From Candidatus Bathyarchaeota archaeon (GTDB lineage Archaea > Thermoproteota > Bathyarchaeia > Bathyarchaeales > Bathyarchaeaceae): DNA of 34,524 nucleotides. Every line of letters begins with the position of its first letter. The first letter of the stretch is position 1. Shown in pieces: positions 1 through 34,524 of this stretch. A model generated the notes under the pieces. It did no database searches. It saw nothing but the letters and a program-made list of their open reading frames with translations, and was not told the origin of the DNA. The stretch spans positions 585,352-619,875 of the forward strand of contig CP070679.1 of the NCBI GenBank assembly GCA_020352535.1, given 5' to 3'. The translations under genes were made by a program, and so were the position numbers.

Positions 1-899
1 AGGAGCATTTCAGCGAACTGCTCTGGGTTGAACTCCTGCAGATCCTCATACTTCTGGCCGACTCCAATATATAAGATGGGTTTACCTGTTACGTACGTAA
101 CGCTGAGCGCTGAACCCCCTTTCACATCAGCATCCACCTTTGTAAGTATGGTCCCATCAATGCCTATGCTTCTATGGAACTCATCAGCCTGCATGACAGC
201 ATCATTTCCAGTCAAGGCATCTACTGTGAGGATTGTGAGATCAGGGGAGATTATCCTCTTTATCTTCGCTAGCTCGTTCATAAGATTCTTATCGGTCTGA
301 ATCCGTCCAGCAGTATCGATAAGAACAACGTCCACTCCGTGCGCCTTTCCATGGCTTATGGCATCATATGCGACAGCCGCAGGGTCTGCTCCATACTTAT
401 GCTTAACCATACGGATACCCAATCTCTTTGCATGTTCTTCTAGTTGCTCAATAGATCCAGCCCGATAGGTATCGCTGCAGGCGAGAATAACAGAGTAGCC
501 TTGCTGCATCAGCAGCCTTGCCACCTTTGCTATGCTTGTAGTCTTGCCAGTTCCATTGATTCCGACAAAAACAATGATGTGCGGCTCCTTTGTAACCCGC
601 TTCTCCTTGAGCATCTTCAGGAGACTGGTTCCTTCTTTGGCGCTCAAGATTTCAAGCAAGATTTCTCGTAGGTGGTCTTCTACAACTCTCTTTCGGTCTT
701 CCAGCCGTTTCACCTGAACTCCATCTAACCGTTTCGTCATCTCCTGACATATATGGTCAGCTACAGATATTGCTACATCATTCTCGACAAGGCTTAGCTT
801 GAAGCCCTCTAGGATTGGTTGGAGCTGATCAGCTTTCAGTTCTGTTGTTGCTACCTTGTTGACTAGGCTGCTAACTCGTGTTCTCAGTTTTTCGAACAC
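1..899 (-). CDS. ftsY: Signal recognition particle receptor FtsY (3' end cut by window edge)
   Basis: GTPase receptor that docks the SRP-ribosome complex at the membrane for co-translational targeting. About 299 codons lie in the window and the C-terminus is off the left edge. Translating the minus strand gives a helical N domain followed by the SRP GTPase motifs in order: P-loop GINGTGKTT, DTYRAGSIEQL, DTAGR and TKVD. I chose the GTG at 899 because AAGGAGAG lies just upstream and the N domain begins there (VFEKLRTRVSSL). The start overlaps the prefoldin alpha gene by 29 bases, so the two are probably translationally coupled. The order prefoldin alpha then ftsY is the usual archaeal arrangement. 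The charged A domain of many bacterial FtsY proteins is absent, as is common in archaea. Confidence 0.95.
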   Translation of the reverse strand, partial: MFEKLRTRVSSLVNKVATTELKADQLQPILEGFKLSLVENDVAISVADHICQEMTKRLDGVQVKRLEDRKRVVEDHLREILLEILSAKEGTSLLKMLKEKRVTKEPHIIVFVGINGTGKTTSIAKVARLLMQQGYSVILACSDTYRAGSIEQLEEHAKRLGIRMVKHKYGADPAAVAYDAISHGKAHGVDVVLIDTAGRIQTDKNLMNELAKIKRIISPDLTILTVDALTGNDAVMQADEFHRSIGIDGTILTKVDADVKGGSALSVTYVTGKPILYIGVGQKYEDLQEFNPEQFAEML

Positions 900-1335
900 T
901 TGTCTGCCTCTCTCCTTTGTTGAGCTTCCTGGTCAGTTCTTGAAGCTGAGATCGGTTGCTCTGAACCTTATCAATGACTTGGGTCATCTGCTGTTGAAGG
1001 CTGGTTCTAGTCTTTTCCAACTCTGTAATGCGGGTTTCCATCTTTTCTTTGGCTGCCTTTATCGTTTTTTCGACAGCTATGTTTGCACCAACCCCTACAA
1101 TCATCTTGTCGGGGCTGTCCAGTCTCGCTTTCACATAAGACCCCCCGCCGATTGGTACAAAAAGCGACGCATCCTTGCTCTCCTTCTCTAATCCCTTCAA
1201 TGTCATATCTGCTACTCTGAGTTCAGTCAAAGCAGCGTTCACAAGACCTATCCTGGATTGTAGAGCTTCGGCGGTTCCTTCGAGAATTCGTAGCTCAACG
1301 GCGAGTCTACGGAAGGCTTTTTCGTCACTTGACAT
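871..1335 (-). CDS. pfdA: Prefoldin subunit alpha
   Basis: Subunit of the hexameric prefoldin chaperone (two alpha, four beta), which hands unfolded proteins to the thermosome. The 154 residues show two long helices (about 5-50 and 88-140) around a beta-hairpin region carrying the family signature VPIGGGSYVKA near residues 60-70. The length is normal for the archaeal alpha subunit. It overlaps the upstream eL20 gene by 11 bases and the downstream ftsY gene by 29 bases, so the three are one transcriptional unit. The tail after residue 140 is basic and polar and probably disordered. Confidence 0.93.
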   Translation of the reverse strand: MSSDEKAFRRLAVELRILEGTAEALQSRIGLVNAALTELRVADMTLKGLEKESKDASLFVPIGGGSYVKARLDSPDKMIVGVGANIAVEKTIKAAKEKMETRITELEKTRTSLQQQMTQVIDKVQSNRSQLQELTRKLNKGERQTSVRKTENTS

Positions 1336-1576
1336 GGTCCTCTTCTCCGAGTGTCAGCTTCCGTAGGATTGGGCTTTCAATCTCCTCGGGTGATATCTCC
1401 TCCACTTTCGCGATCTTGATTTGGAAACGTTTGGCTCGATGTTTACTGCCAATCTCCTTGTAGACTATTTCGACGGCATCTTCTGGTTTGAGGGATCGAA
1501 TCTCCTTTCGAAACTTTGTATGGAAATTCGGTTTCCTAATCTCTCCCGTTACTCGATATATCTTAACGCTGTTCAA
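1325..1576 (-). CDS. rpl18a: Ribosomal protein eL20 (L18Ae/LX)
   Basis: Small archaeal large-subunit protein, also called LX or L20a, of 83 residues. The N-terminus MNSVKIYRVTGEI and the later KFRKEIRSLKPEDAVE are typical of the family, as is the place between aIF6 and prefoldin alpha. Its TTG start follows the aIF6 stop codon directly (TAG then TTG), which indicates coupling by reinitiation. The 3' end overlaps pfdA by 11 bases. Confidence 0.9.
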   Translation of the reverse strand: MNSVKIYRVTGEIRKPNFHTKFRKEIRSLKPEDAVEIVYKEIGSKHRAKRFQIKIAKVEEISPEEIESPILRKLTLGEEDHVK

Positions 1577-2248
1577 CTATTCCACCACATCTAATGCTTG
1601 TCCAATCATGAAAAGCTCTGGACCGGTTGTCGCAGAACCCGCAATTGCGCTATGGCTGTTTCCCAAGAGCCCCGTAGAGACGTACGGTATTCCACAGTTG
1701 ATTGTGCCAACATCTACATTAACCTTCAGCACGTCGACTAAGGTTTCCTTTTCCTCAGCTTTCAAGAGGGGATGCGCTAACACACCTTTGCTTGTGGCCA
1801 TGGCAACGGATCCCACGTATTCGAGTCCCGCTATTTCTCCAGGAACCACTTCAACGTCGAGGGTATCTTCGATTCTTGCCATATCCTCTTTCTCTAACCG
1901 AACATCGGCAATTGCTCCGTGGTCATTGGATAACACAAGATTTCCATAGGCCGTCTTCTTGGTTTGCATTACAGCAATCTTGACGTCTGCAGCCGACTTG
2001 ATGGCTGCGACCTCATCCTCGTTGGTCGCGTGTGGAAGGACTATCCCATTGGAGTTAGCGCAGGCTAAGGCACCGATGACCGTGGAGCCTCCAACCGTTG
2101 ATCGGATAACTTTCACCTTCAGCCACTCTTCCAGTTTCTCGGCTTTGGCTTCAGTAATTTGGGGCGGAACTATCGCTATCTCATCGGTGGCTAGACAGTA
2201 GACACCTATGCTTGCATTGCCAAGTATGTTGAAGAGGAAGACTGGCAA
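1577..2248 (-). CDS. eif6: Translation initiation factor aIF6
   Basis: Anti-association factor that binds the large subunit and keeps it from joining the small one. The 223 residues match the usual archaeal size and show the pentein-fold repeats (SIGVYCLATDEIAIVPP, then STVGGSTVIGALACANSNG). The start is TTG at 2248. The in-frame codon two upstream is the eL31 stop (TGA), so no earlier start is possible, and AAGGAGA is correctly spaced inside the eL31 terminus. eL31 and aIF6 therefore share a frame and are separated only by UGA and one codon. The operon position is the standard archaeal one. Confidence 0.95.
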   Translation of the reverse strand: MPVFLFNILGNASIGVYCLATDEIAIVPPQITEAKAEKLEEWLKVKVIRSTVGGSTVIGALACANSNGIVLPHATNEDEVAAIKSAADVKIAVMQTKKTAYGNLVLSNDHGAIADVRLEKEDMARIEDTLDVEVVPGEIAGLEYVGSVAMATSKGVLAHPLLKAEEKETLVDVLKVNVDVGTINCGIPYVSTGLLGNSHSAIAGSATTGPELFMIGQALDVVE

Positions 2249-2251
2249 GCA

Positions 2252-2743
2252 TCAATCTCCTTCTGCAAGGTAAATTGTGATTAATCCCTCTTTGTCCTTG
2301 GCTGCTCGCACTCTGATTCTCCGCGGTGGTTTCTGGATTCCTCTGCTCCAGATTTTCTGGTTCACCTCATTGCTGATGACGACCGCTTCACCCTCTTCTC
2401 CTTCCTCTAGAGCCTCCTCTTTGACTTTCATATGTTTCTGGATGTAGCCTCGAATGAGACGCATCGCCCGGGGAGCACGTTTCTGACGGGGAGATAGCCA
2501 CGCTCTACTCAGTGGTATTGTATAGATTCTCTCTTCCACAATCTCCTCTTCAGCTGGCTCTGCCTTTCTCGCCTCTTTGAACTCCACCGATCCTTCTGCT
2601 TCTGGCTCCTCATCATGATTTGCTTCTTCAGCGAGTTCTTCATCTTCAGTGGCAACTTCGACTTCCGCGGCTTCTTCCGTCGCTTCCGGCTCTTTGGTTA
2701 GCTCATCAGGCTTAACGTCTGCTTCTTCATTCTCTTCCTTCAA
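2252..2743 (-). CDS. rpl31e: Ribosomal protein eL31 with long acidic N-terminal extension
   Basis: Large-subunit protein located near the exit tunnel. Residues about 70-163 form the normal eL31 core (ERIYTIPLSRAW, then NQKIWSRGIQKPPRRIRVRA). Residues 1-69 are an unusual Glu/Ala-rich, low-complexity stretch with almost no hydrophobic residues. Archaeal eL31 is usually about 80-100 residues, so the 163 here is long. The start given is TTG at 2743, 10 bases after the eL39 stop. A GTG at 2539 (residue 69), preceded by GAGGAG, could give a normal-length product and is the main alternative. The core assignment is secure; the translated status of the extension is inferred from the open frame. Confidence 0.88.
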   Translation of the reverse strand: MKEENEEADVKPDELTKEPEATEEAAEVEVATEDEELAEEANHDEEPEAEGSVEFKEARKAEPAEEEIVEERIYTIPLSRAWLSPRQKRAPRAMRLIRGYIQKHMKVKEEALEEGEEGEAVVISNEVNQKIWSRGIQKPPRRIRVRAAKDKEGLITIYLAEGD

Positions 2744-2753
2744 ATGTGCCGCC

Positions 2754-2909
2754 TCAGGCCTTAATCTTCCTCTGACGCCAACGTCTCCTCTTAGGATTAG
2801 TCCTTACGCGCCCTGCAGTCCTTTGAATAACCCATGTAGGAACTGGTTTTTTCTGCTTTCCAGCCTTTGACAATCTACGTTTCTTTGCTGTTGGCTTGTT
2901 TCTTGCCAC
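2754..2909 (-). CDS. rpl39e: Ribosomal protein eL39
   Basis: A 51-residue, very basic large-subunit protein that lines the peptide exit tunnel. Translation from GTG at 2909 gives [18 protein letters not shown], then VPTWVIQRT and a terminal [11 protein letters not shown], which is the typical eL39 pattern and length. A GGAG lies about nine bases upstream, inside the end of the PDCD5 gene. It lies two bases after the PDCD5-like gene and 10 bases before eL31, as in most archaeal genomes. Confidence 0.95.
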
Positions 2910-2911
2910 TT

Positions 2912-3241
2912 TCAAACTCTCCGGATTCTGATTTCCCTACGACGGGATTGCAGTCTAACCAGTATCTCTTTTAGCTGCGCATCGGTTATGGGGATGGCTG
3001 CCTTGCCTTGCTGTGCAAGTTGGATGAGCTGGAGCTCTAGCTGCTGGGCAAACTCTGGCTTGACCATTTTCAGGTTGGAGAGGCGTTGTCTTGCGTCAGC
3101 AGTGAGTATCCGGCGAAGCAGAGCCTGCTTCTGCATTTCGAGTTGCTGCTGAGCCTGAATCTGTTCTTGCTCTTGGGCATATTGACGCTGCATCTCGAGG
3201 AGTCTTCTCTTTCGCAGTTCTTCTAATTCCTCCTCGCTCAT
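2912..3241 (-). CDS. PDCD5/TFAR19-family DNA-binding protein
   Basis: Archaeal homologue of eukaryotic PDCD5, a small helical nucleic-acid-binding protein whose role in archaea is unclear. The sequence opens [19 protein letters not shown], continues with a Gln-rich charged helix, and ends in a compact domain ([20 protein letters not shown], then [12 protein letters not shown]). I chose ATG at 3241 because GGTG is well placed upstream and the family begins here. A GTG at 3250, abutting the eS19 stop, would add three residues. The gene lies between eS19 and eL39, as usual in archaea. Confidence 0.92.
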
Positions 3242-3250
3242 GTCCCACAC

Positions 3251-3706
3251 CTAATACTTCTTGAGTTCAGGAAGCTTCTTCTCTAGGCTTCTCTTAGTTT
3301 CGGTGGATAATCTGTCTAGCAGTCGTCTCCCTTCTCCCGTGACCACGCGCCCTCTATTTCTAGAAGGCTCCACAAGCCCTGCAGCTTCAAGCTGCTGTAT
3401 AGCTTTCCGGATAATTGAGCCACCGCTTCTCCTGGCATGCTCGGGTCTCATCCCACGATCGATTCGCCCCCCGTACTCAGACCGGAGATGTTGCACTCCA
3501 ATTGGACCCTTGAGGTAAATCTTGCGCAGAATCGAGGCACATCTGGTAAACCACCACTCAGGGTTCTGTGGAGGTCTTGATACATGGGAGCCGGTCTTGG
3601 CATAGGGAGCCCATCGAGGTGGAACAACACCTTCTACATTTTCCTTCAGGTGCCTGGCTAGCTTCTCAATCAGAACTGGTCCTGGTGCCTCGTAGGGGGT
3701 TGGCAA
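3251..3706 (-). CDS. rps19e: Ribosomal protein eS19
   Basis: Small-subunit head protein needed for 18S/16S maturation in eukaryotes and archaea. The 151 residues contain the family blocks VPPRWAPYAKTGSHVSRPP, NPEWWFTRCASILRKIYL and GPIGVQHLRSEYGGR, followed by a winged-helix portion (GGSIIRKAIQQLEAAGLV). The start is TTG at 3706, with GAGGCG upstream. A TATA-like element at 3753-3760 makes this the likely first gene of a transcript running to ftsY. Confidence 0.95.
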   Translation of the reverse strand: MPTPYEAPGPVLIEKLARHLKENVEGVVPPRWAPYAKTGSHVSRPPQNPEWWFTRCASILRKIYLKGPIGVQHLRSEYGGRIDRGMRPEHARRSGGSIIRKAIQQLEAAGLVEPSRNRGRVVTGEGRRLLDRLSTETKRSLEKKLPELKKY

Positions 3707-3752
3707 GACTTGTTCGCCTCGACTGATTTTCCCTCAGTACTTCATGAGGTCT

Positions 3753-3760
3753 CTTATAAA
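3753..3760 (-). promoter_or_regulatory. Promoter TATA box for the eS19-ftsY operon
   Basis: On the minus strand this reads TTTATAAG, preceded by an A-rich BRE-like stretch (TGAAAAG). Initiation about 25 bases downstream would give a leader of roughly 20-25 bases before eS19. It lies in the 60-base gap after the YhbY stop. Confidence 0.55.
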
Positions 3761-3766
3761 GACTTT

Positions 3767-4057
3767 TCACATCTCGTGTTTTCTCTGTTTATACAGGATA
3801 AACGTATGACCGCGAAGGTCAATGAGCTCTGACTCGGTCTGCTGCGCAAGGCGAAAGGCAATTTGTGCAGCGTCTTCATCTTTAAGCGCAGTCTTCAGCA
3901 TCTTTACCTTGACCACTTCCTTCTGCTCAAGTTGTCTACAAATTTCGCCCTGGATTTGTGATGTAGCCCCTTCCTTTCCAATCCATATGGTCGGTCTTTC
4001 GGAATTCAGTCTGCGCTTGATACTCCGCTTCTTCCTTGATGTAATCACACGCTTCAC
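3767..4057 (-). CDS. YhbY/CRM-domain RNA-binding protein
   Basis: Single CRM (CRS1-YhbY) domain protein of 96 residues. Bacterial YhbY binds pre-50S particles, so a role in ribosome assembly is inferred. The domain is recognised from KRRLNSERPTIWIGKEG (the conserved GxxG loop is GKEG), QIQGEICRQLEQKEVVKVKML and the closing LRGHTFILYK. The GTG start at 4057 overlaps the stop of the RNase P gene by four bases (GTGA), so the pair is coupled. The location beside the RNase P subunit and eS19 is common in archaea. Confidence 0.9.
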   Translation of the reverse strand: MKRVITSRKKRSIKRRLNSERPTIWIGKEGATSQIQGEICRQLEQKEVVKVKMLKTALKDEDAAQIAFRLAQQTESELIDLRGHTFILYKQRKHEM

Positions 4058-4356
4058 CTACGTCTCAATGGTACACGTGAGTGCCTACCGCATACAAGGC
4101 ATGTTGTCACCCTATGCGGTTCCCTTCTCGGCTTGATTCGGACTCGGCTATTCACGCCGGGCAGAATAAAGTTTTTACAGTGTCTGCAAATCGACTCTCG
4201 GTATTCCTTGGGCAGTCGCAGTTTGGTGGCCATGGCGATCTTCCTAGCCACGCTTACGTATCGCTGTGCTAGCTGGGGATCACTATGGATTATCTCTCTG
4301 GCAAGGCGAAAGAGAGTCTGAATCCGTTGGAAGGCAATCCGTTTTGTCGAGTTCAT
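4054..4356 (-). CDS. rnp4: RNase P protein component 4 (Rpp21)
   Basis: Zinc-binding protein of archaeal RNase P, which removes tRNA 5' leaders and acts with Rpp29. The 100 residues show N-terminal helices (RIQTLFRLAREI, then AQRYVSVARKIAM), followed by the zinc site CRHC and CLVC and a basic tail (RHSRVPLRRR). Length and cysteine spacing match the family. It overlaps the YhbY-like gene by four bases and is the first gene of this minus-strand block. A weak TATA-like element lies about 35 bases upstream. Confidence 0.94.
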   Translation of the reverse strand: MNSTKRIAFQRIQTLFRLAREIIHSDPQLAQRYVSVARKIAMATKLRLPKEYRESICRHCKNFILPGVNSRVRIKPRREPHRVTTCLVCGRHSRVPLRRR

Positions 4357-4389
4357 CCTAGCAGATGCTTCGTCAAGCCTCGCATTAGA

Positions 4390-4396
4390 GTTTATC
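4390..4396 (-). promoter_or_regulatory. Possible TATA element upstream of rnp4
   Basis: The minus strand reads GATAAAC about 35 bases before the rnp4 ATG. The match to the archaeal TATA consensus is weak, and position is the main support. Confidence 0.3.
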
Positions 4397-4573
4397 GCTC
4401 AGATTGGGATTAGACTCGACCCCGCGCTAAAGACATTCAGTACCTAATTGTTGTAGAGAACGCAAAGTTGAGAGGGCTTGCCGTAACATCCATAGAACCC
4501 GTAGATTCATCGGTTTGACAATGAAAGCCTTTCCCCACCGAAACAGAAGGGTTTGGCAGCATGGAGATTGTCT

Positions 4574-4663
4574 TGGTGCGGTCGCCGGGAATTGAACCCG
4601 GGATTGCAGGCTTGGAAGGCTTACACCGAAGTCTGTGTCCTAACCAGACTAGACCACGACCGC
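4574..4663 (-). tRNA. tRNA-Gly (UCC) with a 12-nt intron at position 29/30, CCA encoded
   Basis: Acceptor stem GCGGTCG pairs with CGACCGC; the discriminator is A and CCA is encoded. The D arm and T arm (CCGGG, TTCAATT, CCCGG) are normal. The region between D arm and variable loop is 12 bases too long. Removing 4621-4632 gives a perfect anticodon arm, CAGGC CTTCCAA GCCTG, with anticodon UCC. The acceptor ends match the tRNA-Gly(GCC) gene at 10870-10946 in this window, which supports the glycine identity. The gene lies 86 bases downstream of the ABC transporter operon on the same strand. Confidence 0.92.
4621..4632 (-). other. 12-nt bulge-helix-bulge intron in tRNA-Gly(UCC)
   Basis: The intron reads ACTTCGGTGTAA on the minus strand, between mature nucleotides 29 and 30. 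Exon ACAC pairs with intron GTGT to form the 4-bp central helix. The flanking three-nucleotide bulges are AG^A and AA^G, cut between their second and third bases, and AGG pairs with CCT as the outer exon helix. This matches a relaxed substrate of the archaeal tRNA splicing endonuclease. Confidence 0.85.
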
Positions 4664-4749
4664 AGAGTCTGAGTCCAACCAAGAAGAGAGCTTGTTGTTG
4701 CAGATATTGTTTGTGGGCTAACTTGCCGCCATCTGCGGATTCTAGTTAT

Positions 4750-5727
4750 TCAGTAGAGATGGCAGGCAACAAGATGTGTTGCCCCGACACTCATTAGATT
4801 TGGCTCGTTGAGTGGACACTTATTGAATGTTTCTGGGCAGCGAGGGTGGAAACGACAACCAGATGGAATGTCGATTGCAGAGGGTACCTCGCCCTCTAGC
4901 TGTACGGTTTTTCTTCTTCGTTTTGGATTGGGAACTGGGATAGCAGAGAGCAAAGCTTGGGTATATGGATGCAGCGGGTTCGAGAAGAGCTCTTCTTTGC
5001 CTCCAATCTCAACTATTCGTCCCAAATACATTATGCCTATCCTATCTGACATGTATTTTGCGACTGCCAAGTCGTGTGTTATGAATAGATAGGTTAATCC
5101 AAGTTCCTCTCTCAGGTTAAGCATAAGGTCGATGAGCGTTGTTCTCAAAGAAACATCAATCATAGAAACTGGTTCGTCAGCCACTACGAATTCGGGCTCT
5201 GTAATGATTGATCTGGCAAGCGCGACACGTTGTCTCTGACCTCCGCTTAGCTGGTGTGGATATAGGTTAAGGACCTGCTCGGGTGGTGTCAAGCCGACTT
5301 TGCGAAGCATTTCGAGGACCGTACTTCGCTCTTTCCCTTTCGCCAGGTTATGAATCTCGAGCGGATGGCCAATGGCTTTCCCGACTCTCATTCTCGGGTT
5401 AAGCGAAGCGTAAGGATCCTGGAAGATAATCTGCATTTTTCTCCGGAGAAGCCTGAGTCTTTCATCTCCAAGACCTGCAATATCTATGTCTTTGAAGAAG
5501 ACTTTGCCGGCGGTTGGTTCGAGAAGTCCTACCAAAAGCTTTCCCGCTGTAGTCTTCCCGCATCCGCTTTCACCTGCTAACGTAAAAACCTCACCCGCTT
5601 CTATCGAGAAGCTGATACCGTCAACAGCTTTGACACTCTCTTTTGCTGGGGCGAGCAATCTTTCAAAGAAGCCCTTCTGAACAGGGAAATACTTCTTCAA
5701 GCCTTCAGCAGTCACCACTTCGCTCAA
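4750..5727 (-). CDS. Oligopeptide/dipeptide ABC transporter ATPase (OppF/DppF type)
   Basis: Cytoplasmic ATPase that pairs with the ATPase encoded just upstream to drive peptide-type import. The 325 residues contain Walker A GESGCGKTT (about residues 52-60), the Q-loop FQDPYASLNP, signature LSGGQRQR, Walker B FVVADEP and the H-loop ITHD. The C-terminal oligopeptide-transport domain has the Cys motif CRFHPRCPETFNKC. The TTG start at 5727 lies one base after the OppD stop, so the two are translated together. It is the last gene of the operon. The substrate cannot be read from sequence; some members import sugars. Confidence 0.93.
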   Translation of the reverse strand: MSEVVTAEGLKKYFPVQKGFFERLLAPAKESVKAVDGISFSIEAGEVFTLAGESGCGKTTAGKLLVGLLEPTAGKVFFKDIDIAGLGDERLRLLRRKMQIIFQDPYASLNPRMRVGKAIGHPLEIHNLAKGKERSTVLEMLRKVGLTPPEQVLNLYPHQLSGGQRQRVALARSIITEPEFVVADEPVSMIDVSLRTTLIDLMLNLREELGLTYLFITHDLAVAKYMSDRIGIMYLGRIVEIGGKEELFSNPLHPYTQALLSAIPVPNPKRRRKTVQLEGEVPSAIDIPSGCRFHPRCPETFNKCPLNEPNLMSVGATHLVACHLY

Positions 5728-5728
5728 A

Positions 5729-6688
5729 CTATTCTTTCACCTCGAAACATCGGACGAAATGTCCAGGCTCGGGTTCTAATATTGGTGGTCTTTCCATTCG
5801 ACACCTTTCTTGGGCGTTGACGCAACGAGGCTGAAATCTGCAGCCATCAGGAGGGCTGAGCATGTCTGGTGGCGAGCCTGAAATCGCCTCCAGCTTTTGA
5901 TCAGCTAATTCAACATTAGGGATACTGCGGAGAAGCCCCTGCGTGTAAGGATGCATCGGATTGGTATGCAATTCCATGCTATCTGCATATTCAACAAAGC
6001 TGCCTGCGTACATGACAAGAATCTTATCACATCTCTCCAGGACGATGCTCAAATCGTGAGTGATGAGGATAAGCGCCATCTTGTACTTTTCTCGTAAGCC
6101 TTTCATTAGGTCAAGTATTTTGGATTGAACAATCACGTCGAGAGCTGTCGTCGGTTCATCAGCTATTAGAAGAGCTGGATTGAGGGTAATGGCAAGGGCA
6201 ATCATGATGCGTTGTCTCATTCCGCCACTAAACTGATGTGGATAGTCATCAATACGTTCAGGTAGAATCCCTACATCCATCAGCGTGGCTTTAGCTCGCA
6301 GAAGCGCTTGTTCCTTGCCTATTCGGGGCTCATGAGCACGGATTAGCTCAACGAAATGAGCACTAATCCTCTTAACGGGGCTCAATGAGGTCATAGGGTC
6401 TTGAAATACAAAGGCAGCTTTCTTCCCTCTAATTGAGCGCATTTCTTCTTCTGAAGCGTCCAAGAGGCTTATTCCATCTATTTCTAGATGACCTGCAACA
6501 ATAATACCGGGAGAGGGAACAAGGCGGACTATGGAAAGACCGAGGGTGGACTTTCCGGAGCCTGATTCACCAACCAATCCCATCATTTCGCCTTTTTTGA
6601 GAGTGAAGGACATGTCATCGACGGCTCGGATGCTTCCCCTTCGAGTTTGGTAATCCACCGTTAAGGAGTTGACTTCAAGCAAAGGCAT
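5729..6688 (-). CDS. Oligopeptide/dipeptide ABC transporter ATPase (OppD/DppD type)
   Basis: Partner ATPase of the importer, 319 residues. Walker A is GESGSGKST near residue 39, the Q-loop region is FVFQDPMTSLSP, the signature is FSGGMRQR, Walker B is LLIADEP with the D-loop TALD, and the H-loop is LITHDL. The C-terminal domain has the oligopeptide Cys motif CRFQPRCVNAQERC. It starts at ATG nine bases after the OppC stop and ends one base before the OppF-type gene. The tandem of two different ATPases is typical of peptide (PepT-family) importers. Confidence 0.94.
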   Translation of the reverse strand: MPLLEVNSLTVDYQTRRGSIRAVDDMSFTLKKGEMMGLVGESGSGKSTLGLSIVRLVPSPGIIVAGHLEIDGISLLDASEEEMRSIRGKKAAFVFQDPMTSLSPVKRISAHFVELIRAHEPRIGKEQALLRAKATLMDVGILPERIDDYPHQFSGGMRQRIMIALAITLNPALLIADEPTTALDVIVQSKILDLMKGLREKYKMALILITHDLSIVLERCDKILVMYAGSFVEYADSMELHTNPMHPYTQGLLRSIPNVELADQKLEAISGSPPDMLSPPDGCRFQPRCVNAQERCRMERPPILEPEPGHFVRCFEVKE

Positions 6689-6697
6689 AGGACCAAC

Positions 6698-7582
6698 TCA
6701 CTGTTCAAGTCTAGGATTTAGCAATTCGCTTAATCCTTCTCCAATGAATGTGAATCCCAAGGCAAGAAGGACAATCATCAGCCCGGGGAAGGTGATTACC
6801 CACCATGCACCGCTTGGGAGCAACGCTCTTCCTTTCGTCAGGTCCCACCCCCAATCGGGAACATCTATTCCAACTCCTAAGCCCACGAAGGTCAGTCCTG
6901 CCGCGGTTAAGATTGCATCCGCAAAATTGACGGTCGCAACAACTACTATGGATGGAACGACATTTGGCAGAACGTAATGAAGAAGTATCGTTCGTCCTTT
7001 GGCGCCTGCTGCTCGGGCTGCTTCCGTATATGGTAACTCTCGTATGGTCAATACCTGGCTCCGGACTATTCGGAAGTACGATGGGACGTAGACAACCGCG
7101 ATGGAGAGAGCCATGTTAACCACTCCTCGTCCCATCATTGCAGCGATGGCGATAGCTAAGACCAATCCTGGAAAGGCGTAGAAACTGTCCATAACTAGGG
7201 TGAACGTTTTGTCGACTATGCCTCCAGCATATGAAGAGAGGAGACCAATGGGTACTCCGATGATGAAGCAGAAGAGCACCGAGAGAAATGCTACTTGCAG
7301 CATAATGCTCCCACCACTCAGCACTCTGCTTAGCATGTCTTGGCCTAGAAGATTTGTGCCCATAGGGAAATCCAAACTCGGGGGACTAGGATTTGGCGGT
7401 GGATTGACAAGTTTAGCTGTTGGATCATGTGGTGAAATCCATGGACCGAGTATTGTCATGGATATTATCGTAACTGAAATGAACAGTCCGATTATTACCA
7501 TCCACCCTGCGGATCCTCTTTTGGCGAGTGAGGTTAGGCTGGGAATCAGACGAGTGAGGATTGCTTTACGGGTTTTAATCAT
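6698..7582 (-). CDS. ABC transporter permease (OppC/DppC type)
   Basis: Inner permease subunit of the importer, 294 residues. It has an N-terminal cytoplasmic segment, a first membrane helix near residues 27-49, then the conserved entry PMGTNLLGQDMLSRVL, four or five further helices, and the ATPase-coupling loop EAARAAGAKGRTILLHYVLPN. The C-terminus LSELLNPRLEQ is typical. The Shine-Dalgarno sequence AGGAGG overlaps the stop of the upstream permease gene, 17 bases away. It should heterodimerise with the OppB-type permease. Confidence 0.94.
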   Translation of the reverse strand: MIKTRKAILTRLIPSLTSLAKRGSAGWMVIIGLFISVTIISMTILGPWISPHDPTAKLVNPPPNPSPPSLDFPMGTNLLGQDMLSRVLSGGSIMLQVAFLSVLFCFIIGVPIGLLSSYAGGIVDKTFTLVMDSFYAFPGLVLAIAIAAMMGRGVVNMALSIAVVYVPSYFRIVRSQVLTIRELPYTEAARAAGAKGRTILLHYVLPNVVPSIVVVATVNFADAILTAAGLTFVGLGVGIDVPDWGWDLTKGRALLPSGAWWVITFPGLMIVLLALGFTFIGEGLSELLNPRLEQ

Positions 7583-7599
7583 AGGCTTTTCAGCTCCTC

Positions 7600-8835
7600 C
7601 TATAGTCGAATTCTAGGGTCAAGGAACGCGTATAGTAGATCAATAATCAGATTCACGGCAGCCACGATGACGGCAAAGTAGACTACCGCTCCTTGAATGG
7701 CTGTATAGTCTCGGAAGTTTATTCGATCCACTAGGTATCTTCCTAGGCCAGGCCATGAGAACGTGGTTTCCGTCAGGATAGCGCCACCGAGGAGAGTGGC
7801 AAACTGGAGTCCCATCATCGTAAGGATAGGGAGAAAGGCGTTTCTTAGTGCATATCCGTAAATCACTGCGCCCTCTTTCAGCCCTCTTGCTCTTGCAGCA
7901 GTAACGAAATCCAAGCGTAAGGTTTCGAGCATGTTGCTCCTGGTGAGCCTGGTGAATACTCCAGACAGAACGAGCCCGAGTGTTATGGATGGGAGAAAGA
8001 GATACCTGATGCTCTCTACAAATTTCAGGGGACTGCCCTCCATGAGACTGTCAACTGTGTACAAGCCAGTCTTAATATGCAGGGTCCTCGCGCTTGGGAA
8101 GTACCAGGCGAGATACATGCAGATAACCCATCCGACCAGAAGGGTAGAGAGGACAGCTATCAGACCGTTTGGCCAGAATCTAAGACGTTTCCTCTTCAAC
8201 ACCGTTATGCATATTGCGAGTGATGCGAAGCCTATAGGCACAAACCAAAGGACGATTGGAACCAGGTCTGGCGTCTGTATGCCCAGCTGTAGAGTTAGCC
8301 CATTCGGTTCGAGCAGAAACGGCGGAAAGCGACCGTTTGCTGGGAGCATTCGAAGATTAATGGCGAAGACCAGCTGAAGAACCATCCCGAGAAAGAATAT
8401 TGGTGTTGCATACACGGCTATTCCTAGGGTTCTAATCGAGTGGTCCCACAGCGAGTTATAGGACTGCGAGGCCTTCACTCCAAGTAGTACACCGACGATG
8501 ACGGCGACGAGCGTGGAGCTGATTGCCAGCTCAAGTGTTGCAGGAAAAGCGGAGAAAATCTGGTCTGAGATTGGGGAGAAGTCCTGCATCGACTTCCCAA
8601 GATCTCCACGGAGCAGCCCAACCAAGTATTCGAAATATTGGATGTAAAGCGGTTTGTCCAATCCTAAGATTCTCCTCATCTCCGCCATAGCCTCCTCGCT
8701 AGCTTTTTTCTCAAAATGAAGTAGCACGGGATCTCCCGGCATCACTCTGATAATGAGAAAGACAATTGAGAGAAGTAGCATAATCATGGGTAGAGTGAGC
8801 AGTATTCTGGTGATGATGTAGGTTCGTAGACCCAT
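7600..8835 (-). CDS. ABC transporter permease (OppB/DppB type) with an inserted membrane segment
   Basis: Second permease of the importer. The 411 residues are long for a family of about 310-340. Normal parts are the first helix (about 10-30), RVMPGDP, LGLDKPLYIQYFEYL, helices near 102-122 and 135-160, the coupling loop AARARGLKEGAVIYGYALRN (about 313-332), FSWPGLGRYLVD and the terminal FLDPRIRL. Between residues about 171 and 252, after LPANGRF, there is extra sequence. It has two hydrophobic stretches (about 191-213 and 224-245) separated by KRKRLRFW. An internal promoter and a hairpin separate this gene from the binding protein upstream. Confidence 0.93.
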   Translation of the reverse strand: MGLRTYIITRILLTLPMIMLLLSIVFLIIRVMPGDPVLLHFEKKASEEAMAEMRRILGLDKPLYIQYFEYLVGLLRGDLGKSMQDFSPISDQIFSAFPATLELAISSTLVAVIVGVLLGVKASQSYNSLWDHSIRTLGIAVYATPIFFLGMVLQLVFAINLRMLPANGRFPPFLLEPNGLTLQLGIQTPDLVPIVLWFVPIGFASLAICITVLKRKRLRFWPNGLIAVLSTLLVGWVICMYLAWYFPSARTLHIKTGLYTVDSLMEGSPLKFVESIRYLFLPSITLGLVLSGVFTRLTRSNMLETLRLDFVTAARARGLKEGAVIYGYALRNAFLPILTMMGLQFATLLGGAILTETTFSWPGLGRYLVDRINFRDYTAIQGAVVYFAVIVAAVNLIIDLLYAFLDPRIRL

Positions 8836-8868
8836 AGGCTAACACCACTCTTGCGGTAGGTACCTACT

Positions 8869-8878
8869 CTTATTTAGG
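8869..8878 (-). promoter_or_regulatory. Possible internal promoter for the permease/ATPase genes
   Basis: The minus strand reads CCTAAATAAG, about 35-43 bases before the OppB-type ATG. It follows the hairpin and T-tract at the end of the binding-protein gene, so the four membrane and ATPase genes may have their own start. Confidence 0.45.
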
Positions 8879-8883
8879 TGGCT

Positions 8884-8931
8884 CAAAAGAAAAAGGGAGG
8901 GGGGTTAAGGGCTACTCTTCGTAGAGTAGCC
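8884..8931 (-). terminator. Hairpin and T-rich tract after the binding-protein gene
   Basis: GGCTACTCT (8910-8918) and AGAGTAGCC (8923-8931) form a perfect 9-bp stem with a four-base loop that includes the stop codon of the binding-protein gene. On the minus strand a pyrimidine tract ending CCCTTTTTCTTTT follows. This looks like a terminator or an mRNA-stabilising end that would let the binding protein be made in excess over the permeases. Confidence 0.55.
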
Positions 8932-10648
8932 AGATTCGCCAGTTCTGCGTGATGTCTAGGTAAACGCCTTTGATGTTAGGCTTCGTGACCGCCCAAGCAG
9001 CGCCTTGCCATATTGGAACAACAGGACAATCTTCAACCGCGTAGCCTTCAAGCTCATTATATAGGCTTATCCGCTCAGTTTCATCTGTTGAGGCTCGTGC
9101 TGCATCATATGCAGCCTTCATGGCGGAGTAGTTGTTTGTTGCGTTATGGCCGATGTAGTGGTGGCCTAACCACGGAGCCCAATAGAGGAAAGCGTAGTTG
9201 TCAGGGTCTATATAGTCGGGGTACCACCCATACAGGAAAACGTGCATGACGCCTTCATTCCTGTTTATCCTGTAACTCGGCCAATCGGCAGACTGGAGAG
9301 TTACCGTGGTTACGTTGCTTGCCTCGAACTGTGACTTGTAGAGCTCAGCTTGATCTGGGCTTGATGGATAGTGGCCGCTCGTTTCGTACCATAGCTCGAT
9401 TTCCAGTTTATTCGTTTCGTTGTAACCCAAATCAGCAAGCAAGCTCTTAGCATATGTGTAGTTGGCATCCCCTAACACCGCAAATGGTCCCGGCACGCCC
9501 TCTGGACGTCCGAGCATGCCTGTGGGAATCATGCTGTATAGAGGAGAAGCCTGACCCAGGAATACTGTCTCACATACTTCTGGTCGATCTAGGCAGGCTG
9601 CTAGAGCTCTCCTGATTTTTGCATCGTTAAGCTGTGGCAAGCCTGGTACGTGGTCTTCCTGGAAAATCATGTATTGAATAGCTGCTCCTGTGCCCTGCCA
9701 GACATGCAGGTTAGGATTGTCCTTCAAGTCTTCGATATCGGTTGCGGTGATATGCCGGAATGCTACATCAATATCTCCAGCTTCAATAGCTAAGCGGAGG
9801 GCTGTGGCGTCAGCATAGAACCTGATTATGACCTCTTCTGTTTTTGGCAAGCCTCCTTCAGCTGCCCTGTTCCAGTAGTTGGGGTTAGCCTCCAATCTCA
9901 TTTCATAGTCTTTTCCAGCCACCCTCGTCCAATTTGCTAATCTGTATGGTCCTAGGTCCATCGTGTTGCGTGTTCGAGCATCGGTCCCGTTGGCAAACCA
10001 GACCACGTCATCCGTGCTCCATGAGTCGGCATCCCACCAATTGGTCTTCCAGCCTCCTGAATACTCGGGATTGACGATTGATGATGCTTGACATGCCAAT
10101 AATCCCAAGAATGGACCGAAAGGTATCCTGAGGTTGAACCTAACCACGTACTTGCTAACGACCTCCACGTTGTCGATGATTGCGTCGTATTCCATGTTAA
10201 GTTGAGGACCGTCGGGGCTAGCGATTCCCATATTTCTGTCGAAGCTGTATTTCACATGGGTTGCGTTGAACTCCGTTCCATCCCCGAAGAGAACACCTTG
10301 TCTGAGAGTGAAAGTCCAAATCTTCAGATCTGTACTTGTTGTCCATTGCGTCGCCAAAGCGGGGTTATAGTCGTCCGCCTCTGCTGAAGAGCCTGGTTCC
10401 ACCTCTATCAAGGTGCAACCGGTGTTCTGGAGTATCTCCCATCCAAAATAGTCGTATGCCTGAGCAGGATCAATTGCAGATTCCACCGAGTCTGTTGTTC
10501 CCATGATTAGGGCTTTAGATACTGGTCTCGTGAAAGGTGGCAATTCTAGAACATATAGCGCTGCAACGGCTATGATAACGATGAGGATTATGGTTCCAGC
10601 GATGGTCGTTGTAGAAATTCCCCTCTTCGAGTCTTTGAGTTTTTTCAT
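8912..10648 (-). CDS. Extracellular solute-binding protein, family 5 (OppA/DppA type)
   Basis: Ligand-binding component of the importer, anchored outside the membrane. I chose ATG at 10648 (578 residues), which gives MKKLKDSKRG and then a 20-odd residue hydrophobic segment; an ATG at 10684 would add 12 residues. Family 5 features include the early ALATQWTTSTDLKIWTFTLR, GVLFGDGTEFNATHVKYSFD, the DIDVAFRH region, ALAACLDRPEVCETVFLG and a late YPDYIDPDNYAF. No lipobox Cys follows the N-terminal segment. The charged run ending KRG before ISTTTIAG resembles an archaeal class III (prepilin-like) signal. First gene of the transporter operon; peptide is the likely but unproven substrate. Confidence 0.92.
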   Translation of the reverse strand: MKKLKDSKRGISTTTIAGTIILIVIIAVAALYVLELPPFTRPVSKALIMGTTDSVESAIDPAQAYDYFGWEILQNTGCTLIEVEPGSSAEADDYNPALATQWTTSTDLKIWTFTLRQGVLFGDGTEFNATHVKYSFDRNMGIASPDGPQLNMEYDAIIDNVEVVSKYVVRFNLRIPFGPFLGLLACQASSIVNPEYSGGWKTNWWDADSWSTDDVVWFANGTDARTRNTMDLGPYRLANWTRVAGKDYEMRLEANPNYWNRAAEGGLPKTEEVIIRFYADATALRLAIEAGDIDVAFRHITATDIEDLKDNPNLHVWQGTGAAIQYMIFQEDHVPGLPQLNDAKIRRALAACLDRPEVCETVFLGQASPLYSMIPTGMLGRPEGVPGPFAVLGDANYTYAKSLLADLGYNETNKLEIELWYETSGHYPSSPDQAELYKSQFEASNVTTVTLQSADWPSYRINRNEGVMHVFLYGWYPDYIDPDNYAFLYWAPWLGHHYIGHNATNNYSAMKAAYDAARASTDETERISLYNELEGYAVEDCPVVPIWQGAAWAVTKPNIKGVYLDITQNWRIWLLYEE

Positions 10649-10697
10649 TTTCAAAACCTTCAGAAGCACTAGGTTATAGTGCAAGTTTGCTCCATCG

Positions 10698-10705
10698 AAA
10701 TTTAA
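10698..10705 (-). promoter_or_regulatory. Promoter TATA box for the binding-protein gene and operon
   Basis: The minus strand reads TTAAATTT within AGCTTAAATTTCG. Initiation about 25 bases downstream falls near 10680, leaving roughly 30 bases of leader before the ATG at 10648. Confidence 0.45.
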
Positions 10706-10869
10706 GCTTTGTTATGGATTTGACATGTATTCAGTGAATCAAATCTACGGTGTAGTTACTGCCCAGCTTGCTGTGCGTGGTACATCTCAAGCTACAATCG
10801 AGGGCACTTCGTGCTGAACTAGTGTTGTTTTGCTGACCGCCTGCGATGCAAGAACAATACGTGTATTTG

Positions 10870-10946
10870 TGGTGCGGTCGCCGGGATTTGAACCCGGGTC
10901 GTCAGCGTGGCAGGCTGATGTCCTAGCCAAACTAGACTACGACCGC
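10870..10946 (-). tRNA. tRNA-Gly (GCC), CCA encoded
   Basis: Acceptor GCGGTCG pairs with CGACCGC, discriminator A, CCA encoded. The D arm ends GGAC, the anticodon arm is TCAGC CTGCCAC GCTGA (anticodon GCC), the variable loop is four bases, and the T arm is CCGGG TTCAAAT CCCGG. There is no intron. Its acceptor stem is identical to that of the UCC isoacceptor at 4574-4663. Confidence 0.96.
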
Positions 10947-10972
10947 CCTTCCACCTGATTACGTTCAACAAG

Positions 10973-10983
10973 GTTTCTAATAG
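10973..10983 (-). promoter_or_regulatory. Possible TATA element for tRNA-Gly(GCC)
   Basis: The minus strand reads CTATTAGAAAC 27-37 bases before the tRNA 5' end, the expected position for an archaeal TATA box. The sequence match is moderate. Confidence 0.4.
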
Positions 10984-11040
10984 CCTTTCTCAGCTAACGT
11001 TTTGTGTTCATGTTGCGTGAAAGCATAACTGGTGATTCTG

Positions 11041-11144
11041 TGGTGCCGCGGGGGAGATTTGAACTCCCGACAACCCGGTCTTCAGCGTCACCCTCAATGG
11101 CGTACCATCAAGTCGGGTGCTCTCCCAGTCTGAGCTACCGCGGC
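11041..11144 (-). tRNA. tRNA-Phe (GAA) with a 27-nt intron at position 30/31, CCA encoded
   Basis: Acceptor GCCGCGG pairs with CCGCGGC, discriminator A, CCA encoded. The D stem is GCTC/GAGC and the T arm is GGGAG TTCAAAT CTCCC. Removing 11087-11113 gives a perfect anticodon arm, CCCGG CTGAAGA CCGGG, with anticodon GAA and a five-base variable loop. No good tRNA fold exists without removing the insert. The gene is transcribed towards tRNA-Gly(GCC) about 95 bases away and has its own TATA-like element. Confidence 0.93.
11087..11113 (-). other. 27-nt bulge-helix-bulge intron in tRNA-Phe(GAA)
   Basis: The insert lies between mature nucleotides 30 and 31. Exon CACC (11116-11119) pairs with intron GGTG (11089-11092) as the 4-bp core. 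The bulges are CG^A and AC^G. Inside, CTTGATGG and CCATTGAG make an 8-bp helix (two G-U pairs) closed by a TACG loop. This is a clear splicing-endonuclease substrate at a non-canonical position. Confidence 0.88.
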
Positions 11145-11171
11145 TATTAGTCAACAAGACTTGCAGGTTTA

Positions 11172-11179
11172 CTTTTAAG
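11172..11179 (-). promoter_or_regulatory. TATA element for tRNA-Phe
   Basis: The minus strand reads CTTAAAAG 28-35 bases before the tRNA 5' end, in an A-rich context (AAAACTTAAAAGTAAAC). Confidence 0.5.
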
Positions 11180-11260
11180 TTTTCGGAGCATGGTTTTTAG
11201 GCTCAAAACATGAAATCTAATGCCCTGCAAATCTAATCACATGTCAGGTAAGAACGGGCT

Positions 11261-11283
11261 GCTGACGCTAGGTCAGCACCTAG
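11261..11283. repeat. Two overlapping perfect 6-bp inverted repeats
   Basis: GCTGAC (11261-11266) pairs with GTCAGC (11272-11277). CTAGGT (11268-11273) pairs with ACCTAG (11278-11283). The two stems share bases and cannot form together. They lie in the 203-base gap between the aminopeptidase 3' end and the tRNA-Phe promoter. The rest of the gap shows no gene. Confidence 0.4.
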
Positions 11284-11347
11284 TGCTCAGTCGAATCCAA
11301 GCTATTGCTAGGGTGTGCTGGACTTCAGGGGAGAAACGTATTTCATC

Positions 11348-12499
11348 CTATTGGATTGCTCCGTCTTTCATTACGACTTCCTTTGTGTCAACGACCTCGA
11401 TTGTCGCGCTCGGATGGGTCACAAAATCCCAATGCATACTTGATCTTGAAGTTCCACCGTAGCTGAAGTTAGAACCAAAGGCAATATGAGCTGAGCCACC
11501 TAGCTTCTCATCTGTGAGGATGTAGCCAATTGCCTTATCAATTGCAGGGTTGCAGCCGATGCCTAGTTCAGCAATATTTGTCGTCCGGATGTTCTGCTCT
11601 TTCTTGTCGATTTCTAAGCAGCGATTGAACGAGTCAATCATCTGGTCACGGTTCGTCCCCGCTGTACACTCATCCAATAACAGTTTTCCACTTCGGAAGT
11701 GAAGCGTTACATCTTTGACAAGCTTGTTACTGAACCGATCAATTGTGATGGGACAGTATATTGTGCCCTCGCCTAATGTTTCATGCGGAGCGATGAAAAG
11801 CTCTCCTGCTGGTAAGTTGTTACCCAAGTCGTTGACTGCGATGTCATGGTCATCGACTACTCCATCATCTTCATTGATGCGGCGTCCTTTGATATGGCAG
11901 GTGAAGTCCGTGCCTTTCTCATCGGTTATGTGAAGTACGTCTTTTCCTGAAAGATGTTTAGTCAGTTTGGCACAGTTTTCCTTTAGTTTCGACGTAGGCA
12001 CCATCATGCCGTCGATGATCAGGTGTTCCAGTGCGTCGTAGTCTATGCCATAGAATCTTGCGGCTTGGGTTGTAGGCCATCCCGCGTAGGTCCATTTCTT
12101 ACCCTTCCCAGTTTCTTCGCCATAAAGGGCTTTTCGAATTGGGACGTTGGCTTTCTGTCTAGCAGCCATCTTGTCACGTGGAAACATGGTCTGAATCTGT
12201 GGGTTCTGGAACGGTTCAACAACGATGTATGCGTCAATCTCCTTAATCATTCCCAAGTAGTGTTTCGGGGTAAACTCAAGGTTCTCCAATGGAATTTCAT
12301 CGAATATCCTTGCCGAATAGCTGTCTGAGGTTGCTGAGATGACTGGAGCTGCGCCACACTTGTAACAGAGTATGCCAATTTCCTCAAGCAACTCCTGGGT
12401 GTGGGAGCCTCCTCGAATGAGAACTGCTTCTTCCTTCTTAAGGTTCATCCCGTTTACGATGGCCTCAGCGCATTTCATGACTCTTTCTTTTGTGATCAC
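11348..12499 (-). CDS. M29-family aminopeptidase (AmpS type)
   Basis: Metal-dependent exopeptidase that removes N-terminal residues from peptides, probably in the cytoplasm. The 383 residues match the family length. Likely metal ligands are Glu233 (NLPAGELFIAPHE), Glu311 (NIAELGIGCNP), His338 (GGSAHIAFGSNFSYGG), and His356 and Asp358 (SSMHWDFV). The start is GTG at 12499, with GAGGG upstream and a TATA-like element at 12541-12548. It is a single gene on its own transcript. Its position beside a peptide-type importer fits peptide use, but they are separated by two tRNA genes and their own promoters. Confidence 0.92.
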   Translation of the reverse strand: MITKERVMKCAEAIVNGMNLKKEEAVLIRGGSHTQELLEEIGILCYKCGAAPVISATSDSYSARIFDEIPLENLEFTPKHYLGMIKEIDAYIVVEPFQNPQIQTMFPRDKMAARQKANVPIRKALYGEETGKGKKWTYAGWPTTQAARFYGIDYDALEHLIIDGMMVPTSKLKENCAKLTKHLSGKDVLHITDEKGTDFTCHIKGRRINEDDGVVDDHDIAVNDLGNNLPAGELFIAPHETLGEGTIYCPITIDRFSNKLVKDVTLHFRSGKLLLDECTAGTNRDQMIDSFNRCLEIDKKEQNIRTTNIAELGIGCNPAIDKAIGYILTDEKLGGSAHIAFGSNFSYGGTSRSSMHWDFVTHPSATIEVVDTKEVVMKDGAIQ

Positions 12500-12540
12500 T
12501 GCATGTACCCTCGACTGCTTCTGAGTATGAGCCAGCGAAG

Positions 12541-12548
12541 TATTTATC
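12541..12548 (-). promoter_or_regulatory. TATA element for the M29 aminopeptidase gene
   Basis: The minus strand reads GATAAATA within CGGATAAATACTTCG, about 42-49 bases before the GTG start. This would give a leader of roughly 20 bases containing the GAGGG ribosome site. Confidence 0.5.
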
Positions 12549-12687
12549 CGTCATGGTCCAATTCGCGCTCCTTGAGGTTACGGGCTCAGGTAAAGTTCGT
12601 GTTCCTATTTGGCATGGTCACCCCTCTCACGTTGGCGGAAAAATACTTAGAAAGTGTTTGAATGGTTCTCTCGAACTGAGAGCTAAA

Positions 12688-12855
12688 TCAGTATCTTCTT
12701 GAATCCCTTTTCTTCGCCCAGCATTCTCTGCAGTAGACTGGTCTGCTAGGATCGGGTTTGAATGGTACTTCACATTCTTGGTTACAATCTGCGCAGACAG
12801 CCTTGTGCATTTCGCGGGGCGGTCGGTTGGATCTTCTTTCTCTGTATGCCATCAT
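12688..12855 (-). CDS. 55-residue CxxC/CxxC zinc-binding protein
   Basis: A small gene found by translating the gap. From ATG at 12855 (another ATG follows at once) it encodes 55 residues. A basic N-terminus (MMAYRERRSNRPPREMHK) is followed by CADC near residues 21-24, a 17-residue spacer, CREC at 42-45 and a basic tail (WAKKRDSRRY). The spacing matches a known family of small archaeal and bacterial CxxC-x17-CxxC proteins of unknown function, which probably bind zinc. GGAG lies eight bases before the start and a TATA-like element is at 12935-12944. A 5-bp hairpin (12668-12682) follows the stop. Confidence 0.85.
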   Translation of the reverse strand: MMAYRERRSNRPPREMHKAVCADCNQECEVPFKPDPSRPVYCRECWAKKRDSRRY

Positions 12856-12934
12856 TTCACGCTCCTTCGGTTGAGCAAGAGGTAGAGTTCTGAGAGTCTC
12901 GATTCTTGCGTGCTTGCTTATGCATTGGCAGGCT

Positions 12935-12944
12935 CCTTATAAGC
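12935..12944 (-). promoter_or_regulatory. TATA element for the 55-residue zinc protein gene
   Basis: The minus strand reads GCTTATAAGG, a good archaeal TATA match. It lies about 80-90 bases before the ATG, so the leader would be about 55 bases. Confidence 0.45.
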
Positions 12945-13057
12945 TTATGCTCATCCCACAAATGGCGATATTGTAGATTAATAGCCGGTGGCCTAAGCTT
13001 GAGATGCCGACTAGGAAATGGCATCTCCCAATTGGGGCAATTTTAGCCGCCAAAGGT

Positions 13058-13065
13058 GATATATG
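13058..13065 (+). promoter_or_regulatory. TATA element for the Lrp/AsnC effector-domain gene
   Basis: GATATATG preceded by purine-rich CAAAGGT. Initiation about 25 bases on falls near 13085-13090, just before the GGTGA ribosome site and the ATG at 13103. Confidence 0.5.
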
Positions 13066-13102
13066 TTTCTTCAAAGGTAGGTCTGTGTAGGTGACACTTA
13101 AG

Positions 13103-13351
13103 ATGGAGGGCTATGTTTTCGTGACTTCTGGACCAGAAAGACTACTAGAGATTGCTGAAGACGCGTTGAAAATCGAGGGGGTCAAAATGGCGCATTCAGT
13201 CACTGGTCAGTTCGATGTGGTTGCGTATATCGAGTTTACAGACATGGATATGCTCAAGAGGATTTTAGATGGATTTCAATCTATAGAAGGAGTTGAGCGG
13301 ACACAGACAGCGGTTGCGATTCCACCAAAACTAAGCGGAGCATCCTCCTGA
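13103..13351 (+). CDS. Stand-alone Lrp/AsnC ligand-binding (RAM) domain protein
   Basis: An 82-residue protein with a single ferredoxin-like RAM domain (GYVFVTSGPERLLEIAEDAL, then VTGQFDVVAYIEFTDMDML and IEGVERTQTAVAI) and no helix-turn-helix. The same domain serves as the amino-acid-binding, oligomerising half of Lrp-type regulators. Stand-alone forms may sense small molecules or associate with full-length regulators. I chose ATG at 13103 because GGTGA is correctly spaced and the family begins here; GTG at 13091 would add four residues. It is monocistronic, followed by tRNA-Val on the other strand. Confidence 0.85.
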   Translation: MEGYVFVTSGPERLLEIAEDALKIEGVKMAHSVTGQFDVVAYIEFTDMDMLKRILDGFQSIEGVERTQTAVAIPPKLSGASS

Positions 13352-13372
13352 TAATGCTGGGTAGAATCCTTT

Positions 13373-13450
13373 TGGTGGGCCGGGCCGGAGTTGAACCGGC
13401 GATCTTCGCCACGTGAGGGCGACGTCTTAACCGGGCTGGACTACCGGCCC
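13373..13450 (-). tRNA. tRNA-Val (CAC), CCA encoded
   Basis: Acceptor GGGCCGG pairs with CCGGCCC, discriminator A, CCA encoded. The anticodon arm is TCGCC CTCACGT GGCGA (anticodon CAC), the variable loop is AGATC, and the T arm is GCCGG TTCAACT CCGGC. No intron is present. It is convergent with the Lrp/AsnC-domain gene, which ends 21 bases away. Confidence 0.95.
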
Positions 13451-13478
13451 TTGGTAAATCTAAACGGCAGACGAAATC

Positions 13479-13486
13479 CTTTAATA
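13479..13486 (-). promoter_or_regulatory. TATA element for tRNA-Val
   Basis: The minus strand reads TATTAAAG, 29-36 bases before the tRNA 5' end and in an A-rich setting. Confidence 0.5.
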
Positions 13487-13516
13487 GTTTTCGTAACTGG
13501 CTCACGGTTCAGATAG

Positions 13517-13663
13517 GTGTGCCCCGAAGGCTACACGAGCGTATATGTTACTCGTGAATCCTAAGTGTCTTCCTGTGAGGAGATAATAGGCGTCTCGTAA
13601 GAGGATTAGTTGCTAACGCCTTCTTCCAGAGCTGTTAGGTCATCATGTGATGATGCCTGTAAC
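13517..13663 (+). other. Hairpin-rich intergenic segment, possible structured RNA
   Basis: No protein gene is visible here. In order there are GTGTGCC/GGC(T)ACAC (13517-13536), CACGAG/CTCGTG (13534-13556, overlapping the first), TCCT/AGGA with a three-base loop (13571-13581), and a compact three-way fold. In that fold GGCG/CGCC (13589-13620) encloses CTC-GTAA-GAG, a GNRA-type loop, and TTAG/CTAA. A last hairpin has TCATC/GATGA inside GTTAGG/CCTGTAAC (13634-13663). One stem uses a G-U pair only on the plus strand, a weak hint about orientation. No known RNA family was recognised. Confidence 0.35.
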
Positions 13664-13669
13664 AAATAG

Positions 13670-13867
13670 CTACTCCCTTTTCTTTAGTTCAACTCTCCTC
13701 TTGCCCCTAACAAGGGAGGAGACGTGGATTCTGCCCCTAACCTCCAAACGCATTAAGACTTTATTGAAGGCTGCGAAGCCAACATCAGAGTAGCGTTCCT
13801 TCAGCAAATCGAAGAGCTCAGTGTCTGTCAATACACCTTTTCGATCTAGGAGCTCTGTAATCGCCAA
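13670..13867 (-). CDS. Small winged-helix-like protein of unknown function
   Basis: A 65-residue protein from a TTG start at 13867. The sequence suggests a minimal winged helix: helix LTDTELFDLLKERY, a recognition-type helix AAFNKVLMRLEVRG, and a basic wing RIHVSSLVRGKRRVELKKRE. It could bind DNA, RNA or a protein partner. It lies 53 bases after cdc48 on the same strand with no obvious promoter between, so co-transcription with cdc48 is likely. No ATG is available in frame. The function is not recognised. Confidence 0.7.
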   Translation of the reverse strand: MAITELLDRKGVLTDTELFDLLKERYSDVGFAAFNKVLMRLEVRGRIHVSSLVRGKRRVELKKRE

Positions 13868-13920
13868 GTCAACTGGATGAGGCTTCCAAGTCTTAGCAGA
13901 CAGCTAAATCACCTTTATGG

Positions 13921-16092
13921 CTATGCGACAGGCGTTGCAGGCCTTTCAACTCGCCAAGCTTTCTTTAGGAATCCCTTGTACCACGATTCCATATCAGTCG
14001 TGATTGTTGGCCCGATTTTGCTTAATGCCTCTTTGAAGTCCGCAAGATTGACCGCCTTGGTGTCAGCGTCTCTTCGCAGAGCATTTAAAGCGGCTTCCCG
14101 ACAGAGTGCATTAATGTCTGCTCCAGAGTAGTTCTTTGCGTCAGCTGCCAGCTGATTGAGATCCACATCCTTGGCTAAGGGCATTTCCTTCGTGTAGATT
14201 TTGAAGATTTCCAGCCTAGCCTTCTCATTCGGATCAGGAACATAGATCAAGCGGTCAAATCTTCCAGGTCGGAGGATAGCTGGGTCGATAATGTCAGGTC
14301 TATTAGTTGCAGCAACGACGACCACGTCCTCCAAACTCGTTATTCCATCCATCTCCGTTAGGAGCTGACTGATCACCCGCTCTGTTACACCACTATCAGC
14401 ATATCCCAAGCCTCTCCTAGGCACGAGTGAATCAAACTCGTCAAAGAATATCACTGCGGGAGATGCCATTCTTCCCTTCCTGAATACCTCACGAATTGCC
14501 TTCTCCGATTCTCCAACCCACTTAGAGAACACCTCCGGGCCTTTTATCGTGATGAAATTAGCTTCACTCTCAGTGGCAACAGCTCTCGCCAGCAATGTTT
14601 TTCCACACCCTGGTGGCCCAAAAAGTAGGATTCCTTTTGTCGGTTGTATGCCCATTCTTTTGAACACCTGTGGATTCTTCAATGGCCATTCAACGGCCTC
14701 GATGAGTTCTGCCTTCACCTCTTCGAGGCCTCCTACATCGGTCCATTTGACCGTGGGTACTTCAATGTATACTTCTCTCATGGCTGTAGGCGTGACCTCT
14801 CGATACGCGTTCAGAAAGTCTTCCATTCGAATTTCCATCTTCTCTAGGACTTTAGGAGGTATCCGCTCGTCCTCTAGATTTATCTCTGGCAAGTAACGGC
14901 GTAGAGCTTTCATGGCGGTTTCACGGCATAAGCCTGCTAGGTCTGCTCCGGTATAACCGTGTGTAGTGTTAGCAAGGTTTCCTAAATCGACTTCCTTCGC
15001 CAGAGGCATTCCTCTGGTGTGAATTTGTAGGATTTCATGGCGTCCCTTCTTGTCTGGAACTCCAATCTCAATTTCACGATCGAATCTGCCAGGTCTTCGT
15101 AGAGCGGGATCAAGTGCATCCGGTCTGTTTGTTGCCCCAACTACGATGACGTTCTGTCTTCCTGTGAGACCGTCCATCGATGCAAGGAGTTGGGCAACTA
15201 CCCGTCTCTCAACCTCACCGGTAACCTCCCCTCTCTTAGGGGCGATTGCATCCAGTTCATCGATGAAGATGATGCTGGGTGAACTTTTCTGAGCTTGCTG
15301 AAAAATATCGCGGACATTCTGTTCTGACCCACCGTAGAACTTGTTCATAATCTCCGGACCGTTTACTGGGAAGAAATTGGCCTCTGACTCGTTTGCGACA
15401 GCTCTTGCCAACAACGTTTTTCCGCAACCCGGGGGACCATGCAACAGAACGCCCTGTGGCGGACGAATCCCAAGCCTTTGGAACAGCTCAGGATGGCGCA
15501 TGGGAAGCTCAACCATCTCGCGGATTCGTTGAATCTCCTCATGTAATCCACCGATGTCCTCGTAGGTCGTACGAGGCCTACCCTTGGCTTCAGGTGCAGG
15601 TTCACCCAAGATTTGCAGATTGGTCTCGTAGGTCATTCTCACAATCCCGTGAGGGCGTGTCTTGGTCACCGTGAAAGGGATTGCCTGACCTAGCATCATT
15701 ACGAGCGTTGTATCGCCCTCTACAAAAGTGCGTTCCATAAGTCGGTTCTTCACGAAATTAGTAAAGTCTTGATCAACATTAAGCCGCATGTCGATTGGAG
15801 CCAAGACGACATTTGCAGCGTTTTTCACCTTGCCTGGGCGGATTATCACATACTCGTTGATTCCTACTCCAGCATTTTTCCGGCTGAAGCCGTCGATTCG
15901 GATGATTGGTTTGTCTTGATCTTCAGAGTAGGCTGGCCAAGCAATCGCTGCAGTGTTTCTCTTGCCGAGGATTTCGATAACGTCACCTGCAGAAATTCCT
16001 AGCTCCTGCATTGTCCTCTGGTTGACTCTAGCGATTCCTCTGCCCACATCACGCTGCCTGGCATCTCCTACCTTCAACTGAGTCTCACTCAT
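13921..16092 (-). CDS. cdc48: Cdc48/VAT AAA+ unfoldase
   Basis: Hexameric ATP-driven unfoldase, the archaeal p97/VCP homologue, which extracts and unfolds proteins for degradation. The 723 residues contain an N domain (1-170), a D1 ATPase with Walker A GPPGCGKT (219-226) and Walker B IIFIDE (275-280), and a D2 ATPase with Walker A at 492-499 and Walker B VIFFDE (547-552). Arg-finger regions (RRPGRFDRE, then RPGRFDRLIYVPDP) are intact. The ATG at 16092 has an excellent GGAGG site and a consensus TATA box upstream. The C-terminus ends RVERPATPVA without the eukaryotic HbYX-type tail. The small winged-helix gene follows. Confidence 0.97.
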   Translation of the reverse strand: MSETQLKVGDARQRDVGRGIARVNQRTMQELGISAGDVIEILGKRNTAAIAWPAYSEDQDKPIIRIDGFSRKNAGVGINEYVIIRPGKVKNAANVVLAPIDMRLNVDQDFTNFVKNRLMERTFVEGDTTLVMMLGQAIPFTVTKTRPHGIVRMTYETNLQILGEPAPEAKGRPRTTYEDIGGLHEEIQRIREMVELPMRHPELFQRLGIRPPQGVLLHGPPGCGKTLLARAVANESEANFFPVNGPEIMNKFYGGSEQNVRDIFQQAQKSSPSIIFIDELDAIAPKRGEVTGEVERRVVAQLLASMDGLTGRQNVIVVGATNRPDALDPALRRPGRFDREIEIGVPDKKGRHEILQIHTRGMPLAKEVDLGNLANTTHGYTGADLAGLCRETAMKALRRYLPEINLEDERIPPKVLEKMEIRMEDFLNAYREVTPTAMREVYIEVPTVKWTDVGGLEEVKAELIEAVEWPLKNPQVFKRMGIQPTKGILLFGPPGCGKTLLARAVATESEANFITIKGPEVFSKWVGESEKAIREVFRKGRMASPAVIFFDEFDSLVPRRGLGYADSGVTERVISQLLTEMDGITSLEDVVVVAATNRPDIIDPAILRPGRFDRLIYVPDPNEKARLEIFKIYTKEMPLAKDVDLNQLAADAKNYSGADINALCREAALNALRRDADTKAVNLADFKEALSKIGPTITTDMESWYKGFLKKAWRVERPATPVA

Positions 16093-16144
16093 ATCTCAGA
16101 TTCCTCCGTGAATGTGAACATCTACTTCGAAAGAAGCATGTTCG

Positions 16145-16152
16145 TATATAAA
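16145..16152 (-). promoter_or_regulatory. Promoter TATA box for cdc48
   Basis: The minus strand reads TTTATATA, a full archaeal consensus, with TTTAAGA just upstream as a possible BRE. Predicted initiation near 16120 gives a leader of about 27 bases carrying CGGAGG. Confidence 0.7.
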
Positions 16153-16165
16153 TCTTAAAGTGTGC

Positions 16166-16435
16166 TCAAACTCGGTGGACCATCATCGCTTCGACTTGCT
16201 TAATCTCTTCGATATTCTCTAAATGTTTCTCAAGCTTATCTAGACTACCAGACTCTTGTTCAGGAATCGTGATATGTGCGATTAGTGCGACAAGGCCATA
16301 GGCTATTGGTTCTTCAGCGAACCTATGAACTTCAGCAAATTTAGGCAACCCCTTTTTTATCTTCTCTTTTAACAGGTTAAGGTTAACCGTGACTTCGGTT
16401 GGCAGAATCTTGTAGGATATCAGCACTTTCGCCAT
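16166..16435 (-). CDS. aef1b: Elongation factor 1-beta (aEF1B)
   Basis: Guanine-nucleotide exchange factor for aEF1A. From ATG at 16435 the protein has 89 residues, the normal archaeal length. It shows AKVLISYKILPTEVTVN at the start, HRFAEEPIAYGLVALIAHITIPE in the middle, and a terminal LENIEEIKQVEAMMVHRV. The frame stays open upstream to 16588, but AAGGAAAGG before the ATG and the family N-terminus support 16435. A TATA-like element lies about 30-40 bases upstream. cdc48 follows on the same strand from its own promoter. Confidence 0.93.
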   Translation of the reverse strand: MAKVLISYKILPTEVTVNLNLLKEKIKKGLPKFAEVHRFAEEPIAYGLVALIAHITIPEQESGSLDKLEKHLENIEEIKQVEAMMVHRV

Positions 16436-16463
16436 CCTTTCCTTCACACACCCCTGTAAATCT

Positions 16464-16473
16464 GTTTTTAAGA
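16464..16473 (-). promoter_or_regulatory. TATA-like element for aEF1B
   Basis: The minus strand reads TTCTTAAAAA about 30-38 bases before the ATG at 16435, so the leader would be very short. Confidence 0.4.
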
Positions 16474-16647
16474 AACGTCGAAGAGATGACCCTCGAAATT
16501 CTCCTCCAGTTGAATGGTTTAACTGAGGCTTGTGTTCTAAAAACCTTTTGGGGTGTGTCCCGCCGCTCATCAACGTTTGCCGCTCCACTTGAACATGACA
16601 GTGTTGTACTGTTGAAATGGTGAAGACGATGCTGTATAGATAATTCT

Positions 16648-16655
16648 TCTATAAA
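16648..16655 (+). promoter_or_regulatory. TATA element for the papain-like protease gene
   Basis: TCTATAAA about 54-61 bases before the TTG start. Initiation near 16678 leaves a purine-rich leader with GGAGAG. It lies in the 273-base divergent gap between aEF1B and the protease gene, which otherwise shows nothing recognisable. Confidence 0.5.
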
Positions 16656-16708
16656 CACTAATTAAGAAAGGAGAGAAAATACTGATAGCTTTCGGAGAGA
16701 GAAAGGAG

Positions 16709-18868
16709 TTGCGGACACCCGCCTTCACTATTCTATTTATAGTAGTTTTGGTAGGAGTGTTGATGTTTGGAAATCCACCATCCAAGGCTAGTTTTCATCT
16801 CTTGCCTGAAAAAACCGCTAAAGCTGCAATAGTGATTGAACATAGGATTAGCACGGCTGAGTTGGAGGGATTGAAACGAAAAATCGGGGTTTGGGAGAAG
16901 GACACAAACTACACTAGAATGGTTGATGGGCACGGAACAGGATTGCAGCCCCCAACCGAGGAAGAGTGGGGTGAAGTCCTAGCGAATGGTTATGTTGTTG
17001 AGAGGATTTCGCTTGGCCCGACAATTCAATCGCCACACAGCGTAGACCTCACAACTGAGCCATGGTTCCCTCCTATAGGGAACCAAGGTAGTGAAGGCTC
17101 TTGCACGACATGGGCAGTTGGATACTACATGAAGACCTTTCAGGAGGCTAAGGAACATGGATGGAATCTAACTGGGGCAGAATGGAATTGGTGGGGTCCC
17201 ACACTAGCCTATCAAGATAGAATCTTCAGCCCAGATTTCATCTATCACCTAGTTAATGGTGGGGTAGATATGGGCTCCTCCTTCTACGATGCAATCAATC
17301 TTGTTTGCACTATTGGAGCCAGCTCCTGGAAGGAGATGCCTTACGATTCAACTGATTCAGCTAGCTGGCCCCCTGAACAGGCGTGGAGAGAGGCACCACT
17401 CTATCGTGGAAACAGCAGTGGATTTGAGTATCTTGAGCTTGACACAGAGGAGGGTTTGGCCAGTTTAAAGAACTGGGCAGCCTCAGCTCACCTTGCAGTG
17501 ATAGCGATAGATGCAGACCAGTATTCAAGCATGACCAGCGAAGACCTGTGGACTTTAGACAATTATGCAAACCCAGTGCTGAATCACGCAAATACAATAG
17601 TTGGCTATGATGACAACTTAACCTATGTTGAAGAGGGAGAAACACGGCAGGGAGCTTTCAAAATCGCGAATTCCTGGGGAGAAGCAGGCTGGGAGAATGT
17701 TCGAGACGGATGTTATTGGATATCCTATGAAGCTATGAAGCAGATTGTTGGGTCTTGTGTGTTCTATCGGGACAGAATTGGCTACGAGCCGAACCTAGTT
17801 GCAGCATTTGGAGTGGACCACTCTAGGCGAATGGATTGTGACATTACAGTTGGTATGGGCAACAATAACAGCCCTCTCGCTCTAAAGTCATTCAGCAACC
17901 AAATCGATGGAGGACCATTTCCATTCTGTTCCAACGACATCATTATTGATATCACCGAGTTTGGAGATGCATCGTCTTCAGCCATTAGTGAAACTTTTTT
18001 CATACAAGCTCGAGTGGGCATTCCACCCCCACAAAGCGGGTTATACGAATGGTTTTCGAATGGAGCAGCGTACTCGTGGTTCAGACTGAACCAGACCTTT
18101 AGCATTCCTGAAACTGGGGCAAACCTCAGATTCTGGAGTTACTATGAAATCGAGGAAGACTGGGATTATGGGTATGTCGAGGTTCATGATTTGGATACCG
18201 ACGAATGGGCAACTCTACCCGGCTCGAAGACGATTTCAACACTCCCGGAACGCCAAGACAATCCGAATTGCCCTGCAGCCTATGAACCTACAACTTATTA
18301 TGATGCGGGAACATGGAACGCCTTTACCGGTTTTAGCGGGGATATGTACGAAGAAGAGATGGACTTGACACCATTTGCCAACCACACGATAGAGTTGTAC
18401 TTCACATATTGGACAGATCCGTATACTCTTGAGCATGGATGGTATGTTGACGATATAGAAATCCAGGAAGTTGGCTTCTTTGACGATGTCGAAGGTGGAT
18501 CTGGTGGATGGACATACAATGGCTGGTCAATAGAGACTCCGCCCGCACCCTCCACCACCGGAACACTTCTTTCGTTTTCAATTGAAAACTATGGCAATTA
18601 TAGCTCGAGCTCATTAAGTGCCAAGGCAGTCTCCTACGATACGCCACTGACCATTTCGAATCACAGAGTATTTGCGCGTGCCCACATCGGGGATGTTAAT
18701 GGCGATGGCGCTGTAAATGTTCTGGACCTAACCGTGGTATCTCTTGCCTATGGTAATTTCGAAGGTGAACCTGATTACGACTCCACAGCAGATTTGAATG
18801 AGGATGGAATTGTCGATATGCGAGACCTTGTTATCGTTGCGAGGCATCTAGGAGAAACCGACCCTTAA
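16709..18868 (+). CDS. Secreted papain-like (C1A) cysteine protease with C-terminal dockerin
   Basis: A 719-residue exported protein. Residues 5-21 are a hydrophobic signal or anchor. The C1A catalytic domain (about 105-360) keeps the oxyanion Gln126 and nucleophile Cys132 (GNQGSEGSCTTWAVGYY), His293 (NHANTIVGYDD) and Asn321 (ANSWGEAGW). Residues about 440-640 are a Trp/Tyr-rich beta-sandwich region containing GWYVDDIEI, as in MAM or immune-inhibitor-A-like domains. The end (about 661-715) is a type I dockerin with two calcium-loop repeats (GDVNGDGAVNVLDL, then ADLNEDGIVDMRDL). The start is TTG at 16709. Dockerins bind cohesins or calcium; no cohesin is seen here. It converges on the transglutaminase operon. 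Confidence 0.88.
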   Translation: MRTPAFTILFIVVLVGVLMFGNPPSKASFHLLPEKTAKAAIVIEHRISTAELEGLKRKIGVWEKDTNYTRMVDGHGTGLQPPTEEEWGEVLANGYVVERISLGPTIQSPHSVDLTTEPWFPPIGNQGSEGSCTTWAVGYYMKTFQEAKEHGWNLTGAEWNWWGPTLAYQDRIFSPDFIYHLVNGGVDMGSSFYDAINLVCTIGASSWKEMPYDSTDSASWPPEQAWREAPLYRGNSSGFEYLELDTEEGLASLKNWAASAHLAVIAIDADQYSSMTSEDLWTLDNYANPVLNHANTIVGYDDNLTYVEEGETRQGAFKIANSWGEAGWENVRDGCYWISYEAMKQIVGSCVFYRDRIGYEPNLVAAFGVDHSRRMDCDITVGMGNNNSPLALKSFSNQIDGGPFPFCSNDIIIDITEFGDASSSAISETFFIQARVGIPPPQSGLYEWFSNGAAYSWFRLNQTFSIPETGANLRFWSYYEIEEDWDYGYVEVHDLDTDEWATLPGSKTISTLPERQDNPNCPAAYEPTTYYDAGTWNAFTGFSGDMYEEEMDLTPFANHTIELYFTYWTDPYTLEHGWYVDDIEIQEVGFFDDVEGGSGGWTYNGWSIETPPAPSTTGTLLSFSIENYGNYSSSSLSAKAVSYDTPLTISNHRVFARAHIGDVNGDGAVNVLDLTVVSLAYGNFEGEPDYDSTADLNEDGIVDMRDLVIVARHLGETDP

Positions 18869-18967
18869 CCACCTCATCCTCGCCTTCAATCCATCAAATC
18901 CTTCGTGGATTTACGGAGCACCTGAATATGTAAGGGAAGCTTGCCCTCCACGTTTACTTGGCGACAA

Positions 18968-19774
18968 CTAGTCTGCGTGAAGCGAGCCAGTGGTCTGTCT
19001 ATAGGACAGTTGAAAAATGTAGAAAGCTGTGGTAATGGCGATTCCTGTGGCCAGTGCCAGCCCAAGGACATAAAGGGGTAGTGTGGAGGCTTCAGCCTGA
19101 AAAGCACTCGCGACGATTGGAGCCACAGCCATCAAGAACGCGGCTATTCCACAAGCACAGGCGACAACGAGTATTGTCAGAATGTTAGATGTCTTGTTTG
19201 CTTCTGCTACATCGCTTCTGCTAGCTCCACTAGATAGAAGTTCAAGTCGACTGAGGTTTGCTAAGGTCGCATATCTAAGGAAGAAGTACCCTCCAATGAC
19301 TGTGACAGTTATGGCTATAAGCTCATAGTAGTTTACGGATTCCACAGTCGCAAGCAGCTGGACTGACCCGCCCACTCGAGATTCCGCTATGATTGCTGGT
19401 AGGATTAATACTAAAAGAAATTCGAAGAATCCCCTACCACGAGAGCGAGGGGAAACTAAGACGGATGTGATACCCATTAGAACCGCTAAGAGTGGAGCCA
19501 CCAGCGGAAACAATTCTATGACTTCAAAGCCTACGGGAGAGAGCGCCAATGCAGAAAGCGCGATAGAGAATGTTAAAGCAATAGGTTTCCGGAGACTAGA
19601 GAAGCACACGTATCCTAGAAAGATGGCAACAACATAGGTTAGATAGCGATAGAAGCATAGTCCTCCTACTTGGAGCGTGGTCTGGGTGTGCTCAAAGCCG
19701 TAGGAGGCAGCAACGCTCATAGCGACGATGGCAATGAATTGGAGACTTGTAGAGGTCAGTCCAATCAGTTTCAA
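18968..19774 (-). CDS. Membrane protein of unknown function, end of the MoxR operon
   Basis: A 268-residue protein with about eight hydrophobic segments (for example SLQFIAIVAMSVAAS, YVVAIFLGYVCF and LPLYVLGLALATGIAITTAF) and short polar loops. I recognise no family. It begins six bases after the DUF58 stop, so it is the sixth and last gene of the operon. Sequences between helices 6 and 7 (ELLSSGASRSDVAEANKTS) form the longest polar loop. Its function probably follows that of the MoxR/DUF58/transglutaminase set. Confidence 0.75.
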   Translation of the reverse strand: MKLIGLTSTSLQFIAIVAMSVAASYGFEHTQTTLQVGGLCFYRYLTYVVAIFLGYVCFSSLRKPIALTFSIALSALALSPVGFEVIELFPLVAPLLAVLMGITSVLVSPRSRGRGFFEFLLVLILPAIIAESRVGGSVQLLATVESVNYYELIAITVTVIGGYFFLRYATLANLSRLELLSSGASRSDVAEANKTSNILTILVVACACGIAAFLMAVAPIVASAFQAEASTLPLYVLGLALATGIAITTAFYIFQLSYRQTTGSLHAD

Positions 19775-19780
19775 GAATCG

Positions 19781-21088
19781 TCACCTCAGCCAAATTGTAC
19801 TCAGGAGCGTGGCTTCAATACTTTCCCTCGCTGGATTCCAATCTAGCACGGTCGCTCCCAGATTCCGCAGCCTATTGGAGAAGGCTCTGCTGGTTACATC
19901 AAGCATCTTAGCGGCATGTATCTCCCAATCGTTTACTTTCGGGATAAGGTCGTATGGTAGAGCATTAATCAGCAGAATGTTAGGTTCTCTTTTCCTTCGT
20001 TTGTAAATCAGAATCTGCCTTAATCCATTAAGGAGATCGTTCCAATTGCCCGAGGTAACATGTGTTATAATTCCGATAGCTGGAGATTGGGGGACTATGT
20101 GCTTTTGATTCCGCTCTACAGCCTTGGAAAAGCCTTCATCCCAGAAGACATGTAGCCCAGTCTCCGGAGTCAATCTAAGGAGACTATCAGCGATTCTAAT
20201 GAACTGCTTCTTTCCTGTATCAAAGTGAAGCGTCTCCCCCTGATGATTGTAGATATACATGCCTAGGCTGTAGCCTTTGTTCAAGAAGTAGAAAGAAATA
20301 GTATATGCTGCTCGTACACAGTACTCTAAGGCATTTTCGAAGGATGTGCCAACCCTCAAATCTGGGCTGGCATCAAGAAACAACCAAATCGAAAGCTTCC
20401 CTTCCCGCTCATACTCGTTGACCATCGGATACAGTTTTCCCCGACCTGTAGCACGGGCCGAGGCTTTCCAATTGATGCTCTTAAATGGGTCACCATATAT
20501 GTAGTCGCGAATCTCCTTGAAGTTCGTGCTTAAAGGCCCAATTTTGGCAATGCCCTCACTAGGGTGTATTCTCTGCGTCCTCTTCAAAGGCAGCTTCATC
20601 CTCCTTATCCTGGGAGCTTTGGGAAATACCCTCAGGTGCCCTGTTTCTTCAATTGAAACCTGAGCGCGAGTGAGACCGACAATATGTCTTGTCTCCCAAC
20701 CCAGCGCAAGCCGATAGACGCCAAGTTTTGTACACCTAATCTTGTAGGAAAGACCAAACGATTTGTCCCCGAACCATTTAGAGAGTACCTTGAAGTTTGT
20801 GCCTTCAACAAGCTGAAAGGGCTCAGGGATCTCGTCGTAGATGACTGCTACACCTGGACCACCCGTCACCTCACCCGTGGTTCTCATTTCTACTATTTGG
20901 TTAAGCCTCACAGAACCTGACAGGCCAGTCTTCTTTACGCTCACATGTGGGGGTGCAATGGAGAATCTCATGAAGTATATGAAGATTGGAATGAACGAAG
21001 CACAAATCAGTATGGGGTTTGCTAGGAGAAAGCCAGAGAAGAAAATGGTTGTGAACCCTGTTAAGAGCAGACCAGCCTCCCTTGCCAT
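19781..21088 (-). CDS. DUF58 (MoxR-associated, vWA-like) protein
   Basis: Member of the DUF58 family, which is nearly always encoded with MoxR ATPases and is thought to be remodelled by them. From ATG at 21088 it has 435 residues. Two membrane helices come first (GLLLTGFTTIFFSGFLLANP and ILICASFIPIFIYFM), followed by a beta-rich region and the DUF58 signature (RDYIYGDPFKSINWKASAR). A vWA-like core then runs through LSIWLFLDAS and LEYCVRAAYTISFYF. The vWA metal site looks incomplete because only FLDAS is clear. A start at 21130 would overlap moxR by 29 bases and is less likely. GGTGA lies upstream of the chosen ATG. Confidence 0.88.
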   Translation of the reverse strand: MAREAGLLLTGFTTIFFSGFLLANPILICASFIPIFIYFMRFSIAPPHVSVKKTGLSGSVRLNQIVEMRTTGEVTGGPGVAVIYDEIPEPFQLVEGTNFKVLSKWFGDKSFGLSYKIRCTKLGVYRLALGWETRHIVGLTRAQVSIEETGHLRVFPKAPRIRRMKLPLKRTQRIHPSEGIAKIGPLSTNFKEIRDYIYGDPFKSINWKASARATGRGKLYPMVNEYEREGKLSIWLFLDASPDLRVGTSFENALEYCVRAAYTISFYFLNKGYSLGMYIYNHQGETLHFDTGKKQFIRIADSLLRLTPETGLHVFWDEGFSKAVERNQKHIVPQSPAIGIITHVTSGNWNDLLNGLRQILIYKRRKREPNILLINALPYDLIPKVNDWEIHAAKMLDVTSRAFSNRLRNLGATVLDWNPARESIEATLLSTIWLR

Positions 21089-21101
21089 TGGAGCCAAGAA
21101 A

Positions 21102-22082
21102 TCACCTTGGATTGTAGTCTTTCGGCACAACTACTGAATCAAGGGCTTCTTGGACTATCTTCCGTTCATCCACTCGTTTCATTACATCCTCTACCTTCAG
21201 AATCAGTCGATGAGCAAGGGCATCAACAGCGAGCATCTTAATATCATCGGGCGTGACGAAATCTCGTCCACCGATAAGTGCCATTGCTCTTGAAGCTTTA
21301 AGCAGTGCAAGGCTACCTCTTGGACTTGACCCAACCTCAACTTGGGGGTGCTTTCTCGTTTCCCTAACAATTTCTGCAATGTATCTGATAATCACCTCGT
21401 CTATGTAGATGTCATTCTCCACTGCCTTCTGTAGAGAGCTGAAGTCTTTCGCGGATATAACAGGCTTCAAATCTCTTGTTGGGTCATCTTTCTTCCACGC
21501 TATGCGTCTCTTAACGATTAGCTTCTCTTCATCCAGAGTCCTTGGGTAGCCAGTGGAGAGTTTCATCATGAAGCGATCGATTTGGGCTTCAGGTAGAGGG
21601 TACGTACCTTCGTATTCTATTGGATTCTGTGTCGCCAAAACAAAAAATGGCTCTTCGCACCTGTAGGTCGCCCCTTCGATAGTAACTTGTCGTTCCTCCA
21701 TAACCTCCAACACAGCTGACTGCGTTTTCGGTGGTGACCGATTTATCTCGTCTACTAATAGTACATTGGTGAAGACCGGTCCTTTGAACAGCTCGAAAGA
21801 ACCATCTTTTGGTCGCCACACTTTTGTCCCAAGGATATCAGCGGGCAGGAGGTCAGGCGTACATTGGACTCGAGAGAAATCGCAGTCAACTGAGAAGGCA
21901 AGCGTCTTTGCTAATAATGTCTTTCCCAGTCCAGGATTATCTTCAAAGAGGACATGACCATTAGCCAATGTTGCTGCGAGTAGCTTCATGACCAGCAATT
22001 CGTCTCCAACGTATAGGTTCAGTACCTGTCGAAGTATGGTTTTACAGGCAGTTCTTGCTTTCTCCAAGTTCATTTCAGTCAC
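21102..22082 (-). CDS. MoxR-family AAA+ ATPase
   Basis: AAA+ ATPase of the MoxR type (326 residues), which generally acts as a chaperone in maturing vWA or membrane-linked complexes. Motifs are Walker A NPGLGKT near residue 50, Walker B VLLVDEINR near 110, sensor 1 ATQNPIEYEGTYPLPEAQ with an Arg-rich continuation (IDRFMMKL), and the C-terminal lid SPRGSLALLKASRAMA. Its start overlaps the stop of the upstream membrane-protein gene by four bases (ATGA). The pairing with DUF58 and a transglutaminase-like membrane protein is a known bacterial and archaeal arrangement. Confidence 0.94.
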   Translation of the reverse strand: MTEMNLEKARTACKTILRQVLNLYVGDELLVMKLLAATLANGHVLFEDNPGLGKTLLAKTLAFSVDCDFSRVQCTPDLLPADILGTKVWRPKDGSFELFKGPVFTNVLLVDEINRSPPKTQSAVLEVMEERQVTIEGATYRCEEPFFVLATQNPIEYEGTYPLPEAQIDRFMMKLSTGYPRTLDEEKLIVKRRIAWKKDDPTRDLKPVISAKDFSSLQKAVENDIYIDEVIIRYIAEIVRETRKHPQVEVGSSPRGSLALLKASRAMALIGGRDFVTPDDIKMLAVDALAHRLILKVEDVMKRVDERKIVQEALDSVVVPKDYNPR

Positions 22083-22837
22083 AATCCACTCATTCTTTCA
22101 AGGATGTTGATTAGTAGAGTCTCTCTGATTTCTCTGTTTCTCATAATGAAACGCCGTTTTGCCCAAGGAAAGAGCATGAATAGTAACTTCTGCTCCCCAG
22201 TTCTCTTTCGATAGTCAACCAGTGGGCTTAGAATCTTGAGTATTCGTTCTTCAATTGCACCCAGCCGTTGTAGGTAGAGTGCAAGGTAAACCAGTAGTGG
22301 CTCTTTCACTCCGCTGTCAACGAACTCCTCCATAACAGATGTTAAAAGGGATAGGTCCCGTCCAGTCTCACGTCTTATTCCTTGTACATGTCGTTTCCAA
22401 TCCATGGTTTCAGAGCCAGCATAGAATTCATCGGTTGGAAGCCTCGTCATTGAATAAACCGCGTAGACCGCCAACGCAACTACAATCCACTCCAGATATG
22501 GAAGGAAGAGCACGTTAACGGTCAGAGGTGGTCGAACGAGGTTCAAGTAAGCTGTTGTGAAAAACCCTGCAAAGAAATTTCTTGCAGGGTCTTTTGAGGC
22601 TCGCCTTGCAAGATGCCATGCTGCTGAGTCCCTTGAACCTGAGATTGTACCGAGAAGAGAAAACGAAGAAAGCATAACCAGCCCTCCAGAGATGGAGAGA
22701 GAGGCGTAGGTAACTATCTGGAGAAGCTGACTGAATGTATCCACGCCTTGGTCAATCAAATTTCTAACGAACACTAACAAAAGGACTGACAGCGCCAAGA
22801 CCAAAAGCCTTCTTTGTCTACTCGAAATCGAAACCAA
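22079..22837 (-). CDS. Membrane protein of unknown function in the MoxR operon
   Basis: A 252-residue protein. Hydrophobic segments lie near residues 10-27, 38-62 and 112-130, followed by a charged, helical C-terminal half of about 110 residues (EEFVDSGVKEPLLVYLALYLQRL, then RRFIMRNREIRETLLINILERM) that is probably cytoplasmic. The TTG start at 22837 lies inside the end of the transglutaminase-like gene; TTG codons at 22804 or 22798 are alternatives. The 3' end overlaps moxR by four bases. I recognise no family. In similar loci this slot is often held by a small membrane protein of unknown role. Confidence 0.75.
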   Translation of the reverse strand: MVSISSRQRRLLVLALSVLLLVFVRNLIDQGVDTFSQLLQIVTYASLSISGGLVMLSSFSLLGTISGSRDSAAWHLARRASKDPARNFFAGFFTTAYLNLVRPPLTVNVLFLPYLEWIVVALAVYAVYSMTRLPTDEFYAGSETMDWKRHVQGIRRETGRDLSLLTSVMEEFVDSGVKEPLLVYLALYLQRLGAIEERILKILSPLVDYRKRTGEQKLLFMLFPWAKRRFIMRNREIRETLLINILERMSGL

Positions 22838-25800
22838 GCTCCTTCAGCGACGCATACATAGCTTCGTAGTCCTGGCGGCCTACCATATGGCTACTATACT
22901 CAGCCTTCTCGAAGCAAGCAGTCAGCCTGTCTAGGGCATTCGCGTTAAAACCATCAACTCTTAGGATAAGGCGCTGAATTTCTCGTGCTGTCTTCTCGTC
23001 CTTTTGGTTGACACCATATTCGCCTAGTCCTTCTAAGAACTTATTGTAGAGTCTAACGATTTCTTCTTGGTACTCAACAACGCGAAGCTCTAACTCAGCC
23101 TTCCACGGCACTTTCTCGAGTCCTCTCTCTAGAATCGCACGCACTCTATGCTCGCCTTTCTCGGTGAAGATATGAGAGAGCTCCGAGTGTCCTTGTCTAG
23201 AGAGCTTAATGAGAGTTGCCTTCTCCTCGTCAATCCAAATCTTAACTTCGCTTGTCCTAGCCTCCTCCAAGCCACTTTTATTCAATGTAACGCCGATGCG
23301 AAGCTTGTCTTTGACTCCCCAGACGTTGGGAAGCTGATCCCCTATATCAGGGAGAACAAACCAGAGGAACTGCGCCCCTAGCGGTTTGGGTGCGAGATCA
23401 GGCTTGACTCTTAGCTCATCCAATACAGAGTCCATTTCACTAATCTGGTGATACGCCTGACGCTTTCTTGCGAGCCGTCTAGCAGACATGAAGGCTAGGA
23501 TAGCCAATGTCGGGGCAGTCAGCGGCATGAGGAATGGTATGCTGATGGCTGGCTTAGAAATCAGCTGCGTCTCCTCCGCTGCTGGCAGATATAACTCCGA
23601 ACCCTCGAATCTTGCAGTAAGCCTAGTATTCGCTGGCCATAGTTTGATGGTGCTAAGAAGGAAGGTCAGGTTGCCATTACTATCAGTTTTCCAGGACAAC
23701 CCATAATCGTCGATAGCAACTTCTTCTTCCTGGACTGGCATATCATGGTCGTCCAAAACCGATGCAGAAAACAGCGTAAGCAGACCTCCAGCTACATCGG
23801 AGACTTCGGTCATTAACGTAATTCTGGATTTCACAGCAACTTCATGAACTGCGGAGATATCTCCTTTATTCAAAGTCACGGTCAAGAAATGCGGTCCCAA
23901 GGTTTCTTCCGAGTCCATAAGAAAAGACCCTGTGTACGAGCCATTATCCTTGGTTTCTGCCGTCGCTAACAATCTGTTGTCGAAAATGATAGTGATTGGT
24001 TCGCCCCAAACCATAATCTCTTCATGTTGAACAGTGACTGTCATATTGTAAGCCTCACCTCTGACAGCGACTGCTTCACCCGCAATATGAATTGAAGGCA
24101 ACCCTCGTTTGAACTCCACCAAACGCAATGCATTGCTCCCGAGGATATACTCATCCCCGAAGAATACCGCTTCTATCTTGTATGACCCTGAGTCGTCATA
24201 GGTGGTTTCTAATCTGAAGGCACCATCCTCAGAAGTTGAGTTCTGTGATTCCCAGGTCTGAGACGTGTCCAGCAAGGTCGTTCTTAGGTGGATTGAATCC
24301 TCTGCTAGTGCAGTTCTATTATCCCACAGCAATAACCCATGAACTGCGCCATACCCAAGCAAGAATTCTTCTTCCGGACCTAGCTCCATTCTTGTTCTTG
24401 CCTGAACCCTTAGGTTGGAGCTAGCATTAGACGGGGCAAATTCTAATGTCCCCAAAGATATACAGATAACTCCATAGTCTCCGATTTCATTGAAGTACGG
24501 TGCCACGCATTCTATCTGGAAGTCTCCTTGGATAGAGTGCCCCTTTCCAATCACAAGCCCTTCAGCCATCCCAGCTTTTGTCAGGAAGACGAATACTGTC
24601 ATATTGTTAATTTGACTGCCATGAGTCGTAGAGACCGAACCATTAATCCAAAAGGTATCCCCTCGGACAGCAACCTCATCGATCCATCGAAGCGTTGTAA
24701 TAGTAGGAACATGGATGATGTCACCGACCTGTGCGATAGCTATGATTGAGATGGCAACCATTGAATCCTTGAGAGAAACTACGGTCATTGTCACGACATC
24801 CTTTTCACCAAGGGCTATGTCACTTGGAATGGTGACCTCAAGCAAAGCATCTGTTGTTTGAAGAGAATCAATTCGGAGTCTCTCAGGAGCTACCTTGATA
24901 TTCCATTGTTGATTGTCATTCACGAAAATCCTGAAATTATCAGTCAAGTTGCGTCTATTCTTGATTGACAACTGATAAAAAAGCCTACTGCCGGGAGAAC
25001 CTACTTTCTTGAGTGGAGATACTTCGACGAGAGGAGTTTCTTCAAGTGGGGGTGTAGCGTCAAATTGAACCCAGCCATAAGGGGGAAGATATGCTTCGGT
25101 CACGGAGTGCGCCTCAGTTGTGTGATACAGAAGCTTACCATCTTCAACACCTCTTGGTTTGTATCCGATGCTTATCCTAGCTGGGATCCCCTGAATCCTC
25201 AGGATGATAGCGAGTGCTGTTGCTGCATCTATACAAACGCCTTTTCTCCGTTCAAGGTAGATGGAGATATCAGATCCCTGGGTGACACGTTCATACAGGT
25301 ATTTTGAATTCTGAAGGTCGTATACACAACTAGTTCTTAAGAACTGAATGTTAGCAAGAATCTGATCAAGGACGCTGTAGGAGGGGTCAGTCAGGTCTTC
25401 TGCTAACCTCCAGACCTCAAGGGGCATGTTTGGCAGCTGGAGATATTTTTCTGTGATCCCCTCTGAGATATTACCAAGCGAAATCAGCTTGTCGTCAATC
25501 TCAGCATCATACCAAGAAACTTGATAGATCAATAGGGCTTCTGTTGCCTCTCCATGCCTAATGACCCTGTAAATGCCTCCAAGTGTATCTGTGAAAAACT
25601 CAAGACTATCCGCATTTTCCCAAGATATGTTCGCGGGCGTTGAGCTCGCTGAGGCTAATGGGAGGAAAGTTTCGCGTTGAGTATTGTTGACTTCTACTGT
25701 AAAAACTTGAGTGGCATTATCGTCGGGAAAAGGTGGTAGTTCCTCAAGGACTTCTTCATCTGTTGTTGTAAGCCAGTTTCGTCCCGTGTAGAAATCAGCA

Positions 25801-26015
25801 CTCCAGACTCTCCAGTATAACTCAGGCACTATAGGTGAAACCTTGAACAATAAGACTGAGGGCTCTTCCTCTGGCTCTCCACCTGTTCGATCTCTCTCGG
25901 GCTCAGGTAGACGAGGAGGTTCAGGGTAACTAGACAGGACATCCGAGAGCACTGAAAGGACGAATAGGGAGCCAAGCAGAACCAATAATATGATGATGGA
26001 TGGCGCCCTTCGCAT
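22818..26015 (-). CDS. Large membrane-anchored transglutaminase-like protein
   Basis: From ATG at 26015 it has 1065 residues; a GTG at 26033 would add six. An N-terminal helix (about 4-25) leads to an extracellular Pro/Glu-rich segment and a transglutaminase core with the catalytic triad Cys261 (RKGVCIDAATALA), His303 (EAHSVTEAY) and Asp319 (WVQFDATPP). Several Ig-like beta domains follow (about 330-815), then a second membrane helix (about 824-845). The cytoplasmic tail is about 215 residues, and its last 80 resemble DUF4129 of bacterial TgpA-type proteins. Such proteins are suspected surface proteases or transamidases. Upstream and downstream genes overlap or abut it. Confidence 0.9.
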   Translation of the reverse strand: MRRAPSIIILLVLLGSLFVLSVLSDVLSSYPEPPRLPEPERDRTGGEPEEEPSVLLFKVSPIVPELYWRVWSADFYTGRNWLTTTDEEVLEELPPFPDDNATQVFTVEVNNTQRETFLPLASASSTPANISWENADSLEFFTDTLGGIYRVIRHGEATEALLIYQVSWYDAEIDDKLISLGNISEGITEKYLQLPNMPLEVWRLAEDLTDPSYSVLDQILANIQFLRTSCVYDLQNSKYLYERVTQGSDISIYLERRKGVCIDAATALAIILRIQGIPARISIGYKPRGVEDGKLLYHTTEAHSVTEAYLPPYGWVQFDATPPLEETPLVEVSPLKKVGSPGSRLFYQLSIKNRRNLTDNFRIFVNDNQQWNIKVAPERLRIDSLQTTDALLEVTIPSDIALGEKDVVTMTVVSLKDSMVAISIIAIAQVGDIIHVPTITTLRWIDEVAVRGDTFWINGSVSTTHGSQINNMTVFVFLTKAGMAEGLVIGKGHSIQGDFQIECVAPYFNEIGDYGVICISLGTLEFAPSNASSNLRVQARTRMELGPEEEFLLGYGAVHGLLLWDNRTALAEDSIHLRTTLLDTSQTWESQNSTSEDGAFRLETTYDDSGSYKIEAVFFGDEYILGSNALRLVEFKRGLPSIHIAGEAVAVRGEAYNMTVTVQHEEIMVWGEPITIIFDNRLLATAETKDNGSYTGSFLMDSEETLGPHFLTVTLNKGDISAVHEVAVKSRITLMTEVSDVAGGLLTLFSASVLDDHDMPVQEEEVAIDDYGLSWKTDSNGNLTFLLSTIKLWPANTRLTARFEGSELYLPAAEETQLISKPAISIPFLMPLTAPTLAILAFMSARRLARKRQAYHQISEMDSVLDELRVKPDLAPKPLGAQFLWFVLPDIGDQLPNVWGVKDKLRIGVTLNKSGLEEARTSEVKIWIDEEKATLIKLSRQGHSELSHIFTEKGEHRVRAILERGLEKVPWKAELELRVVEYQEEIVRLYNKFLEGLGEYGVNQKDEKTAREIQRLILRVDGFNANALDRLTACFEKAEYSSHMVGRQDYEAMYASLKELGFDFE

Positions 26016-26017
26016 AT

Positions 26018-26542
26018 TTAGCCCTGTACCCACGCTTGTCGATCACTAGAAAGTGTCTCCCCTTCAATCTCAGTGGATTTTGATAGAGTTGGCAATAGGA
26101 ATACAACTATGACCTTGTAGACACTAGCAGACAGCATGATATTGTATGAGCTCCACGAAGCTAACTCTGTGATTTTCATTAGCAGTGCAAAATCATTGAT
26201 GAAATGAAGAGTGATGTTAGTTATCGAGAGCACAGCCGTAACTATTGATAAGCGGACAATGAACCTCTCTGCTGTTCCCTCTGTTCTTATTCTATGAGAT
26301 ATCAAACCTAGAAGGACCGAGAAGAAAAACATCCAAACATGAAAAAGCATCAAGACCTTGAGTCCGCCATCAGCTATTGCACTAGTCACAGCCACAGAGA
26401 TGTTAGGGTTGATAGCCAGAGTCAGGATAAGCACTGCCCATTGAAGTACTCCAAGAGTGTGAGGAAACATCTTGTTTCTAACAACTTTGCGGAGTTGCGT
26501 TACAAAGAGCAAACTCCGACTCTTGGCTCTCAGCAGATTCAT
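26018..26542 (-). CDS. Membrane protein of unknown function, first gene of the MoxR operon
   Basis: A 174-residue protein with four likely membrane helices (LQWAVLILTLAI, VLMLFHVWMFFFSVLLGLIS, FIVRLSIVTAVLSITNITLHF and ASVYKVIVVFLLPTL). The N-terminus is basic and the C-terminal tail polar. It begins at ATG 26542 with GAGG upstream; an internal ATG at 26470 is an alternative start. The stop lies two bases before the ATG of the transglutaminase-like gene, and a TATA-like element is about 40-50 bases upstream. I recognise no family. Confidence 0.72.
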   Translation of the reverse strand: MNLLRAKSRSLLFVTQLRKVVRNKMFPHTLGVLQWAVLILTLAINPNISVAVTSAIADGGLKVLMLFHVWMFFFSVLLGLISHRIRTEGTAERFIVRLSIVTAVLSITNITLHFINDFALLMKITELASWSSYNIMLSASVYKVIVVFLLPTLSKSTEIEGETLSSDRQAWVQG

Positions 26543-26578
26543 TTGCAGGGAAGCCTCTGATGAAACGGATGATGGACA

Positions 26579-26590
26579 CCATTTAAAACT
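26579..26590 (-). promoter_or_regulatory. Promoter TATA element for the MoxR/transglutaminase operon
   Basis: The minus strand reads AGTTTTAAATGG, about 37-48 bases before the first ATG. It is the only good candidate ahead of the six-gene operon. Confidence 0.5.
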
Positions 26591-26622
26591 ATCCCGTAAA
26601 CAGAAGCACCGGTACTCGAAAG

Positions 26623-26657
26623 GACGCAGTGGAGAATCTGCGTCATTACTCGGTAAT
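26623..26657. repeat. Two adjacent perfect inverted repeats in an intergenic gap
   Basis: GACGCAG (26623-26629) pairs with CTGCGTC (26638-26644) across eight bases. ATTAC (26645-26649) pairs with GTAAT (26653-26657) across three. They lie about 35 bases upstream of the TATA element of the MoxR operon and downstream of the COG2888 gene. They could be a regulator site or RNA hairpins. The rest of this 254-base gap shows no gene. Confidence 0.4.
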
Positions 26658-26796
26658 AACTAGGAAGAGAAGAAAGGTTGAAGACCCGTTGAGAGCATTG
26701 CCCTGCCTGTACAATTCTTTAGATTACTGGGTAATCCAGGAATCTATAGATGATAGCAACAATCTTGAATGGCAGGAAAAGGCTTGGCAGACGCTC

Positions 26797-26982
26797 TTAG
26801 GGACCTATAAATTCGCATTTGGGGCAGCGGTATGGTCTCCCAAACTGCCTGCACTTTGAACAGCGCTGTATGATTATCTCTCCGCAATCTGGGCATGGAA
26901 ACTTCGTTGCTTCTGTTGTTGGAGCTATGATTCTGTGGCACGATGTGCAGGTAGGCATTGTAGTTGCAGCTTGCTCTGTCAC
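26797..26982 (-). CDS. COG2888-type zinc-ribbon protein (DUF1610)
   Basis: A 61-residue archaeal protein with four CxxC knuckles: CTSC, CPDC, CSKC and CPKC. The pattern CTSCHRIIAP, TKFPCPDCGE, RCSKCRQFGRPYRCPKC matches the small zinc-ribbon proteins of COG2888, predicted to bind RNA and act in translation. They are often next to aEF1B in archaea, but here lie about 10 kb away from it. The GTG start at 26982 has GAGG eight bases upstream; an ATG at 26958 is possible. A TATA-like element is at 27021-27030. Confidence 0.9.
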   Translation of the reverse strand: MTEQAATTMPTCTSCHRIIAPTTEATKFPCPDCGEIIIQRCSKCRQFGRPYRCPKCEFIGP

Positions 26983-27020
26983 AATTATTTCCTCGCGGGG
27001 TGTTCGATATAAGGAATAGT

Positions 27021-27030
27021 TGTTTATATG
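27021..27030. promoter_or_regulatory. TATA element shared by divergent genes
   Basis: TGTTTATATG on the plus strand reads CATATAAACA on the minus strand. On the minus strand it is well placed for the COG2888 gene (initiation near 27000). On the plus strand it matches the consensus even better and could start the rubredoxin transcript with a leader of about 130 bases. Confidence 0.45.
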
Positions 27031-27182
27031 TGCTGTGCTTTCTGTCCGAACGAATTCCTACCTTACTTACCTGTTCACAATGAAGTTTTCTTATTTCCTA
27101 AAAGATGATGGAGGACCAGAATAAGGCAATAGAATATTACCTAGAAGGCGGTAAGAGTTGAGCATACAGGAGAGATGCCAAG

Positions 27183-27344
27183 TTGAACAAGTACAAGTGC
27201 ACAGTCTGTGGATATGTATATAATCCAGATGTTGGTGACCCAGACTCGGGGATACCCTCCGGAACTGCGTTTGAGGAACTTCCAGACGATTGGATTTGCC
27301 CAATCTGCGGCGTATCCAAAGACCAATTTGAAAAGCTGGAATAG
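27183..27344 (+). CDS. Rubredoxin
   Basis: A 53-residue iron protein that carries single electrons, usually to flavodiiron proteins, superoxide reductase and rubrerythrin. It starts at TTG 27183, with AGGAGA nine bases upstream. The iron site is complete: CTVCGY near residues 6-11 and CPICGV near 39-44. The aromatic core residues ([12 protein letters not shown], then LPDDWICP) are typical. It ends five bases before the flavodiiron gene, so the two are one transcript and presumably an electron-transfer pair. Confidence 0.95.
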
Positions 27345-27349
27345 AGCAG

Positions 27350-28534
27350 ATGAAGCCAAGGAAACTCAGAGAAGATGTCTATTGGGTTGGTGCCGTCGAT
27401 TGGGATAGACGGCTTTTCGACGAGTTAATCCCACTTCCAGACGGTACAAGCTATAATGCATATCTAGTCAAGGGCAGCAAGAAGACAGCTTTGATAGATA
27501 CTGTTGACTCTTCAATGACAAACGAACTGTTTGATAACTTAGGGCAACTGGGTGTTGACGACATCGACTATGTTGTAGCAAATCATGGTGAACAAGACCA
27601 TTCAGGAACCCTGCCTAGAATTCTAAAAGTCTACCCAAATGCTAAAGTCATGTCGACACCCAAAGGCAAGGATCTGCTCAAGCACCTGCTTCTAATTCCA
27701 AACGATAGAATAGTGGCAGTGGAAGACCAAGCCACCCTATCGCTTGGTGACAAGACCTTACAGTTCATCCACGCCCCTTGGGTTCACTGGCCAGATACGA
27801 TGCTCACCTACATCAGAGAACAAGAAATACTCTTCACATGCGACTTATTCGGCTCGCACCTCGCAACATCCGACTTGCTCGTGACAGATGAACCAACAGT
27901 CTTCGAAGCGGCTAAGAGATACTATGCGGAAATCATGATGCCCTTCAGGACAATAATAGAAAGAAACTTAGAGAAGATAAAGGATTTGAGCATAGAGCTG
28001 ATAGCTCCTAGCCATGGACCTGTACATAACAGACCAGAATTCATAATCGAAGCGTACAAAGAATGGGTGTATGGCCCACCGAAGAACACCGTCGTACTTC
28101 CGTATATCTCAATGCACGACAGCACCAAGAAGATGGTAGATTATTTCGTAGCCACTCTAGTAGACAGAGGCATAACTGTCAAACAGTTCAACTTGAGCCG
28201 AACAGATATAGGCAAGTTGGCAATGGCGTTGGTAGATGCAGCCACTATTGTGGTAGGTTCCCCCACGGTCCTAGCAGGACCCCACCCGAACGTTGTCTAC
28301 GCAGTCTACCTTGCCAACGCCCTAAGACCGAAAACGAAATTCGCATCGATAATCGGATCCTACGGCTGGGGCGGCAGGACAGTAGAACAGATCAAAGGGA
28401 TGCTGTCAAACCTGAAGGTTGATTTGCTAGAACCAGTTTTCATAAAGGGCTTCCCAAAGAAGGAAGACTTCACAGCCCTAGACAGACTCGCTGATGAGAT
28501 ATCAAATAGGCACAAGACCAACAATCTTCTGTAG
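27350..28534 (+). CDS. fprA: Flavodiiron protein (FprA, A-type flavoprotein)
   Basis: Reduces O2 (and sometimes NO) to water in the cytoplasm, using electrons from rubredoxin or F420H2. The 394 residues comprise a metallo-beta-lactamase-like domain with diiron ligands His79, Glu81, Asp83 and His84 (HGEQDH), His146 (APWVHWPD), Asp165 (CDLFGSH) and His222 (SHGPVH). A C-terminal flavodoxin domain follows (VVLPYISMHDSTKKMVDYF, then SYGWGGRTVEQIKGML). All diiron ligands are present. It directly follows rubredoxin, its likely donor. Confidence 0.96.
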   Translation: MKPRKLREDVYWVGAVDWDRRLFDELIPLPDGTSYNAYLVKGSKKTALIDTVDSSMTNELFDNLGQLGVDDIDYVVANHGEQDHSGTLPRILKVYPNAKVMSTPKGKDLLKHLLLIPNDRIVAVEDQATLSLGDKTLQFIHAPWVHWPDTMLTYIREQEILFTCDLFGSHLATSDLLVTDEPTVFEAAKRYYAEIMMPFRTIIERNLEKIKDLSIELIAPSHGPVHNRPEFIIEAYKEWVYGPPKNTVVLPYISMHDSTKKMVDYFVATLVDRGITVKQFNLSRTDIGKLAMALVDAATIVVGSPTVLAGPHPNVVYAVYLANALRPKTKFASIIGSYGWGGRTVEQIKGMLSNLKVDLLEPVFIKGFPKKEDFTALDRLADEISNRHKTNNLL

Positions 28535-28617
28535 TTAAATCTATGGTGGAAGTGTCCAAACAAGAGAGTTGTTGAAGGACAAAGCTACAAGTCAATAGCA
28601 AGCAAGGAGGTGAGCAG

Positions 28618-29097
28618 TTGGTTTCAAAAGACAAACTGGTGGACTTTTTCCAGAAACAGATTAACATCGAGAACGAGATAGTGAGTTTGCTGCGTAGGCC
28701 TTTGGAAGAAATGAGAAATCCAGCAGTCAAGGGAGTTCTAAAGGGGATTTCCCTCGATTCACGAAAGCATTCAGAAATGTATAGTGCAGCCATTAAGCTT
28801 CTAACGAGCGTCTCCCCAGCGCTCGCTCAAAAGAACCTAGACGAGCAAAAGGAGCTTGTAGAGAAACACATGCGAATGGAGGCGGAGCTAATCAGAGAGC
28901 TCAACAAGCAGGTGCCAAGCATTGAGAATGAGAAGGTCAAGCTTCTCGTGAAAGGAATATTACAGGATGAGAAAAGACATCACCAACTCTTGAAAGAAGT
29001 TCTGGAAATACTTGTTCGAGGAGAGACGATCACCGAGGAGGACTGGTGGGGCATTCTCTGGAAGAATGTCCCATTCCATGGGGCTCCCGGAGGATGA
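28618..29097 (+). CDS. Ferritin-like diiron protein
   Basis: A 159-residue, mostly helical protein of the ferritin-like superfamily. Possible metal ligands lie in ENEIVSLL, DSRKHSEMY, MEAELIREL and QDEKRHHQLL, which follow the E...DxxxH pattern. It lacks the rubredoxin-like zinc/iron ribbon of a full rubrerythrin. The TTG start at 28618 has a strong AAGGAGGTGA site. Lying between the flavodiiron and superoxide reductase genes suggests peroxide removal or iron handling. The exact reaction cannot be read from sequence. Confidence 0.85.
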   Translation: MVSKDKLVDFFQKQINIENEIVSLLRRPLEEMRNPAVKGVLKGISLDSRKHSEMYSAAIKLLTSVSPALAQKNLDEQKELVEKHMRMEAELIRELNKQVPSIENEKVKLLVKGILQDEKRHHQLLKEVLEILVRGETITEEDWWGILWKNVPFHGAPGG

Positions 29098-29219
29098 TAT
29101 TTCTCTGATTTGATGAAAGGCTTGGAAGTAGAAGAGCAGTAGGTGTCTAAGGTTAACTAGGACAAGGCATAAGTTGGAGAGGGAGAAAAAGGCAAAGGAG
29201 AAATCAAGGAGGTAATCGT

Positions 29220-29597
29220 TTGACCAAACTAAAACAGGTCTTCAAGTGTGGCGTCTGCGGTAATATCGTCGAAGTTGTTCATGCTGGAGGTGGACAGCTA
29301 GTCTGTTGCGGTAAGCCAATGGAGCTAATCGTCGAGAAAACTGAGGATGTTGGCCTAGAAAAACATGTTCCAGTAATAGAGAAGGCTAGGGGCAAAATCA
29401 AGGTCAAGGTTGGCAGCATTCCACATCCCATGGAAGAGACACACTATATTGAATGGATTGAGCTGATAGCTGACGGTCAGACTCAAAGGAAGTTCCTCAA
29501 ACCAGGAGATAAAGCTGAAGCAGAATTTGAGACGACTGCAGAGACCTTGAAGGCAAGAGAATATTGTAGCATCCATGGGCTTTGGAAGTCAAAGTAG
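29220..29597 (+). CDS. Desulfoferrodoxin (two-iron superoxide reductase)
   Basis: Reduces superoxide to hydrogen peroxide without making O2. The 125 residues include an N-terminal desulforedoxin domain (Cys10, Cys13, Cys29 and Cys30, giving the FeCys4 centre) and a catalytic domain. That domain has the EKH motif (47-49), His69 and His75 ([11 protein letters not shown]), and Cys116 and His119 ([10 protein letters not shown]). All ligands of the active-site iron are present. The TTG start at 29220 has AAGGAGGT upstream. The 122-base gap before it holds no other gene. Rubredoxin at the head of the cluster is the likely donor. Confidence 0.96.
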
Positions 29598-29720
29598 TCA
29601 ACAGAAGATGGCTGGCGCATCTTCAAATCCTCTCTTTTTGTGACACGCACGATTGTCTACAGAGACGAGAAATGATAAAGCTTATTGGATTACAGCTCTA
29701 ACTGCTATGTGGCATTTTTA

Positions 29721-29744
29721 CAAACGTATGCCTAGACGCGTTTG
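29721..29744. repeat. Inverted repeat upstream of the PAS gene
   Basis: CAAACG (29721-29726) and CGTTTG (29739-29744) form a perfect 6-bp dyad with a 12-base spacer. It lies 44-67 bases before the PAS gene, in a 190-base gap with no other gene. It could be an operator. Confidence 0.35.
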
Positions 29745-29787
29745 CAAGCACAAGTGAAGGAGACAGCAAAAAGAGAGGAAATAACAG

Positions 29788-30192
29788 ATGATTGGAAAAA
29801 TGAGTAAGGATGTATTGGAAGCAGTACTTGAAACCATACCTGTTGAGTTCTCTGTTCTTGACAAAGATGATAATGTTCTTGCATGGAATAAACACAAATC
29901 CAGAATATTTAGAAGACCAGAAGGCGTTGTTGGCCGAAACGTTCGCAAGTGTCACCCAAGAAAGAGCCTAGGAAAAGTCGAGCAAATCCTAAGCGAAATG
30001 AGGGCAGGAAAGCGGGAAAGTGCCACCTTCTGGATAGATCTACTGGTTGGGAAAAGCAATGGAATGCATAAGATTTTGATCCAATACTTCGCTCTGCGAG
30101 ACGAAGAAGGTAGATACCTTGGCTGTCTTGAAGCTTCGCAGGATATTTCAGCTATACAGAAGCTAAGTGGGGAAAAAAGACTCCTTGAGTAA
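29788..30192 (+). CDS. Stand-alone PAS domain protein
   Basis: A 134-residue protein made of a single PAS domain. The sequence ETIPVEFSVLDKDDNVLAWN begins the fold, GVVGRNVRKCHPRKSLGKVE lies in the middle, and IQYFALRDEEGRYLGCLEASQDI ends it. It closely resembles the C-terminal PAS domain of DUF438 proteins. There is no kinase, helix-turn-helix or membrane segment. The Cys-His in RKCHP could matter for redox or heme binding, but that is speculation. GAGG precedes the ATG. The next gene starts 11 bases on, so the two are probably a functional pair. Confidence 0.88.
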   Translation: MIGKMSKDVLEAVLETIPVEFSVLDKDDNVLAWNKHKSRIFRRPEGVVGRNVRKCHPRKSLGKVEQILSEMRAGKRESATFWIDLLVGKSNGMHKILIQYFALRDEEGRYLGCLEASQDISAIQKLSGEKRLLE

Positions 30193-30203
30193 GGGGGCTA
30201 CGA

Positions 30204-30575
30204 ATGGTAGAAGTTGTTTACCAACCTTGGAAGAAAATCGTTATACATGAAATAGTTGAGTACGCCCTAAATGATTTGGTGAAACTCCAAAGCTTGGGTG
30301 TGGAGCCAGGGGGCCTGGGGGATTTCCTGCTCTGGGCTGATGGAATCGCGTTTTCTAGCTCAACGATGCTTGAAACAAAGGATGTCGTTAAGGAAAAGCT
30401 GGAAGGCATTATTCATTGGTCATCGGTGGAATGGGCTCGAATGCCGGAGTTTAAGGAAGTAATCCTCATTAAAGAAACCAATGTAAAGGTATTCGTTATC
30501 AACGTCAGCGGACACCCCATCTATAGAGCAGTCTCAGGGTGGTTGAAGGAGTATCGAGAGCCAGACACCACGTAG
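30204..30575 (+). CDS. Conserved-looking protein of unknown function after the PAS gene
   Basis: A 123-residue protein with no family I recognise. It is a mixed alpha/beta, soluble sequence: helix WKKIVIHEIVEYALNDLVKL, a Gly-rich turn VEPGGLGDFLLWADGI, helix TKDVVKEKLEGIIHW, and strands VILIKETNVKVFVINVSG near the end. It has no Cys residues and no signal peptide. The ATG lies 11 bases after the PAS gene, so co-expression and interaction with the PAS protein are likely. A 2-oxoacid oxidoreductase follows from its own promoter. Confidence 0.7.
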   Translation: MVEVVYQPWKKIVIHEIVEYALNDLVKLQSLGVEPGGLGDFLLWADGIAFSSSTMLETKDVVKEKLEGIIHWSSVEWARMPEFKEVILIKETNVKVFVINVSGHPIYRAVSGWLKEYREPDTT

Positions 30576-30665
30576 AAACCGCTTCAGCCATTGAACCCTT
30601 CAGACCGCAAGATATGATCAAGCAGATTCAACATTGGATTGGTTCTCGCACATCATAGCACCGAC

Positions 30666-30673
30666 CTTTTAAG
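30666..30673 (+). promoter_or_regulatory. TATA element for the 2-oxoacid oxidoreductase genes
   Basis: CTTTTAAG, preceded by CCGAC. Initiation about 25 bases on falls near 30696, downstream of the ATG at 30687. This favours the ATG at 30711, which has GAGG six bases before it. Confidence 0.5.
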
Positions 30674-30710
30674 TTTCCTCGTCTAGATGTACCCTCTGAA
30701 GAGGAAATCG

Positions 30711-32462
30711 ATGGAACAAGAAGGCATTTCATGGAAGATTGGCGGTGAAGCCGGCTATGGAATAATGACAACAGGGTACATCTTTGCCAAAACCTGTTCC
30801 CGAGCTGGTCTACATGTTTTCGGTCACACTGAATATCCATCGCTCATAAGAGGAGGGCATAACACCTATCAAGTCACTGCAATGGTCTCAGAAGTCTTCT
30901 CGCATGTGAAACACGTAGATTTGCTTGTAGCCCTGAATGAAGAAACTATTGACCTGCATATAGAAGAGCTAGCGCTAAGAGGAGGCATAATTCACGACGA
31001 AGACAATACCGTTCTTAGCAATGAGAAGAAAAATCGTGATGACATTAGGCTCTACTCTATTCCATTACGCCAACTTGCTGAAGAGTCTGGGGGAAGGAGG
31101 ATTATGACAAACTCAGTCGCCATTGGCGCTTCAGCTGCTCTTGTCGGTTTAAACTTTGAAATGCTTTCCAACGTCATTGGAGACGTTTATCACGGGAAAG
31201 CGAAGGAAGTAGTTGAAGGCAACATCAAGGCCGCCCAGAGAGGATACAGCTACATGAGAAAGCAGGGCATGGGCAAGGAGTTTGGACCTAGAATACCCAA
31301 GACCCTTAGGAAGAGACGAATGCTACTTACAGGCAACCATGCCGTGGGACTGGGAGCGATAAAGGCAGGATGCAAGTTTTACTCAGCCTATCCAATGACT
31401 CCAGCGTCCTCGATACTTCACTTCATGGCAAGCCAAGAACGAAGATTCAACCTAGTAGTGAAGCATGCGGAGGATGAGATTGCCTCCATAAACATGGCTA
31501 TTGGAGCTAGTTTTGCAGGTGTAAGAGCTATGACCGCAACATCCGGAGGGGGATTCTCACTCATGTCTGAGGGACTTGGTCTCGCTGCGATGACCGAAAC
31601 TCCTTTAGTGATTGTAGTGAGCCAGCGACCTGGACCCAGCACCGGACTGCCTACACGAACCGAACAAGGAGACTTGAGGTTTGTACTTAACGCATCTCAG
31701 GGAGACTTCCCGAGATTTGTCATTGCCCCAGGAGACGTTGTAGACTGCTTCTACAGAACTATTGAAGCATTCAATTTGTCCGAGAAATATCAATGCCCCG
31801 CGATTCTCCTCCTGGATAAATACCTCTCTGAAAGCCACAAGACCACTGAGCAATTCGAAGTAAGCAAGATAGTTATAGATCGAGGGTTAATGATAGACGA
31901 CGAGACACTAGAAGAAGACAAGGAGTTCAAGAGGTATAAGATCACAGCGACCGGAATCTCTCCGAGGACTATTCCATCTCAGAAGAAAGGAAGGTTCACA
32001 GCCACTGGGAATGAACATGATGAAACAGGATACGTGAGTGAGGACAAAGCCATTCGAACTAAGATGATGAACAAGAGATACAGGAAATTCCGGCATGCCA
32101 GAAAGGAGATTCCAGAGCCAACGCTTCTAGGCCCTAAGAATGCGGAAGTAACGATGATAGGCTGGGGCTCCACAAAGGGACCGATAAGAGAGGCGATGAG
32201 GCTCCTGAAGAGAGAGGGAATAGATGCGAATCTTCTGCAGATAGTCTATCTCAGTCCATTCCCAAAGAATTCTGTTGCAAGGATTCTTGAAACTGCAGAA
32301 AGGGTAGTCGTCATAGAGAATAACAAAACAGCCCAGCTGGCTCGTTTAATCATGGAGGAAACTGGTATAGAAGTTAAAGAGAAAATGTTGAAGTATGATG
32401 GAAGGCAATTCTTCCCAATTGACATCTGTCGATATGTTAAGGAGGCTTCCCGAATTGGTTGA
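30711..32462 (+). CDS. 2-oxoacid:ferredoxin oxidoreductase, fused gamma-alpha subunit
   Basis: Part of a ferredoxin-dependent enzyme that oxidatively decarboxylates a 2-oxoacid to an acyl-CoA, or runs in reverse. From ATG at 30711 it has 583 residues. The N-terminal gamma domain (about 1-185) shows GGEAGYGIMTTGYIFAK and HTEYPSLIRGGHNTYQV. The alpha domain shows GNHAVGLGAIKAGCKFYSAY, the PMTPASSI segment and SGGGFSLMSEGLGLA. The later IGWGSTKGPIREA is the C-terminal transketolase-like part. This gamma-alpha fusion is common among archaeal KorA/VorA-type enzymes. The beta gene overlaps its end. Substrate (2-oxoglutarate, branched-chain or pyruvate) cannot be settled from sequence. Confidence 0.93.
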   Translation: MEQEGISWKIGGEAGYGIMTTGYIFAKTCSRAGLHVFGHTEYPSLIRGGHNTYQVTAMVSEVFSHVKHVDLLVALNEETIDLHIEELALRGGIIHDEDNTVLSNEKKNRDDIRLYSIPLRQLAEESGGRRIMTNSVAIGASAALVGLNFEMLSNVIGDVYHGKAKEVVEGNIKAAQRGYSYMRKQGMGKEFGPRIPKTLRKRRMLLTGNHAVGLGAIKAGCKFYSAYPMTPASSILHFMASQERRFNLVVKHAEDEIASINMAIGASFAGVRAMTATSGGGFSLMSEGLGLAAMTETPLVIVVSQRPGPSTGLPTRTEQGDLRFVLNASQGDFPRFVIAPGDVVDCFYRTIEAFNLSEKYQCPAILLLDKYLSESHKTTEQFEVSKIVIDRGLMIDDETLEEDKEFKRYKITATGISPRTIPSQKKGRFTATGNEHDETGYVSEDKAIRTKMMNKRYRKFRHARKEIPEPTLLGPKNAEVTMIGWGSTKGPIREAMRLLKREGIDANLLQIVYLSPFPKNSVARILETAERVVVIENNKTAQLARLIMEETGIEVKEKMLKYDGRQFFPIDICRYVKEASRIG

Positions 32463-33312
32463 TTTGGCTGACTTAACGACGATAGAGCAACCCAACTGGT
32501 GTCCTGGCTGTGGGAACTTCCCTATCTGGCATGCTCTCAAAAGCGCTATCATTGAACTGGGCATCGACCCATTCAATGTTACCATCTTCTCCGGAATTGG
32601 GTGCTCTTCGAAGATGCCTCACTGGATTAACACATACGGATTTCACACAATTCATGGTAGGCCTTTACCCGTCGCAACTGGGGCAAGGCTGGCCAATACT
32701 GACTTGACGGTAGTTGCGGTTGGCGGAGATGGCGACGGATATGGAATAGGAATAGGCCATTTCATACACGCGATGCGACGAAATCTCAACATCACTTACT
32801 TAGTCACAAACAATCAGGTCTATGGCCTAACGACGGGACAGACATCTCCAACAAGCGATAGGGGATTCTCATCAAAATCAACCCCAACAGGAGTCATAGA
32901 AGTACCAATAAACCCAATAGCCCTAGCCATAGCATCCAATGCAACCTACATTTCCAGAGGATTCTCAAAAGAATTGAATCACCTAACACAGTTGATTGTA
33001 GATGGCATAAGACATGAAGGATTTGCCCTCATAGATGTGCTCCAGCCCTGTGTGACATTCAACCGCAAGAACACCTACAAATGGTTTTCAGAAAGAATCT
33101 ACAAGCTGGAAGATACAAATCATGATATCACAAGCAAACAAGCTGCGTTCCAAAAGTCGCTGGAATGGAACAACCATATCCCAATAGGCATTTTCTATGA
33201 GGAAACTCGACCAACATATGAAAACGAGCTACCCCAAATTGCTGAAACTCCCCTAGCTAAGCAGGAGATTCAAGACATAGACATCACATCGGTAATGGCG
33301 GAGTTCTTCTAG
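32455..33312 (+). CDS. 2-oxoacid:ferredoxin oxidoreductase, beta subunit
   Basis: Thiamine-diphosphate-binding subunit, 285 residues from TTG at 32455. AAGGAGG nine bases upstream supports this start; an ATG at 32395 would overlap the alpha gene by 68 bases. Features are the Cys motif WCPGCGNFPIW, SGIGCSSKMPHW, the TPP motif GDGDGYGIGIGHF followed by NN (TNNQVYGLTTGQTSPTS), and the substrate-loop Cys in VLQPCVTFN. The terminal Cys-cluster ferredoxin domain is absent, as expected when a separate ferredoxin is the acceptor. Translationally coupled to the alpha gene by an eight-base overlap. Confidence 0.94.
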   Translation: MVDLADLTTIEQPNWCPGCGNFPIWHALKSAIIELGIDPFNVTIFSGIGCSSKMPHWINTYGFHTIHGRPLPVATGARLANTDLTVVAVGGDGDGYGIGIGHFIHAMRRNLNITYLVTNNQVYGLTTGQTSPTSDRGFSSKSTPTGVIEVPINPIALAIASNATYISRGFSKELNHLTQLIVDGIRHEGFALIDVLQPCVTFNRKNTYKWFSERIYKLEDTNHDITSKQAAFQKSLEWNNHIPIGIFYEETRPTYENELPQIAETPLAKQEIQDIDITSVMAEFF

Positions 33313-33332
33313 CCCCTGGCAAAGCAGAAACC

Positions 33333-33340
33333 GTATATGT
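33333..33340 (+). promoter_or_regulatory. Possible TATA element before the Cys-rich miniprotein gene
   Basis: GTATATGT just after the beta-subunit stop. Initiation near 33360 would favour the start at 33375. Confidence 0.35.
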
Positions 33341-33350
33341 TTGAGGCCTA

Positions 33351-33539
33351 TTGATACTGTTGGGGGAAGGTGACTTGCCCAAGACGCTGGAAGAAATTAT
33401 GAAAAAAAGCGGGTGCTGCAGCATTTGCAACGGATGTTTTGAGTGCGACTGCCCCAAGAACCTACGGAATGGACCAAAAAAGCTGCAGATTGAGATGATC
33501 CGAATAGATTACGACCTAGGTCTAGCAAGCGGGGATTAA
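33351..33539 (+). CDS. Cys-rich miniprotein of unknown function
   Basis: Up to 62 residues. Six Cys lie within 13 residues (GCCSICNGCFECDC, about residues 21-34), which suggests a zinc or iron-sulfur site. Around it are a short helix (PKTLEEIMKKS) and a basic then acidic tail. The start is uncertain: TTG at 33351 has GAGG nearby, but TTG at 33375 (54 residues) fits the TATA position and the purine-rich GGGGGAAGG better. It lies 38 bases after the 2-oxoacid oxidoreductase beta gene. I recognise no family, and the spacing is not that of a standard 2[4Fe-4S] ferredoxin. Confidence 0.65.
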   Translation: MILLGEGDLPKTLEEIMKKSGCCSICNGCFECDCPKNLRNGPKKLQIEMIRIDYDLGLASGD

Positions 33540-33596
33540 CCTAGCCTGATCGTCAATACATTGCTCACACATCAACGAGTGCTTCAACAGATGAAT

Positions 33597-33606
33597 CCTT
33601 AAATAA
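33597..33606 (+). promoter_or_regulatory. TATA element for the rubrerythrin genes
   Basis: CCTTAAATAA, about 40-50 bases before the rubrerythrin ATG. Initiation near 33628 gives a short leader containing TTGAGGA. Confidence 0.5.
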
Positions 33607-33645
33607 TCCACACCTCTCACCAATTTACACAGTTGAGGAACAGAG

Positions 33646-34230
33646 ATGATAAACACAGTTGAAAGCTTGGTTAAAGCGTTCATCGGTGAAAGCCAAGCGA
33701 GAAACCGATATACCTTCTATGCAAAAATCGCAAAGAAAGAAGGCTTCGAGCAGATTGCAGGAATTTTCCTAATCACTGCGGAGAACGAAAAAGAGCATGC
33801 AGACAATTTGTTCAAGCTAGTCAATAAGCTGAAGAAGAAGACAACCGAGAAGATGGATGAAATAGCGGTAGAAGCAGCAGCGCCTACAATTCTTGGAACT
33901 ACAGCAGAGAATCTGAAAGCTGCGATTGCAGGAGAGAACTATGAATACACGAAGATGTATCCGGAATTTGCAGGCATTGCTGAAAAGGATGGTTTCCCAG
34001 AAATCGGACAGAGGCTACGAGCGATAGCGACAGCAGAAAAACATCATGAAGAACGATACAGAAAACTGCTGAAGGAGGTTGAGAAGCGCGCCTTTTTCAA
34101 GAAAGAAAAGGAAGTATGGTGGGCCTGCCGGGAGTGTGGATACATGCATTTCGGGAAAGAACCGCCTGAAGAATGCCCCTCATGTGACCACTCAAGAAGT
34201 TACTTCGAGCTTAAATGTGAGGAATATTGA
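33646..34230 (+). CDS. Rubrerythrin
   Basis: Diiron peroxidase that reduces hydrogen peroxide in the cytoplasm with electrons from rubredoxin. The 194 residues include a ferritin-like domain with ligands expected in [33 protein letters not shown] and [12 protein letters not shown]-terminal rubredoxin-like domain has Cys161, Cys164, Cys177 and Cys180 (CRECGY, then CPSC). Both metal sites look complete and the length is normal. It has its own promoter and overlaps the next rubrerythrin-family gene by four bases. It completes the cluster by removing the peroxide that superoxide reductase makes. Confidence 0.96.
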
Positions 34231-34524
34231 AGGAAAGAACCTCTAGAAACATACATACCGCATTTGTTGAAGAAGCGAAAGCCCATCAGAGACTCTTGAT
34301 GTTCGCCAAGCGAGCGGACGAAGAAGACCTACCTCAAATAGCACACTTGTTCAGAGCTGTCGCTACAGCCGAAGCCATCCACTCCAGACGACACTTTGAA
34401 TTGCTCGAATCAGTTGCGGATACACAGACCAATCTAGAGCAAGCCTTCCAGGCGGAAACCGCGGTCAACGGAGTTCACTACCCTAGAATGCTACAACAAT
34501 CAGTGGAAGATGGTGAAGCAGCAG
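34227..34524 (+). CDS. Second rubrerythrin-family protein (3' end cut by window edge)
   Basis: Ninety-nine codons are visible from TTG at 34227, which overlaps the rubrerythrin stop (TTGA) and has GAGGAATA just before it. The sequence [21 protein letters not shown] is the first ferritin-like helix with its Glu ligand region. Then [22 protein letters not shown] gives the second helix with the ExxH pattern, and [20 protein letters not shown] begins the third. This is the rubrerythrin core; whether a rubredoxin-like end follows cannot be seen. It is translationally coupled to the full rubrerythrin. Confidence 0.88.

Follow-up and report, generated by a model that had tools for sequence, protein, structure and literature searches.

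Analysis of a 34,524-nucleotide stretch of a Bathyarchaeia genome (the window; genome G000) identified, on the minus strand at 4663-4577, a tRNA-Gly(UCC) gene in which a 12-nt insert, ACTTCGGTGTAA, splits tRNA positions 29 and 30. We interpret this insert, with a probability of about 95%, as a short EndA-type intron at the non-canonical site 29/30 that would be cut by an (alpha-beta)2 EndA and its exons joined by RtcB, the cutting, ligation and enzyme assembly being predictions. From the sequence comparisons described below, the 12-nt intron is almost certainly real and ACTTCGGTGTAA almost certainly removed by the splicing enzyme.

Gene and insert boundaries

The gene was read as follows:

4633-4663, minus strand: 5' exon, tRNA-Gly(UCC) positions 1-29; the junction equals that of intronless orthologues
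4621-4632, minus strand: predicted 12-nt intron ACTTCGGTGTAA at site 29/30; 34 genomes have orthologous introns at this site, 12-32 nt long
4577-4620, minus strand: 3' exon, tRNA-Gly(UCC) positions 30-73, with anticodon UCC at 4616-4614; from sequence and Rfam
4574-4576, minus strand: encoded 3' CCA, which follows A73 in most relatives too

Without ACTTCGGTGTAA the anticodon arm reads CAGGC/CTTCCAA/GCCTG, the perfect 5-bp stem and loop claimed in an earlier note on this DNA, with a UCC anticodon. When all 12-nt removals within the region were tried, only one regained the five stem pairs; with ACTTCGGTGTAA removed all stems of the tRNA were whole, and the predicted spliced product was a standard 75-nt tRNA. 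When the 17-nt region was shuffled 200,000 times, some 12-nt removal repaired the stem in 4.3%, and stem repair together with a 4-bp helix at the same site occurred in 0.05% (~1/2,000). The earlier note's intron call, with boundaries at 4621-4632 and a Gly(UCC) isotype, agrees with this unique removal, with the helix at the same junction and with the orthologues, and the pairing that it had proposed between ACAC (4638-4635) and GTGT (4626-4623), with AG^A and AA^G as the bulges at these splice sites, was likewise found. Before removal of the insert the gene still scored 48.4 bits as a tRNA in Rfam, with an insertion forced into the anticodon arm. ARAGORN in default mode could not assign the anticodon, and in intron-aware mode misplaced the intron to give CCC, which is wrong with respect to UCC.

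Other tRNA genes of this genome also contain introns. The minus-strand gene at 11044-11144 of the window was called Leu(UAA) by ARAGORN in intron mode; subtraction of 27 nt (11113-11087, ACTTGATGGTACGCCATTGAGGGTGAC) at 30/31 leaves CCCGG/CTGAAGA/CCGGG, a tRNA-Phe(GAA) whose non-canonical intron has a long inner helix. A tRNA-Met(CAU) gene (L014, G000:C1:885640-885732, minus strand) carries an 18-nt intron with a bulge-helix-bulge (BHB) motif, apparently at 30/31. A tRNA-Arg(UCU) gene (L010, G000:C1:1217432-1217517, minus strand) is interrupted at the canonical 37/38 by an intron of 11 nt, shorter than that of tRNA-Gly(UCC).

Orthologous genes with and without the insert

Orthologues were sought in 60 relatives and then, with a covariance model, in 257 genomes, and the gene was widely found. 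An insert is present in at least 34 related genomes; in all 34 whose insert-bearing orthologues were read, it lies between the same two nucleotides. Its length ranges from 12 nt (six genomes) to 32 nt and its sequence is variable, with exons nearly fixed. In an alignment of the 29 distinct intron-bearing sequences all five anticodon-stem pairs formed after removal (29/29). Many relatives have an uninterrupted gene of 74-76 nt that is continuous across the predicted junction, CACAG joined to GCCTTCCAAGCCTG, and the intronless G005 and G035 carry GACACAGGCCTTCCAAGCCTG, identical in the anticodon arm to the spliced G000 prediction. These intronless orthologues with the predicted junction are the strongest evidence for taking exactly these 12 nt as the intron. 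The distribution is patchy: families f1, f5, f7 and f9 of the order each include genes with the insert as well as intronless ones. One intronless gene (L166, G017:C46:2105-2180) comes from the same genus as the intron-bearing G009; its sequence is like that of another family and possibly lies on a contaminant contig.

Were the 12 nt retained, the mature tRNA would have an unusually long anticodon arm. Other good-energy folds are possible for the whole precursor, as this would allow, but the variability of the insert in length and sequence beside nearly fixed exons, its absence from many relatives and the conservation of BHB pairing at its ends make retention very improbable, and removal of the insert as an intron is preferred.

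The earlier note had also considered that an uninterrupted tRNA-Gly(UCC) copy might exist. None was found by a CTTCCAA-arm search of six relatives that are 92-100% complete (G001, G002, G003, G014, G030 and G032), each of which has one tRNA-like CTTCCAA Gly arm, that of the interrupted gene; G000 itself is 77% complete. Degenerate second tRNA-Gly copies that keep the intron occur in G003 (L151, G003:C4:129182-129255) and G010 (L152, G010:C155:172-254) and are apparently pseudogenes. Such extra copies in relatives, and the incompleteness of the G000 genome, could be taken to suggest that the interrupted gene is dead or damaged and that its role is filled by another tRNA-Gly(UCC) gene. Every stem is intact after splicing, however; of the genes that match the anticodon arm used in the search, the near-complete relatives have the interrupted version only, and the interrupted gene is conserved across the family. 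A dead gene is thus highly unlikely.

The predicted splice motif

Elements of the predicted motif are, in the order of transcription:

4639-4641, minus strand: outer helix 5' strand AGG, tRNA positions 21-23; pairs with CCT
4635-4638, minus strand: exon strand ACAC of the central 4-bp helix, tRNA positions 24-27; ACTC in two relatives
4632-4634, minus strand: 5' splice-site bulge AG^A, within an 8-nt terminal loop; from pairing and fold
4623-4626, minus strand: intron strand GTGT of the central helix; GAGT or GAGG where the exon strand is ACTC
4620-4622, minus strand: 3' splice-site bulge AA^G; from pairing and fold
4617-4619, minus strand: outer helix 3' strand CCT, tRNA positions 31-33; pairs with AGG

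Exon and intron form a central helix of 4 bp, each splice site follows the second base of its 3-nt bulge, and a 3-bp outer exon-exon helix (AGG/CCT) closes the motif outside. On the intron side the 12-nt introns can form at most one pair, a C-G (once U-G) closing a triloop, in 6/6 orthologues. The statement in the earlier note that no separate helix forms on the intron side holds for helices of two or more pairs, but has to allow for this single pair. The strict hBHBh' motif has exon-side and intron-side outer helices of at least two Watson-Crick pairs each (definition quoted in PMC7714728); with 3 bp on the exon side and at most 1 bp on the intron side, the 12-nt intron lies outside it. Relaxed hBH/BHL (bulge-helix-loop) motifs have one bulge between two helices, the second splice site being located in a loop, an arrangement found here, and the isolated mini-helix folded exactly in this way, upholding a reading of the motif as the known relaxed hBH/BHL form. 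For the whole precursor the best fold with the central helix forced was -29.8 kcal/mol, against an overall optimum of -32.6 kcal/mol. The BHL motif is not, then, the computed optimum of the whole precursor, being ~3 kcal/mol worse, yet as modelled it is plausible.

Across the 29 aligned sequences 93% of cells in the splice-motif helices were paired, compared with at most ~51% with slid partners. One central-helix pair changes from A-U to U-A, on both sides, in two genomes of two families, and the slid partner abolishes this signal. At the outermost position of the central helix 16/29 orthologues have A-U and 13/29 have A.G; the intron base opposite A24 (alignment A2, column 39) is U (16) or G (13) with no case of A or C, and the A.G form recurs in three families. 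Most helix positions are invariant, which leaves little covariation support. The helix kept between exon and the 3' part of the intron, the restored arm and the orthologues together place the insert among putative archaeal EndA-spliced tRNA introns, which are characterized by a standard tRNA structure after removal, a central helix and the predicted junction in orthologues that have no insert.

Some longer orthologues (G010, G019, G025, G030) have 3-4 intron-internal pairs, giving a full BHB, and sequence comparison suggests that the 12-nt form is a short BHL version of this orthologous intron. It is conceivable, though we would put it at somewhat below even odds, that one 29/30 intron ranges from a full BHB (some of 16-32 nt) to the minimal 12-nt BHL, with intronless genes in the same families; any direction of length change among the orthologues we infer from their sequences. 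If true, it would provide a natural series in which to test the minimum size of an EndA substrate and the shrinkage and loss of tRNA introns. The length series from full BHB to minimal BHL, which bears on the lower size limit of EndA substrates, is the most useful part of these data.

Proposed splicing enzyme and comparison with known systems

In the proposed mechanism, exon nucleotides 24-27 of the precursor would pair with the 3' part of the intron and 21-23 with 31-33, a local fold that would block the D and anticodon arms and expose AG^A and AA^G. An (alpha-beta)2 endonuclease with a catalytic subunit of the Crenarchaea-specific-loop type would then cut both splice sites, releasing the 12-nt intron, and RtcB would join the exons to give the standard 75-nt tRNA. 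A guide-RNA role for the intron was set aside, 12 nt being too short.

The G000 genome is a single scaffold of 1.36 Mb with 23 tRNA matches; a search of it for archaeal 16S rRNA gave no match. Its placement therefore relies on EndA, which shares 60-85% identity with 80 loci among the matches listed, nearly all labelled Bathyarchaeota. The EndA alpha gene is intact and, by alignment, has the active-site set Tyr/His/Lys, while its loop K40-P41-K42 aligns with Aeropyrum pernix K44-P45-R46 and has the Lys-Pro/Val-basic pattern of the Crenarchaea-specific loop (motif defined in PMC12397907). An RtcB ligase gene is also present. Pfam searches gave two EndA matches in 48/61 genomes, the second type in relatives lacking catalytic residues, like beta subunits, and one EndA gene each in G000 and G001. 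The latter result might suggest that the intron is real but that only a homotetrameric, alpha-only enzyme exists, which would then have to process a relaxed motif in some unexpected way. A beta homologue was, however, found in G000 as an N-terminal fragment of 72 residues running into a 100-N gap that interrupts the gene (L155, G000:C1:1219881-1220096), whereupon a homotetrameric-only EndA was dropped; together with the second EndA type in relatives this leaves the alpha-only enzyme very improbable. The same gap means that the single-contig genome is scaffolded. An (alpha-beta)2 enzyme is the preferred reading, and such EndA with lineage-specific loops are reported to accept relaxed motifs, the loops being of importance (PMC6379350, PMC12397907).

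Published archaeal tRNA introns measure 11-129 nt, with medians mostly of 12-25 (PMC4090602), relaxed hBH/BHL motifs have already been described (PMC6379350, PMC4090602), and 673 non-canonical introns were counted in 217 archaeal genomes by the authors of tRNAscan-SE 2.0 (PMC8450103). The description of 12 nt as very short in the earlier note is fair to the extent that it is near the lower end, but the length is ordinary within the published range and beside the 11-nt intron of G000; that 29/30 is not the canonical 37/38 was correct, although a review already lists it as a non-canonical site (PMC4090602). With a known site, known lengths and that 11-nt intron, the finding therefore fits an already known intron class. 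Position, size and relaxed motif are each known in archaea, which makes the gene a new example that is well supported but ordinary. No dedicated description of non-canonical tRNA introns of this Bathyarchaeia lineage was found in the open-access literature searched; the analysis adds well-supported ones for such a lineage and corrects a gene that a standard tool leaves unassigned or reads as CCC instead of UCC.

With the archaeal non-canonical BHB introns at 29/30 (PMC4090602) the insert shares its site, BHB-type pairing, short length and presumed EndA processing, whereas it differs from those listed in being in a Bathyarchaeia tRNA-Gly(UCC) and known from pairing and orthology alone. Like other relaxed hBH/BHL motifs it has a central 4-bp helix and an outer helix, one 3-nt bulge and a 5' splice site in the terminal loop, but this loop is very small (8 nt), with one C-G pair and a triloop still possible. 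The alpha subunit matches those of (alpha-beta)2 EndA with a Crenarchaea-specific loop (A. pernix 3p1z/3ajv; also 2cv8 and 2zyz) over nearly its full length (E = 2e-44 to 2e-28) and has the K-P-basic loop motif in common with the A. pernix enzyme; unlike the latter, the G000 enzyme is Bathyarchaeial and a putative complex known from its genes.
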